Part shown: positions 1 through 38,440 of the stretch, in pieces
Position numbering within the stretch: the first letter of the stretch is position 1
Layout of the letters: the number at the start of each line of letters is the position of its first letter
Source: Opitutus sp. GAS368
GTDB lineage: Bacteria > Verrucomicrobiota > Verrucomicrobiia > Opitutales > Opitutaceae
NCBI GenBank assembly: GCA_945903545.1
Contig: CAMDOO010000028.1
Location: 1 to 38,440 of the forward strand
DNA: 38,440 nt
Reading direction: 5' to 3'
Notes under the pieces: model-generated
Seen by the model: the letters and a program-made list of their open reading frames with translations, nothing else
The model's database searches: none
What the model was told of the DNA's origin: nothing
Made by a program: the position numbers and the translations under genes

Positions 1-153
1 TACGTGAAAAGGCGGCACGACCGAGAGCCGGAAGTCCGCGCAACTCCCGTCAAACCCTCGCGGTGCAGACCTCACCGTTTGGTTTGGCTCTCGACACTCG
101 ACGCTCAGCTCTTGCCTGAATCGTCCCGGCCGGAGCCCCTCGGGTGAGGCTGC

Positions 154-3100
154 TCAACGGGCCGTCAGATGCTCGCGCAACGTCTGCGTGAGGTCGCGCA
201 CCCGGTACGGCTTCGACACACAGCCGCAGAATCCGTGGGACCTGAAATTGGCCATGATTGGATCGCTGGAGTAGCCGCTGGACACGATCACCTTCACCCC
301 GGGGTCGATCCGGCGCAGGTTCTCGGTGGCCTCGCGCCCGCCCATCGCGCCGGGCACGGTCAGGTCCATCAACACGAGGTCGAACGGATGCCCGCTGTCC
401 CTCGCCTGCTGGTACTGCTGCACCGCCTCGTTGCCGTCGGCGGTCGTGACGACCTCGAGCCCCATTTGCTGGAACAGGGCGGCCGTCATCTTCCGGATCT
501 CCTCCTCGTCGTCCATGAAGAGAATGCGCCCGCGCAGCGGGCTGAAGGGGCTGTGCGTCTCGGGCCGGGAAGCCGGGCGCACGCCGGCCGCGGGCAACCA
601 GATGTGAAAGGTTGAGCCCCGGTCCGGCGCGGACTCCGCGACGATGTGCCCCTGATGCTTGCGGACGATCGAATAGGCCGTCGAGAGCCCCAGGCCGGAT
701 CCGCCCTCCTTGGTCGAGAAGTAGGGATCGAAGATCCGCGAGAGCTGCTCCGGGGCGATCCCGCTGCCCGCGTCCTCGATCGAAATCCGCAGGTAATTGC
801 CGCCGGCCAGGGGCGGCCGGACACCCGCCGGCACCACCTTGTTCGCGACGCCCACCCGGATGATGCCGCCCGCCGGCATCGCCTGCACCGCGTTGATCAC
901 GATGTTCTGGATTACCCGGCCGATCTGGCCCGGGTCGGCGTCAGCCGCCCATGCGTCCTCGGCCAGGGCATATTCCGCCTTCACGTTGGAACCGTGCAGG
1001 GCGAACTCGGCCGCCTCGCGCACCACCTCGGTCAGGCCGACGGAGGTGCGCACGGGATCACCGCCATGGGCGAAGGTGAGCAGCTGGTGCGTGAGGTCGC
1101 GCGCGCGCATCGCCCCCCGCTCCGCCTCGCGGAGCCAGGGCCCCGCGGACGCCTCCTCGGTGGAAAGATGGTCGCGCGCAAGCGCCAGGTTTCCGATCAC
1201 GACGGTGAGCAGATTGTTGAAATCGTGGGCGATCCCGCCGGCGAGCACGCTGACCGATTCCAGCTTCGAGGTGCGCAGGCGCTCCGCCTCGAGGCTCGAT
1301 CGCTCCATGACATCACGGAAGACAAACACCACGCCCCCGTCCGCCGGGCTGTGCATCGGCGCACAACGCCCTTCCACCAAGCGCCGGGCGCCATCCCGCG
1401 CCACCAGCAGGGTCGGTTCCGGCAGGTCCGCGTCGCTCCCGGTCGTGAGCACATGCTCCAGGGGCAGCTTCACGGCCATGCCCGTGCGCTCCAGTTTCAG
1501 CACACAGACCTCCTCGATCGAGCGCCCCACCGCGTCATTCGACCAGCCGGTCATCTCGCCCGCGGCCGGGTTCAGGTAACGGACAATACCCGACGGATCG
1601 ACCGTGATCACCCCCTCGACCATTGAGGCCAAGGTCACCTTCAGCCGCTCCCGTTCGACGGCCAGTGCCTCCTCGGTCCGGCGGATGCCGGTGAGATCCA
1701 CCAGCGCGACCTGCGTCCACTCGTACTTGGGCTCGCCATTCACCATCGGCAGCCACCAGCGCACGTACACCCGCACCACCGCGCCATCGAAGGCGCGCAT
1801 CGTGGCTTCACCCTCGTATTCGCGCCGGCCGTCCCAGATCGCCTCGAAAATGCGGCGGCGGGCCTCCAGCGTCTCCGCCGTGAAGGACAGGGGCAGGTTC
1901 GCCTGCACCTGCTCGCGGGTCTCCGCGCGCAGCAGCCGGACCGCCTGCTCGTTGACCTGCACCTCCACCGCACGGGCCGCCGCCAGGAAATCCGCCGGGT
2001 TGCGGTCGAGATAGGCCCCGAGGTCGGTCACACCCGCGGACCGCAGGCCGCGGAGCCAGATCGCGGTCTTGCGATAGTCGCACTCCATGATCGCAATCGG
2101 GGAATTGCTGAAGAGCAGGCGAAACCTTTCCTCGGAATCGCGGAGTGCCACCTGCGAACGGCGCTCGGCTGTGACATCGCGGATGAAGGTGGTGAAGCAG
2201 CGCCGGCCGTTCAGGAAGAACGGCTGGCCGGACACGTCGACGTCGATCAGGCGCCCGCCCTTGATCTGGTGTTTCCAGATCCCAAAGTTTCGCAGCCCGG
2301 CTTCGCCGCTGCGCACCTGCTCGATCTTGGCCATCAGGGCCGGCACTTCCTCGGGCGGCCGGATTTCCGTCACCTTCATCGCACAAAACTCCGCGCGCGA
2401 ATAACCATACAGTCGGACCGCCGCGTCGTTCACTTCCACGAACCGCAACGTGCCCAAGTCATAAACCAGGATCGGCGTCGGGTTGGCCTCGAAGAGCAGC
2501 CGGTGCTGCTCGGCGCTCGCGCGCCTCGCCTCCTCGGCTAGGTGCCGCGCGTGGATGTCGGTGTGGGAACCCACGCCCCGCACCGGCTCGCCGGCGGCAT
2601 TGCGGATGATCTGCCCCCGCGAGAGGATCCAGCGGTAGCTGCCATCCTTGTTCCTCATCCGGAACTCGAATTCGTAGTGGGGTCGTTTCCCCGCCAGATG
2701 CTCAGCCATCGCCCGCTCCCGGGCAGGCTCGTCGTCGGGATGGACCCGAGCCAGCCACTCGGCGCGTGTCGGTTTGATTTCACCCGGCGCGAAGCCCAGC
2801 ATTTCCAGGCAGCGGTCGGAGAGGTAAACCTCATGGGTGCGCAGGTCGCAGTCCCAGATCCCGTCATTGATTCCCCGGACCGCCAGCAACCAGCGGTCCT
2901 CGACCGCCTCAAGCTCGCGCGTGCGGACGTTCATCTGGCGCCAGCGCCGGCCCGCCAACATCCAGCCACCGCCCCAGCCAAACACCAAGGCTCCCGCCAC
3001 GGCATAGAACCAAGCTCCCGGGGCATCAGCCACGGCCGCGGCCAGCGGCACCGCGCGTGATTCATCCCACCCGGAACCCAGTAGGGGAGATGAAAGCAGG

Positions 3101-3159
3101 GCAAAGCCCGCGACCAATCTCGCGCCACTCACAGGACGAAGTGGGGACTTCGGCTTCAT
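154..3159 (-). CDS. Hybrid sensor histidine kinase with four PAS-type regions and a C-terminal receiver
   Basis: Predicted 1001-residue membrane hybrid kinase that would sense a signal through PAS domains, autophosphorylate on His and pass phosphate to its own receiver. The N-terminus has hydrophobic stretches at about 13-30 and 48-70. PAS-like regions follow at about 85-205, 215-335, 342-495 and 503-620. The HisKA block contains GGIAHDFNNLL with the phospho-acceptor His645. The ATPase domain has the N box around Asn756, DAGSGIAP near 797 and GSGLGLSTA near 820. The receiver (about 878-1001) has the acidic pair Asp883/Asp884, acceptor Asp932 and Lys983. The ATG start is followed directly by the signal-like segment. 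A LuxR-type response regulator lies 214 bp upstream on the same strand and is a plausible partner. The ligand cannot be told from the sequence. Confidence 0.95.
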   Translation of the reverse strand: MKPKSPLRPVSGARLVAGFALLSSPLLGSGWDESRAVPLAAAVADAPGAWFYAVAGALVFGWGGGWMLAGRRWRQMNVRTRELEAVEDRWLLAVRGINDGIWDCDLRTHEVYLSDRCLEMLGFAPGEIKPTRAEWLARVHPDDEPARERAMAEHLAGKRPHYEFEFRMRNKDGSYRWILSRGQIIRNAAGEPVRGVGSHTDIHARHLAEEARRASAEQHRLLFEANPTPILVYDLGTLRFVEVNDAAVRLYGYSRAEFCAMKVTEIRPPEEVPALMAKIEQVRSGEAGLRNFGIWKHQIKGGRLIDVDVSGQPFFLNGRRCFTTFIRDVTAERRSQVALRDSEERFRLLFSNSPIAIMECDYRKTAIWLRGLRSAGVTDLGAYLDRNPADFLAAARAVEVQVNEQAVRLLRAETREQVQANLPLSFTAETLEARRRIFEAIWDGRREYEGEATMRAFDGAVVRVYVRWWLPMVNGEPKYEWTQVALVDLTGIRRTEEALAVERERLKVTLASMVEGVITVDPSGIVRYLNPAAGEMTGWSNDAVGRSIEEVCVLKLERTGMAVKLPLEHVLTTGSDADLPEPTLLVARDGARRLVEGRCAPMHSPADGGVVFVFRDVMERSSLEAERLRTSKLESVSVLAGGIAHDFNNLLTVVIGNLALARDHLSTEEASAGPWLREAERGAMRARDLTHQLLTFAHGGDPVRTSVGLTEVVREAAEFALHGSNVKAEYALAEDAWAADADPGQIGRVIQNIVINAVQAMPAGGIIRVGVANKVVPAGVRPPLAGGNYLRISIEDAGSGIAPEQLSRIFDPYFSTKEGGSGLGLSTAYSIVRKHQGHIVAESAPDRGSTFHIWLPAAGVRPASRPETHSPFSPLRGRILFMDDEEEIRKMTAALFQQMGLEVVTTADGNEAVQQYQQARDSGHPFDLVLMDLTVPGAMGGREATENLRRIDPGVKVIVSSGYSSDPIMANFRSHGFCGCVSKPYRVRDLTQTLREHLTAR

Positions 3160-3373
3160 TGGGTGCAGCCGTGCGACCGAATCGCCGGTTATTTGCGGTG
3201 TCGATGGAACAAGCCGGCTGGCCTGTAAAAAGCGTGTTTTTTACGCCAAATTGACAATTGTAAGCCCTGAGCAGGCATATGGATAGGATTAATCCAGTGA
3301 CCCGCCAAATCGCTGCAATTGGAGAGCAGACAGGCAATCCCTGCCAATCACCGGCCAACCCCTTCAACCCCGG

Positions 3374-4054
3374 TCAAAGCGTCACGAGCCCGTGCTGGAT
3401 CGAGTAACGGGTGAGACTGGCGACATCGCGCACGCCGATCTTGGCCATGATATTCGCCCGGTGTTTTTCAACCGTGCGGACGCTGAGATTGAGCTGGGAA
3501 GCCACTTCTTTGGAGGAATTACCACTCGCCACCAATCGAGCCACTTCCAATTCGCGCTTGGATAACGGCTCAGATCCGGGGACCACCGGCGGTGGGCCGA
3601 CCGGAGAAGCGTCTTGGCCAGGAAGGAATCGGGCGGGCCTGAGCTTGGTCTTGGCCGCAAAAAAAAGGCCGCCCGTGGCAACCTCGCGGACGGCTTGCAC
3701 CAGATATTGGAGCGGTTCCGATTTGTCGACGTAGCCTTGGACGCCCATCGCCACGAAACGGCCCGGCAAGTCGCCGTCGGTGCTGGAAGTCAGGACCAAA
3801 ATGCGGGTATCCGGCTGATTTTCGCGCAGGATCCGGATGATCTCGAGCCCGTGCATGCCCGGCAGGTTGAGATCGCAGATCACCAAGGGCGGTTTCATCC
3901 GCAGGCAATAGTCCAACCCCTCCTTGCCATCGCCAAACTCTGCGAGGACATGCAGTCCGCCCGCCTTCTCGATGGTCTTTCTCAACATGTGACGGACCAT
4001 GGTCTCGTCTTCTATCAAGACCACATTCATGGGGCTGGGTGCGTCGGTCGGCAT
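3374..4054 (-). CDS. LuxR/NarL-type response regulator
   Basis: A 226-residue two-domain transcription regulator. The receiver domain (about 9-125) shows the acidic residues of VVLIEDE (Glu15, Asp16), phospho-acceptor Asp61 in CDLNLPGMHG and a Lys in VDKSEP near 111. A linker of about 35 residues leads to a LuxR-type helix-turn-helix at about 163-226 with LSKRELEVARLVASG and SVRTVEKHRANIMAK, which is typical of the NarL/FixJ group. The ATG has a good Shine-Dalgarno (AAGAGGA) a few bases upstream. It precedes the hybrid kinase on the same strand, which suggests a two-component set, although the kinase already carries its own receiver. Target genes are unknown. Confidence 0.93.
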   Translation of the reverse strand: MPTDAPSPMNVVLIEDETMVRHMLRKTIEKAGGLHVLAEFGDGKEGLDYCLRMKPPLVICDLNLPGMHGLEIIRILRENQPDTRILVLTSSTDGDLPGRFVAMGVQGYVDKSEPLQYLVQAVREVATGGLFFAAKTKLRPARFLPGQDASPVGPPPVVPGSEPLSKRELEVARLVASGNSSKEVASQLNLSVRTVEKHRANIMAKIGVRDVASLTRYSIQHGLVTL

Positions 4055-4108
4055 GATCCTCTTAATGCACTCTGTTGTAGTCCGTTGTTATGATGCAAGC
4101 CTCTAGGC

Positions 4109-4798
4109 CTATAGTGACCTAAGCGTCGCGCGCCTCGCCCAGATTCGCAGCGCCCGGAAATCCTCGGGAAGAAAAACGCCCCGGTGGGCCTGAAACCCGG
4201 CAACCGGCCCCTCCACCCACGCCCTCTCCATCAGGGCCGTGTTTTTCGCGGGATCGAGGCCGACCCAGTGAGGGCAGTCCACGCAGTGCGTTCCGCTGAT
4301 CCGGCCGCGGGCCCGGGCGAGTTCCTGCCGCCGGCAGCGCCCGCCGACCACCTCCCGATAGGATTCGCGGCACCGGACCGGTTCAACCTGGAGGCACGCC
4401 TTGAGCAATTGCCGCACCGGTGCGCTCAGGTCCGCACGGGATTCCGACGTCATGGTTTCGTCCAAAATCTCCCCGGCGAGTGCCTCGATCCGCTCATGAG
4501 GGATTTCCCTCCACTCGAGTCCGCCCGCGGGTGCCGTGGAGGCTTCCCGCGAGGCCGCCTGCCAAAATCGGGCCGTCAGCCCGGCCAGCTCTGCCTCCGG
4601 CGCGGCTGGTTTTTCGTTTTGCGCCAGAAACCGACGCAGGCAGTCCGAGATGAGCCTCGCGAACTCGGAGGCTTCATCCGCCTTTTCTGGGCTTGAACGG
4701 GAACCCGGCATCACGCGCCCCCAGTAGGCCCGCGCGACCGCCCGGGAGTCAATCAAGCTGCCGTCCTGATTTGGGAGGGCGGCGGCGGCTCCCTCCAA
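4109..4798 (-). CDS. Hypothetical protein with a C-terminal Cys pair
   Basis: Family not recognised. The open frame gives up to 229 residues. It is soluble-looking and charged, with no signal peptide or membrane helix. The C-terminal third has several Cys (CLQVEPVRCRESY, then CRRQELARARG and HCVDCPHW), which might bind a metal; this is inference. The start is uncertain. The longest form begins at a TTG (4798) inside a strong hairpin and has no clear ribosome-binding site, while the first ATG is at 4711 and would give 200 residues. The frame is open back to the stop of the upstream MFS gene. It lies on the same strand between that transporter and the response regulator, but no functional link is evident. 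Confidence 0.55.
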   Translation of the reverse strand: MEGAAAALPNQDGSLIDSRAVARAYWGRVMPGSRSSPEKADEASEFARLISDCLRRFLAQNEKPAAPEAELAGLTARFWQAASREASTAPAGGLEWREIPHERIEALAGEILDETMTSESRADLSAPVRQLLKACLQVEPVRCRESYREVVGGRCRRQELARARGRISGTHCVDCPHWVGLDPAKNTALMERAWVEGPVAGFQAHRGVFLPEDFRALRIWARRATLRSL

Positions 4799-4817
4799 AA
4801 TGGCACAGCCATTTTGG
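4795..4817. repeat. Perfect 10-bp inverted repeat with 3-nt loop
   Basis: Arms ccaaaatggc (4795-4804) and gccattttgg (4808-4817) are perfectly complementary around a 3-nt loop. The hairpin lies about 36 nt after the stop codon of the MFS gene on the minus strand and overlaps the first possible start (TTG) of the next gene. It could attenuate or terminate transcription from the MFS gene, but no run of T follows the stem, so a classical intrinsic terminator is not shown. Confidence 0.6.
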
Positions 4818-4852
4818 CTCCTAGCAGCGCGCGGACAAATTCCGACACGCTG

Positions 4853-6493
4853 TTAGTGCCCGATCTCGTTGTCCTTCGTCTCCGGCAGCACCAGCAACCC
4901 GATCAGGAAGGAGAGCGCGGCGATGCCGATGGGGTACCAGAGCCCGGCGTAGATGTCGCCTGTGAACAACACGATCGAGGCCGCAATCAGCGGCAGGAAG
5001 CCGCCGAACCAGCCGTTGCCGATGTGGTAAGGCAGCGACATCGAGGTGTAGCGGATGCGGGCCGGGAACAACTCGACGAGGAACGCCGCGATCGGGCCAT
5101 ACACCATCGCCACGTAGATCATCAGGACGGTCAGGAGCGTGATCACCTTGAGCTTGTCGATTCGCGCCGGATCCGCGGCCTTCGGATAACCGGCCGGGGC
5201 CAGGGCCGCCTCGTAGTCCTTCGCATCGAACCCGGCCACCGGCGCGGCGGCGCCAACGGTCAGCACCACGGGGGCCTCCGGCCGCGCCGCGGCAATCTTG
5301 AAGGGCGTGCCCCGCCCGTTGAGGAAGCTGCGCGCCTTCTCCGTGTCGGTCGTCGTCGCCTTGGGCGGCAACACGATCTTGCGGGCCGCATCGCCCAGTG
5401 CCGACAGCGTCAGCGCGCCGGCCCCGCGATATTCCGCCGTGTGCAGCACCACGGGATGCGCGGCCATCGCGTCGGCGAGCGCGGGATTGCCCGCGCGGGT
5501 CAGGCCCTGAAAGATCGGCTGGTAGGTGAAGACGGCGAGCAGGCAGCCCGCCAGCATGATGGGCTTGCGCCCAATGCGGTCGGAGAGCCGCCCGAAGATG
5601 ATGAAGAAGGGCGTCCCGATCAGCAGCGAGATGGCGATCAGCTCGTACGTGTTCACATAGTCGACCTTGAGCGTCGCGCTGAGGAAATAGAGCGCGTAGA
5701 ACTGGCCGGTGTACCACACGACTCCCTGGCCCATGGTGGCGCCAAAGAGCGACTTGAGCACGATCTTGGCGTTCGGCCAGTGGGCGAAACTCTCGGTCAG
5801 GGGCGCCTTCGAGGTTTTTCCCTCGGCCTTCATCTCCGCGAAAACCGGCGACTCCTCCAGCTTCAGCCGGATGTACACGGACACGCCCAGCAGCACGATC
5901 GAGACGAGAAACGGGAGCCGCCAACCCCACGCCGCAAAACTCTCGGCGGACATCGCGTGGCGCACCAGGTAGACGACCGCCAGCGAGAGGAAGAAGCCCA
6001 GTGTCGCCGTCGTCTGGATCCAGCTCGTGAACCGTCCGCGCTTTCCCGGCGGGGCGTGTTCGGCCACGTACGTCGCCGCCCCGCCATACTCCCCACCGAG
6101 CGCGAGGCCCTGCGCCATGCGGAGCAGGACAAGGATCACCGGCGCCCAATAACCGATCGTCGCGTAACCGGGCAGCACCCCCACCAGCGCGGTGGCGAAA
6201 CCCATCACCAGGATAGTGACCAGGAACGTGTACTTGCGTCCCACCAGATCGCCGATCCGCCCGAAGACCAGCGCCCCGAACGGCCGCACGGAAAAGCCCA
6301 CGCCAAAGAGGGCGAGGCTGGAGAGAAAGGCCGCCGTCTCGTCGCCGGGCGGAAAGAAGTATTTCGAGAAAAAGACCGCGAGCGTGCCGTAGATGTAGAA
6401 ATCGTACCACTCGAAGACCGTGCCGAGCGACGAGGCGAAGATGACGAGGCGGTGCTTGCGATCAAGGGCGGCGGATTCGGCGGCGGTGGGCAT
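4853..6493 (-). CDS. MHS-family MFS transporter (metabolite:H+ symporter type)
   Basis: A 546-residue inner-membrane transporter of the major facilitator superfamily. The N-terminal TASSLGTVFEWYDFYIYG-like stretch (residues 19-36 here), RPFGALVFGRIGDLVGRK (70-87), LRMAQGLALGGEYGGAATY (124-142) and PGKRGRFTSWIQT are hallmarks of the MHS branch (ProP/KgtP/ShiA-like). The second-half repeat of the loop-2 motif is GRLSDRIGRKP (301-311). A hydrophilic insert of roughly 110 residues (about 330-445) separates the predicted TM8 and TM9 region, which makes the protein longer than the usual 430-450 residues; similar long MHS proteins are known. The substrate is not predictable, with organic acids or osmolytes as candidates. 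The ATG start is well placed before the conserved N-terminus. It appears to be a single gene. Confidence 0.93.
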   Translation of the reverse strand: MPTAAESAALDRKHRLVIFASSLGTVFEWYDFYIYGTLAVFFSKYFFPPGDETAAFLSSLALFGVGFSVRPFGALVFGRIGDLVGRKYTFLVTILVMGFATALVGVLPGYATIGYWAPVILVLLRMAQGLALGGEYGGAATYVAEHAPPGKRGRFTSWIQTTATLGFFLSLAVVYLVRHAMSAESFAAWGWRLPFLVSIVLLGVSVYIRLKLEESPVFAEMKAEGKTSKAPLTESFAHWPNAKIVLKSLFGATMGQGVVWYTGQFYALYFLSATLKVDYVNTYELIAISLLIGTPFFIIFGRLSDRIGRKPIMLAGCLLAVFTYQPIFQGLTRAGNPALADAMAAHPVVLHTAEYRGAGALTLSALGDAARKIVLPPKATTTDTEKARSFLNGRGTPFKIAAARPEAPVVLTVGAAAPVAGFDAKDYEAALAPAGYPKAADPARIDKLKVITLLTVLMIYVAMVYGPIAAFLVELFPARIRYTSMSLPYHIGNGWFGGFLPLIAASIVLFTGDIYAGLWYPIGIAALSFLIGLLVLPETKDNEIGH

Positions 6494-6659
6494 GGGGTGA
6501 TGCGGCGGTGATGGGGGACCGGTCCAGCGCTAGGGGGGGCGCTGTCCTGATTCAACCTGAGGGTGCGGGCGAAGCGCAGCCGGTGCGGAGGATGCGGTCA
6601 AGGTGGGATAACGTCGCCCGCGGGAAACGTACCTTACAGTAACATGGGGGACGAATCGC

Positions 6660-7706
6660 TCAGCGCAGCGCGGCCGGCGCGGGTTGCCCGGTCAAGGTGG
6701 CATGGACGGTCAGTGCCAGAAAACGCGCCCCGTCGGCATTCGGATGAATCCCGTCCGGCACCAGGCCGGCGTGCGGCTGCATCGCCTCATACTGGTCGAT
6801 CAGGCCAACCTTGGTCTCTCGCGCAATCTGCGTGATCAGGGGAATTTCCTCCCCCGTGATCACCGTTTCGCTAATGTCGAACGCAGAACTGAACGCCGGC
6901 ATGGGCTTGGTGATCCAAATTCGCGGGCGCGAGGGCAACGCGGCAAACCGGGCGATCATCTCCTTGTAGTCGGACTCAAATTCCGACGCGAATTTCCAGT
7001 TCTGCGGCTTGCTGTCGTTGGTCCCGAGCATGATCACCACGACGTCCGGGTTGAAATCCAGCGCCGCCTGGAAAGCGGGCTCGTTCCAATAGGGCCGGTC
7101 GCCCTTCTTCAACAGGGTGGCGCCACTGATGCCGAAATTCCGGACTTCCCACTTTGGGCCAAGCATGCCCGCCAGCTGGGCGGGATAGCTGTTCGGCGTG
7201 TTGGGCAGCGTGAAGCCGCCCCGCGCCGCGGCCGGGCTGTTCTGCGTCACCAGCGCGGCCAGTTGCGTTTGATTCAGGCGATCCGGAGAAGCCTGCAACC
7301 GCGCCAGCGCGGCCGCTCTCGCCAGGGCCAGTTTCAGTTCGGCCTCAGCCAGTGAATCCGCCGCGGCCTGCAGCACGCCGCGCTCCGGCGAACCGCTGAC
7401 GGCCGCTTGCTGCAACGCCGTTCGCGCTTGCGTCACCGCAGCCGTGAGTTCGGTCGTGGAAGTCGCCATCTGCGTGACCGCGGTCTGCTGCGCGGTGGTA
7501 GCCCCGGGGACTTGAACCCCGCCCCGACCACCGGGCGTGGTCGTGCCCGAGCCAAACGTGATGCTGTCCCCAATCATGGCCACCCGGACCGGATGGTCGT
7601 AAGCCGCGGGATTCAGCGGCGCGGTTTGGGCAAAACCCGGCGCTCCGACCAGCGCCACGAATAGAATCAGAGCAGTGAGCAAAGGCAGGCATGATTTGGA
7701 TCGCAT
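6660..7706 (-). CDS. Secreted SGNH/GDSL-family esterase with an inserted helical module
   Basis: A 348-residue predicted secreted hydrolase. The chosen ATG at 7706 begins a clear signal peptide (hydrophobic 7-25, AQ at the cleavage site). SGNH block I is MIGDSITFG with Ser48, block III is GTND at 228-231, and block V is DGIHPN with Asp318 and His321. The unusual part is an alanine- and glutamine-rich helical stretch of about 110 residues (58-167) placed between block I and the next strand of the fold (NSYPAQLAG). It resembles a module in the upstream alpha/beta hydrolase. The two genes are separated by only 35 bp on the same strand and are probably co-transcribed. SGNH enzymes remove acyl groups from sugars or lipids; acetyl removal from plant or algal polysaccharide is a guess from context. 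Confidence 0.88.
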   Translation of the reverse strand: MRSKSCLPLLTALILFVALVGAPGFAQTAPLNPAAYDHPVRVAMIGDSITFGSGTTTPGGRGGVQVPGATTAQQTAVTQMATSTTELTAAVTQARTALQQAAVSGSPERGVLQAAADSLAEAELKLALARAAALARLQASPDRLNQTQLAALVTQNSPAAARGGFTLPNTPNSYPAQLAGMLGPKWEVRNFGISGATLLKKGDRPYWNEPAFQAALDFNPDVVVIMLGTNDSKPQNWKFASEFESDYKEMIARFAALPSRPRIWITKPMPAFSSAFDISETVITGEEIPLITQIARETKVGLIDQYEAMQPHAGLVPDGIHPNADGARFLALTVHATLTGQPAPAALR

Positions 7707-7741
7707 GACAAAATCAGAGGTTGGAAGACAACGAGGCCGGC

Positions 7742-8995
7742 TTAATTCAGATACTTCTTGAACCATTCCGTCGAGACCGCCCCGTAATCGGCCGGGGGCT
7801 GGTGGCCGCCGTCATGAAACCGCAGTTCCTTTTGCGGGCTCGAAATGAGCTCGAAGAGCTGCTGCGCATCCGGAACGGAATAGAAACCGTCACTGCGCCC
7901 CATGAACATCAGGATCGGAATCGACTTGTTCGCCCCGGCAAAGGTCTGCGGCGCGATCGGAATCGCGCTGGTCTCCTTCATCGGGATGATGGGCGTCAGC
8001 CCGGCCACCACGACCTTGATGCGCGCATCCATGGCCGCGAGCGCGAAGGACTGAATGCCACCCATGCTGAGCCCGAGCACGCCCATGCGGTTGGCGTCGA
8101 TCTCCGGGCGGGTGGTCAGAAAGTCCATCGCCCGGCGGTCCTCCCCGATCGATTCCTGGATCATGGTGCGGTCGGCCGGACGGGCGGAGAAGGCCGGCCG
8201 ATAGCCACCCGGGATGGCACGTTCGCCGTGGTGCCGCGCGTCCATGGCGAGGACGGCGAATCCGGCCGAGAACAGCGCCTCGGTGAGCGAGGCACCGCGG
8301 GGCCAGAGATCCGTGGCATCATGGAACCAGCGCTCCTTCGCCCCACCGACACCATCGAGCAGAAGGATGACGGGATACGGGGCGGTGCCGTTCTTGGGCA
8401 GGCCAAGGAAGGCGGTGGCGCGGCTGCCGCCAGCTCCGGCAAAGGAAATCTTCTCCCGCGTGTACGTCGGGAAATCCTGCGTGCCAAGCGTCAGCGCCTG
8501 CAGCGGCGTGGTGCGATCGTAATCATAGAACTGGCTGACGGCCGTGAAAATCTCGGGTGGGGCGAGCTTGACCGGCGACGTGTTCGCCGGGCCCCCGCGA
8601 CCGCCGCCTGCGACCCCGCCGCGTCCGGCCTGGCTTTGGGCCAGCAGTTGCTCGGCGTTCAGCTTGTCACCGGACGCCTGGATTTTCGCAAGCGCGTCGG
8701 CCCGCGCCAAGGCCAGATAGAGATCGACGCTGGCCACCGCGCCCACCTTGCGTTGGATGTCCGCGTCGTTTCGGGGCTGCGCCAGACTGGTGGCAGTCAA
8801 CTCCGCGCGGGTCGCGGCCAGCAGGTCATTCAAGGGGGCCACCGCGGTGTTCATGGCCGTGACGGCCAACTGCTGGGCGGCCGTCAGGGCACTGGGAGCC
8901 GAAGCCGTCGCGGGCGCTTGGGCCGGGGCCTGGGCAAAGGCCGGCGCGCTCAACGCGAGCACGGCCAAGAATGGAAAGGAGGGGACGGTTCGCAT
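7742..8995 (-). CDS. Secreted alpha/beta hydrolase (dienelactone-hydrolase / acetylesterase-like)
   Basis: A 417-residue predicted exported serine hydrolase. The ATG at 8995 starts a typical signal peptide ending in APAFAQAPAQ. Residues 37-120 form a helical Ala/Gln-rich module like the one inserted in the neighbouring SGNH hydrolase. The catalytic domain follows from about 150. It has the nucleophile elbow GLSMGG with Ser310, a probable acid Asp369 in GRSDG, and His398 in HDGGHQP. HHGER near 255-259 resembles the conserved region of acetyl-xylan-esterase and dienelactone-hydrolase-like families. It is the first gene of a two-gene unit with the SGNH hydrolase. The frame is open further upstream, but that extension lacks a signal peptide at its start and is less likely. 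Confidence 0.88.
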   Translation of the reverse strand: MRTVPSFPFLAVLALSAPAFAQAPAQAPATASAPSALTAAQQLAVTAMNTAVAPLNDLLAATRAELTATSLAQPRNDADIQRKVGAVASVDLYLALARADALAKIQASGDKLNAEQLLAQSQAGRGGVAGGGRGGPANTSPVKLAPPEIFTAVSQFYDYDRTTPLQALTLGTQDFPTYTREKISFAGAGGSRATAFLGLPKNGTAPYPVILLLDGVGGAKERWFHDATDLWPRGASLTEALFSAGFAVLAMDARHHGERAIPGGYRPAFSARPADRTMIQESIGEDRRAMDFLTTRPEIDANRMGVLGLSMGGIQSFALAAMDARIKVVVAGLTPIIPMKETSAIPIAPQTFAGANKSIPILMFMGRSDGFYSVPDAQQLFELISSPQKELRFHDGGHQPPADYGAVSTEWFKKYLN

Positions 8996-9158
8996 GATCG
9001 GTTTGGGGTTGGAGCGGAAAGCGTGCAGCCAGCGAAGCGGATCCCACAGGAGGCGGGCCATCATCAGGCATCGGTATAGAGACCCGGCCGGTCGAGGCCA
9101 GTCCGGTTTATGCCGCGGATCACCCTTGAATATCGCCGGCCAAAATCCGCTTTATTGA

Positions 9159-10106
9159 GTGTCGGTCTGGTTTCCGGCCCTTGTGTCCACATCCACCCTC
9201 AGTCCCCCGCCCTCCCGCGCTGCCGTCACCTTCGCGTTTGCAGTGATCTATCTGGTGTGGGGCAGCACCTACCTGGGCATCCGCGTGGCAGTGGAGACGA
9301 TGCCTCCTTTCGCGATGGCCTCGGTGCGGTTCCTGATCGCCGGCGGCTTGCTGCTGGCCGTCCTGAAGGCCCGCGGCGCGGCCTGGCCGACCGGCCGCCA
9401 ATGGCGGATCAACGCCGCCATCGGCACCTTTCTGCTGCTCGGCGGCAACGGCCTTGTGGTCTGGGCCGAGCAAACCATTCCCTCGGGCATCGCCGCGCTG
9501 CTGATCGGCGCGGGCCCCCTCTGCATCGTACTCACGGAATGGGCGTGGCCCGGCGGCTCGCGCCCGGGCGCGATCACCTTTGCCGCGATGCTGCTCGGTT
9601 TCGGCGGCGTGACCTGGCTCGCCGCGCCGTGGGATTCGCCCGCGGACGGCGGCCTTAACACCCCGGGACTGATCGCCATGCTCGGCGCCTCCGTCTTCTG
9701 GGCGATCGGCTCGATCTATTCCCGGCATGCGAAACACGGCGCCGATCCTTTCCTTGCCGCCGCCCTCCAGATGCTCGGCGGCAGCGCGGCGCTGGGCGTG
9801 GTGGCGCTGCTCCATGGCGACTTCGCCCACCTCGACCTCGCGGCGATTTCAGCGCGCTCGTGGGGCGCGTTCACCTACCTGATCATCATGGGTTCGCTGG
9901 TGGGCTTCTCGACCTTTGTCTGGCTGATGAAGCACTGCACCCCGGCGAGCGTCGCCACCTACGCCTACGTGAACCCGATTGTCGCCGTCCTCCTCGGCTG
10001 GCTCCTCCTCGACGAACCCTTCGGCCCGCGCACCCTCGTCGCCTCCGCGGTGATCATCACCTCCGTGGCGATCATCACCGTGCAGCAGAGCCGGAAAACC
10101 AGCTGA
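9159..10106 (+). CDS. EamA/DMT-superfamily transporter
   Basis: A 315-residue inner-membrane protein with about ten predicted helices in two EamA repeats. The first repeat begins with FAVIYLVWGSTYLGIRVAVE and contains PPFAMASVRFLIAG. The second begins near residue 170 (PGLIAMLGASVFWAIGSIYS) and ends with ASVATYAYVNPIVAVLLGWL. These are typical of the YedA/RhaT-like drug/metabolite exporters. The start is uncertain: GTG at 9159 is used, GTG at 9183 is also possible, and neither has a clear ribosome-binding site. It is transcribed away from the esterase pair. The substrate is unknown. Confidence 0.9.
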   Translation: MSVWFPALVSTSTLSPPPSRAAVTFAFAVIYLVWGSTYLGIRVAVETMPPFAMASVRFLIAGGLLLAVLKARGAAWPTGRQWRINAAIGTFLLLGGNGLVVWAEQTIPSGIAALLIGAGPLCIVLTEWAWPGGSRPGAITFAAMLLGFGGVTWLAAPWDSPADGGLNTPGLIAMLGASVFWAIGSIYSRHAKHGADPFLAAALQMLGGSAALGVVALLHGDFAHLDLAAISARSWGAFTYLIIMGSLVGFSTFVWLMKHCTPASVATYAYVNPIVAVLLGWLLLDEPFGPRTLVASAVIITSVAIITVQQSRKTS

Positions 10107-10193
10107 TCGGAAATACCTTCCCGGCAGGGCGTCGACTCCGTCGGCGCCGCTATCCCGATCCCCGAGGACACAGGGGACTCGCCCCACCATATC

Positions 10194-10214
10194 GAAAGCG
10201 CCGCCGGCGCTTTC
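10194..10214 (+). repeat. Perfect 9-bp hairpin after the EamA gene
   Basis: Arms gaaagcgcc (10194-10202) and ggcgctttc (10206-10214) pair perfectly across a 3-nt loop, about 90 nt after the EamA stop codon. There is no following T run, so termination is only possible. The rest of the 10107-10342 gap shows nothing else recognisable. Confidence 0.5.
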
Positions 10215-10342
10215 CGCTTGAGCCAAGCAACCGGCCAAGGCTGGCTCGTGCGCGATGCCATCCGGTGCGGCTGCCCCCCGTGTTTCGACCGTGCGCGGGC
10301 ACCGTGCCCGGGGTGAACGCCGGTTTCTTCTCCGCCCACGCG

Positions 10343-11473
10343 ATGAAAGAGACTGACCCGGATTCGAACGGAACCAGTCGCTCCTGCTGGCGCCACTGGC
10401 CATGGCTGGCCGGAGGCGCCGTGGTCATCGTCCTCCTCCTGGCCTTCTTCGCCACCGACGAGCCGGCCCAGCCCAATCGGCTCCGGCTCGAGAAACTCTC
10501 GCCGGCATTCAGCGGAGCGGCGATCAGTGATGAGGTCCTGCTCCGTTTCACGGGTGACAATGAAAGGATCTGGGGATCGCCCCGCCGCATGATCCTGGGC
10601 ACCAACGCCACCATGTCGAGCGACCCGGTGGATACGGTCAAATTCCGCCATTTCCTAAACACGCAGCGCACGGAGATCGAGGCGGACTGGGCCGACCTCG
10701 CCGTGGTGCGCAACTGGTGGGACGAATTGGCGGCCTTTGAACGGCTCGGCGATCTCAGTCCCGGCACACCCGGGGATCGGACGATTTCCTTCCAGCCCAT
10801 TCGCGCCTACACGCAAACGGCCGCGGCGGTGGCCGGCCGGGAGGCCGTGGATGGCAATGGCGACGCGGCGTTCGCGATCCTGCAACCCGCGATCGAGGTG
10901 GCGCGCAAACTGGAGCCGGCTTCCCGATCCCTGATCCGTTCGATGATCTCGCGGGTCAGCCAGCGCCTGCTCATCGACGCGGCGACTTATGTCCTCGATA
11001 CCACCGAGGTCCCGCCCGAGGCGAAAGCCCGCTTTGCCGAGGCCCTCGGCAACGGCAGCGGCGGGCCCGAGGGAGCCCGGCACATGATCGCGGTCGAGAC
11101 CGCGCGGGGAGCCTACCTGCTGGAGGATCCGTTTCGCCGCATGCCCGGCGACTTGGGAGCCATGGCCGCGATTCCAATCCTCTACAACCCGGGACGCACC
11201 CTGAATGCCTATTTGGAATGGAGTGCGCGGATGCAGGACCTGGCGGCGCGGCGCGACATCGCGACCATGGACACCCTGACCGAGGCTTGGCTGAAAGGCA
11301 GCGCCGGCCTGGGGGTGCGCAATCTGGGCGGGAAGATGCTCCTGCAGCAAATGGTGCCCGCCCTGAGCAAGGTGATGGACTCCTACTGGAAGACGGAGGA
11401 CAAACGCGAGGCCCTGATCAAGCGCCTGCAGGAACCCGGTCCGGCCGCGAAACCGGCGGGGCGGAAGGAGTGA
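10343..11473 (+). CDS. Hypothetical membrane-anchored protein
   Basis: Family not recognised. 376 residues from the ATG at 10343. A short basic N-terminal tail is followed by one membrane helix at about 20-37 (WPWLAGGAVVIVLLLAFFA). The remainder, about 340 residues, would lie outside the cytoplasmic membrane. It is largely helical, with charged and amphipathic stretches and no Cys pairs or catalytic motif that I can name. The frame is open for several hundred bases upstream, but that part reads as the antisense-like shadow of the preceding gene, and the ATG directly before the anchor is the best start. Its TGA stop abuts, with no spacer, the stop of the convergent nucleotidyltransferase gene. 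Confidence 0.75.
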   Translation: MKETDPDSNGTSRSCWRHWPWLAGGAVVIVLLLAFFATDEPAQPNRLRLEKLSPAFSGAAISDEVLLRFTGDNERIWGSPRRMILGTNATMSSDPVDTVKFRHFLNTQRTEIEADWADLAVVRNWWDELAAFERLGDLSPGTPGDRTISFQPIRAYTQTAAAVAGREAVDGNGDAAFAILQPAIEVARKLEPASRSLIRSMISRVSQRLLIDAATYVLDTTEVPPEAKARFAEALGNGSGGPEGARHMIAVETARGAYLLEDPFRRMPGDLGAMAAIPILYNPGRTLNAYLEWSARMQDLAARRDIATMDTLTEAWLKGSAGLGVRNLGGKMLLQQMVPALSKVMDSYWKTEDKREALIKRLQEPGPAAKPAGRKE

Positions 11474-12034
11474 TCAGGGCCTTTCCTTGAGTTCCTGCCA
11501 AAGCGCGCGCAGGCTCATCCTCTCCAACCATGGGGCCATTGCCGCCTCGTCCACCCCTGTGACTTCGCGGATCGCGCGAATGTCCGTCGGGTGTTTTGCC
11601 GACCGGCCTTCCCGGTAAAACTCAAGTTTGCGCAGCACGACATACTCGGGTGGAGCCACGGCCAGCTCGACTCCCTCCGTCCAGTGGACGCGTCGCCGCT
11701 GTGGCAAAGCCCAGGCGTGCAGGGGATCGGCTCCCGCGAGGTAAATATCCGCCTTATAACCCGACTCGTGATGCACCAGATTGAAATGCCCGCGCTGCAC
11801 CCGGGCCTGCTCCGCGCGGATCACCGACTCCGGAGGCACGTAGAATTCCGTCTCCGGAAAAGCCAGCAAGAGCGCCGCACGTGCCCGGTCATCAAGGCTG
11901 AGCACCACATCCAGGTCATTGGTGACTCGGGGTTGACCGTAGAGAATCGCCGCGGTCGCCCCCGTCACCATGTAGGGCGCACCAATAGCCTCCAACCGCG
12001 CCACGAACAGGCTCAATTCATCCGGTGGCGGCAT
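11474..12034 (-). CDS. Nucleotidyltransferase-fold protein (possible toxin of a two-gene module)
   Basis: A 186-residue protein with a minimal nucleotidyltransferase core. The motif TGATAAILYGQPRVTNDLDV places the strand-helix Gly at 25 and the metal-binding Asp residues at 40 and 42; a third acidic residue is Asp96 in YKADIY. The later RKLEFYREG (135-143) and HPTDI (148-152) segments are typical of the AbiEii/MNT-like NTase families, which transfer nucleotides to RNA or protein. It overlaps the upstream 74-residue gene by 17 nt, so the two are translationally coupled. Such overlapping small-protein plus NTase pairs are common in diverse bacteria and some NTase families act as toxins. Toxicity here is inference only. 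Confidence 0.8.
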   Translation of the reverse strand: MPPPDELSLFVARLEAIGAPYMVTGATAAILYGQPRVTNDLDVVLSLDDRARAALLLAFPETEFYVPPESVIRAEQARVQRGHFNLVHHESGYKADIYLAGADPLHAWALPQRRRVHWTEGVELAVAPPEYVVLRKLEFYREGRSAKHPTDIRAIREVTGVDEAAMAPWLERMSLRALWQELKERP

Positions 12035-12242
12035 GCAGGATGCGGTCAGCCACGGCGCGTCTCACCTCGATCTCCGACCATTCCGGATGACGGTCGCGAA
12101 ATCCGACCGCCATCAACTCGCGCATGGTCCGGTTCATCCGGAAACCCTGCTCAAGCCGCTGCTGCGGCGTCATTGCCCGATAGATCGCGACTTGAAGTTT
12201 GCAGGCGGCGCGAGCGTGATCGGTTTCAGCGGTGACTGGCAT
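12018..12242 (-). CDS. Small helical protein, partner of the nucleotidyltransferase
   Basis: A 74-residue protein from the ATG at 12242; the frame is open 15 codons further upstream, but the upstream residues look unconserved. It is predicted to be mostly alpha-helical and basic, with the pattern YRAMTPQQRLEQGFRMNRTM, then MAVGFRDRHPEWSEIEVRRAV. The segment in which an Arg-rich helix precedes RHP and EVRR is, as far as I recall, the recurrent signature of small proteins encoded immediately before stand-alone nucleotidyltransferases. The stop overlaps the start of the NTase gene by 17 nt. It may be an antitoxin or a specificity partner. It has no recognisable helix-turn-helix. Confidence 0.72.
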   Translation of the reverse strand: MPVTAETDHARAACKLQVAIYRAMTPQQRLEQGFRMNRTMRELMAVGFRDRHPEWSEIEVRRAVADRILHAATG

Positions 12243-12320
12243 GGGGGCAAAGTAACGTCGTGAGCCGCTCATGCAAGACCCAGCCACTTTCCTTTCCGAA
12301 TTTCAGCAGCACCGGGTGTT

Positions 12321-12326
12321 AGGAGG
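12321..12326 (+). promoter_or_regulatory. Strong Shine-Dalgarno that fixes the sigma-factor start
   Basis: A perfect aggagg lies 11 nt before the ATG at 12338 and 5 nt before an in-frame TTG at 12332. The ATG gives the MDDTELLRSYA N-terminus usual for this sigma-factor group and is preferred. Confidence 0.6.
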
Positions 12327-12337
12327 ATGACTTGATC

Positions 12338-13867
12338 ATGGATGACACGGAACTCCTCAGATCCTACGCCAACGACCGGTCGGAAGCGGCCTTCACCGAA
12401 CTGGTGCGCCGTCATCTCAACCTCGTGTATTCCTGCGCGCTTCGGCAAGTCGACGGCGACGCACACCGGGCCGAGGAGATTGCCCAAGCCGTTTTCATCG
12501 ACCTCGCCCGCAAAGCCGGCTCCGTGGCCCGCCACCCGGCCCTCGCCGGCTGGCTCTGCACCAGCACCCACTACGCCGCGTCCCGCCTGAAGCGCGCGGA
12601 ACGCCGGCGCCACCATCACGAGAGGGAGTCCCTGTCCATGTCCCCCGAAACCTCCGAACCCAGCTGGCACCAAGTCGCACCCCTGCTCGACGACGCCCTG
12701 CACAAACTCAGCCCCGCCGAGCGGAATGCGATCGTGCTTCGCTACATGGAGCAGAAATCCACGACCGAGGTGGGCACGATGCTCGGGCTGACCGAAAGCG
12801 GCGCGCGCAAATGCATCGAGCGGGGACTCGAACGGCTGCGAACCCAGCTCGCGCGCCAAGGTGTGACCTCGGCCCCGGCTGCGCTGGCCCTCGCGCTGGG
12901 CAGCCAGACCGTGCTGGCAGCGCCTCCGGGCTTGGCCGCCTCAATCACCACTTCAGCGCTGGCGGGCGCCGAGGCCGGAGTCCCGCTGCTCCTCACTTTT
13001 ATGAGTGCTACCAAGCTAAAGGTCGGTCTCGCCGCCCTCGTCATCGCCTCCCTCGCGGGGCTTTGGTTTTCCCAGCAATCGCAGCTCCGCCGCGTCCGCA
13101 CCGAGCTGGCCGACGCGCGGGTCCGCCTCGGAGAAGTCCAAAGTCGGGTTGCCGACGCCAACCGCCGGGCCGTCACGGTACGGCGCGGGCTCGACGAACT
13201 GGCGGGGATCCAGCTGGCAGGCGTCGGGCCACTCGGGTCTCTGCCCGTCACACCCGGGATGAATGCCGGCACCGCCCGGCTGTCGCTCGACAATGAATTC
13301 GCCGGGCTCTTCCGGAGCCTGGCCCTGGATCCCGCCACGCTGGATCGGTTCCGGGACCTGCTCGCGGAACGGACCGCGCGGCTTTGGAACGCTATGCGAT
13401 ACGTGGTCGAGGTTCAAGGCCAGTGGCTGGACGAATGGCTCAACAAGACCGAAGAGCTGGAATACATCGCGGTCGCCACACGTGACATCGACGCACGCGT
13501 GCGCGATCTTCTCGGGGGTGAGAAATTCGCCCGGTACGAGGCCTATGTGAGCAGCCTGCCTTGGCGCGCCCCGTTCAAGGATCTGGCCGCTCTGCTGATT
13601 TCGTTCGATCCCCTGCGAGAGGAGCAAATCGACCAACTCACCGCTTGGGCCGCCGCGAGCGGGCCCGATCTTTTCGTCAACGTCGTTAAGAGCGGTCCCA
13701 AGATTCCCGACGAGGTCCTCACCCGGGCCAGATCCATCCTCTCGCCTGTCCAGTTCGAAAAACTCGTTCAGGTGAAGGCTGCCACCGACGGCTACAAGCA
13801 AATGCAGACATGGAACAAGGTCGTGAAGGATAGCGAGGAAACCACGACCGGCCCTGCTCCGCGATGA
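12338..13867 (+). CDS. ECF-type RNA polymerase sigma factor fused to a membrane anchor and extracytoplasmic domain
   Basis: 509 residues. Region sigma-2 (about 15-90) contains EAAFTELVRRHLNLVYSCAL and the GDAHRAEEIAQAVFIDLARK segment. Region sigma-4 (about 115-172) contains LSPAERNAIVLRYMEQKS and GLTESGARKCIERGLERL. After an Ala-rich linker comes a membrane helix at about 227-245, a coiled-coil-like stretch at 246-290, and a globular C-terminal domain at 315-490. An ordinary ECF factor ends near residue 180-190, so about 320 residues are extra. The C-terminal domain matches the downstream gene product (residues 384-490 against 211-306). The architecture suggests a sigma factor held at the membrane and controlled by its own outer domain, perhaps released by proteolysis. 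That mechanism is inference; long ECF sigma factors with C-terminal extensions are known in Verrucomicrobia and Planctomycetes. Confidence 0.9.
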   Translation: MDDTELLRSYANDRSEAAFTELVRRHLNLVYSCALRQVDGDAHRAEEIAQAVFIDLARKAGSVARHPALAGWLCTSTHYAASRLKRAERRRHHHERESLSMSPETSEPSWHQVAPLLDDALHKLSPAERNAIVLRYMEQKSTTEVGTMLGLTESGARKCIERGLERLRTQLARQGVTSAPAALALALGSQTVLAAPPGLAASITTSALAGAEAGVPLLLTFMSATKLKVGLAALVIASLAGLWFSQQSQLRRVRTELADARVRLGEVQSRVADANRRAVTVRRGLDELAGIQLAGVGPLGSLPVTPGMNAGTARLSLDNEFAGLFRSLALDPATLDRFRDLLAERTARLWNAMRYVVEVQGQWLDEWLNKTEELEYIAVATRDIDARVRDLLGGEKFARYEAYVSSLPWRAPFKDLAALLISFDPLREEQIDQLTAWAAASGPDLFVNVVKSGPKIPDEVLTRARSILSPVQFEKLVQVKAATDGYKQMQTWNKVVKDSEETTTGPAPR

Positions 13868-14814
13868 AAAGCCGAACTTCCTCACTTCTCTGGCTGGCGA
13901 CGGCTTGTCTGGCCGCGGTCATCCTCATGCAGGTCTTCCTGATCCGCTCCGAGTTGCTCCAAGCCACGGCGGATCTGGCCTCTGTGCAGTCGGACATCGA
14001 ACACACGCAAGCTGGCCTCGCCTCGATCACCCGCCGGACCGATCGGCTGGAGGAACTCCTGCGCGCTCGCCAAGGTGATCAAACCACACCCCCTGAACTT
14101 TCCCCCGAAGAGCGCATCATCGAAGCGCTCCGATCCAAGCTGGCCGAGATCGCCCGCCGCCACGCCGGCGAAATCCGCCCGGCGCCGCTCACCACCATCC
14201 ATAGCAACAACTACGCGGCGGAACTGCTTGGCGATCCGGCCTACGCGCAAATCTATCGCGCTTGGTACCGCGGGATACTCGAAAAGGATTGGAACGAATT
14301 CCTGGTATCTGGGGTGGCCCCGCCCGAAACAATGGCCCGCCTTGCCGACCTGCTGATGGAACGTCAACTAGGGGTGATGGACCTGATCGCCGTAACCGGA
14401 GCCAGCCGGTATGGCCCGGGCAATCTCCCGACCAAAGCGCAGCGCGACGAGAATAGCCGTGCTTCCCAAACCCTTTTTGACCGCTTTGCCACGGAGATCC
14501 GTACGTTGCTCGGCGACGAAGGCTTCCGGCGCTTCCAACAATACGAGGGGACGATGAATTTTCGGCGAGATCTCACGAAATTCGCCGATCGCCTGAGCTA
14601 CACGGATTCGCCCCTCATCCCGGCGCAGAGAGCCCAACTGCTGGACCTCATCGCCTCCCCGGGCCTCGCACCCGTCCGGGAATCGCTCCTCCGAAGAAAC
14701 ATCCCCGAAGGCGATGCCTTCGAGGCCAAAGTCCAGGCCGTTCTCACCCCATCCCAGCGGGAGTCTCTTCAGGACCTTCGCGGGGAAAGCGCCAGAGCAG
14801 CAGCCATCAAGTAG
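13864..14814 (+). CDS. Membrane-anchored paralogue of the sigma-factor C-terminal domain
   Basis: 316 residues. The ATG overlaps the stop of the sigma gene (ATGA), so translation is coupled. There is one N-terminal membrane helix (about 8-27), then a heptad-like coiled coil to about 70. The globular part from about 115 mirrors the tail of the sigma factor. Both have a segment ending in an LADLLMER/RDLLAER-like stretch, then an IRTLLGDEGFRRFQQYE / VRDLLGGEKFARYEAYV pair, a spacer with a PL..(A/E)Q..(Q/D)L pattern, and a final VLTPSQ / ILSPVQ block. It probably arose by duplication and may form hetero-oligomers with the sigma-factor outer domain as part of the sensing unit. No anti-sigma motif (ZAS, HxxxCxxC) is present. 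The exact function is unknown. Confidence 0.85.
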   Translation: MKSRTSSLLWLATACLAAVILMQVFLIRSELLQATADLASVQSDIEHTQAGLASITRRTDRLEELLRARQGDQTTPPELSPEERIIEALRSKLAEIARRHAGEIRPAPLTTIHSNNYAAELLGDPAYAQIYRAWYRGILEKDWNEFLVSGVAPPETMARLADLLMERQLGVMDLIAVTGASRYGPGNLPTKAQRDENSRASQTLFDRFATEIRTLLGDEGFRRFQQYEGTMNFRRDLTKFADRLSYTDSPLIPAQRAQLLDLIASPGLAPVRESLLRRNIPEGDAFEAKVQAVLTPSQRESLQDLRGESARAAAIK

Positions 14815-15016
14815 TCCGGTTCTCCCTGCCGTTCGTTTCTCTGCGCCCTTAGCCTTTGCCCGCACAGCAGGTCTCTCCGACCTTGGCGCCCTTTGCCTTG
14901 GCGCGGAGCGCGATCTTTGCGTGAAACCATCCGGATATCCGCGAACGAGAAAGATTGGATCCATCGCTTGTGCTCAACCCTCGACTCCCCAGCCAACGTC
15001 TCCGTAGCGTCCGGGC
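14815..15016. other. Gap with degenerate repeat sequence before the ABC operon
   Basis: About 200 bp without a gene. It contains a degenerate stretch at about 14836-14925 (for example ttggcgccctttgccttgg) that resembles the degenerate intergenic repeats at 27128-27251 and 31062-31166. No terminator with a T run and no clear promoter was seen. Confidence 0.35.
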
Positions 15017-15748
15017 ATGATCGAGGTCGAAGGTCTCACCAAGCGCTACGGCGATTTCACCGCGGTCAGCCAGCTGTCGTTCACCGTCCGGCCGGGCGAG
15101 GTGCTCGGGCTCGTGGGGCCGAACGGCGCGGGCAAAACCTCCACGCTGCGCTCCGTCGCCGGGATCATCCCGCCCAACGGAGGGAGCATCCGCATCGCCG
15201 GGATCGACCTCGTGGCGGATCCCGTCGAGGCCAAGCGCCGGCTCGCGTTCTTCCCCGACGAGCCGCGGCTCTTCGAGTACCTCACGGTCAGCCAGCATCT
15301 CGCGTTCGTCGCCCGCATCTACGGCGTCACCGACCACGACGAGCTCGCCGCCCCGCTGCTGGAGGAACTGGAGCTGGCGAACAAGGCCGACGCGCTCCCC
15401 GGCGAGCTCTCCCGCGGCATGAAGCAGAAACTCGCGATCGCCTGCGGCCTGCTGCACTCCCCGGCGGTGATGTTCTTCGACGAGCCGCTGACCGGCCTCG
15501 ACCCGCTCGGCATCCGGCGGATGAAGGACTCCATCCTGCGCCGCGCGCGCGAGGGCTGCACCATCGTGCTCAGCTCCCACCTGCTGCACCTGCTCGAGGA
15601 GGTCTGCTCGCACGTGCTGATCCTCAAGCAGGGCACCAAGATCGCCGACGGCACGATCGCCGAGGTCTCCGCCCAGTTCGCGAACGGCGAGACCGACGTC
15701 AGCCTCGAGGAAATCTTCATGCGCGCCACGGGCGGTTCGGAGTCCTGA
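15017..15748 (+). CDS. ABC transporter ATP-binding protein
   Basis: A 243-residue cytoplasmic ATPase. Walker A GPNGAGKT is at 34-41, the signature LSRGMKQKLAIA at 131-142, Walker B AVMFFDE at 150-156 with the D-loop after it (LTGLDP), and the switch His in LSSHLLH near 188. The fold and length match the ABC-2-type exporter ATPases (CcmA/YbhF-like). The ATG start gives the canonical MIEVEGLTKRYG N-terminus. The membrane partner lies downstream on the same strand after a 299-bp gap filled with repeat DNA. The substrate is unknown; antibiotic, lipid or polysaccharide export would all fit. Confidence 0.93.
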   Translation: MIEVEGLTKRYGDFTAVSQLSFTVRPGEVLGLVGPNGAGKTSTLRSVAGIIPPNGGSIRIAGIDLVADPVEAKRRLAFFPDEPRLFEYLTVSQHLAFVARIYGVTDHDELAAPLLEELELANKADALPGELSRGMKQKLAIACGLLHSPAVMFFDEPLTGLDPLGIRRMKDSILRRAREGCTIVLSSHLLHLLEEVCSHVLILKQGTKIADGTIAEVSAQFANGETDVSLEEIFMRATGGSES

Positions 15749-15757
15749 AGGAGAAGT

Positions 15758-16034
15758 TAACCGCGAATGGACGCCCATGGACGCGAATTGTTTCGGAGCC
15801 CGGAAGGGAACGCTGATTTCCGCTGGTCTTCGCTGATGCTGAATACGGAAAACCCATTGGCACCGGAAATCTCGTCCCCGGTAGGGCGCGGAATCCACTC
15901 CGCGCCGGGCTTACCAGCGGGCGGATGCGGAGCCCATCGCCCATCCGGCGGCGAGCGGAGTCGCCGCCCTACCAGTTTGGGACACTGCCGATCCTCCGGC
16001 ATCATTCGCGTCCATTCGCGTCCATTCTCGGTTT
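15758..16034. repeat. MITE-like element with 32-bp terminal inverted repeats
   Basis: The left arm (15758-15789) and right arm (16003-16034) are inverted copies that match at about 27 of 32 positions and are made of the repeated unit gaatggacgc. Between them, at about 15881-15972, lies an imperfect hairpin bounded by ggtagggcg and cgccctacc, a motif that recurs in the U32 gene insert and elsewhere. It fills almost the whole gap between the ABC ATPase and its permease. No transposase is encoded, so movement would need help in trans. Confidence 0.7.
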
Positions 16035-16047
16035 CAATCCTCACCCC

Positions 16048-17808
16048 ATGATCCGGGCCCTGCTCTACCTGCGCGGGTACTCGCTGCTGAATCTCCTGCG
16101 CACGCGGGCCCAACGGCTCCGGCAGCCGAAGTACCTTCTCGGGCTCGGCGCCGGCATCCTCTATTTCTGGTTCTTCTTTTTCCGCCACCTGCCCGGCGGG
16201 GCCGGCCTGGACCGCGGCTCCGGGGTGGATCCGCTGCAGTTCATCTTCGCGGCCTTCGCCGTGCTCGGCCTGATCCGGATCGGCTCGGCCTGGCTCGCAC
16301 CCACGCCGCGCCCGAGCCTCGATTTCAGCGAGGCGGAAATCGCCTTCCTTTTTCCCGCCCCGGCCACGCGCCGCCAACTCGTCCACTTCAAGCTCGTCGG
16401 CACGCAGATCACCATCCTGCTCTCGGCTCTCATCCTCACGGTTCTCACCCAGCGCGGCGCGGCACTCGGCGGGAACGCCGTGACCCACGCCATCGGCTGG
16501 TGGCTGATGCTCTCGCTCGCCCACCTCCACAATCTCGGGGCGGCGTTCACCGTGGCCCGGCTCGTCGAGGGAGGCATGAGCCGCGCCCGCCGGCAGCTCA
16601 TCGTCGGCGGAGTGATTTTTGCCGTCATCGCCGGCATCGCCTGGGGGGCGTGGACCAGCGCCCCCGATGCCACTGCCTGGATGTCCGCCTGGCAGGAGCA
16701 AAACACCGGCGACCGGCTCGGCACCGCGGTCCTCGCCGCCTACGTCCGCGAGGTCTCCGGCACCGGGATCATCGGCTGGCTGCTCCTGCCGTTCCGCGTC
16801 GCGCTCGCGCCGTTCTTCGCCCCGGACGTGGCCGCCTTTCTGCGCGCCCTCGGGCCGGCCCTGCTGCTGCTGGCCGCCCATTACTTCTGGGTGATGCGCA
16901 ACGCCGTGTCGTTCGAGGAGGCCTCCATCGCCGCCGCCGAGAAGCGGGCCTTGCTGGTCGCCAAGCTCCAGGCCGGACAACGGCCGTTGTCCACTGGCGC
17001 ACCCAAGCCCCGCAAGCCGCCCTTCCCGCTCCGGCCCGGCGGTGGCTGGCCGGAGATCGCGTTCCTGTGGAAGAACCTCCTCTCCACCCATCCCTGGCTC
17101 GGCCCCCGCGCGCTCGGGCCGGCGACCCTGGTGACGCTCGCGCTCGCCTCGCTCGTCTCGCCGCGACTCTGGTTCATCCCGATCATCGCCGCGGTGTATT
17201 TCGTCCTGCTGGGACCCCAGCTCGCGCGGCAGGACCTGCGGACCGACCTCGTCAATGCCGACCTGCTCAAGAGCTACCCCCTGCCCGGCTGGCGCATCGT
17301 GCTGGGACAACTGCTGGCGCCCACGGCGATCCTCAGCGGGCTGCTCTGGCTGGCACTGCTCGCCCTCTTTGTGACCAGCGGTCGCACGAACAGCGCGCCG
17401 GCCTGGCTGACCGTCGAGTTCCGGCTGTCGGGCCTGGTCTGCCTCGCCCTCCTTATTCCACCCGTCTGCCTGCTGCAACTCCTGGTGCCCAACGCCGGGG
17501 CCGTGCTCTTTCCCTCGTGGGCGATGGCCGGCCGGCAGACCCGGGGTGGTGGCGGGATCGAGGTCATGGGGCAGCGCCTGATCTTTGTCGCCGGCCAGAT
17601 GCTCGTGTTGCTGGCGGCCGTCCTGCCCGCCGGAGGGTTTGCCGTGCTGGCCGGCTTTGCCGCCAGCCTGGCGTACAGCCCGGCCGCCGCCTTCCTCACC
17701 GGCTCGGCCATGTTCCTGCTGGCCCTCGCCGCGGAGATCGCCGCCGGTATTTACTGGCTGGGCCACCGTTTCGAACAGTTCGACCTTTCCGCCGAGTCGG
17801 TGAAGTAA
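16048..17808 (+). CDS. ABC transporter permease
   Basis: A 586-residue membrane protein from the ATG at 16048 (MIRALLYLRGYSLLNLLRTR). About ten to twelve hydrophobic segments are visible, in clusters near 30-45, 60-80, 105-150, 180-205, 240-290, 360-400, 430-475 and 520-580. The conserved N-terminal FPAPATRRQLVHFKL region and the late LLKSYPLPGWRIVLGQLL motif are typical of large two-half ABC-2-like exporters. It forms a transporter with the ATPase upstream (15017-15748), probably in one operon interrupted by the repeat element. Seven bases after its stop begins a small zincin-like gene. The substrate is unknown. Confidence 0.88.
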   Translation: MIRALLYLRGYSLLNLLRTRAQRLRQPKYLLGLGAGILYFWFFFFRHLPGGAGLDRGSGVDPLQFIFAAFAVLGLIRIGSAWLAPTPRPSLDFSEAEIAFLFPAPATRRQLVHFKLVGTQITILLSALILTVLTQRGAALGGNAVTHAIGWWLMLSLAHLHNLGAAFTVARLVEGGMSRARRQLIVGGVIFAVIAGIAWGAWTSAPDATAWMSAWQEQNTGDRLGTAVLAAYVREVSGTGIIGWLLLPFRVALAPFFAPDVAAFLRALGPALLLLAAHYFWVMRNAVSFEEASIAAAEKRALLVAKLQAGQRPLSTGAPKPRKPPFPLRPGGGWPEIAFLWKNLLSTHPWLGPRALGPATLVTLALASLVSPRLWFIPIIAAVYFVLLGPQLARQDLRTDLVNADLLKSYPLPGWRIVLGQLLAPTAILSGLLWLALLALFVTSGRTNSAPAWLTVEFRLSGLVCLALLIPPVCLLQLLVPNAGAVLFPSWAMAGRQTRGGGGIEVMGQRLIFVAGQMLVLLAAVLPAGGFAVLAGFAASLAYSPAAAFLTGSAMFLLALAAEIAAGIYWLGHRFEQFDLSAESVK

Positions 17809-17815
17809 GAAGCCC

Positions 17816-18181
17816 GTGACCCCCAAGGAACGCCTCCGCCTCGCCACCGACACCGTGACGGCGACCCAGCGCCAGCTCCCGGCGGCGATCCGGCCGCTGG
17901 CGATCTCCGTGCCGGTCCATTTCGAGGAAATGCCCCAAGCCCATCTCCTGGAGGATGGGTTCGAGCCGGACATCCTCGGCCTGTTCAGCGGCGAGCCGCA
18001 CGGGGAAACCTCCGACAACCCCCTGCCGGCCCAGATTCACCTCTTTCTCGAAAACATCTGGGATTACGCCGAGGGCGACCTGGCCATATTCCGCGACGAA
18101 GTGCGCCTAACCTACCTGCACGAGCTGGGGCACTACCTCGGCTGGGATGAGGATCAGATCGCCGAGCGCGGGCTCGACTGA
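17816..18181 (+). CDS. Zincin-like metallopeptidase-family protein
   Basis: A 121-residue protein with GTG start, 7 nt after the permease stop. The C-terminal motif is HELGHYLGWDEDQIAERGL, with zinc ligands His102 and His106, catalytic Glu103, and a third ligand candidate Glu112 in the HExxHxxGxxE arrangement. This matches the small possibly-metallopeptidase family once called DUF1025 (PF06262). The N-terminal MTPKERLRLATDTV precedes VHFEEMP, which is also usual in the family. No signal peptide, so a cytoplasmic location is expected. The natural substrate of this family is not known. It probably shares an operon with the ABC exporter. Confidence 0.9.
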   Translation: MTPKERLRLATDTVTATQRQLPAAIRPLAISVPVHFEEMPQAHLLEDGFEPDILGLFSGEPHGETSDNPLPAQIHLFLENIWDYAEGDLAIFRDEVRLTYLHELGHYLGWDEDQIAERGLD

Positions 18182-18189
18182 ACCATACT

Positions 18190-18279
18190 TTCCCGCGGAA
18201 TTCGCGGATGCTCGCGGATTCAATCGGGGCAATCCTTGGATTCAACGGGCCCGGAAACCATCCGCGGCATCCGCGGGAA
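18190..18279. repeat. Intergenic inverted-arm repeat, ATCCGCG family, copy 1
   Basis: The left arm (18190-18221) and right arm (18260-18279) are imperfect inverted copies built of the unit cgcggat, ending in catccgcgggaagg. The same terminal 14-mer occurs in a second copy at 37264-37334. More units of the same type continue to about 18315. It lies between the zincin-like gene and the SYLF gene. Confidence 0.6.
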
Positions 18280-18374
18280 GGATTGGGAAGATCCACCGGA
18301 ACCCCCGCGAATCCGCGCTTTCCAATCCGGTCGCGCCGTGTTTACGTCGCGGTCTGTCCATCTTCCCGTTTCAC

Positions 18375-19058
18375 ATGAAGAAATTCCTGCTGTTGTCCCT
18401 CGCCCTCCTCACCGGCGCCAACCTCCTTGCGGCCACCGCCGAGGATAAGCGCCGCGACTTCGTCACGCGCGTCGAAACCTGCGAGGCGATCATTCAGGAA
18501 TTCATGATGCGGCCCGACACCGCGATCCCCGCCTCGGTCCTCCGCCAGGCGAAGGCGATCGTGATCGTGAACCAGTTCAAGGCCGGCTTCCTTTTCGGCT
18601 TCAAGGGCGGCTACGGTGTCGTCCTCGTGAAGAAGCCCAACGGCCGGTGGAGCCTGCCGGTCCTGATCAGCGCCTCCGAGGCGAGCGTCGGCCTGCAGGT
18701 TGGCGCCAACACCGTCGAGACGATCTACGTGATCACCGACGAGACCACGCCCCGGCTGCTTTTCAACCGCCGCTTCAACGTCGGCGTTGACGCCAAGGCC
18801 GTCGCCGGCCCGAAGGTCGCCTCCAAGGAAAGCAACGACCAGCCGATCATCGCCGCCCCCGTGCTCGTCTACTCCAAGACCCTCGGCCTCTACGCCGGCG
18901 CCACCGTGAAGTCCGGCCAGCTCGCCCGCAACGACGAGGCCAACTCCATTCTCTACAACACGAAGTACACGATGCCCGAGCTGCTCTACAGCGACTGGGT
19001 CCAGCCGCCCGCCGAGGTGCAGCCGCTGATGGCGTACATCGAGAAAATCACGCGCTGA
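18375..19058 (+). CDS. Secreted SYLF-domain (Ysc84-like) lipid-binding protein
   Basis: 227 residues from the ATG at 18375. The N-terminal MKKFLLLSLALLTGANLLAA is a signal peptide. The SYLF domain spans about 40-220 with AKAIVIVNQFKAGFLFGFKG (signature), GGYGVVLVKKPNGRWSLPV and SASEASVGLQVGANTVETI. SYLF proteins of eukaryotes bind phosphoinositides, and bacterial members are periplasmic and of unknown role. Single gene, with an intrinsic terminator 25 nt after its stop. The frame is open upstream into repeat DNA, which is why the later ATG with the signal peptide is chosen. Confidence 0.93.
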   Translation: MKKFLLLSLALLTGANLLAATAEDKRRDFVTRVETCEAIIQEFMMRPDTAIPASVLRQAKAIVIVNQFKAGFLFGFKGGYGVVLVKKPNGRWSLPVLISASEASVGLQVGANTVETIYVITDETTPRLLFNRRFNVGVDAKAVAGPKVASKESNDQPIIAAPVLVYSKTLGLYAGATVKSGQLARNDEANSILYNTKYTMPELLYSDWVQPPAEVQPLMAYIEKITR

Positions 19059-19082
19059 TCCCGCCAACACGCCTTCCCTTCC

Positions 19083-19112
19083 AGCCCGCCGTCCCACTAC
19101 GGCGGGCTTTTT
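19083..19112 (+). terminator. Intrinsic terminator of the SYLF gene
   Basis: The stem agcccgccgt (19083-19092) / acggcgggct (19099-19108) pairs perfectly over a 6-nt loop and is followed by five T (19108-19112). This is the clearest intrinsic terminator in the window. Confidence 0.9.
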
Positions 19113-19157
19113 GTTGGCCAAGCCGGACGGGTGGGACCGGGTGCGTCGGACTTCATT

Positions 19158-19225
19158 CCCGGCAGGGGTCTGCCGGGCTACATCCGATCCATGATTCTGT
19201 AGCCGGGGCAGGCCTCTGTCCCGGG
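19158..19225. repeat. Family-B palindromic element (CTACA / TGTAG), copy 1
   Basis: The left arm (19158-19184) ends in ccgggctacatc, and the right arm (19193-19225) begins with gattctgtagccggggc. The arms are imperfect inverted copies. It sits in the convergent gap between the SYLF gene and the gene at 19259-19786, just past the terminator. Related elements lie at 33092-33156 and 35454-35483, also in convergent gaps. Confidence 0.65.
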
Positions 19226-19258
19226 AACTTGGCGGATCAGCCAAGTTCGATACGGTTG

Positions 19259-19786
19259 TCAGTGCCCTGAACAACCGCAACCGCCGCCACCACAGCCACC
19301 GCCGTGGTCGTGGTCATGGCCCGCCGCCGCCGGCTCCATCGTCGCGATGCCGGTGCTGACCATGTCGGCCAGTTCGCAGAGCTGGTCGTAATAAGCCTCG
19401 CGGTCGAGGCCGAGCACGGCCGCGCCAAACGTCTCGGCGTCCTCGGGTGACGCGAAATCGCCGTAGTTCACCAGCACGAGCTGGTAGAGCACCAGCGCCG
19501 GCACCACGGCCGGCTCGGTGGCGAAGAACGGGTGGATCCTCATGACATAGCCCTCGTTCGGGTCATCGGACTTGGCGAACGGATGGGCGAACTCCCCGTC
19601 CTCCATCCCCTCCTCGGAAAAGACGATCTCCACCGGGTACCGGCAGCATTCCTTGTCCTGCAAAATCCGTTGCAGCTCGGCCCAGCCCACGCGGGGGCCG
19701 TACTTGGCATGGATCGCCGCGCCGCGGTCGGCGAGGTGGCCGGCCAGGGATCGCTTGGCGTCGTCGAGGGTGAGAATTTGGGCCAT
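19259..19786 (-). CDS. Hypothetical protein with a Cys/His/Gly-rich tail, last gene of the redox module
   Basis: Family not recognised. 175 residues from an ATG. No signal peptide, so probably cytoplasmic. Residues 1-150 are an ordinary soluble domain with two adjacent Cys (KECCRYP, 46-50), an HPFAK segment and a long hydrophobic helix (PALVLYQLVLVNYG). The last 20 residues are a striking tail, GHDHDHGGGCGGGGCGCSGH, that looks made for metal binding. It follows the NrfD gene after a 67-nt gap on the same strand. It may deliver or store a metal for, or assist assembly of, the redox complex, but this is inference from position and tail only. Confidence 0.75.
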   Translation of the reverse strand: MAQILTLDDAKRSLAGHLADRGAAIHAKYGPRVGWAELQRILQDKECCRYPVEIVFSEEGMEDGEFAHPFAKSDDPNEGYVMRIHPFFATEPAVVPALVLYQLVLVNYGDFASPEDAETFGAAVLGLDREAYYDQLCELADMVSTGIATMEPAAAGHDHDHGGGCGGGGCGCSGH

Positions 19787-19853
19787 GGTGATTATCCGGT
19801 CGAGAGTTGGGGACGAAGGGTCGGTAGGCGAAGCTTGATGGATCGGATGGCCT

Positions 19854-21119
19854 TCAGGTTGCGTTCTTGGCTCCCGATTGCTGACTTTCGCCTCCCGGCT
19901 CGTTCGTCTGGTTGAGGCGCCCGTTCAGGATCGGCACGGACATGCGGAGGAAAAAGGTGTAGGCCAGCAGGCCGAAGGCCCAGATGCCGAGGCAGACCAG
20001 CGTCTCGTTCCATGTCGGGAGGTATTCGACGATCTCGCCGAGCGGGGAGGGAATGAAGCCGGGCACCACCAGGCCCATGCCCTTCTCGATCCAGATGCCG
20101 ACGATCGCCATCACGCAGGCCACATCGAGCCAGAGCAGGCTGCGCTTGGTGAGGGGCATCGCCAGCAGGGTCATCGCGATGCAGTTGAGCGAGATCGCAG
20201 TCCAGATCCACGGGACGAGGGCGTTGTGCCCGTGCAACCCGAAGAAGAGGTACTTGGCCGAGGCCACATGGAGGCTGTCGGTGTAGAACTCCTTGAACAC
20301 CTCGTTCGCGAGCAGGAAGAGATTGATCAGCATCGAGACCTGCACGATCGAGCGCAGGGTCATCAGGGCCTTGTCCCGCACCTCATAGCTGGAAAACCGG
20401 CGGATGATCTGCAGCGCGATGATGATGATGGCCGGGCCGGCGGTGAAGGCCGAGGCAATGAAGCGGGGACCGACGATGGCCGAGTTCCAGAAGGGCCGGC
20501 CGCCGAGACCGACGTAAAGGAAGGCCGTGACGGTATGGATCGAGATGGCCCAGCCGATGCCGACGAAGACAAAGGGAATGTAGAACCACTTCGACGGTTT
20601 CACGTTCCGGTAGCGGCAGTAGAGCAGGTAACCGCAGATGTAGACGTTGAGCGCGAGGTAGCCGTTGAGCACAATCACGTCCCAGCTCAGCATTGAGCCC
20701 GGGAAGTTGAACTTCCCGACGAAGGGGATGAGATGCCAGAAGCGCTCGGGGCGGCCGAGGTCGACGGTGACAAACGCCAGGCACATCAGGATCGCGGCCA
20801 CGGCGAGGAGTTCGCCGAAGATCACCAGGTCGTGGAGATCCTCATTGTGATAGACGTAGACCGGGATCACGAGCATCACGGCCGCGGCCGCGACGCCGAC
20901 GAGAAACGTGAAGTTCGCGATGTAGACGCCCCAGGAGACCTGGTCGGTCATGCCGGTGGTCGCGAGGCCGTGGACGATCTGCTTGGAGTAGGCATTGAGC
21001 CCGAGGGAGCAGACCGCGGTGAGCAGACCGACCCAAAGGAAATAGCGCCAGTCGCCCTCGAAGAGGCACCGGAAGCACCGGGCGAGGAAGCGGGTGTAAT
21101 TGCGGGCGGCGGTGATCAT
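19854..21119 (-). CDS. NrfD/PsrC-family quinol-interacting membrane subunit
   Basis: A 421-residue integral membrane protein with about nine to ten helices. The early region LWVGLLTAVCSLGLNAY, then WGVYIANFTFLVGVAAAAVM, the LGRPERFWHLIP motif (about 122-133) and SWDVIVLNGYLALNVYI are typical of the NrfD/PsrC/DsrP/HybB family, which exchanges electrons with menaquinol at the membrane. The partner iron-sulfur protein is encoded 9 nt upstream, and a pentaheme cytochrome before that, so electrons probably pass between the quinone pool and periplasmic c-type hemes. No catalytic molybdopterin subunit or NrfA is present nearby. The last 20 residues are hydrophilic and low in conservation. Confidence 0.93.
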   Translation of the reverse strand: MITAARNYTRFLARCFRCLFEGDWRYFLWVGLLTAVCSLGLNAYSKQIVHGLATTGMTDQVSWGVYIANFTFLVGVAAAAVMLVIPVYVYHNEDLHDLVIFGELLAVAAILMCLAFVTVDLGRPERFWHLIPFVGKFNFPGSMLSWDVIVLNGYLALNVYICGYLLYCRYRNVKPSKWFYIPFVFVGIGWAISIHTVTAFLYVGLGGRPFWNSAIVGPRFIASAFTAGPAIIIIALQIIRRFSSYEVRDKALMTLRSIVQVSMLINLFLLANEVFKEFYTDSLHVASAKYLFFGLHGHNALVPWIWTAISLNCIAMTLLAMPLTKRSLLWLDVACVMAIVGIWIEKGMGLVVPGFIPSPLGEIVEYLPTWNETLVCLGIWAFGLLAYTFFLRMSVPILNGRLNQTNEPGGESQQSGAKNAT

Positions 21120-21128
21120 GGGAGGACC

Positions 21129-22064
21129 TCACACATCAAAGTAATAGAAGAACCGCGGGAGCGTCCCGACCTCCTCCTTGAGCACGAAAACCCGCTTCTC
21201 CCGGAGGATGTGGGCGACCTCGCTGTTGGGATCGAGGATGTTGCCGAACTTGCGCGAGCCGGTCGGGCAGACCTCGAGGCAGGCCGGATAGCGTCCCACC
21301 CGGGTGCGCTGGATGCAGAAGTGGCATTTCTCCATCACACCCTTGTGCCGCGGCTGGTTGCCCAGGTACGACATCTCGGGATTAATCTGGTCCTTCGGGA
21401 TCGTTGGCTCCGAGAAATTGAAGCGCCGCGCGAAGTACGGGCACGCCGCCTCGCAGTAGCGGCAGCCGATGCACCAGTTGTAGTCGATGACCGTGATGCC
21501 ATCGGGCTCGGTCCACGTCGCCTTCACCGGGCAGACCTTGGTGCAGGGCGGGTTCTTGCACTGGTGGCACTGCACCGGCATATAGAAAAAGCCCTTTTCC
21601 GGGACCGACTCCGGGGCGTAGTGCGCATCGCCCTTCTCCATGTCGAAGGTGCCGTTGGGCATCTTGATCACCTGGATGTACTGGATTGCGGGATCGCGCG
21701 ATTGGTTGTTCTCGGCCACGCACGCGTGCACGCATTTCCTGCAGCCGACACAGCGCGTGAGGTTGAGGGCGTAGACGTACTCGACGCCATTCATCGGCTT
21801 GTAGTCGCGCACGTGCGGGCGGACGCCGTACTGGCGCTCGACCTCGCCCTCGATGCGCCGGAGGACCTTGTCCATGTCCTCGGGCTTGAGCTCCTTGTAG
21901 TGCTGCTGAAGGAACTCGTCGACCGAGATGGCCTCGCCCAGCTTGCGCAGCGGCGCGAGGCCGGCGGCCATCGCCGCCACTCCGGCGGCCGCCGCGGTCG
22001 AGCCGCGCAGGAAACTCCGGCGCGAGATGCTGTCGCGGGATTCGGGAGGACGATTGGCGATCAT
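21129..22064 (-). CDS. Tat-exported ferredoxin-like protein with four [4Fe-4S] motifs
   Basis: 311 residues. A Tat signal is visible: SRRSFLRG near 14-21, then an Ala-rich hydrophobic run to about 38. Four Cys clusters follow: Cys105/108/111/115, Cys166/169/174/178, Cys198/201/204/208, and Cys247/250/262/266. This is the NrfC/DsrO/HybA pattern of periplasmic electron-transfer subunits. The region C-terminal to the clusters (PTGSRKFGNILDPNSEV) is also usual in that group. It is encoded between the pentaheme cytochrome and the NrfD-type subunit, and should bridge the two. Confidence 0.94.
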   Translation of the reverse strand: MIANRPPESRDSISRRSFLRGSTAAAAGVAAMAAGLAPLRKLGEAISVDEFLQQHYKELKPEDMDKVLRRIEGEVERQYGVRPHVRDYKPMNGVEYVYALNLTRCVGCRKCVHACVAENNQSRDPAIQYIQVIKMPNGTFDMEKGDAHYAPESVPEKGFFYMPVQCHQCKNPPCTKVCPVKATWTEPDGITVIDYNWCIGCRYCEAACPYFARRFNFSEPTIPKDQINPEMSYLGNQPRHKGVMEKCHFCIQRTRVGRYPACLEVCPTGSRKFGNILDPNSEVAHILREKRVFVLKEEVGTLPRFFYYFDV

Positions 22065-22131
22065 GGCAGGGCGGGATTGTCCGCGAGGACGGAGGGCGGA
22101 ACGCAGAGGACGGATTGTGGGTGCAAAGATT

Positions 22132-22935
22132 CTATTGGCTCGCGGCTTTCGGCGGCCCGCCTTCCGCCTTCGGTCCTCCGCCCTCGGCGGCCGTAGCGGC
22201 CGACCGAAGCCCGTGCGTCAGCACGGGCTTCGGTCCGGCCAGGGGAATGATCTGCGGAATGGCCGGACCGTGCGGGTCGTGACAGGCATTGCAGTCCTGG
22301 CGCACAGCCTTGCCCTTGCTGGTGTCCCAATAGCCATTGGTGCGGCCGTGCATGCCGAGTTCCCAATCGCGGTAGGTGGGGCCGTGGCAGGAGGCGCAGA
22401 GCAGCGGCGCCTGGGCGAAGGTGAGCTTGGTGCCGTCGCGCGTCACCAGCTCGTCGAGCTTGGACTGGCTGTGGCAGTTGAAGCAGTTCGTGTTGCGGTT
22501 GTTCCGGCCGTGGCCCATCGCGAGGAGATCCGCGTGGGCCTTGGGCATGACGACATCCCCGTTCTTCGCGTACTCGACCTCCAGTTTCTTATCCACGTGG
22601 CAGGCCGAGCAGTTGGCCATCATCAGGCGGAGATCGGCGTGCTCCTTCGGGAAGACGATCGAGCCATCCGCACCCAGCTTGACGGTGGGCGGCTTTTTTT
22701 CGTCATGGCACGCATAGCAGTCGAGAATCGAGGCATCGCCGCCGCTGGCCTTCAGTTGCGTCGCCGTGATCCGCAGGGTGGCCGTCGTGGGCGCGGGGGT
22801 GACCAGTTTGCTGAGTTCCGGATCCTGGCGGACCGGCGCCCGGTCCGGTGAGAAAACGAAGCTCACTCCGAGGGCGAGAAAAAGCACGATGAGCCCGGTC
22901 ATGACGAAATTGGATTTGTCCGGGGGCGGGCTCAT
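22132..22935 (-). CDS. Membrane-anchored pentaheme cytochrome c
   Basis: 267 residues from the ATG at 22935. One N-terminal membrane helix (about 10-28) lacks an obvious cleavage site and probably anchors the protein, with the heme domain in the periplasm. Five CxxCH motifs: CYACH (73-77), CSACH (109-113), CFNCH (151-155), CASCH (180-184) and CNACH (215-219). Spare His residues at 99, 134 and 142 could serve as distal ligands. It resembles the NrfB or ActA type electron carriers in heme count, but no close family is assigned. The last 35 residues (233-267) are encoded by palindromic repeat DNA. It is the first gene of a unit with the Fe-S and NrfD genes. Confidence 0.9.
   Translation of the reverse strand: MSPPPDKSNFVMTGLIVLFLALGVSFVFSPDRAPVRQDPELSKLVTPAPTTATLRITATQLKASGGDASILDCYACHDEKKPPTVKLGADGSIVFPKEHADLRLMMANCSACHVDKKLEVEYAKNGDVVMPKAHADLLAMGHGRNNRNTNCFNCHSQSKLDELVTRDGTKLTFAQAPLLCASCHGPTYRDWELGMHGRTNGYWDTSKGKAVRQDCNACHDPHGPAIPQIIPLAGPKPVLTHGLRSAATAAEGGGPKAEGGPPKAASQ
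22202..22235. repeat. Perfect 15-bp hairpin inside the cytochrome gene
   Basis: Arms gaccgaagcccgtgc (22202-22216) and gcacgggcttcggtc (22221-22235) are perfectly complementary with a 4-nt loop. It is translated as part of the C-terminal tail of the pentaheme cytochrome. The sequence next to it (22158-22196) is a second, low-complexity repeat that is also translated. Confidence 0.75.
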
Positions 22936-22996
22936 GGTTGGCGCTGTCCACCATAACGGATGCGGCGGCCGCCCGCCCTCCGCGGCTTGCCCAAAC

Positions 22997-23067
22997 CTGC
23001 GCAGATCTTGCGCGGGGTCGCTCCGCCGGGGAGGCCTCCCACCGGGGAGAACACAAGATCTGCGCAG
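22997..23067. repeat. 14-bp inverted repeat between divergent cytochrome genes
   Basis: ctgcgcagatcttg (22997-23010) and caagatctgcgcag (23054-23067) are perfect inverted copies separated by 43 bp, and the spacer itself contains the palindrome gggaggcctccc. It lies in the 212-bp region between the pentaheme and monoheme cytochrome genes, which are divergent. It could be an operator or simply another repeat element. It would not act as a terminator here. Confidence 0.55.
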
Positions 23068-23147
23068 TGGTAGGCAATCCACGCATTGCGACAAAACCCG
23101 GTTTCCGGCAGACTAAATCCCGCAAAATCCAACCAACCACCGCCCCC

Positions 23148-23486
23148 ATGAAAAAGTTCGTCCTCCTCGCCGCCGCCCTGATCACCACTTCCGCCGTCCT
23201 CACCGCTGCCGATGTCGCCACGAACTGGGACGCCAACTGCGCCTCCTGCCACGGCAAGGATGGCAAGGGTGCGACCCGGGCCGGCCGCACCGCCGGCGTG
23301 AAGGACTTCACCGACGCCGCCTACCAGAAGGAGTTCACCGACCAGAAGGCCGTCGACCAGATCAAGAACGGCATGAAGGACAAGGACGGCAAAGAGAAGA
23401 TGAAGGCCTATGCGGACAAGATGAACGAAGAGGAGATCAAGGCCGTCGTCGCCTTCATCCGCACCCTGGTGGCCCCGGCGAAGTAA
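23148..23486 (+). CDS. Periplasmic monoheme cytochrome c
   Basis: 112 residues from the ATG at 23148. The signal peptide is MKKFVLLAAALITTSAVLTA. The mature protein has the heme-binding CASCH (residues 29-33) near its N-terminus and ends with MNEEEIKAVVAFIRTL, the usual C-terminal helix of class I cytochromes c. A Met ligand candidate is in the NGMKDKDGKEKMKAYADKM region. It is transcribed divergently from the pentaheme cytochrome unit and could be its soluble electron partner, an inference from position. Confidence 0.92.
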   Translation: MKKFVLLAAALITTSAVLTAADVATNWDANCASCHGKDGKGATRAGRTAGVKDFTDAAYQKEFTDQKAVDQIKNGMKDKDGKEKMKAYADKMNEEEIKAVVAFIRTLVAPAK

Positions 23487-23559
23487 GGCCCCATTGGCGT
23501 TTGCTCGCTCCGGGCCTCAAAACCGTTGCGACCCGGGCCGGTCGCGCCACGTTGGGCGC

Positions 23560-26271
23560 ATGTCCCTGTCCGCCCAACTGCCAGCACCGCCGCCTGCAGG
23601 CTCAAAACCCCTGCATCGGCCGGAATTGCTCGCACCCGCCGGGGACTGGGATTGCGTCCGGGCCGCCGTCGAGAACGGGGCCGATGCAGTGTATTTCGGC
23701 CTCGAGCGCTTCAACGCCCGGATGCGGGCGAAGAACTTCACCGTCGCCGACCTTCCGGCGCTCATGACGTTCCTGCACCGCCGCGGCGTCCGGGCCTACG
23801 TCACCTTCAACACCCTCATCTTCACCAACGAGCTGGCCGACGCCGAGTCGTACCTGAAGAGCATCATCGCGGCCGGGGTCGACGCCGCGATCGTGCAGGA
23901 TGTCGGCGCCTGCCGGATCATCCGCGCCCTCTCACCGGATTTCCCGATCCATGCCTCGACGCAGATGACCGTAACGAGCGCGGCCGGCGTGGACTTCGCG
24001 CGCGAGCTGGGCGCGAACCTCGTCGTCCTCGCCCGCGAGAATTCCCTGGCGGACATCAATCACATCCAGGCCGCCCAGGCCGGGACCGCCGCTCCCCTGC
24101 CCCTTGAGGTGTTTGTCCACGGGGCCCTTTGCGTCGCCTTTTCCGGCCAATGCCTCACCAGCGAGTCCCTCGGCGGGCGCTCCGCCAACCGCGGCGAATG
24201 CGCCCAAGCGTGCCGCCTGCCCTACGATCTCGTCTCCGACGGCAAGCCGGTCGACCTCGGCGACCGCCGCTACCTGCTGAGCCCGCAGGATCTCTCGGGC
24301 CTCGATGTCCTTCCGGACCTTGTCCGGGCCGGGGTCACCTCGCTCAAGATCGAGGGCCGCCTGAAGTCCCCGGAATACGTCGCCAGCATCACCCGCGTCT
24401 ACCGCCAGGCGCTGGACAAGATCATGATGAAGGCAGGGGCGGCTGTCCCTAGCCGCCCTGACGCGAAGGGCGCTTGGGGACAAGCGCCCCTACCTTCGAA
24501 CCCGGCCCGCCCGCCCGTTCGACGAGCTCAGGGTCCCGAGCCTGTCGAGGGAGACGTCGGCCCCTACCCCGACACCGACCGCGCCAAATACGAGCTGGAG
24601 ATGAGTTTCTCGCGCGGCCTCTTCACGGGCTGGTTTCGCGGCATCGACAACCGCGCGCTGGTGCACGCGCGCTTCGGCACCAAGCGCGGCGTTTTCCTCG
24701 GCACCGTCGAAAAGGTCGAGGCTGAGTCGGCCACGCTCCGGCTGGAGTCAGCGCTGCGTCCCGGCGACGGCGTGGTCTTCGACCGCGGCCGGCCCGAGGA
24801 CGGCGAGGAGGGCGGCCGCGTTTACCAGGTAGCCGAGGATCGGAGCGGACTGAGCAACCTCCGCTTCGGTGACGGCGACATCAACTGGCGCAAGGTGCAG
24901 GCGGGACAATTGCTCTGGAAAACCAGCGACCCCGCGCTCGAACGCGAGGTCCGCTCCACCTTTGCCGAGGGCCGGCCCGGCTTCACCCGGCCGATCCGCC
25001 TCGAGGTCCACGGCGCCGCCGGCACGCCGCTCACGCTGCTCGCCCACGACGAGGGCGGCCGCAGCTCCCGGGCCGAATCCACCCTGCCGCTTTCCCCCGC
25101 CACCTCCCAACCGCTGAACGACGAGACGCTCCGCGCCCAGCTCGGCCGGCTCGGCGGCACACTGTTTCACCTCGAAGCCCTGGAAAACCGGCTCGAGGGC
25201 GCCGTCATGCTGCCTTTCAGCGAACTCAACCGCGTGCGCCGCGCCTGCATGGCCCAGCTTGAGCAGCTCCGCCAGCAACCGCCGCGCTGGACGCTCCGCG
25301 AGCGGCTGGAGCGCCCGGTGTTCCCGCTCCAGCCTGCGCTTCCAGAGCCCGAGCTCATCGCGGTGATCCGCCAGGCCAACCAATTGGAACCCGCCTGGGC
25401 CGCCGGGGCCCGCACGATCTACTGCGAGTTCGAGAACCCGAAGCACTACCGGGAGACTGTAATTCGCTTTCGCGAATTACAGTCCAGTGGACCGTGGACG
25501 GTAGACCGTGGACAGACGGCCGCCCCCGATCACCAAAACGCCGCCCACCGTCCACAGCCCACCGTCCACCGGGCCGCGACCATCTGGGTCGCGCCCCCCC
25601 GGATCTTCCTGCCCGGCGAGGAATGGATTCTCACGCAGGTGCGCTCCTCCGAGGCGGACGGCTACCTCGTGCGCAACCCGGACCACCTGCGCTTTTTCGC
25701 GGGCGACCGCCGCCGCGGCGATTTTTCCTTGAACGTTGCGAACCCCTGGTCCGCCGCGTGGTGGATCCAACACCACGGGCTGGAGCGCGTCACCGCCAGC
25801 TACGACCTCAACACCGTCCAGCTCGATGCGCTCCTCCGGGCCTCCCCGGCGGCGTGGTACGACATCACTCTCCACCAGCGCATGCCGATGTTTCACATGA
25901 ACCACTGCGTGTTCTGCGCCTTCCTCTCCAGCGGGAGGGACTACCGCGACTGCGGCCGGCCGTGTGACGACCATGTCGTGGCGCTGCGCGACCGCGTCGG
26001 CGCCGAACTGCCGCTCAAGGCCGACGCCGGCTGCCGCAACACCGTGTACAACAATCGCGCCCAGACCGGCGCCGAGTTTCTCGGTCCACTGCTCGACGCC
26101 GGCGCCCGGAGCTTCCGCGTTGAGTTCGTCACCGAGTCCCCCGCCGAGGTCACCCGCACCCTCACGAGCTACCGCCGCCTGCTTGCCGGCGAGATCACCG
26201 GCACCGAACTCTGGCGCGAGCTGAAGCTGATCAACCAGCTCGGCGTGACCCGCGGCCAGCTGGGGCGTTGA
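23560..26271 (+). CDS. Large U32-family protein (RlhA/TrhP-like), with two repeat-derived insertions
   Basis: 903 residues from the ATG at 23560. The N-terminal U32 domain starts at PELLAPAGDWDCVRAAVENG. The signature region EVFVHGALCVAFSGQCLTSE and GGRSANRGECAQACRLPY spans 183-222, with Cys191, 198, 214 and 218. A DUF3656-like middle follows at about 340-600, then a second Cys-bearing part (HMNHCVFCAFLSSG, RDCGRPC; 779-802). Long U32 proteins such as RlhA act in hydroxylation of 23S rRNA and TrhP in tRNA U34 hydroxylation, not proteolysis, so an RNA-modification role is most likely. Two segments, about residues 292-331 and 633-671, are translated palindromic repeats. They probably form loops, and the frame stays open through both. 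Confidence 0.9.
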   Translation: MSLSAQLPAPPPAGSKPLHRPELLAPAGDWDCVRAAVENGADAVYFGLERFNARMRAKNFTVADLPALMTFLHRRGVRAYVTFNTLIFTNELADAESYLKSIIAAGVDAAIVQDVGACRIIRALSPDFPIHASTQMTVTSAAGVDFARELGANLVVLARENSLADINHIQAAQAGTAAPLPLEVFVHGALCVAFSGQCLTSESLGGRSANRGECAQACRLPYDLVSDGKPVDLGDRRYLLSPQDLSGLDVLPDLVRAGVTSLKIEGRLKSPEYVASITRVYRQALDKIMMKAGAAVPSRPDAKGAWGQAPLPSNPARPPVRRAQGPEPVEGDVGPYPDTDRAKYELEMSFSRGLFTGWFRGIDNRALVHARFGTKRGVFLGTVEKVEAESATLRLESALRPGDGVVFDRGRPEDGEEGGRVYQVAEDRSGLSNLRFGDGDINWRKVQAGQLLWKTSDPALEREVRSTFAEGRPGFTRPIRLEVHGAAGTPLTLLAHDEGGRSSRAESTLPLSPATSQPLNDETLRAQLGRLGGTLFHLEALENRLEGAVMLPFSELNRVRRACMAQLEQLRQQPPRWTLRERLERPVFPLQPALPEPELIAVIRQANQLEPAWAAGARTIYCEFENPKHYRETVIRFRELQSSGPWTVDRGQTAAPDHQNAAHRPQPTVHRAATIWVAPPRIFLPGEEWILTQVRSSEADGYLVRNPDHLRFFAGDRRRGDFSLNVANPWSAAWWIQHHGLERVTASYDLNTVQLDALLRASPAAWYDITLHQRMPMFHMNHCVFCAFLSSGRDYRDCGRPCDDHVVALRDRVGAELPLKADAGCRNTVYNNRAQTGAEFLGPLLDAGARSFRVEFVTESPAEVTRTLTSYRRLLAGEITGTELWRELKLINQLGVTRGQLGR
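24437..24552. repeat. Palindromic repeat cluster inside the U32 gene, insert 1
   Basis: Three hairpins in a row. gggcggct / agccgccc is at 24437-24444 and 24451-24458. gggcgcttg / caagcgccc is at 24468-24476 and 24481-24489, followed by the cctacc motif seen in other elements. Third is a pair of half-sites, gttcgacgagctcagg (24518-24533) and gagcctgtcgaggga (24538-24552), of a type found as dispersed repeats in many bacteria. Together they add about 40 codons in frame (including RRAQGPEPVEG). Confidence 0.75.
25456..25573. repeat. Palindromic repeat cluster inside the U32 gene, insert 2
   Basis: A perfect hairpin of 12-bp arms with a 4-nt loop (actgtaattcgc at 25456-25467, gcgaattacagt at 25472-25483) is followed by a second pair of imperfect inverted arms rich in gtggac and gtccac (about 25485-25512 and 25550-25573). 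The block is about 118 bp and adds about 39 codons in frame. Confidence 0.75.
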
Positions 26272-26290
26272 GGCAAGGCGCCGCGGGGAA

Positions 26291-26326
26291 TCTCAAATTT
26301 CAGATCTGAGATTTAAAATTCCCGCT
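26291..26326. repeat. AT-rich palindrome after the U32 gene
   Basis: A 36-bp AT-rich stretch centred on cagatctg, with flanks of the type aatctcaa and tgagattt. It stands out from the GC-rich surroundings and lies between the U32 stop and the RDD gene. It may be a hairpin; a role in termination is possible but not shown. Confidence 0.45.
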
Positions 26327-26387
26327 GGTGACCGGCCGGGCCCCTCCGCCGTTGACGCTCGGGCGGGCCGGGCTTCAGGCTCGATCC

Positions 26388-27080
26388 ATGTTCACGATCA
26401 TCGGCGGCGACGGGCAGGAATACGGACCGGCCTCGGTGGAACAGCTCCGCACCTGGCTGACCTCGGGCCGGGCCAACCTCGAGACCCGCGCCCGGAAGGC
26501 GGGCGAAACGGAGTGGAAGCGCCTGGGTGACTTCGAGGAATTCGCCCCTCCCCCCGGGGCCCCGCCGCTGATGGCCGCCAGCGCCGGCATCGACCCGCAA
26601 CTGGGCGGCCTCGGCGCTCGCTTTGGGGCCGCCTTCGTCGACGGCTTCCTGCGGTTCGCATGCCAGGTGCCCACCAGTCTCGCGATCTACAAGTATGTCG
26701 CCGAACATGTGGACCTCGCCGGCCGGCCCGATGCCATGACCATCATGACCACCGCCAGGGAGGCCATGGCCACGGCCCCCTCCCCTTATCCCTATCTCGC
26801 CGCGCTCGCCGTGCTGCAGGGTTTCCTGATCGCGAGCCGCAGCCAGTCGGTCGGAAAGATCCTCTTCAACCTGCGCATCGTCAGCGCCACCGATGGGTCC
26901 AAGCCCGGCTTTCTCCGCGCCTTCCTCATCCGCAGCGGCATTCCGACCGCCTTTGAATACATTCCGATCCTCAACCTCCTCTACCTGCCGTTCTGGGTGG
27001 TGGACACCTGCTTCATCTTCCGCTCCGACCGGCGCTGCGTGCACGACCTGATGGCCGGCACCAAGGTGGTAAAATCGTAA
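26388..27080 (+). CDS. RDD-family membrane protein with an N-terminal GYF_2-like domain
   Basis: 230 residues from the ATG at 26388. Residues 1-50 (MFTIIGGDGQEYGPASVEQL, then TWLTSGRANLETRARKAGE) match the GYF_2 type, which is often found at the start of bacterial membrane proteins. The rest, about 75-225, is an RDD domain with three hydrophobic segments. It starts with GGLGARFGAAFVDGFLRF (the first Arg-Asp position) and ends with CFIFRSDRRCVHDLMAGTKV. RDD proteins are poorly characterised membrane proteins. The ATG is preferred over an upstream in-frame alternative because it begins exactly at the GYF motif. Confidence 0.88.
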   Translation: MFTIIGGDGQEYGPASVEQLRTWLTSGRANLETRARKAGETEWKRLGDFEEFAPPPGAPPLMAASAGIDPQLGGLGARFGAAFVDGFLRFACQVPTSLAIYKYVAEHVDLAGRPDAMTIMTTAREAMATAPSPYPYLAALAVLQGFLIASRSQSVGKILFNLRIVSATDGSKPGFLRAFLIRSGIPTAFEYIPILNLLYLPFWVVDTCFIFRSDRRCVHDLMAGTKVVKS

Positions 27081-27127
27081 GGCCTGCCCGAGATCGGCGC
27101 GCCGCGCCACGATCCACCCCGAACCGG

Positions 27128-27251
27128 TTTTGACACAGAGGCGCAGAGGACGGATGGATTGGTTCCGAACCCTCATCCGGTTTGATCCTTGGAATCCGAG
27201 GTTAATCCCAACGAAGCTTGGGCTCGGTGAGCTCTGTGCCCTGTGGCAAAA
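27128..27251. repeat. Inverted-arm repeat (cacagag type) between convergent genes
   Basis: The left arm tttgacacagaggcgcagag (27128-27147) and right arm ctctgtgccctgtggcaaaa (27232-27251) are imperfect inverted copies about 84 bp apart. It lies between the convergent RDD gene and the response regulator. A 14-bp part of the left end (cgcagaggacggat) also occurs near 22095-22110, before the Fe-S gene. The 27081-27288 gap contains nothing else recognisable. Confidence 0.55.
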
Positions 27252-27288
27252 CATCCGGGATCCCTCCGGCGGGACGAAACCCCGGACC

Positions 27289-27732
27289 TTATCTTGAAGC
27301 GTCCAAATCCTTGGGGGTAAGGGTGCTTTCCGAGAAAATCTCCCGGATCACCCGGCGGAGGTCCGAGGGCAGCACGGGTTTGTACAGGACCCGGTCCACC
27401 GCGAATTTGCGGTAGGCATCTTGCACGTCTCGGCTCAAGGCGGAGCAAAAGACCAGGATCCGGCAGGGCATCTCCCGTTCGCGAACTTTTTGAACGAGCT
27501 CGATGCCATCCATCCCCGGCATGTGGTGATCGGTGATCAGGAGATCGATCGCCCGCGGGGCGGCGATCAGGCGGTCCAGCGCCTCCTGGCCGCCGGACAC
27601 GCATTCAATCCGGTGCCCTTCACGGCTGAGGGCGATCCTGGCGACGTCGCGCAATTCCTTCATGTCGTCCGCATAGATAATCCGGAGACTGGCTGACGCT
27701 CCTGGGGCTACGGGTGGCTCGGCGGCGCTCAT
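27289..27732 (-). CDS. Single-domain response regulator (CheY-like)
   Basis: 147 residues from the ATG at 27732; the frame is open 14 codons further to a TTG. A receiver domain only: acidic pair Asp22/Asp23, phospho-acceptor Asp68 in ITDHHMPGMDG, Ser97 in VFCSALSRD and Lys118 in YKPV. There is no output domain, so it would act through protein contacts or in a phosphorelay. No kinase is adjacent, making it an orphan by position. Confidence 0.9.
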   Translation of the reverse strand: MSAAEPPVAPGASASLRIIYADDMKELRDVARIALSREGHRIECVSGGQEALDRLIAAPRAIDLLITDHHMPGMDGIELVQKVREREMPCRILVFCSALSRDVQDAYRKFAVDRVLYKPVLPSDLRRVIREIFSESTLTPKDLDASR

Positions 27733-27824
27733 GGACGTGTCTGCATCATTCACCCCACCAGACCTGACTAGCAACCGTCGGTTCTGTCAAAAACCCGGTA
27801 AAGAGACGCGGCCATCGCCGCGGC

Positions 27825-28796
27825 TCAGACCACCCGGTCGGTCATGGGCCCACCGCGGCTGAAGGCCTCGAGATTGGCCAGGAAGTGCCGCACAATTGCA
27901 TCGTCCTGGTCCCGGCGGCCGCCGGCCGTGTGCGGGGTGATGTGGCAGTTGGGGGCGGTCCAGAGGAGATGGTCCGGCGGCAGGGGCTCGGGATCCATCA
28001 CATCGAGGTAGGCCGAGCCCAGCCGGCCGGACTGCAGGGCCTCCACGAGGGCGCGCTGGTCCACGGTGGTGCCGCGGCCCACGTTGTAGAACCGGGCGCC
28101 GGGCTTGAACCAGCCGAGGCGGCGGGCGTTGACGTAGTTCCTGGTCGATTCGTTGTCGGACAGGATGTTAACCACATGGTCCGCCAGCGGCAACACGCGC
28201 GTCAGGTCGGCCTCGGGAATCACCCGTACGCCTGGTTCGCTGCGGGTTTGCCGGCGCACCGCATAGACCGTCATGCGGAACGGGGCCAGCAACTCCGTCA
28301 GGCGGCGGCCAATCGCGCCATAGCCAAGCATCAGCACGGTCTGGCCGGTCAGCAGGCACGAGTCGTAGCGGCGCTGGGCATAATGCCACGAGTGGTCCGT
28401 GAGCTGGTCGCGGTGCGAGGCCAGCAGCTGCCGGCCCAGGGCCAGCATCATGCCGAGCACATGCTGCGCACAGGGTTCGGCAAACACGTCCGAGGCATTG
28501 GTGAAGGCCGCGCCGCGTGCCCGGAAGTCCTCGCGGAATTCCGGCGTGTCGTAGCGCGTGTAGCCGGCGGTGGTGACCTCGACCCACTTGAGCCGGCGGT
28601 GCAGCAGGCACTGGGCGGCATCCGGCTGCCCGAACGCCACATCGGCCTCCGCCAGCGCCGGGTCGGGTTTCCCCGCCACGAGCACCGAGGCCGCGCGGTC
28701 CGCCGCGTAGACCAGGCGGTGGCCCTTCGTGCCCTCGGCCAGCAGGGCCTCCGCCCCGTCGCTGAACTTCCCGTTGCACCAGATCGTAAGACTCAT
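27825..28796 (-). CDS. D-isomer-specific 2-hydroxyacid dehydrogenase
   Basis: A 323-residue NAD(P)-dependent oxidoreductase. The nucleotide-binding loop GYGAIG is at 158-163. The catalytic residues are Arg241 (NVGRGTTVDQ), Glu270 (MDPEPLP) and His289 (ITPHTAGG), the classical Arg-Glu-His set. The chosen ATG at 28796 gives the usual N-terminus for this family; the frame is open further upstream but overlaps the preceding gene. Substrate not predictable (glyoxylate, hydroxypyruvate or another 2-keto acid). It follows apt by 7 nt on the same strand and is probably cotranscribed. Confidence 0.92.
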   Translation of the reverse strand: MSLTIWCNGKFSDGAEALLAEGTKGHRLVYAADRAASVLVAGKPDPALAEADVAFGQPDAAQCLLHRRLKWVEVTTAGYTRYDTPEFREDFRARGAAFTNASDVFAEPCAQHVLGMMLALGRQLLASHRDQLTDHSWHYAQRRYDSCLLTGQTVLMLGYGAIGRRLTELLAPFRMTVYAVRRQTRSEPGVRVIPEADLTRVLPLADHVVNILSDNESTRNYVNARRLGWFKPGARFYNVGRGTTVDQRALVEALQSGRLGSAYLDVMDPEPLPPDHLLWTAPNCHITPHTAGGRRDQDDAIVRHFLANLEAFSRGGPMTDRVV

Positions 28797-28803
28797 GGTC
28801 GGC

Positions 28804-29355
28804 CTATTCGGATTCGGAAAAGGTGCACAGTGCATGCACCGGCACGCCCGCACCCTGCAGGCGCTCGGAGCCACCCAGCTCGGGCAGGTCGATGATGGCC
28901 GCGGTGCCGACCACGACCCCGCCGAGGGTGCGGATCAGCTTGGTCGCCGCGAGCAGCGTGCCGCCCGTCGCAATCAGGTCGTCGACGATCAGCACCCGGT
29001 CGCCCGGCTTGCAGGCATCGGCGTGGATCTCGACGGTGGCGTTGCCGTACTCGAGCGCGTAATCCTCGGAAATGGTCTGGTGCGGGAGCTTCCCCTTCTT
29101 GCGCACGAGCAGGAACGGCTTGTGCATCTGGTAGGCCAGCGCCCCGCCGATGATGAAGCCGCGCGCGTCGACCGCGGCGATCAGGTCGGCCCGGAGCCGC
29201 GTGGCGTCCTGCGCAAAGGCCTCGATCATCACCCGGAATGCCTCCGGGTCCTGGAACAGGGTCGTGACGTCGCGAAAGTTGATGCCCGACTTCGGCCAGT
29301 CGCGCACCGTCCGGATGCGCGCCTTGAGCAGCTCGGCATTGGTGGTGGATTGCAT
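28804..29355 (-). CDS. apt: Adenine phosphoribosyltransferase
   Basis: 183 residues, the usual length for Apt, from the ATG at 29355. Purine salvage enzyme converting adenine and PRPP to AMP in the cytoplasm. The motif RDWPKSGINFRDVTTLFQDP near the N-terminus, DARGFIIGG at 63-71, RKKGKLPHQT at 86-95, and the PRPP-binding loop VLIVDDLIATGGT (121-133) are all typical. Precedes the 2-hydroxyacid dehydrogenase gene with a 7-nt gap. Confidence 0.95.
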   Translation of the reverse strand: MQSTTNAELLKARIRTVRDWPKSGINFRDVTTLFQDPEAFRVMIEAFAQDATRLRADLIAAVDARGFIIGGALAYQMHKPFLLVRKKGKLPHQTISEDYALEYGNATVEIHADACKPGDRVLIVDDLIATGGTLLAATKLIRTLGGVVVGTAAIIDLPELGGSERLQGAGVPVHALCTFSESE

Positions 29356-29398
29356 GATGAAAGGGGGAACCCGGCGGGGCCGGATCCCGTGACCACGG

Positions 29399-29824
29399 TC
29401 ACGGCGCAGTCGGGAGCAGCATGATTTCCTGGCTGCCCGTGGCCCGGGCCAGGGTGACGACATGCCCCGTGAGATTGGCGTAGCGCAGCTTGCCGTTCAC
29501 CAGGATCTTCGCCTCCACATTCACGCCCCGGCGCAGCAGATTGTCGTCGGCGCGATATTCCGCGCGGAATTCGAACGGCGGTTCGCCGGCAATGGCGATC
29601 CGCTGCTGGCCGAGCTGAACCGGGCCGCTGGTGATATTGGAGTTGTCGACCACCCGCACCGAGAGGATGGCACCGGCGGGCACGGGCCCGGCCGGCACAT
29701 AGGTCACCTTGCCGGTGAGCACCCGGTCGGCGTCGCCGATCGGCGTCACGTCCATGTAGCTACAGCCGGCCGCAAAAAGGAGGCCAAGGAACAGGATCAC
29801 GCAGGATATCGTGGGGGTTTTCAT
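29399..29824 (-). CDS. YbaY/YscW-family lipoprotein
   Basis: 141 residues with a lipoprotein signal: hydrophobic h-region (VILFLGLLF) and lipobox AAGC with Cys21 as the predicted lipidated residue. The mature part matches the YbaY/YscW-type lipoprotein fold, with a VLTGKVTYVP start, ALARATGSQEIML-like end (VTLARATGSQEIML in this protein), and VRVVDNSN in between. The family includes secretin pilots and proteins of unknown role; no secretion genes are near. Its ATG overlaps the stop of the upstream gene by 4 nt (ATGA), so it is translationally coupled. Confidence 0.85.
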   Translation of the reverse strand: MKTPTISCVILFLGLLFAAGCSYMDVTPIGDADRVLTGKVTYVPAGPVPAGAILSVRVVDNSNITSGPVQLGQQRIAIAGEPPFEFRAEYRADDNLLRRGVNVEAKILVNGKLRYANLTGHVVTLARATGSQEIMLLPTAP

Positions 29825-31017
29825 GGGCGGGAGGCACGGCGCCGGACGGCGGCACCAAGGTTGATTTCAGTCAGCAAGTCAGTGTGCTCGCGCGCATTTC
29901 CGCCGTCAACGCGGACAAGGCCCGCCCCGAACGGGGGGCGGTCCCCGGGCAGATCGCACCAATCCCGCCATGCATATCCGACGGCGGCCGGGTGCGCGAC
30001 CACGGCCTCCAGCGCAGCCCGGCCCCGCGCCAGCATGTGTTCCAGCGGCGTCCGGCCGGGCGCAGCCTCGAGCCCGCCACCCGCCCACGAATAACCCGTG
30101 AGCAGGACCGGCACCGTCCCATCCCGGCTCCAGGCGTCCAGTTGCGGCCCCGAGATGACCGCCCCCGGCTGGACCGCGAGCAGGTCAACCAGCGGCGCGG
30201 CGCCCTCGCCCACCGCGGCCGGTCCGCCGGGTGGCTGGGCGCCGATGATGAGATGCGCCGGATCCTGCGCCCGGATCGCCGCGCTGACCGCGGAGAAGTA
30301 CTGGCGCGCAAACTCCTTGGTGAAGCGTTCGTCGTCGTGCCGGTAGCCCGCGCTGCCCAAGGCGTGGTCGTCCCGGGTCAGGAGCCGCAGCGACTCCTTG
30401 TTAGGCAACGCGGCCTCCCAGGCCGCCGCCAGGGCGGCCAGATCCCCGCCGTGCGCCGCGAGCACGAATTCCCAGGCCGCGTGGTACGCGGCGAAGGACG
30501 GTTCGAGACTGAGGCAGATCTGGAGCAGGGTTGGACGCGACAACCCGGCGGGTGCAGCAGCCCATTGCAGATCCGCGTCGGGCAGCCAGCCGATCAGCCG
30601 CGGGTCAGACAAGCCGACGTGGCAGGCCTGGGCGGCGCGGTCGTGGCAGGCCCGGGTCCATCCGGGGTCAAAGACATCCGGCACCTGGACGCCCTGCAGG
30701 CGGATCATGGCTTCAACCGCCGGCCGAAAACTGAGCGACGCCACCCACGCTCCGGTCCAGCCGGCGGGCGGTGCACCACCGGCAATGACCCAAGTGTTGA
30801 GGCCCCAGGCCGCCGCCCGCTCGGGTGTGACCGTCCGAAGCTCCGCCGCCTCGAGCTGCACCCCGCAGGCGAAGAAGGGCCGGTCATCCGGGCCGATCAA
30901 CCACCACTGTCCCGACCGGGTGCGTCCGACGCGGACAAACCCGCGTGTTCCCCGGAGGGTGTCCGTTTGGAAATCGGAGAGCTGGAGAGGTGGCGGCTCG
31001 TCGCCGGCTGGCGCCAT
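29821..31017 (-). CDS. Beta-agarase-like glycoside hydrolase homologue, probably catalytically altered
   Basis: 398 residues from the ATG at 31017. No signal peptide is evident, which is unusual for a polysaccharide hydrolase. The GWWL-type start (GQWWLIGPDDRPFFACGVQL), DPRLIGWLPDADLQW (acid/base region), RFTKEFARQYFSAVSAAIRA with DPAHLIIGAQ, PVLLTGYSWAG (nucleophile region) and VVAHPAAVGYAWRDWCD follow the order of the agarase-like clan GH-A family. Typical members have DNE where this protein has DAD, and Glu where it has Gly (TGYS), so both catalytic Glu appear replaced. It may bind but not cut sugars, or have been recruited to another role. Coupled by ATGA to the lipoprotein gene downstream. 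Confidence 0.7.
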   Translation of the reverse strand: MAPAGDEPPPLQLSDFQTDTLRGTRGFVRVGRTRSGQWWLIGPDDRPFFACGVQLEAAELRTVTPERAAAWGLNTWVIAGGAPPAGWTGAWVASLSFRPAVEAMIRLQGVQVPDVFDPGWTRACHDRAAQACHVGLSDPRLIGWLPDADLQWAAAPAGLSRPTLLQICLSLEPSFAAYHAAWEFVLAAHGGDLAALAAAWEAALPNKESLRLLTRDDHALGSAGYRHDDERFTKEFARQYFSAVSAAIRAQDPAHLIIGAQPPGGPAAVGEGAAPLVDLLAVQPGAVISGPQLDAWSRDGTVPVLLTGYSWAGGGLEAAPGRTPLEHMLARGRAALEAVVAHPAAVGYAWRDWCDLPGDRPPFGAGLVRVDGGNAREHTDLLTEINLGAAVRRRASRP

Positions 31018-31061
31018 GGCCGCGCAGCTTGGGGGGTAGGACCCAAAAGGGAAGCGTTTCA

Positions 31062-31166
31062 AACACGGTAACACGGCGGGCGCCGAGGCAAAGAGAGGGC
31101 ACGGACAATACCCCCGGCCCTCTCGACCTCGGCGTCCTCCCTCCCTCTCCGCGCTCCTCCGTGTTC
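31062..31166. repeat. Inverted-arm repeat between divergent genes (31018-31205)
   Basis: The left arm (31062-31099) and right arm (31118-31166) are imperfect inverted copies sharing aacacgg, cgccgagg and gagaggg blocks. It lies in the gap between the glycosidase-like gene and the LptF/LptG-type gene, where promoters for both must lie. The overall build resembles the 27128-27251 element. Confidence 0.5.
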
Positions 31167-31205
31167 CTGTTCCCACGAACCGCCTTGGCATCTGGCGGTC
31201 TGTCC

Positions 31206-32384
31206 GTGAAGTTCTTCCCCGCCCTCCGCGTGAACCTTCTCGACCGCTACATCTTTCGCAGCGTCCTGCTGACCTGCCTGGGTTCGGTCGCGCTTTTCGC
31301 CTTCGTGCTCATGCTGGGCAACGCCATCCGCGACCTGCTGGGTTACCTGCTCCGCGGCCAGCTCTCGCTCCAGACCACCGGGGAGCTGATCCTGCTCCTG
31401 CTGCCGTTCGTGGTCTCGTACGCACTGCCGATGGGCATCCTGACGGGCGTGCTGCTGGTCCTCGGCCGCATCTCGGCCGACAGCGAGGTCACCGCCATGC
31501 GCGCGAACGGGATCAGCCTGTTGCGGATCGCCCGGCCGGTGGTCCTGCTCGGCCTGCTTGGCTGCGGCGTCACGCTCTACGTCAACTTCCAGTCCATGCC
31601 TTGGGCGCGCGTGGAGTACGACCGCCGCCTCACCGAGTACGTCCGGGCCGACCCGGCGCGCTTCATCGTCCAGAAGACCTTTGTCCGGGACTTCCCGGGA
31701 TACGTGGTCTACGTCGGCGAGAAGCAGGGCACGATCCTCCGCGACTTCTGGCTCTGGCAACTCGACCCCGAGGGCCGCGCCCTGAACATGGTCCACGCCG
31801 AGTCCGGCCGGATCGACTACGACAAGGAGGGGAACAACTTCATCGTCACCCTCACCCGCGCGAGCGTCGAGACCCGGAAGAAGGCCGCGCCCGGCGACCT
31901 GCGCGAACCCCCGAACATTCCGACCATCGAGAAGACCGATCCCCTCGTGCTCTCGCTCGACCGCATCCTGGGCCGGCCGACGATCCGGCAGAAGCTGCAG
32001 TGGATGACCTACGGCGAACTGCAGGCGACGTTGGCCAAGCGGATCACCGAGTTCCGCGCCGCCAAGCCGGGGGACGAGCAGCGCCAGAAGGAGCGCGACG
32101 TGATGCAGGTGCGCCTCGTCATCCAGGACAAGCTCACCACCGCGGTCGCCGTGCTTTCATTCGCCATCATCGGCGTGCCCCTCGGCGTGCGCGTCTCGCG
32201 CCGCGAAACCTCCGCCGGCCTCGGCCTCGCGACCCTGCTCGCGCTCGGCTACTATTTCCTGACGATCATGGTCGGCTGGCTGAGCCGCCATCCCGAGTAC
32301 CGGCCCGACCTGCTCTACTGGGTGCCGAACCTGGTTTTCCTGGCGCTCGGCGTCCGGCTTTTCCGCCGGCTGGAGCGGCAGTAG
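31206..32384 (+). CDS. LptF/LptG-family permease
   Basis: 392 residues from a GTG at 31206; a second in-frame GTG at 31230 is possible. Typical inner-membrane component of the LPS export ABC transporter. The N-terminal LLDRYIFRSVLLTCLGSVAL, LPFVVSYALPMGILTGVLLV, EVTAMRANGISLLRIARPV and YVNFQSMPWARVEY stretches are family hallmarks, followed by a periplasmic beta-rich domain (about 125-275). The C-terminal helices include FAIIGVPLGVRVSRRETSAG. Only one of the two related permeases is present here; the other, and LptB, must be elsewhere. A possible transcription end region with two hairpins follows. Confidence 0.92.
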   Translation: MKFFPALRVNLLDRYIFRSVLLTCLGSVALFAFVLMLGNAIRDLLGYLLRGQLSLQTTGELILLLLPFVVSYALPMGILTGVLLVLGRISADSEVTAMRANGISLLRIARPVVLLGLLGCGVTLYVNFQSMPWARVEYDRRLTEYVRADPARFIVQKTFVRDFPGYVVYVGEKQGTILRDFWLWQLDPEGRALNMVHAESGRIDYDKEGNNFIVTLTRASVETRKKAAPGDLREPPNIPTIEKTDPLVLSLDRILGRPTIRQKLQWMTYGELQATLAKRITEFRAAKPGDEQRQKERDVMQVRLVIQDKLTTAVAVLSFAIIGVPLGVRVSRRETSAGLGLATLLALGYYFLTIMVGWLSRHPEYRPDLLYWVPNLVFLALGVRLFRRLERQ

Positions 32385-32390
32385 ATCGCG

Positions 32391-32430
32391 GCCTCGGATT
32401 CCGAGGCAGGGCGGACATGCCGTGTCCGCC
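32391..32430 (+). repeat. Two tandem hairpins after the LptF/LptG-type gene
   Basis: gcctcgga / tccgaggc (32391-32398, 32400-32407) followed by ggcggaca / tgtccgcc (32410-32417, 32423-32430). Both stems are perfect. A cctaccctcgg motif follows at about 32471-32481, the same one seen after other palindromes. No T run, so a role in termination is uncertain. Confidence 0.5.
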
Positions 32431-32538
32431 GGGTTTGGAACCAGCATCGCGGCGGCGATGACATCTCCGTCCTACCCTCGGACCGCAATTTCCCGAAAGG
32501 ACTTTGATCTCCCGGCCGCGTTGCCCCATCGGTGGAGC

Positions 32539-33081
32539 ATGACCGACTCCCTCCGACCGCTGTCCGGGCGCACGATCCTCATGTTTGTCGGCGACGTCTA
32601 CGAGGACCTGGAGCTCTGGTACCCGAAGTACCGCCTGCAGGAGGCCGGCGCCCGCGTGGTCCTCGCCGGACCTGGCGAGCGGACCAAATACACCGGCAAG
32701 CACGGCTATCCCTGTGTATCGGACATCACGATCAAGGATGCCACGACGCTCAGCCCGGACGGAGTGATCTGCCCGGGCGGCTTCATGCCGGATCAATTGC
32801 GGCGCGATCCCCTCGTGCTCGCGATCGTGCGCGAGTGCCACCGGCGCGGGAAACTCCTCGCCGCGATCTGCCATGGCGGCTGGATCCCGATCTCGGCCGG
32901 CGTTTACCGCGGAGTGCGCGTCACCGGCTCGCCCGGCATCAAGGACGACCTCGTGAACGCCGGCGCTCGCTTTGAGGACGCTCCCGTCGTGATCGACCGC
33001 CACTTCGTCTCGAGCCGCCGGCCCGACGACCTGCCCGAATTCTGCCGCGGGGTACTGCAGGTGCTCGCGACGCAGGGTTGA
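32539..33081 (+). CDS. DJ-1/PfpI-family protein
   Basis: 180 residues from the ATG at 32539, with a ggtggag ribosome-binding site 2-8 nt upstream. The family fold is clear: start TILMFVGDVYEDLELWYP with the conserved Glu near 24, PDGVICPGGFMPDQLR at 73-88, and the nucleophile elbow LAAICHGGW with Cys111 followed by His112. The C-terminal VIDRHFVSSRRPDDLPEF is typical of the PfpI-type subgroup, which includes glyoxalases, deglycases and proteases. Substrate not predictable. The stop is followed at once by a large palindromic element in the convergent gap to panC. Confidence 0.92.
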   Translation: MTDSLRPLSGRTILMFVGDVYEDLELWYPKYRLQEAGARVVLAGPGERTKYTGKHGYPCVSDITIKDATTLSPDGVICPGGFMPDQLRRDPLVLAIVRECHRRGKLLAAICHGGWIPISAGVYRGVRVTGSPGIKDDLVNAGARFEDAPVVIDRHFVSSRRPDDLPEFCRGVLQVLATQG

Positions 33082-33091
33082 ATCGGGGATT

Positions 33092-33156
33092 CCCGGGTGA
33101 GGGCACCCGGCTACATCAGATCTCTTTTCGATTTGTAGTCCGGGTGCCCTCACCCG
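33092..33156. repeat. Family-B palindromic element, copy 2 (near-perfect)
   Basis: The left arm ccgggtgagggcacccgg followed by ctaca (33093-33115) is repeated inverted at 33133-33156 with only one extra base, around a 17-nt spacer. Each arm is itself a small hairpin, so a double hairpin or cruciform could form. It occupies the convergent gap between the DJ-1/PfpI gene (ends 33081) and panC (ends 33166) and may stop transcription in both directions. Confidence 0.75.
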
Positions 33157-33165
33157 GAGATCCGT

Positions 33166-34008
33166 TCACAATTCCACGTTGTCGATCAGCCGGACCTCAT
33201 CGAGCCACACCGCCAGCATTAGCAGGCTGCGGCCGGGGACGATCTCGCGCATCGGCTCCATCGTCTTCGGGTCCACGATCGCGATGTAGATGATGCGGAT
33301 CCGGCGGTGCTCCCCGAGGATGTGCGTCACCTCGGCGATCACCCGGTCCGGGCTGCGCACGCCCGACTCGCTCATCGACTTCGCCTTCCGCAGGGACTGA
33401 ACCAGCGCGAGCGATTCCTGCCGCTGGGTGGTCGTGAAATTCCGGTTGGGTACGCCCACCGCCAGCCCGTCCGCCTCGCGCACCGTGGGCACCACGACCA
33501 CCTCGATTGCCCAGCCGAGATCGGCGATCATCTTCCGCACCACCGCGACGCGCTGCGCGGCCTTCTGGCCCAGGATCACGAAATCGGGGCGGATGATGTT
33601 GAACAGGCGCGCCTTCACGGTCGTCACCCCGCGGAAGTGTGTCGGCCGCGACGCCCCGTCGAGGGGCTTGGCCACCGCCTCCTCCGTCACATAGGTCGAG
33701 TAACCGCGCGGGTAGATCTCCTCGGCCGAAGGGGTGAAGGCAAAGTGGGCGCCGCCAGCCGCGCAGCGCTGCAGGTCATCCGTCAGGCTCCGCGGGTAAT
33801 TGGACACCGGCTCGTTGGCCGGGAACTGGAGCGGGTTGACGAAGATCGAGACGACCACGATGTCGGCCTGCGCCACCGCCGCCCGGATCAAGGCCTCCTG
33901 CCCGGCGTGCAGCGCGCCCTGCGTGGGCACGAGCGCCACACGCTTGCCCTCGCGCCGGAATGCGTCCGCCAGTTGACGCATTTCCGAGACCGTGGAGACC
34001 TGTTGCAT
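33166..34008 (-). CDS. panC: Pantoate--beta-alanine ligase homologue with altered motifs
   Basis: 280 residues, the normal length for PanC, which joins pantoate and beta-alanine using ATP in coenzyme A biosynthesis. The whole chain aligns with the family: LVPTQGALHAGQEALIRAA, VSIFVNPLQF, HFRGVTTVKARLFNI, PTVREADGLA. But key motifs differ: PTMGxLHxGH reads PTQGALHAGQ (Met and second His replaced by Gln, residues 30 and 37), GEKDxQQ reads GQKAAQR (Asp replaced by Ala at 150), and SSRN reads PNRN (187-190). His34 and Lys149 remain. Whether it is still an efficient synthetase is uncertain. Single gene. Confidence 0.85.
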   Translation of the reverse strand: MQQVSTVSEMRQLADAFRREGKRVALVPTQGALHAGQEALIRAAVAQADIVVVSIFVNPLQFPANEPVSNYPRSLTDDLQRCAAGGAHFAFTPSAEEIYPRGYSTYVTEEAVAKPLDGASRPTHFRGVTTVKARLFNIIRPDFVILGQKAAQRVAVVRKMIADLGWAIEVVVVPTVREADGLAVGVPNRNFTTTQRQESLALVQSLRKAKSMSESGVRSPDRVIAEVTHILGEHRRIRIIYIAIVDPKTMEPMREIVPGRSLLMLAVWLDEVRLIDNVEL

Positions 34009-34106
34009 GGTGGGACGAGGGGTGGACTGCGTCGGGTAACGCCGGGCTTGAATTAATCAACAGCTCCCGGCTCACTTCAAGGTTTCCCTGCCACCGAGGC
34101 AGGAAA

Positions 34107-34222
34107 GTCCAGAGTCGAGAGCCAAGAGTCCAGAGCCGGCACAGCCCCGCTTCCAGCGAAGCTTCGGGCGATGTCGGTCCGTGCTGGATCCGCCTCTCGA
34201 CTCTCAGCCCTAGACTCTCGAC
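34107..34222. repeat. Inverted-arm repeat (gagtcgagag type) before dapL
   Basis: The left arm, around gtccagagtcgagagcc (34107-34136), and right arm, around ctctcgactctcagcc (34195-34222), are imperfect inverted copies. The gap of 223 bp between panC and dapL is mostly this element. A similar half-arm (ctctcgacactcgacgctc) occurs near position 90-108 at the left end of the window. Confidence 0.55.
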
Positions 34223-34231
34223 CGATTTCCC

Positions 34232-35455
34232 ATGATCCACCTGAACGAAAATTTCACCAAGCTGAAAGCCTCCTACCTGTTCAGCGACATCGCCAAGCGG
34301 GTCACCGCCTTCACCCAGGCCAATCCCGACAAGCCGGTCATTCGCCTCGGCATCGGCGATGTCACCGAGCCGCTCCCGCCGGTCTGCGTCGCGGCGATGC
34401 ACGCCGCGACCGAGGAAATGGCGCACCGGGCCACTTTCCGGGGCTACGGCCCCGAGCAGGGCTACGCCTTTCTCCGCGAGGCCATTGCGCAGAATGACTA
34501 CGAAGCGCGCCAGTGCCCGATCGAGGCGGACGAGATCTTCGTCTCCGACGGCGCGAAGTGCGACTGCGGCAACATCCAGGAGATCTTCTCCCTCGATACC
34601 CGGCTCGCGATTCCCGACCCGGTCTATCCGGTCTACATCGACACCAACGTCATGGCCGGCCGTACCGGCCCGAGTGTCGACGGCCGTTACCAAGGCGTGA
34701 CTTACCTCGATAGCACTCCCGCCAATGGCTACGTTCCGGCGATCCCGTCGGTCGCGACCGACCTGATCTACCTCTGCTTCCCGAATAACCCGACCGGCGC
34801 CGTGGCCACGAAGGCCCAGCTCGCCGAGTGGGTGGCCTACGCGAAGAAGAACCAGGCGATCATCCTCTACGACTCGGCCTACGAGGCCTACATCCGCGAC
34901 CCGCAGATCCCGCACTCGATCTACGAAATCCCCGGTGCGCGTGATGTCGCCATCGAGTTCCGCAGCTTCTCCAAGACCGCCGGCTTCACCGGCACCCGCT
35001 GTGCCTACACCGTGGTGCCGAAGTCGCTTCAGGCCTTCGACACCGCCGGCAAGGGCCACTCCGTCCACGCGCTCTGGAACCGCCGCCACACGACGAAGTT
35101 CAACGGCGTTGCCTACCCGATCCAAAAGGCGGCGGCGGCGATCTTCACCCCCGAGGGAAAGAAGCAGGTGAAGGACATGACCGATTTCTACCTCGGTAAC
35201 GCCGCGCTGATCCGCGCCGCCGTGGCCAAGCTCGGCTTCTCTTGTGTGGGCGGCGACAACGCCCCCTACATCTGGGTGAACACCGGCCGCGACTCGTGGG
35301 AGTTCTTCGACATGCTCCTGACGAAGGCGCAGGTCGTCTGCACCCCCGGCGCCGGCTTCGGCAAGTGCGGCGAAGGCCACGTCCGCATCAGCGCCTTCAA
35401 CAGCCGCGCCAACGTCGAGACCGCCCTCGCCCGCATCGCCGCCGCGTTAAAGTGA
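34232..35455 (+). CDS. dapL: LL-diaminopimelate aminotransferase
   Basis: 407 residues, matching the family length (about 405-410). It makes LL-diaminopimelate directly from tetrahydrodipicolinate and glutamate, for lysine and peptidoglycan. Family marks include [33 protein letters not shown], the [15 protein letters not shown] stretch, [19 protein letters not shown] and the PLP Lys in [12 protein letters not shown]. The DapL route is usual in Verrucomicrobiota, Chlamydiae, plants and some others, in place of DapDCE, so it supports the taxonomic reading. The ATG lies 10 nt after the end of the repeat element. Single gene. Confidence 0.95.
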
Positions 35456-35483
35456 TTCTGTAGCCCTGTGCGGGAGCACGGGG
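35454..35483. repeat. Family-B half element, copy 3, with hairpin
   Basis: gattctgtagcc at about 35454-35465 matches the centre of copy 1 (19193-19204), and is followed by an arm that folds back (ccctgtgc at 35464-35471, gcacgggg at 35476-35483). It lies in the convergent gap between dapL and the PqiC-like gene, right at the dapL stop. Confidence 0.55.
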
Positions 35484-35520
35484 ATCTGCCTGAATCCCTG
35501 CCCTCCCGGGCACGGATACA

Positions 35521-36219
35521 TCATAGCGCCGTCTTAATCGCCGCCGCCAGATCGGCGGCAGCCTTGCTGAGCAGCTTGGCTAGGGCCGCGTAGTCCTTGC
35601 CGTCCCACGACGCCACTTCCGCGGTGAAGCTGCGGCGGACCACGGCCGTCCGGCTGTTGTCGCCGCGCTTCAGCTCGAAGGTGGCGGCGAATTCGAACCG
35701 GCCGGCTTTTCCGTCAGTGAGGCCTTCAGCTCGCTCGATCCGGACCGTGAGCTCGTGCACAAAGTCCTCGTCGCGCCGCGCGGCCGTGGGTACGCCGAGG
35801 CGGCCGAGGTCTTCCCGCAGCACGCGGGCAATGCCCTGGTCGAGCGGCTCCGACCACCAGGCGAGGCCGACATAGTGGATGTCGCCCTCCTTCTGCCGCA
35901 CGGCCATCGCCTTGCTGCGCTGGAGGTAGGCGGGCAGCTCCACGTTGCGGAGCAACACGCGGTCAGCGTTGGCCGCCGGCGTGGCGTTCCCGGCCGGGGC
36001 GACGGCCTCCAGGGTGAAGAAATCGGTGCGGTCCGCTTTCGGGCCGCGCAAGAGCGTGCAGCCGGAGAGGAGGCCCAATGCCAGCAATGCGCCCAAAGTC
36101 CATCGGACCGATCGGTCGGATCCGACTGATCGGTCCGATGGGATCTGGCGCGCGCCCGGAAATCGCGGCCGGCTCGTCGAGCCGGCCCTACCCTCGGCAA
36201 TCGCGCTCGACCGCTTCAT
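35521..36219 (-). CDS. PqiC/ABC-type transport auxiliary lipoprotein of the MCE system
   Basis: 232 residues from the ATG at 36219, which overlaps the stop of the MCE gene (ATGA). The lipoprotein signal is RWTLGALLALGLLSGC, with the lipid-modified Cys at residue 54. The mature part (TDFFTLEAVAP, LPAYLQRSKAMAVRQ, and HELTVRIERAEG) matches the ABC-type auxiliary lipoprotein family (PqiC/LptE-like fold). An n-region of about 39 residues before the hydrophobic core is abnormally long and is encoded by two palindromes (36101-36140 and 36167-36187). It would tether lipid transport to the outer membrane together with the MCE protein. Confidence 0.85.
   Translation of the reverse strand: MKRSSAIAEGRAGSTSRPRFPGARQIPSDRSVGSDRSVRWTLGALLALGLLSGCTLLRGPKADRTDFFTLEAVAPAGNATPAANADRVLLRNVELPAYLQRSKAMAVRQKEGDIHYVGLAWWSEPLDQGIARVLREDLGRLGVPTAARRDEDFVHELTVRIERAEGLTDGKAGRFEFAATFELKRGDNSRTAVVRRSFTAEVASWDGKDYAALAKLLSKAAADLAAAIKTAL
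36101..36140. repeat. Near-perfect 40-bp palindrome in the lipoprotein signal region
   Basis: Centred on ggatcc, it reads almost identically on both strands (one mismatched pair) and is built from the unit gaccgatcggt. It is translated as part of the long n-region of the PqiC-like lipoprotein. Confidence 0.8.
36167..36187. repeat. 21-bp palindrome near the 5' end of the lipoprotein gene
   Basis: ggccggctcg at 36167-36176 pairs with cgagccggcc at 36178-36187 around one base. It is followed by ctaccctcgg, the same trailing motif as in other elements. Also translated within the long n-region. Confidence 0.7.
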
Positions 36220-37220
36220 TTCGCTGCCGGCCTCCGGCCCAGGATCAGCGCGTTCGGGTTGCGCTCGAGAAACTCGGTCAGGCGCTGCACCGAGGCGGCC
36301 GCGTCCGACACCTGCCGGAGCGCCGCGGCAACGTCCTCCCCCACTCCGCGTTGCGCCTGCACGAATTTCTGCACGGTGGCCGCGGCTTCGTTGAAGGTCT
36401 TGATCGTGGTCTGCGCCGCCTGGAGCGTCTCCTGCAGCTCGGTCCCGTTGGCCGCGACCTGGCGGTTGACGAGCACCAGCGTGGCATCGAGCTGGGTCGC
36501 GATGGTGTTGAGGTGCGCCAGCAGGGAGCGGATCTCCGCCGAGCTCGCGAGCGCGTCCACCGAGGCCCCGGTGCGGCGCCATTGCTCCACGAGGGCCGGC
36601 AGGTCGGTGCGGTTGAGCTGGCGGCGGGTGTCGACCAGCAGGCCCTGCGCCTCGCGGCCGAGCCCGGCAAAGTCGACCTTGTTGAGGTCGGTCAGGATCC
36701 CCGAGAGATTGCTTTGCAGCTCGGCGATGCTGGAGGGCAACGCCGGCATCACGGCGTACACGGCATCCTTCACCTCGGCATCCGCGGGATAGAGCTTGGG
36801 ATCATAGAAATCCATCTCGACGTAGAGCAGCCCCGTCGCGAGTCCCAGGATCCCGAGCTGGGCGCGCAGTCCGCGCTGGATCAGGTCCTCGACCTCCTTG
36901 CGGTTGGAAACGTCAACCTCCACGCCCTGCGGGTTGGTGATCTTGCTGCGGGTCAGCTCGCACACCACGCGCACCCGCGCCTGGCTGGTGGCCTGGTCGT
37001 AGCGCACGCTGAGGTCGGCCACCCGTCCCACGCGCACGCCGCGGAGCTTCACCGGCGAGCCGAGGTCGAGGCCGTGGACCGTCTCATTGAAGGTCACCAC
37101 AAAGCGCTGGGGCTGGGAAAAGATGTTCAACCCGCCGAAGGAAAGCAGCGCCAGGATCCCGAGCGCAAAGGCGCCGAGGACGAAGAGGCCGACGATGGCT
37201 GGACTGATCTTGGTTTTCAC
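36216..37220 (-). CDS. MlaD/MCE-domain phospholipid-transport protein
   Basis: 334 residues from the GTG at 37220 (reading KTKISPAIVGLFVLGAFALG after the start); the frame is open 7 codons upstream to a TTG. One N-terminal membrane helix (about 7-26), then the MCE domain at about 37-118 (VTFNETVHGLDLGSPVKLRG, VRVGRVADLSV, GLRAQLGILGLATGLLYV). From about 170 on is a long helical part with heptad-like spacing, normal for these proteins. It is the periplasmic substrate-binding part of a lipid transporter with the ATPase and permease encoded upstream. An ATGA overlap links it to the lipoprotein gene downstream. Confidence 0.92.
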   Translation of the reverse strand: MKTKISPAIVGLFVLGAFALGILALLSFGGLNIFSQPQRFVVTFNETVHGLDLGSPVKLRGVRVGRVADLSVRYDQATSQARVRVVCELTRSKITNPQGVEVDVSNRKEVEDLIQRGLRAQLGILGLATGLLYVEMDFYDPKLYPADAEVKDAVYAVMPALPSSIAELQSNLSGILTDLNKVDFAGLGREAQGLLVDTRRQLNRTDLPALVEQWRRTGASVDALASSAEIRSLLAHLNTIATQLDATLVLVNRQVAANGTELQETLQAAQTTIKTFNEAAATVQKFVQAQRGVGEDVAAALRQVSDAAASVQRLTEFLERNPNALILGRRPAAK

Positions 37221-37263
37221 GGGCAGGAGAGTGAGCAGCAATATCCGCCCGACCGCAACCCGG

Positions 37264-37334
37264 CCCGCGGATCACGCCGATGACCGCGGATAAGGCCATC
37301 CGCGAGGATCCGCGTCATCCGCGGGAAGGCAGGC
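37264..37334. repeat. Intergenic inverted-arm repeat, ATCCGCG family, copy 2
   Basis: The left arm (37264-37291) and right arm (37298-37327) are imperfect inverted copies built of cgcggat units and end in catccgcgggaagg, as in the copy at 18190-18279. It sits between the ATPase and MCE genes of the lipid-transport operon (gap 37221-37353). Confidence 0.65.
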
Positions 37335-37353
37335 TTTCGATCGGGCATGGGCG

Positions 37354-38187
37354 TCATGGGATGGATGGTCCGCGGTTTGGCTCCGGCGCGGGAATCGCAT
37401 CGGACACCCGGTCGCCCCGGCGGAGGAACTCCTGCACCCGGAGATCGGTGCTGGTGGCCACGAGCTCCCGCGGCGCTCCGGAGGCGATCACTCCCCCGGC
37501 CTCGCGGTCGAGCATGATCACCCGGTCGGCGAGCTCGAAGATCGACGCCAGCTCGTGCGAGACGATCACGATGGTGGTGCCGAACATCTCGCGGACCCGG
37601 AGGATGAGCTCGTCGAGCTTGCGCGAGGTGATCGGGTCGAGGCCCGCCGAGGGCTCGTCGAAGAACACGATCGACGGATCGAGGGCGAGGGCCCGGGCCA
37701 GCCCGGCGCGCTTGCGCATGCCGCCGCTGATCTCCGCCGGATAGTAATCGGCGAACGGGGCCAGCCCGACCTGCGCGAGTTTCAGCGTGGCCACCTCCTC
37801 GATCTCATGGCGCGTCAGCGGCGTGTACAGCTCCAGCGGCAGCGAGACGTTCTCCCGCAGGGTGAGCGAGGACCACAGCGCGCCGCTCTGGTAGAGCACC
37901 CCGAAGGTCTTGAGCACGTCCCGGCGGCTGGCGAGGTCGCGGGAATGGAAATCGCGGCCGAAATAGCTGACCGTCCCCTTGGTTGGCGTCAGCAGGCCGA
38001 CGAGGTGGCGGAGCAGCGTGCTCTTCCCGCAGCCGCTCCCGCCGATGACGAAGAAGATCTCCCCGCGCCGGACATCAAACGTCACGTTCCGGAGGAGCAC
38101 CTCGCCATGGTAGCCGCATTCAAGGTTGTCCACTCGGATGGCGGGTGGCGCGGCTGCGGCGGAGGCAAAGGGTGCGCGGGTGTCCAT
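37354..38187 (-). CDS. MlaF-type ABC transporter ATP-binding protein
   Basis: 277 residues from the ATG at 38187, which lies 2 nt after the permease stop. Walker A GGSGCGKST, then YQSGALWSSLTLRENVSLPL, the signature EISGGMRKRAGLARALALDP and Walker B SIVFFDEPSAGLDP are typical for the MlaF/Ttg2A group, including the Met-Arg-Lys-Arg after the signature. The switch His is in IVSHEL. It energises phospholipid transport across the envelope with the permease and MCE protein. The N-terminal 20 residues are Ala/Pro-rich. The longer reading frame upstream is the antisense-like overlap with the permease gene and is not used. Confidence 0.94.
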   Translation of the reverse strand: MDTRAPFASAAAAPPAIRVDNLECGYHGEVLLRNVTFDVRRGEIFFVIGGSGCGKSTLLRHLVGLLTPTKGTVSYFGRDFHSRDLASRRDVLKTFGVLYQSGALWSSLTLRENVSLPLELYTPLTRHEIEEVATLKLAQVGLAPFADYYPAEISGGMRKRAGLARALALDPSIVFFDEPSAGLDPITSRKLDELILRVREMFGTTIVIVSHELASIFELADRVIMLDREAGGVIASGAPRELVATSTDLRVQEFLRRGDRVSDAIPAPEPNRGPSIP

Positions 38188-38189
38188 GG

Positions 38190-38440
38190 TCAGAGCCCGA
38201 GGATATTGAAGACCACCGCATAAACGGCGTCGGCCACGATGATGAGGAGGATCGCGGTCACCACCGCCGAGGTGGCGGCCTGACCCACGCCAGCCGCGCT
38301 CCGGTCCGCCTGCAGGCCGCGGAGGCATCCGGCCAGGCCGACGATCAGGCCGAACGTGATGCCCTTGATCACGCCCACCACGGTGTCGGAGAGATCGACA
38401 ATCGTGAGCATCTCGACCCACAAGGCCGAGGGCGGGATGC
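38190..38440 (-). CDS. MlaE-type ABC transporter permease (partial, C-terminal part)
   Basis: The gene runs off the right edge of the window; about 82 C-terminal residues are seen. The motif DTVVGVIKGITFGLIVGLAGC, split here across the conserved Lys-Gly, and GVGQAATSAVVTAILLIIVAD near the end are the signature of the MlaE/Ttg2B permease family. The frame stays open to the window edge, so the start lies outside. Two bases separate its stop from the ATPase start, showing an operon with the ATPase, MCE protein and lipoprotein. Confidence 0.9.
   Translation of the reverse strand, partial: IPPSALWVEMLTIVDLSDTVVGVIKGITFGLIVGLAGCLRGLQADRSAAGVGQAATSAVVTAILLIIVADAVYAVVFNILGL

Follow-up and report, generated by a model that had tools for sequence, protein, structure and literature searches.

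The window analysed here, a stretch of 38,440 nucleotides from Opitutus sp. GAS368 (contig CAMDOO010000028.1), holds two neighbouring genes for unrelated exported hydrolases, and this locus raises the question of whether the helical segment common to both proteins is a genuine module and, if so, how it came to reside there and what it might do. On the minus strand, the gene of the alpha/beta hydrolase (start at 8995, MRTVPS...) is followed after 35 bases by that of the SGNH hydrolase (start at 7706, MRSKSC...), in which the motifs GDSIT, LGTND and DGIHP are all found. The pair is kept in identical order in a congener, G001 (85% identity); G001 appears to be the MAG known as uncultured Opitutae bacterium UppL6_bin-1600, a contig of which codes for the same SGNH protein with 100% identity. 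The features of the two genes are given below, profile A1 being a 30-row alignment of the module used for searching.

7742 to 8995, minus strand: alpha/beta hydrolase (Hydrolase_4/DLH/AXE1-like), with signal peptide, module and catalytic domain
8633 to 8890, minus strand: module copy 1, residues 36-121 of the alpha/beta hydrolase, after the signal peptide and before the catalytic domain (profile A1, E = 1.1e-26)
8570 to 8632, minus strand: Gly/Arg-rich linker QAGRGGVAGGGRGGPANTSPV after module copy 1, read from the sequence
6660 to 7706, minus strand: SGNH (GDSL_2) hydrolase, with signal peptide, block I, module and remaining fold (PF13472, E = 1e-24)
7557 to 7571, minus strand: SGNH catalytic block I, GDSIT, read from the sequence
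7509 to 7553, minus strand: linker GSGTTTPGGRGGVQV before module copy 2, overlapping a segment with pLDDT <50 in the full-length model
7242 to 7508, minus strand: module copy 2, residues 67-155 of the SGNH hydrolase (profile A1, E = 7.4e-25), an empty site in homologues
7188 to 7241, minus strand: linker NSPAAARGGFTLPNTPNS after module copy 2, pLDDT <50 in the model

Long open frames on the plus strand of the window (4814-6511 and 7721-9079) run antisense to real genes; they are an effect of the high G + C content and no evidence of genes.

With respect to the first part of the question, BLASTP with compositional adjustment yields a single, ungapped match between the two hydrolases, with 33 of 82 residues identical (40%, E = 2e-5), and its Smith-Waterman score of 130 lies above the maxima obtained from 20,000 residue shuffles (82) and from 20,000 heptad-preserving shuffles (102). 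Therefore, low-complexity bias cannot remove the similarity, and an artefact of Ala-rich helices is ruled out. The first-pass annotation had described a shared helical module with common start (AAQQ/TAQQ-AVT-M) and end (LALARA...QAS.D.LN..QL) motifs, and both the module and the motifs are indeed found in the two hydrolases. A duplication between the neighbouring genes is unsupported, the two window copies not being sisters in the module tree, the deep branches of which are short and weak.

The earlier placement of the inserted module in the SGNH protein, after block I and ahead of the remaining fold, also holds true: from GDSIT to the YPxQL motif there are 123 residues, as compared to about 8-12 in eight homologues from several phyla. 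Corresponding empty sites were found for three further hosts. In the GSDH host, residues 104-284 and 366-629 align to stretches only three bases apart in G009, so that about 81 extra residues (285-365) stand against a single residue there, and the insert is likewise absent from homologues in other genera having the gene. In a PETase-like hydrolase 93 residues compare to 7-8 in three genomes, and in a xylose-isomerase-like barrel 119 residues to 5-9 in homologues. At these four sites homologues from other genera have only 1-12 residues; the module is therefore an insertion, which in some cases lies within the catalytic domain. Homologues of the alpha/beta hydrolase from beyond the genus align mainly to the catalytic part, and as its module is N-terminal there is no clean internal empty site in this protein. 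GRGG-rich linkers often flank the modules. They also occur in module-free exported proteins of all three genomes of the genus (G000, the genome studied here, and the congeners G001 and G002; e.g., G000 C33:19997-21385 and G001 C359:5741-8500), so that such low-complexity linkers are a wider trait of the genus. As an obligatory vehicle of spread they are unsupported, both for this reason and because the GSDH and PETase-like inserts lack them.

The module is by no means confined to the two hydrolases. Searching the genome with a hydrolase copy gave 36 places, and with A1 37, every one of them in an open frame without stops and none outside open frames; the genome was read around the module copies and search matches. 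That the module occurs in these two enzymes is thus confirmed, whereas the notion that it is specific to the pair is not, as about 35 other exported proteins carry it. Consequently, the earlier proposal, in which the module is an adaptor holding just this pair of esterases together, takes too narrow a view, given the wide occurrence of the module and window copies that are not sisters. The two congeners have 26 and 24 matches, and 37 (own genome), 24 and 24 copies, respectively, were recovered from the fetched regions. In the sample that included the two congeners, the sole other positive genome was G024, and a search of the family found five of 252 genomes positive, of which only G024 and G555 lie outside the genus. 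G024 has a 370-residue exported protein (L120:1882-2991) with a tandem pair of modules and no other domain, and G555 (L305) an exported 3-keto-disaccharide hydrolase with a single module N-terminal to the enzyme domain; both might possibly represent intermediates of the spread of the module. Among 387 genomes sampled from the phylum no further module copies were found, and the sole match beyond the own genome is a 179-residue protein of G340, which itself clearly belongs to Metal_resist/LTXXQ (PF13801, E = 3.2e-14; PF07813, E = 3e-10). In these larger searches, scoring covered only the 13-21 top candidates of a first look at each genome. Within the phylum sample the module is therefore restricted to one genus, except for the two sister-genus proteins. 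A first scan of genome contigs with the module alone, a tblastn search of phages and plasmids with one module copy and a pattern scan of viral contigs gave no match, all three being insensitive for so divergent a module; bacteria beyond the phylum were covered by insensitive scans only.

The module-free parts of the hosts span a wide range of unrelated Pfam families, comprising ThuA, 3-keto-disaccharide hydrolase (PF06439), GSDH, SGL, GDSL_2, Esterase, PETase-like hydrolase, xylose-isomerase-like barrel, FGE-sulfatase, DUF6797 and YNCE-like propeller as well as DUF7133 proteins with HEAT repeats and cytochrome c. What nearly all hosts have in common is export: a signal-peptide heuristic accepted 77 of the 86 host proteins, three of the remaining nine are cut by contig ends and at least four others have Sec/Tat signals by eye, and no clearly cytoplasmic host was seen among the 86. 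Family PF06439 includes experimentally supported 3-keto-disaccharide hydrolases that are thought to be periplasmic (PMC9007349). The position of the module varies even within families, being N-terminal, internal or C-terminal to the domain in ThuA proteins and either N-terminal or domain-splitting in 3-keto-disaccharide hydrolases (in C73 of G002, for instance, the domain is interrupted between profile positions 81 and 84); such different sites within one family imply several independent acquisitions. Two paralogous fusions of a 3-keto-disaccharide hydrolase, a module and an SGNH domain occur in G000 (C33, L123:2525-4267; C109, L020:69-1802) and have orthologues in G001 and G002. In these the SGNH domain is conserved and GDEI or GDDI stands in place of the expected GDSI, so that the catalytic serine has apparently been lost. 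In addition, there are four families of small exported proteins in which the module is accompanied by little else than a signal peptide and low-complexity stretches (Gly/Arg-rich or other); in G000 they are represented as follows:

C35, L139:2726-3319: small stand-alone module protein, its module about 90% identical in G001 and the most Metal_resist-like copy
C72, L140:2805-3332: small stand-alone module protein
C10, L137:1933-2736: small stand-alone module protein
C18, L138:2340-2969: small stand-alone module protein

These four families are natural candidates for a hub or an ancestor.

As to the nature of the module, AlphaFold predicts for A1 helices at 5-36, 43-72 and 80-88 (pLDDT 97), i.e., a hairpin of about 85 residues made of two long helices and a short third one. 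In the full-length model of the SGNH protein the module is likewise helical (pLDDT about 75) and flanked by segments below 50, and is therefore most reasonably regarded as an independent domain on tethers, as far as the model goes. With Foldseek, the six best solved structures are all ZraP chains (3lay; probability 0.99-1.00, TM 0.58-0.71, E 0.16-0.43), and VIA-align gives Z 8.8 for ZraP and similar values for unrelated hairpins, such middling scores being uninformative for helical hairpins. A sequence search for solved relatives of the module gave nothing significant. Profile comparison is more telling: hhalign of A1 against an alignment of Metal_resist proteins, most of which come from the same family and order, scores 32.3 (E = 1.2e-5, 80 columns), as compared to 7.5 for the reversed profile and a maximum of 21.6 in 60 heptad-preserving column shuffles. 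In line with this, module and Metal_resist both carry a TxxQ motif twice, where helix 1 begins and at the short last helix; in the module, Q6 is found in 67 of 80 copies and Q81 in 67 of 85, each mostly with T, S or N three residues before it. A search of 30 modules against Pfam found weak Metal_resist matches in four (best E 0.015), no domain of Pfam or NCBIfam passes its cut-off on the module, and because no copy reaches the curated Metal_resist threshold (best 19.7 bits, in a 198-aa stand-alone protein, vs 29.2) the module is not filed under that family. Judged from profiles and motifs, it is probably a derived offshoot of the Metal_resist (PF13801)/LTXXQ (PF07813) group, with which it shares export, small stand-alone versions, the significant profile-profile match and a helical hairpin that is about as long and is flanked on both sides by an (L)TxxQ motif, but from which it differs in being Ala-rich, in lying below the cut-off and in being fused to or inserted in enzymes in tens of copies per genome. 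The 88 copies also contain no Cys and only 10 His, so that metal binding of the ZraP/CnrX type is not expected. At the same time, a number of polar positions hardly vary between copies in unrelated hosts (R63 and E/D56 in 85 of 88 copies each, Q71 in 77 of 85, R28 in 69 of 88), which exceeds the needs of a tolerated spacer but may serve the hairpin itself.

Orthologous copies reside in the same place and are about 41-99% identical, whereas copies in unrelated hosts are 41% identical on average. The module tree groups copies by host orthologue and not by genome, its deep branches being short and poorly resolved. All copies share descent, and the pattern fits a burst before the split of the three species with vertical inheritance afterwards. 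Recent transposition is rejected in view of the absence of near-identical DNA copies, as the best matches between unrelated hosts within one genome reach only 65-70% over 200-250 bases. In 42 cross-species orthologue pairs the module has a median dN/dS of 0.28, with every pair below 0.6, as compared to 0.17 for the rest of the host proteins; the copies are therefore under purifying selection, although a ratio below one would also be expected of a selfish or merely tolerated insert if misfolding were costly.

This raises the possibility that the module is a selfish or neutral in-frame coding element that its hosts tolerate, for which the Rickettsia and Wolbachia palindromic elements provide a precedent as small mobile sequences inserting in frame into many unrelated protein genes of one lineage (PMC2229807, PMC4224334). 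Burst-like and lineage-restricted spread and insertion inside catalytic domains would agree with such an origin, and in-frame insertion into existing protein genes is what the empty sites of the four hosts display. The Rickettsia elements, however, are palindromes of 105-146 bp bounded by terminal inverted repeats and are found in intergenic regions and RNA genes as well (PMC2229807), whereas the module is a stable folded domain of exported proteins alone, no copy was found outside open frames, and no long terminal inverted repeats are shared, a check of the two window copies having given only short scattered inverted repeats. Together with the low identity at the DNA level and the selection on amino acids, this makes a selfish element an improbable explanation, which we rank third.

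Instead, the reading ranked first, albeit tentatively, is that the module is a common association tag, spread by a genus-specific in-frame burst and kept by selection. Under this scenario, small exported Metal_resist/LTXXQ proteins, i.e., relatives of ZraP, CnrX, Spy and CpxP, would have been the source from which the module, in an ancestor common to one uncultured genus of Opitutae, was copied in frame and burst-like into many existing genes for exported enzymes, either at one of the two termini (N or C) or within a catalytic domain, and frequently together with flexible GRGG-rich linkers. It would then have been inherited vertically under purifying selection and might mediate association in the periplasm, either by packing of hairpin against hairpin or via the four families of small module proteins, with the outcome that many enzymes of one compartment would have one common partner. 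A common partner or surface, as surmised for the two hydrolases, is possible for many exported proteins and would be compatible with the selection on the module and its conserved polar positions. That tag-based assembly through a hairpin derived from a ZraP/Spy-like stress protein, at almost any position of the chain, actually gathers dozens of exported catabolic enzymes, mutually or on stand-alone module proteins, is a more doubtful proposition.

Kinship to Metal_resist/LTXXQ, a group which includes Spy, suggests in addition that each exported enzyme might carry a built-in chaperone or solubility hairpin of the Spy/ZraP type without any common partner. The restriction to exported hosts, the indifference to position and the flexible linkers of low model confidence would be in keeping with this. 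However, Spy, an ATP-independent periplasmic chaperone, forms a cradle-shaped dimer whose concave face is basic (PMC8144458), whereas the module is a single hairpin of near-zero net charge (mean +0.3), the Ala-rich faces of which offer little hydrophobic surface to clients. Moreover, in the same genome many members of the host families are exported and yet do without it: by our own count, four of ten PF06439 proteins in G000 and eight of 13 in G002 bear the module, i.e., six of the ten in G000 lack it. Ranked second, a chaperone function accordingly appears unlikely.

The association tag also has to be weighed against a module that binds a surface or polymer and anchors the exported enzymes to the cell envelope or to a polysaccharide substrate. 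Carbohydrate-binding modules and dockerins likewise equip many catalysts with a single tag, and the hosts are exported and largely of carbohydrate-related families. Yet aromatic residues are few (13 Trp in 88 copies), there is no Pfam resemblance to known binding modules, and the hosts also include cytochrome c/HEAT proteins and a protein like formylglycine enzymes; such anchoring, ranked fourth, is therefore very improbable. As in cellulosome dockerins and other enzyme tags, one small module is found on many exported catalysts of different families, but it has no dockerin repeats (no Pfam dockerin match in 30 copies) and often lies within the catalytic domain instead of being appended to it.

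Domain insertions are usually encountered as single, old events. Here, one module resides in dozens of genes for exported proteins from many unrelated families in one genus, even inside catalytic domains, and since the same module occurs in many hosts for which module-free homologues exist, domain insertion becomes open to study with natural replicates. The hairpin is also compact and tolerates many positions, and a whole series of exported enzymes carries it, so that a role as a tag or as a chaperone is directly testable.

Follow-up and report, generated by a model that had tools for sequence, protein, structure and literature searches.

Prokaryotic MITEs, as characterised in the cited sections of PMC10969869, are multicopy, gene-less intergenic sequences of less than 500 bp bounded by terminal inverted repeats, and the insert described here shares these features. 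One of them, Chunjie-1, disrupts a copy of a phosphate-uptake operon (PMC10969869, same sections). In Verrucomicrobia, Opitutus terrae is described in the part of PMC3733652 cited here as highly enriched in GTAG REP-type repeats. Another class of small sequences, the S23-coding intervening sequences (IVS) of 23S rRNA, resembles the gene-bearing elements reported below in its small size, inverted ends, single small ORF and tandem 7-nt repeats by that ORF (PMC4990558, cited section). GxxExxY (TIGR04256/PDDEXK_3) figures in the literature passage considered here as an incidental neighbour gene. A literature search on GxxExxY, PDDEXK_3/PF13366/TIGR04256/TIGR02436 and the words found no description of the word-arm class presented here.

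The window (the whole stretch of DNA that was analysed, 38,440 nucleotides of Opitutus sp. GAS368) contains an ABC exporter operon in which 299 bp lie between the ATPase stop (15748) and the permease start (16048). The best ten matches to the ATPase in other genomes all came from the same genus or family and showed 72-94% identity. Thirty ATPase loci from this and related genomes were compared; a permease adjoins the ATPase in 11 of them, the present locus included, and the gaps in the other ten genomes are -4, -4, -4, 2, 5, 7, 21, 114, 133 and 172 bp. An earlier note, made from the sequence, had proposed that a MITE-like element splits an operon whose relatives have almost no gap at this point. 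The statement about relatives was correct for seven of the ten genomes (gap of 21 bp or less) but not for the other three (114-172 bp). The ATPase and permease genes of both same-genus genomes overlap at ATGA (gap -4), and the spacer is missing from the identical junction. Compared with this overlap, the 299-bp spacer is a genuine insertion, so the proposed separation of the ATPase from its permease was confirmed: the insert is DNA inserted at the ATGA overlap between two operon genes, and its coordinates had been given accurately to within a few bases (Table 1).

Table 1. Coordinates of the features at the ATPase/permease junction and of related regions in the genome.
Feature	Position	Strand	Basis or remark
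ABC exporter ATPase (PF00005)	15017..15748	+	domain match
Whole spacer: insert plus possible target duplication	15749..16047	+	absent in both same-genus genomes (-4 nt overlap)
Left arm	15757..15788	+	TTAACC, then CGCGAAT 15762-15768, CGCCCAT 15772-15778, CGCGAAT 15782-15788
Orphan three-word array CGCTGAT/CGCTGGT/CGCTGAT, 10-nt spacing	15811..15837	+	direct repeat
REP unit: GTAG and hairpin GGCGCGGA-ATCCAC-TCCGCGCC	15881..15906	+	many genome copies
Second REP unit, inverted: GTAG and hairpin GGCGGCGA-CTCCGC-TCGCCGCC	15947..15972	-	many genome copies
Right arm	16004..16033	-	minus-strand reading AACCGAGAATGGACGCGAATGGACGCGAAT
Permease (PF16962 ABC_export)	16048..17808	+	start from homology with residue 1 of relatives
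Regions with a compact inverted pair	L022, L152, L154-L157, L159-L161		ungapped finder

The window retains the permease start, and its ATPase gene still ends at the ancestral stop codon; this fits the duplication of a few bases holding ATGA. The putative left target duplicate consists of TGA only (CCTGA versus CATGA) and is too altered to serve as proof. Inverted repeats were also significant in the junction spacers of two relatives, G019 (equalled by 4 of 200 shuffles) and G003 (1 of 200). That all long spacers belong to the class was rejected, since the spacer of G005 was matched by 98 of 200 shuffles and so has no significant inverted repeat.

The ends of the insert form an inverted repeat of 40 nt with 83% complementarity (15759-15798/15994-16033). 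Its ungapped score was 24.6, compared with a mean of 9.0 (sd 1.2, maximum 13.8) for 300 dinucleotide shuffles; the terminal inverted repeats built of GAATGGACGC units are thus present as the earlier note had described them, far beyond chance. Each arm starts with AACC or a similar sequence and continues with three 7-nt words at 10-nt spacing, those of the right arm being CGAGAAT, CGCGAAT and CGCGAAT on the minus strand. CGCGAAT accounts for four of the six words; CGAGAAT is one letter off and CGCCCAT two letters off. As in the class defined here, the arms of the insert are inverted and composed of three words of about 7 nt, spaced 9-11 nt apart and of the CRCNRAK type.

A second inverted pair (15880-15908/15945-15973) lies inside the outer arms and is separate from them. 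It has GTAG at the foot of the hairpin, is multicopy and forms an inverted pair, as GTAG REPs do. The internal hairpin described earlier is present and is an independent REP pair, itself represented many times over: the genome contains dozens of copies of this pair (window 15880-15973), some full and some partial. The orphan three-word array has the appearance of a single arm belonging to some other element of the class, and no partner arm for it was found among the listed inverted repeats of the window. Both this orphan arm and the REP pair, situated in the loop, are probably later additions. RNA folding of the 299-bp insert gave -142.7 kcal/mol (z -5.1). Elsewhere in the window, heptad-like words at 70-105 (CTCGACACTCGACGCTC) resemble, by eye, one arm of an S23-type element.

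Searching the same genome with the arm pattern (up to 3 mismatches) returned 28 matches and none with the reversed control, so that the termini do have other copies; at the same tolerance the pattern was present in 16 of 38 genomes, this one included. Compact inverted pairs with the same or similar words were detected in nine of 17 regions around pattern matches. A second full-length copy of the whole insert was not found in the genome, where partial matches fell mostly on the REP pair. Two more gene-less copies, both on contig C11, are located at stop/start junctions for which both same-genus genomes have empty sites; one of these reads TGAGCATG in G001 and TGATG in G002, and the other reads ATGA in both. 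Insertions at stop/start junctions retain both the stop and the start. The check for target-site duplications that the earlier note had suggested gave no clean fixed repeat around the elements: direct repeats of at least 7 nt in the 30-nt flanks occurred in 6 of 84 elements, with 2.9 expected. Overall, the insert is short (299 bp), gene-less, bounded by terminal inverted repeats, paired with an empty site and represented by dispersed termini, features by which MITEs are recognised. Together with the compact copies elsewhere in the genome, the empty sites and dispersed termini support the MITE-like reading. The insert is a real MITE-like insertion that is not common to the two same-genus genomes; judged by sequence and copy number, it would belong to the word-arm class.

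Matches to GxxExxY were found in 27 of the 38 genomes, this one included, with 11 in its own genome, some of them fragments. Contig C28, which carries the window, has none, and for this reason the insert is claimed as a gene-less derivative only. The GxxExxY gene at C3:57359-57706 (L118/L168) sits between CGCGAAT arms, and also between genes that read as another ABC ATPase and permease. The same junction in G002 is occupied by a gene-less element with CACGGAT words and holds no GxxExxY element. Both L118 and L204 are GxxExxY elements with CGCGAAT words and have ends of the same type as those of the insert. The GxxExxY element at this second ABC-type junction spans L292:7281-7763, and its gene-less counterpart with different words in G002 is at C170:30907-31057.

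Inverted-repeat scores of at least 16 were obtained at 22 of 26 usable GxxExxY loci of relatives (30 given) and at 2 of 30 control ABC-ATPase loci. In a second set of 80 loci from many phyla, in which the records are mostly metagenome-assembled, 55 of 76 usable loci reached a score of at least 20, compared with 8.9% of swapped pairs. Two archaeal records were included: arms were present at L217 (Methanosarcinales) and absent, at score 18, from L238 (Methanothrix). The common word form at GxxExxY loci is ACRCVRAK, as in CACAGAG, CACGGAG and CGCGAAT. These data show that word arms flank GxxExxY genes across many phyla and also occur without a gene. Among 58 elements scored for the direction of neighbouring genes, 31 had co-directional genes on both sides and 2 had opposed ones; in the remaining 25 one or both sides could not be assigned, and four of these had an opposed downstream gene. 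On the GxxExxY genes themselves the gene caller made no wrong call but left 59 of 80 undecided; a cruder one gave a ratio of 17 to 1. Such co-direction fits either read-through expression or selection against transcription conflict.

The association was also analysed in 145 genomes of the phylum with a degenerate arm pattern (1 mismatch at most), for which the reversed control gave 0 throughout. Arms were present in 48 genomes and GxxExxY in 69 (68 above the family cut-off): 46 genomes had both, 2 arms only, 23 the gene only and 74 neither (Fisher p 6e-18, a value that ignores kinship and includes the arms around the GxxExxY genes themselves). No arm was found with the strict arm pattern in 23 genomes carrying GxxExxY. 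Among the 25 listed genomes of family f26, G057 alone has arms (20) and alone has GxxExxY. A single gene may be accompanied by many arms: 70 in G100, 39 in G053 and 20 in G057.

Six one-gene genomes were examined, the word classes being assigned by hand from the listed words. A plain match between the arm words and the sole nuclease had been expected and was clear in G057 only. There every one of the 20 arms carries words of GAAT or AAT type. Twelve have exactly the scheme CGCGAAT/CGCGAAT/CACGAAT, which is also that of the arm on each side of the gene; one of these flanking arms additionally forms a separate gene-less hairpin with a partner closer to it. The gene lies tightly inside CACAGAT arms in both G100, where 36 of 61 listed arms (70 in total) are of that type, and G053, where 14 of 39 are, the rest being CACGAAT in each case. 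The arms of the gene in G116 are CACAGAT/CGCAGAT, matched by 3 of 15 arms, and those in G170 are of the CGCAAAG type, matched by 0 of 2, while the weak-scoring GxxExxY gene of G159 had no word-arm pair around it. This mixed outcome could be explained by a nuclease that accepts several words, by lost genes that left other words behind, or by another enzyme moving the arms, and it makes nuclease-driven movement slightly less likely. In G053, 34 of the 39 arms are clustered in about 38 kb (C1:2194224-2232635), 29 of them on one strand. Two arm pairs of G100 (L386, L387) have CACAGAT on one side and CACGAAT on the other and are possibly nested or hybrid.

The words of one element resemble one another and differ from those of other elements: in 49 elements the mean 7-mer distance was 0.38 inside an arm, 0.36 from one arm to the other and 1.27 between elements. 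Word and protein distances were correlated (Mantel r 0.51, 0 of 2000 permutations, 69 elements); in a narrower subset of 53 elements r was 0.115, calculated without permutation. On a tree of 110 GxxExxY proteins, 77 of them with a word, the last word letter required 6 changes, the shuffled mean being 13.4 and the minimum 11 (500 shuffles). Words ending in T, the type found in the insert, fall in one stretch of the tip order in 10 of 11 cases, together with L118, L204 and L334. That the last base of the word tracks the nuclease tree is the best reason for thinking that the nuclease reads the word.

Two GxxExxY proteins were tested and identified as PDDEXK_3 (PF13366, E 2e-43). Sixteen sequences were compared: D62, K74, Q86 and Y90 are the same in all of them, and E22 and E72 in nearly all; we take these to be the catalytic residues of a Cas4/RecB-type nuclease. 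An AlphaFold2 model (pLDDT 94.7) was used for fold comparison, in which chains of SSO0001 alone matched at E of 0.001 or less (TM 0.55-0.57); LHK-Exo and lambda exonuclease followed at E 0.003-0.01, and Holliday-junction resolvases were lower. SSO0001 is a Cas4 protein, and the modelled GxxExxY fold is nearest to Cas4. A sequence-profile search of solved structures with GxxExxY gave no match up to E 1.

Analogous arms were observed around S23 genes, two of which were tested and identified as PF05635 (23S_rRNA_IVP). Arms were detected at 22 of 27 usable S23 loci. Across the G000 loci L176-L185, L164:111-187, L174:133-217 and L180:315-402, the genes mostly lie in inverted 7-nt word arms (GTCGAGA, GTAGCGA, GGAGTCA and others), and gene-less pairs with similar words occur nearby or elsewhere. 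The S23 element on C11 (L289:16802-17238) is flanked by a 7-nt TGATCGA repeat. In G001 and G002 the corresponding junction contains short sequences resembling hairpins, which may be what is left of an older insertion. These S23 word-arm elements look like genome-wide kin of the rRNA intervening sequences.

The arms could in principle be moved by another enzyme, a tyrosine/HUH transposase such as RAYT/TIRYT or a reverse transcriptase, with GxxExxY as a passenger using the same ends. The genome has three Y1_Tnp genes, and TIR families flanking tyrosine-transposase genes ('TIRtrons') are on record (PMC3733652, in the part cited). Word-arm elements that carry four-helix S23 genes and no nuclease indicate that the architecture does not require this nuclease, and in five of the six one-gene genomes many or all arms have words other than those of the gene, or the gene is armless. 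We nevertheless regard this explanation as unlikely: arms and GxxExxY co-occur tightly, the last word base follows the GxxExxY tree, and a search of the 3-kb Y1_Tnp loci for the GTAG REP motif found GGTAGGGC motifs at one of the three genes (L207). The Y1_Tnp gene at C18:30093 has GGTAGGGC motifs at a distance of about 1.2 kb. We give even less credence to an ordinary decaying MITE of some insertion sequence unrelated to GxxExxY, with arms that look alike through convergence of simple repeats. Simple words could arise often, and the genome contains the whole insert only once at full length; this reading is nonetheless disfavoured and in our judgement very improbable, since ACRCVRAK words and their spacing are common to GxxExxY arms across phyla and the control gave 0 in 145 genomes.

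Retention of the arms at the RNA level was also considered. A transcript hairpin might join the stop and start codons, or be cut by RNase III as in the 23S rRNA IVS, and such a function would explain conservation. The strong fold of the insert, the junction position inside operons and the 31 to 2 excess of co-directional neighbours among the 58 elements all agree with this, and in Coxiella the S23-coding IVS, in which heptameric repeats likewise occur, is excised by RNase III (PMC4990558, cited section). If a transcript hairpin were selected, however, mismatches between the arms should favour G-U pairs on the sense strand. Sense and antisense wobbles numbered 126 to 122 at GxxExxY loci and 104 to 98 at the same loci with other alignment settings, 28 to 39 at S23 loci and 33 to 43 when counted in the host sense. 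Selection on the arms at the RNA level was thus not seen in any of four counts, two of which come from largely the same loci, and Rfam returned no family at gathering score and two sub-threshold matches only. We consider this explanation improbable.

We lean, with moderate confidence, towards the insert being a non-autonomous, MITE-like member of the GxxExxY word-arm elements, and infer that its mobilisation was driven by the nuclease. The GxxExxY nuclease would recognise the words and cut or nick the element ends, or the hairpin or cruciform that they form, moving full elements and, in trans, gene-less ones. A likely cognate GxxExxY gene lies in the same genome at C3:57359-57706, itself enclosed by CGCGAAT arms. 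If a short target duplication carried the ATGA, one side of the element would keep a stop and the other a start, and insertions at stop/start junctions survive because neither reading frame is broken. In the host, ATGA translational coupling has probably been lost, and the ATPase-permease transcript has probably acquired a strong hairpin. With no fixed duplication, no RNA-pairing signature, 23 armless gene-bearing genomes and no movement seen, this mechanism is drawn from association, and mobilisation of the insert by GxxExxY is plausible.

More tentatively, GxxExxY elements in many phyla may be mobile elements of about 0.43-0.64 kb whose sole gene encodes a small Cas4-like nuclease reading arrays of a short word that evolve concertedly within each element; they would insert co-directionally with host genes at stop/start junctions, be expressed by read-through and give off gene-less hairpins, which the nuclease would move in trans, with S23/IVS as a parallel class using 7-nt words. 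If the nuclease is the mobiliser, GxxExxY proteins, for which 69 of the phylum's 145 genomes examined gave matches, would acquire a role, and a class of word-like spacers within operons would be accounted for. It also raises the question of how six word copies in two inverted arms stay alike, yet differ between elements. Taken together, the data point to word-arm elements as a family of very small mobile elements that has received little description.

Several differences separate them from the systems named at the outset. Compared with prokaryotic MITEs as presented in the cited sections of PMC10969869, the ends of the insert are arrays of short words that vary from element to element, and neither a transposase parent nor a regular target-site duplication was found. 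The S23/IVS elements (PMC4990558, cited section) encode a four-helix bundle and not a nuclease, have 7-nt instead of about 10-nt spacing, and target rRNA instead of operon junctions; the insert itself was rejected as a 23S rRNA intervening sequence, as it lies between two protein genes and C28 has no S23 match. The hupL MITEs of Thiomargarita, for which the authors propose a parent enzyme with a PD-(D/E)XK_2 endonuclease domain of Yhg-A type, differ in the nuclease family (PFAM12784; PF13366 here) and, in the part of PMC4853749 cited, have 19-bp inverted and 10-bp direct repeats and no word arrays. Among the GTAG REP and RAYT/TIRYT systems, 'REPtrons' and 'TIRtrons' (PMC3733652, in the part cited), the inner hairpin pair of the insert corresponds to inverted GTAG REPs, and TIRtrons offer a formal parallel to a gene combined with terminal-repeat families; the outer arms, in contrast, have no GTAG and are linked to a PD-(D/E)XK-like nuclease, not to an HUH transposase. 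Insertion sequences measure about 800-2000 bp according to the cited sections of PMC10969869; if the nuclease is the mobiliser, GxxExxY elements would be among the smallest self-moving elements, and would move with no transposase.
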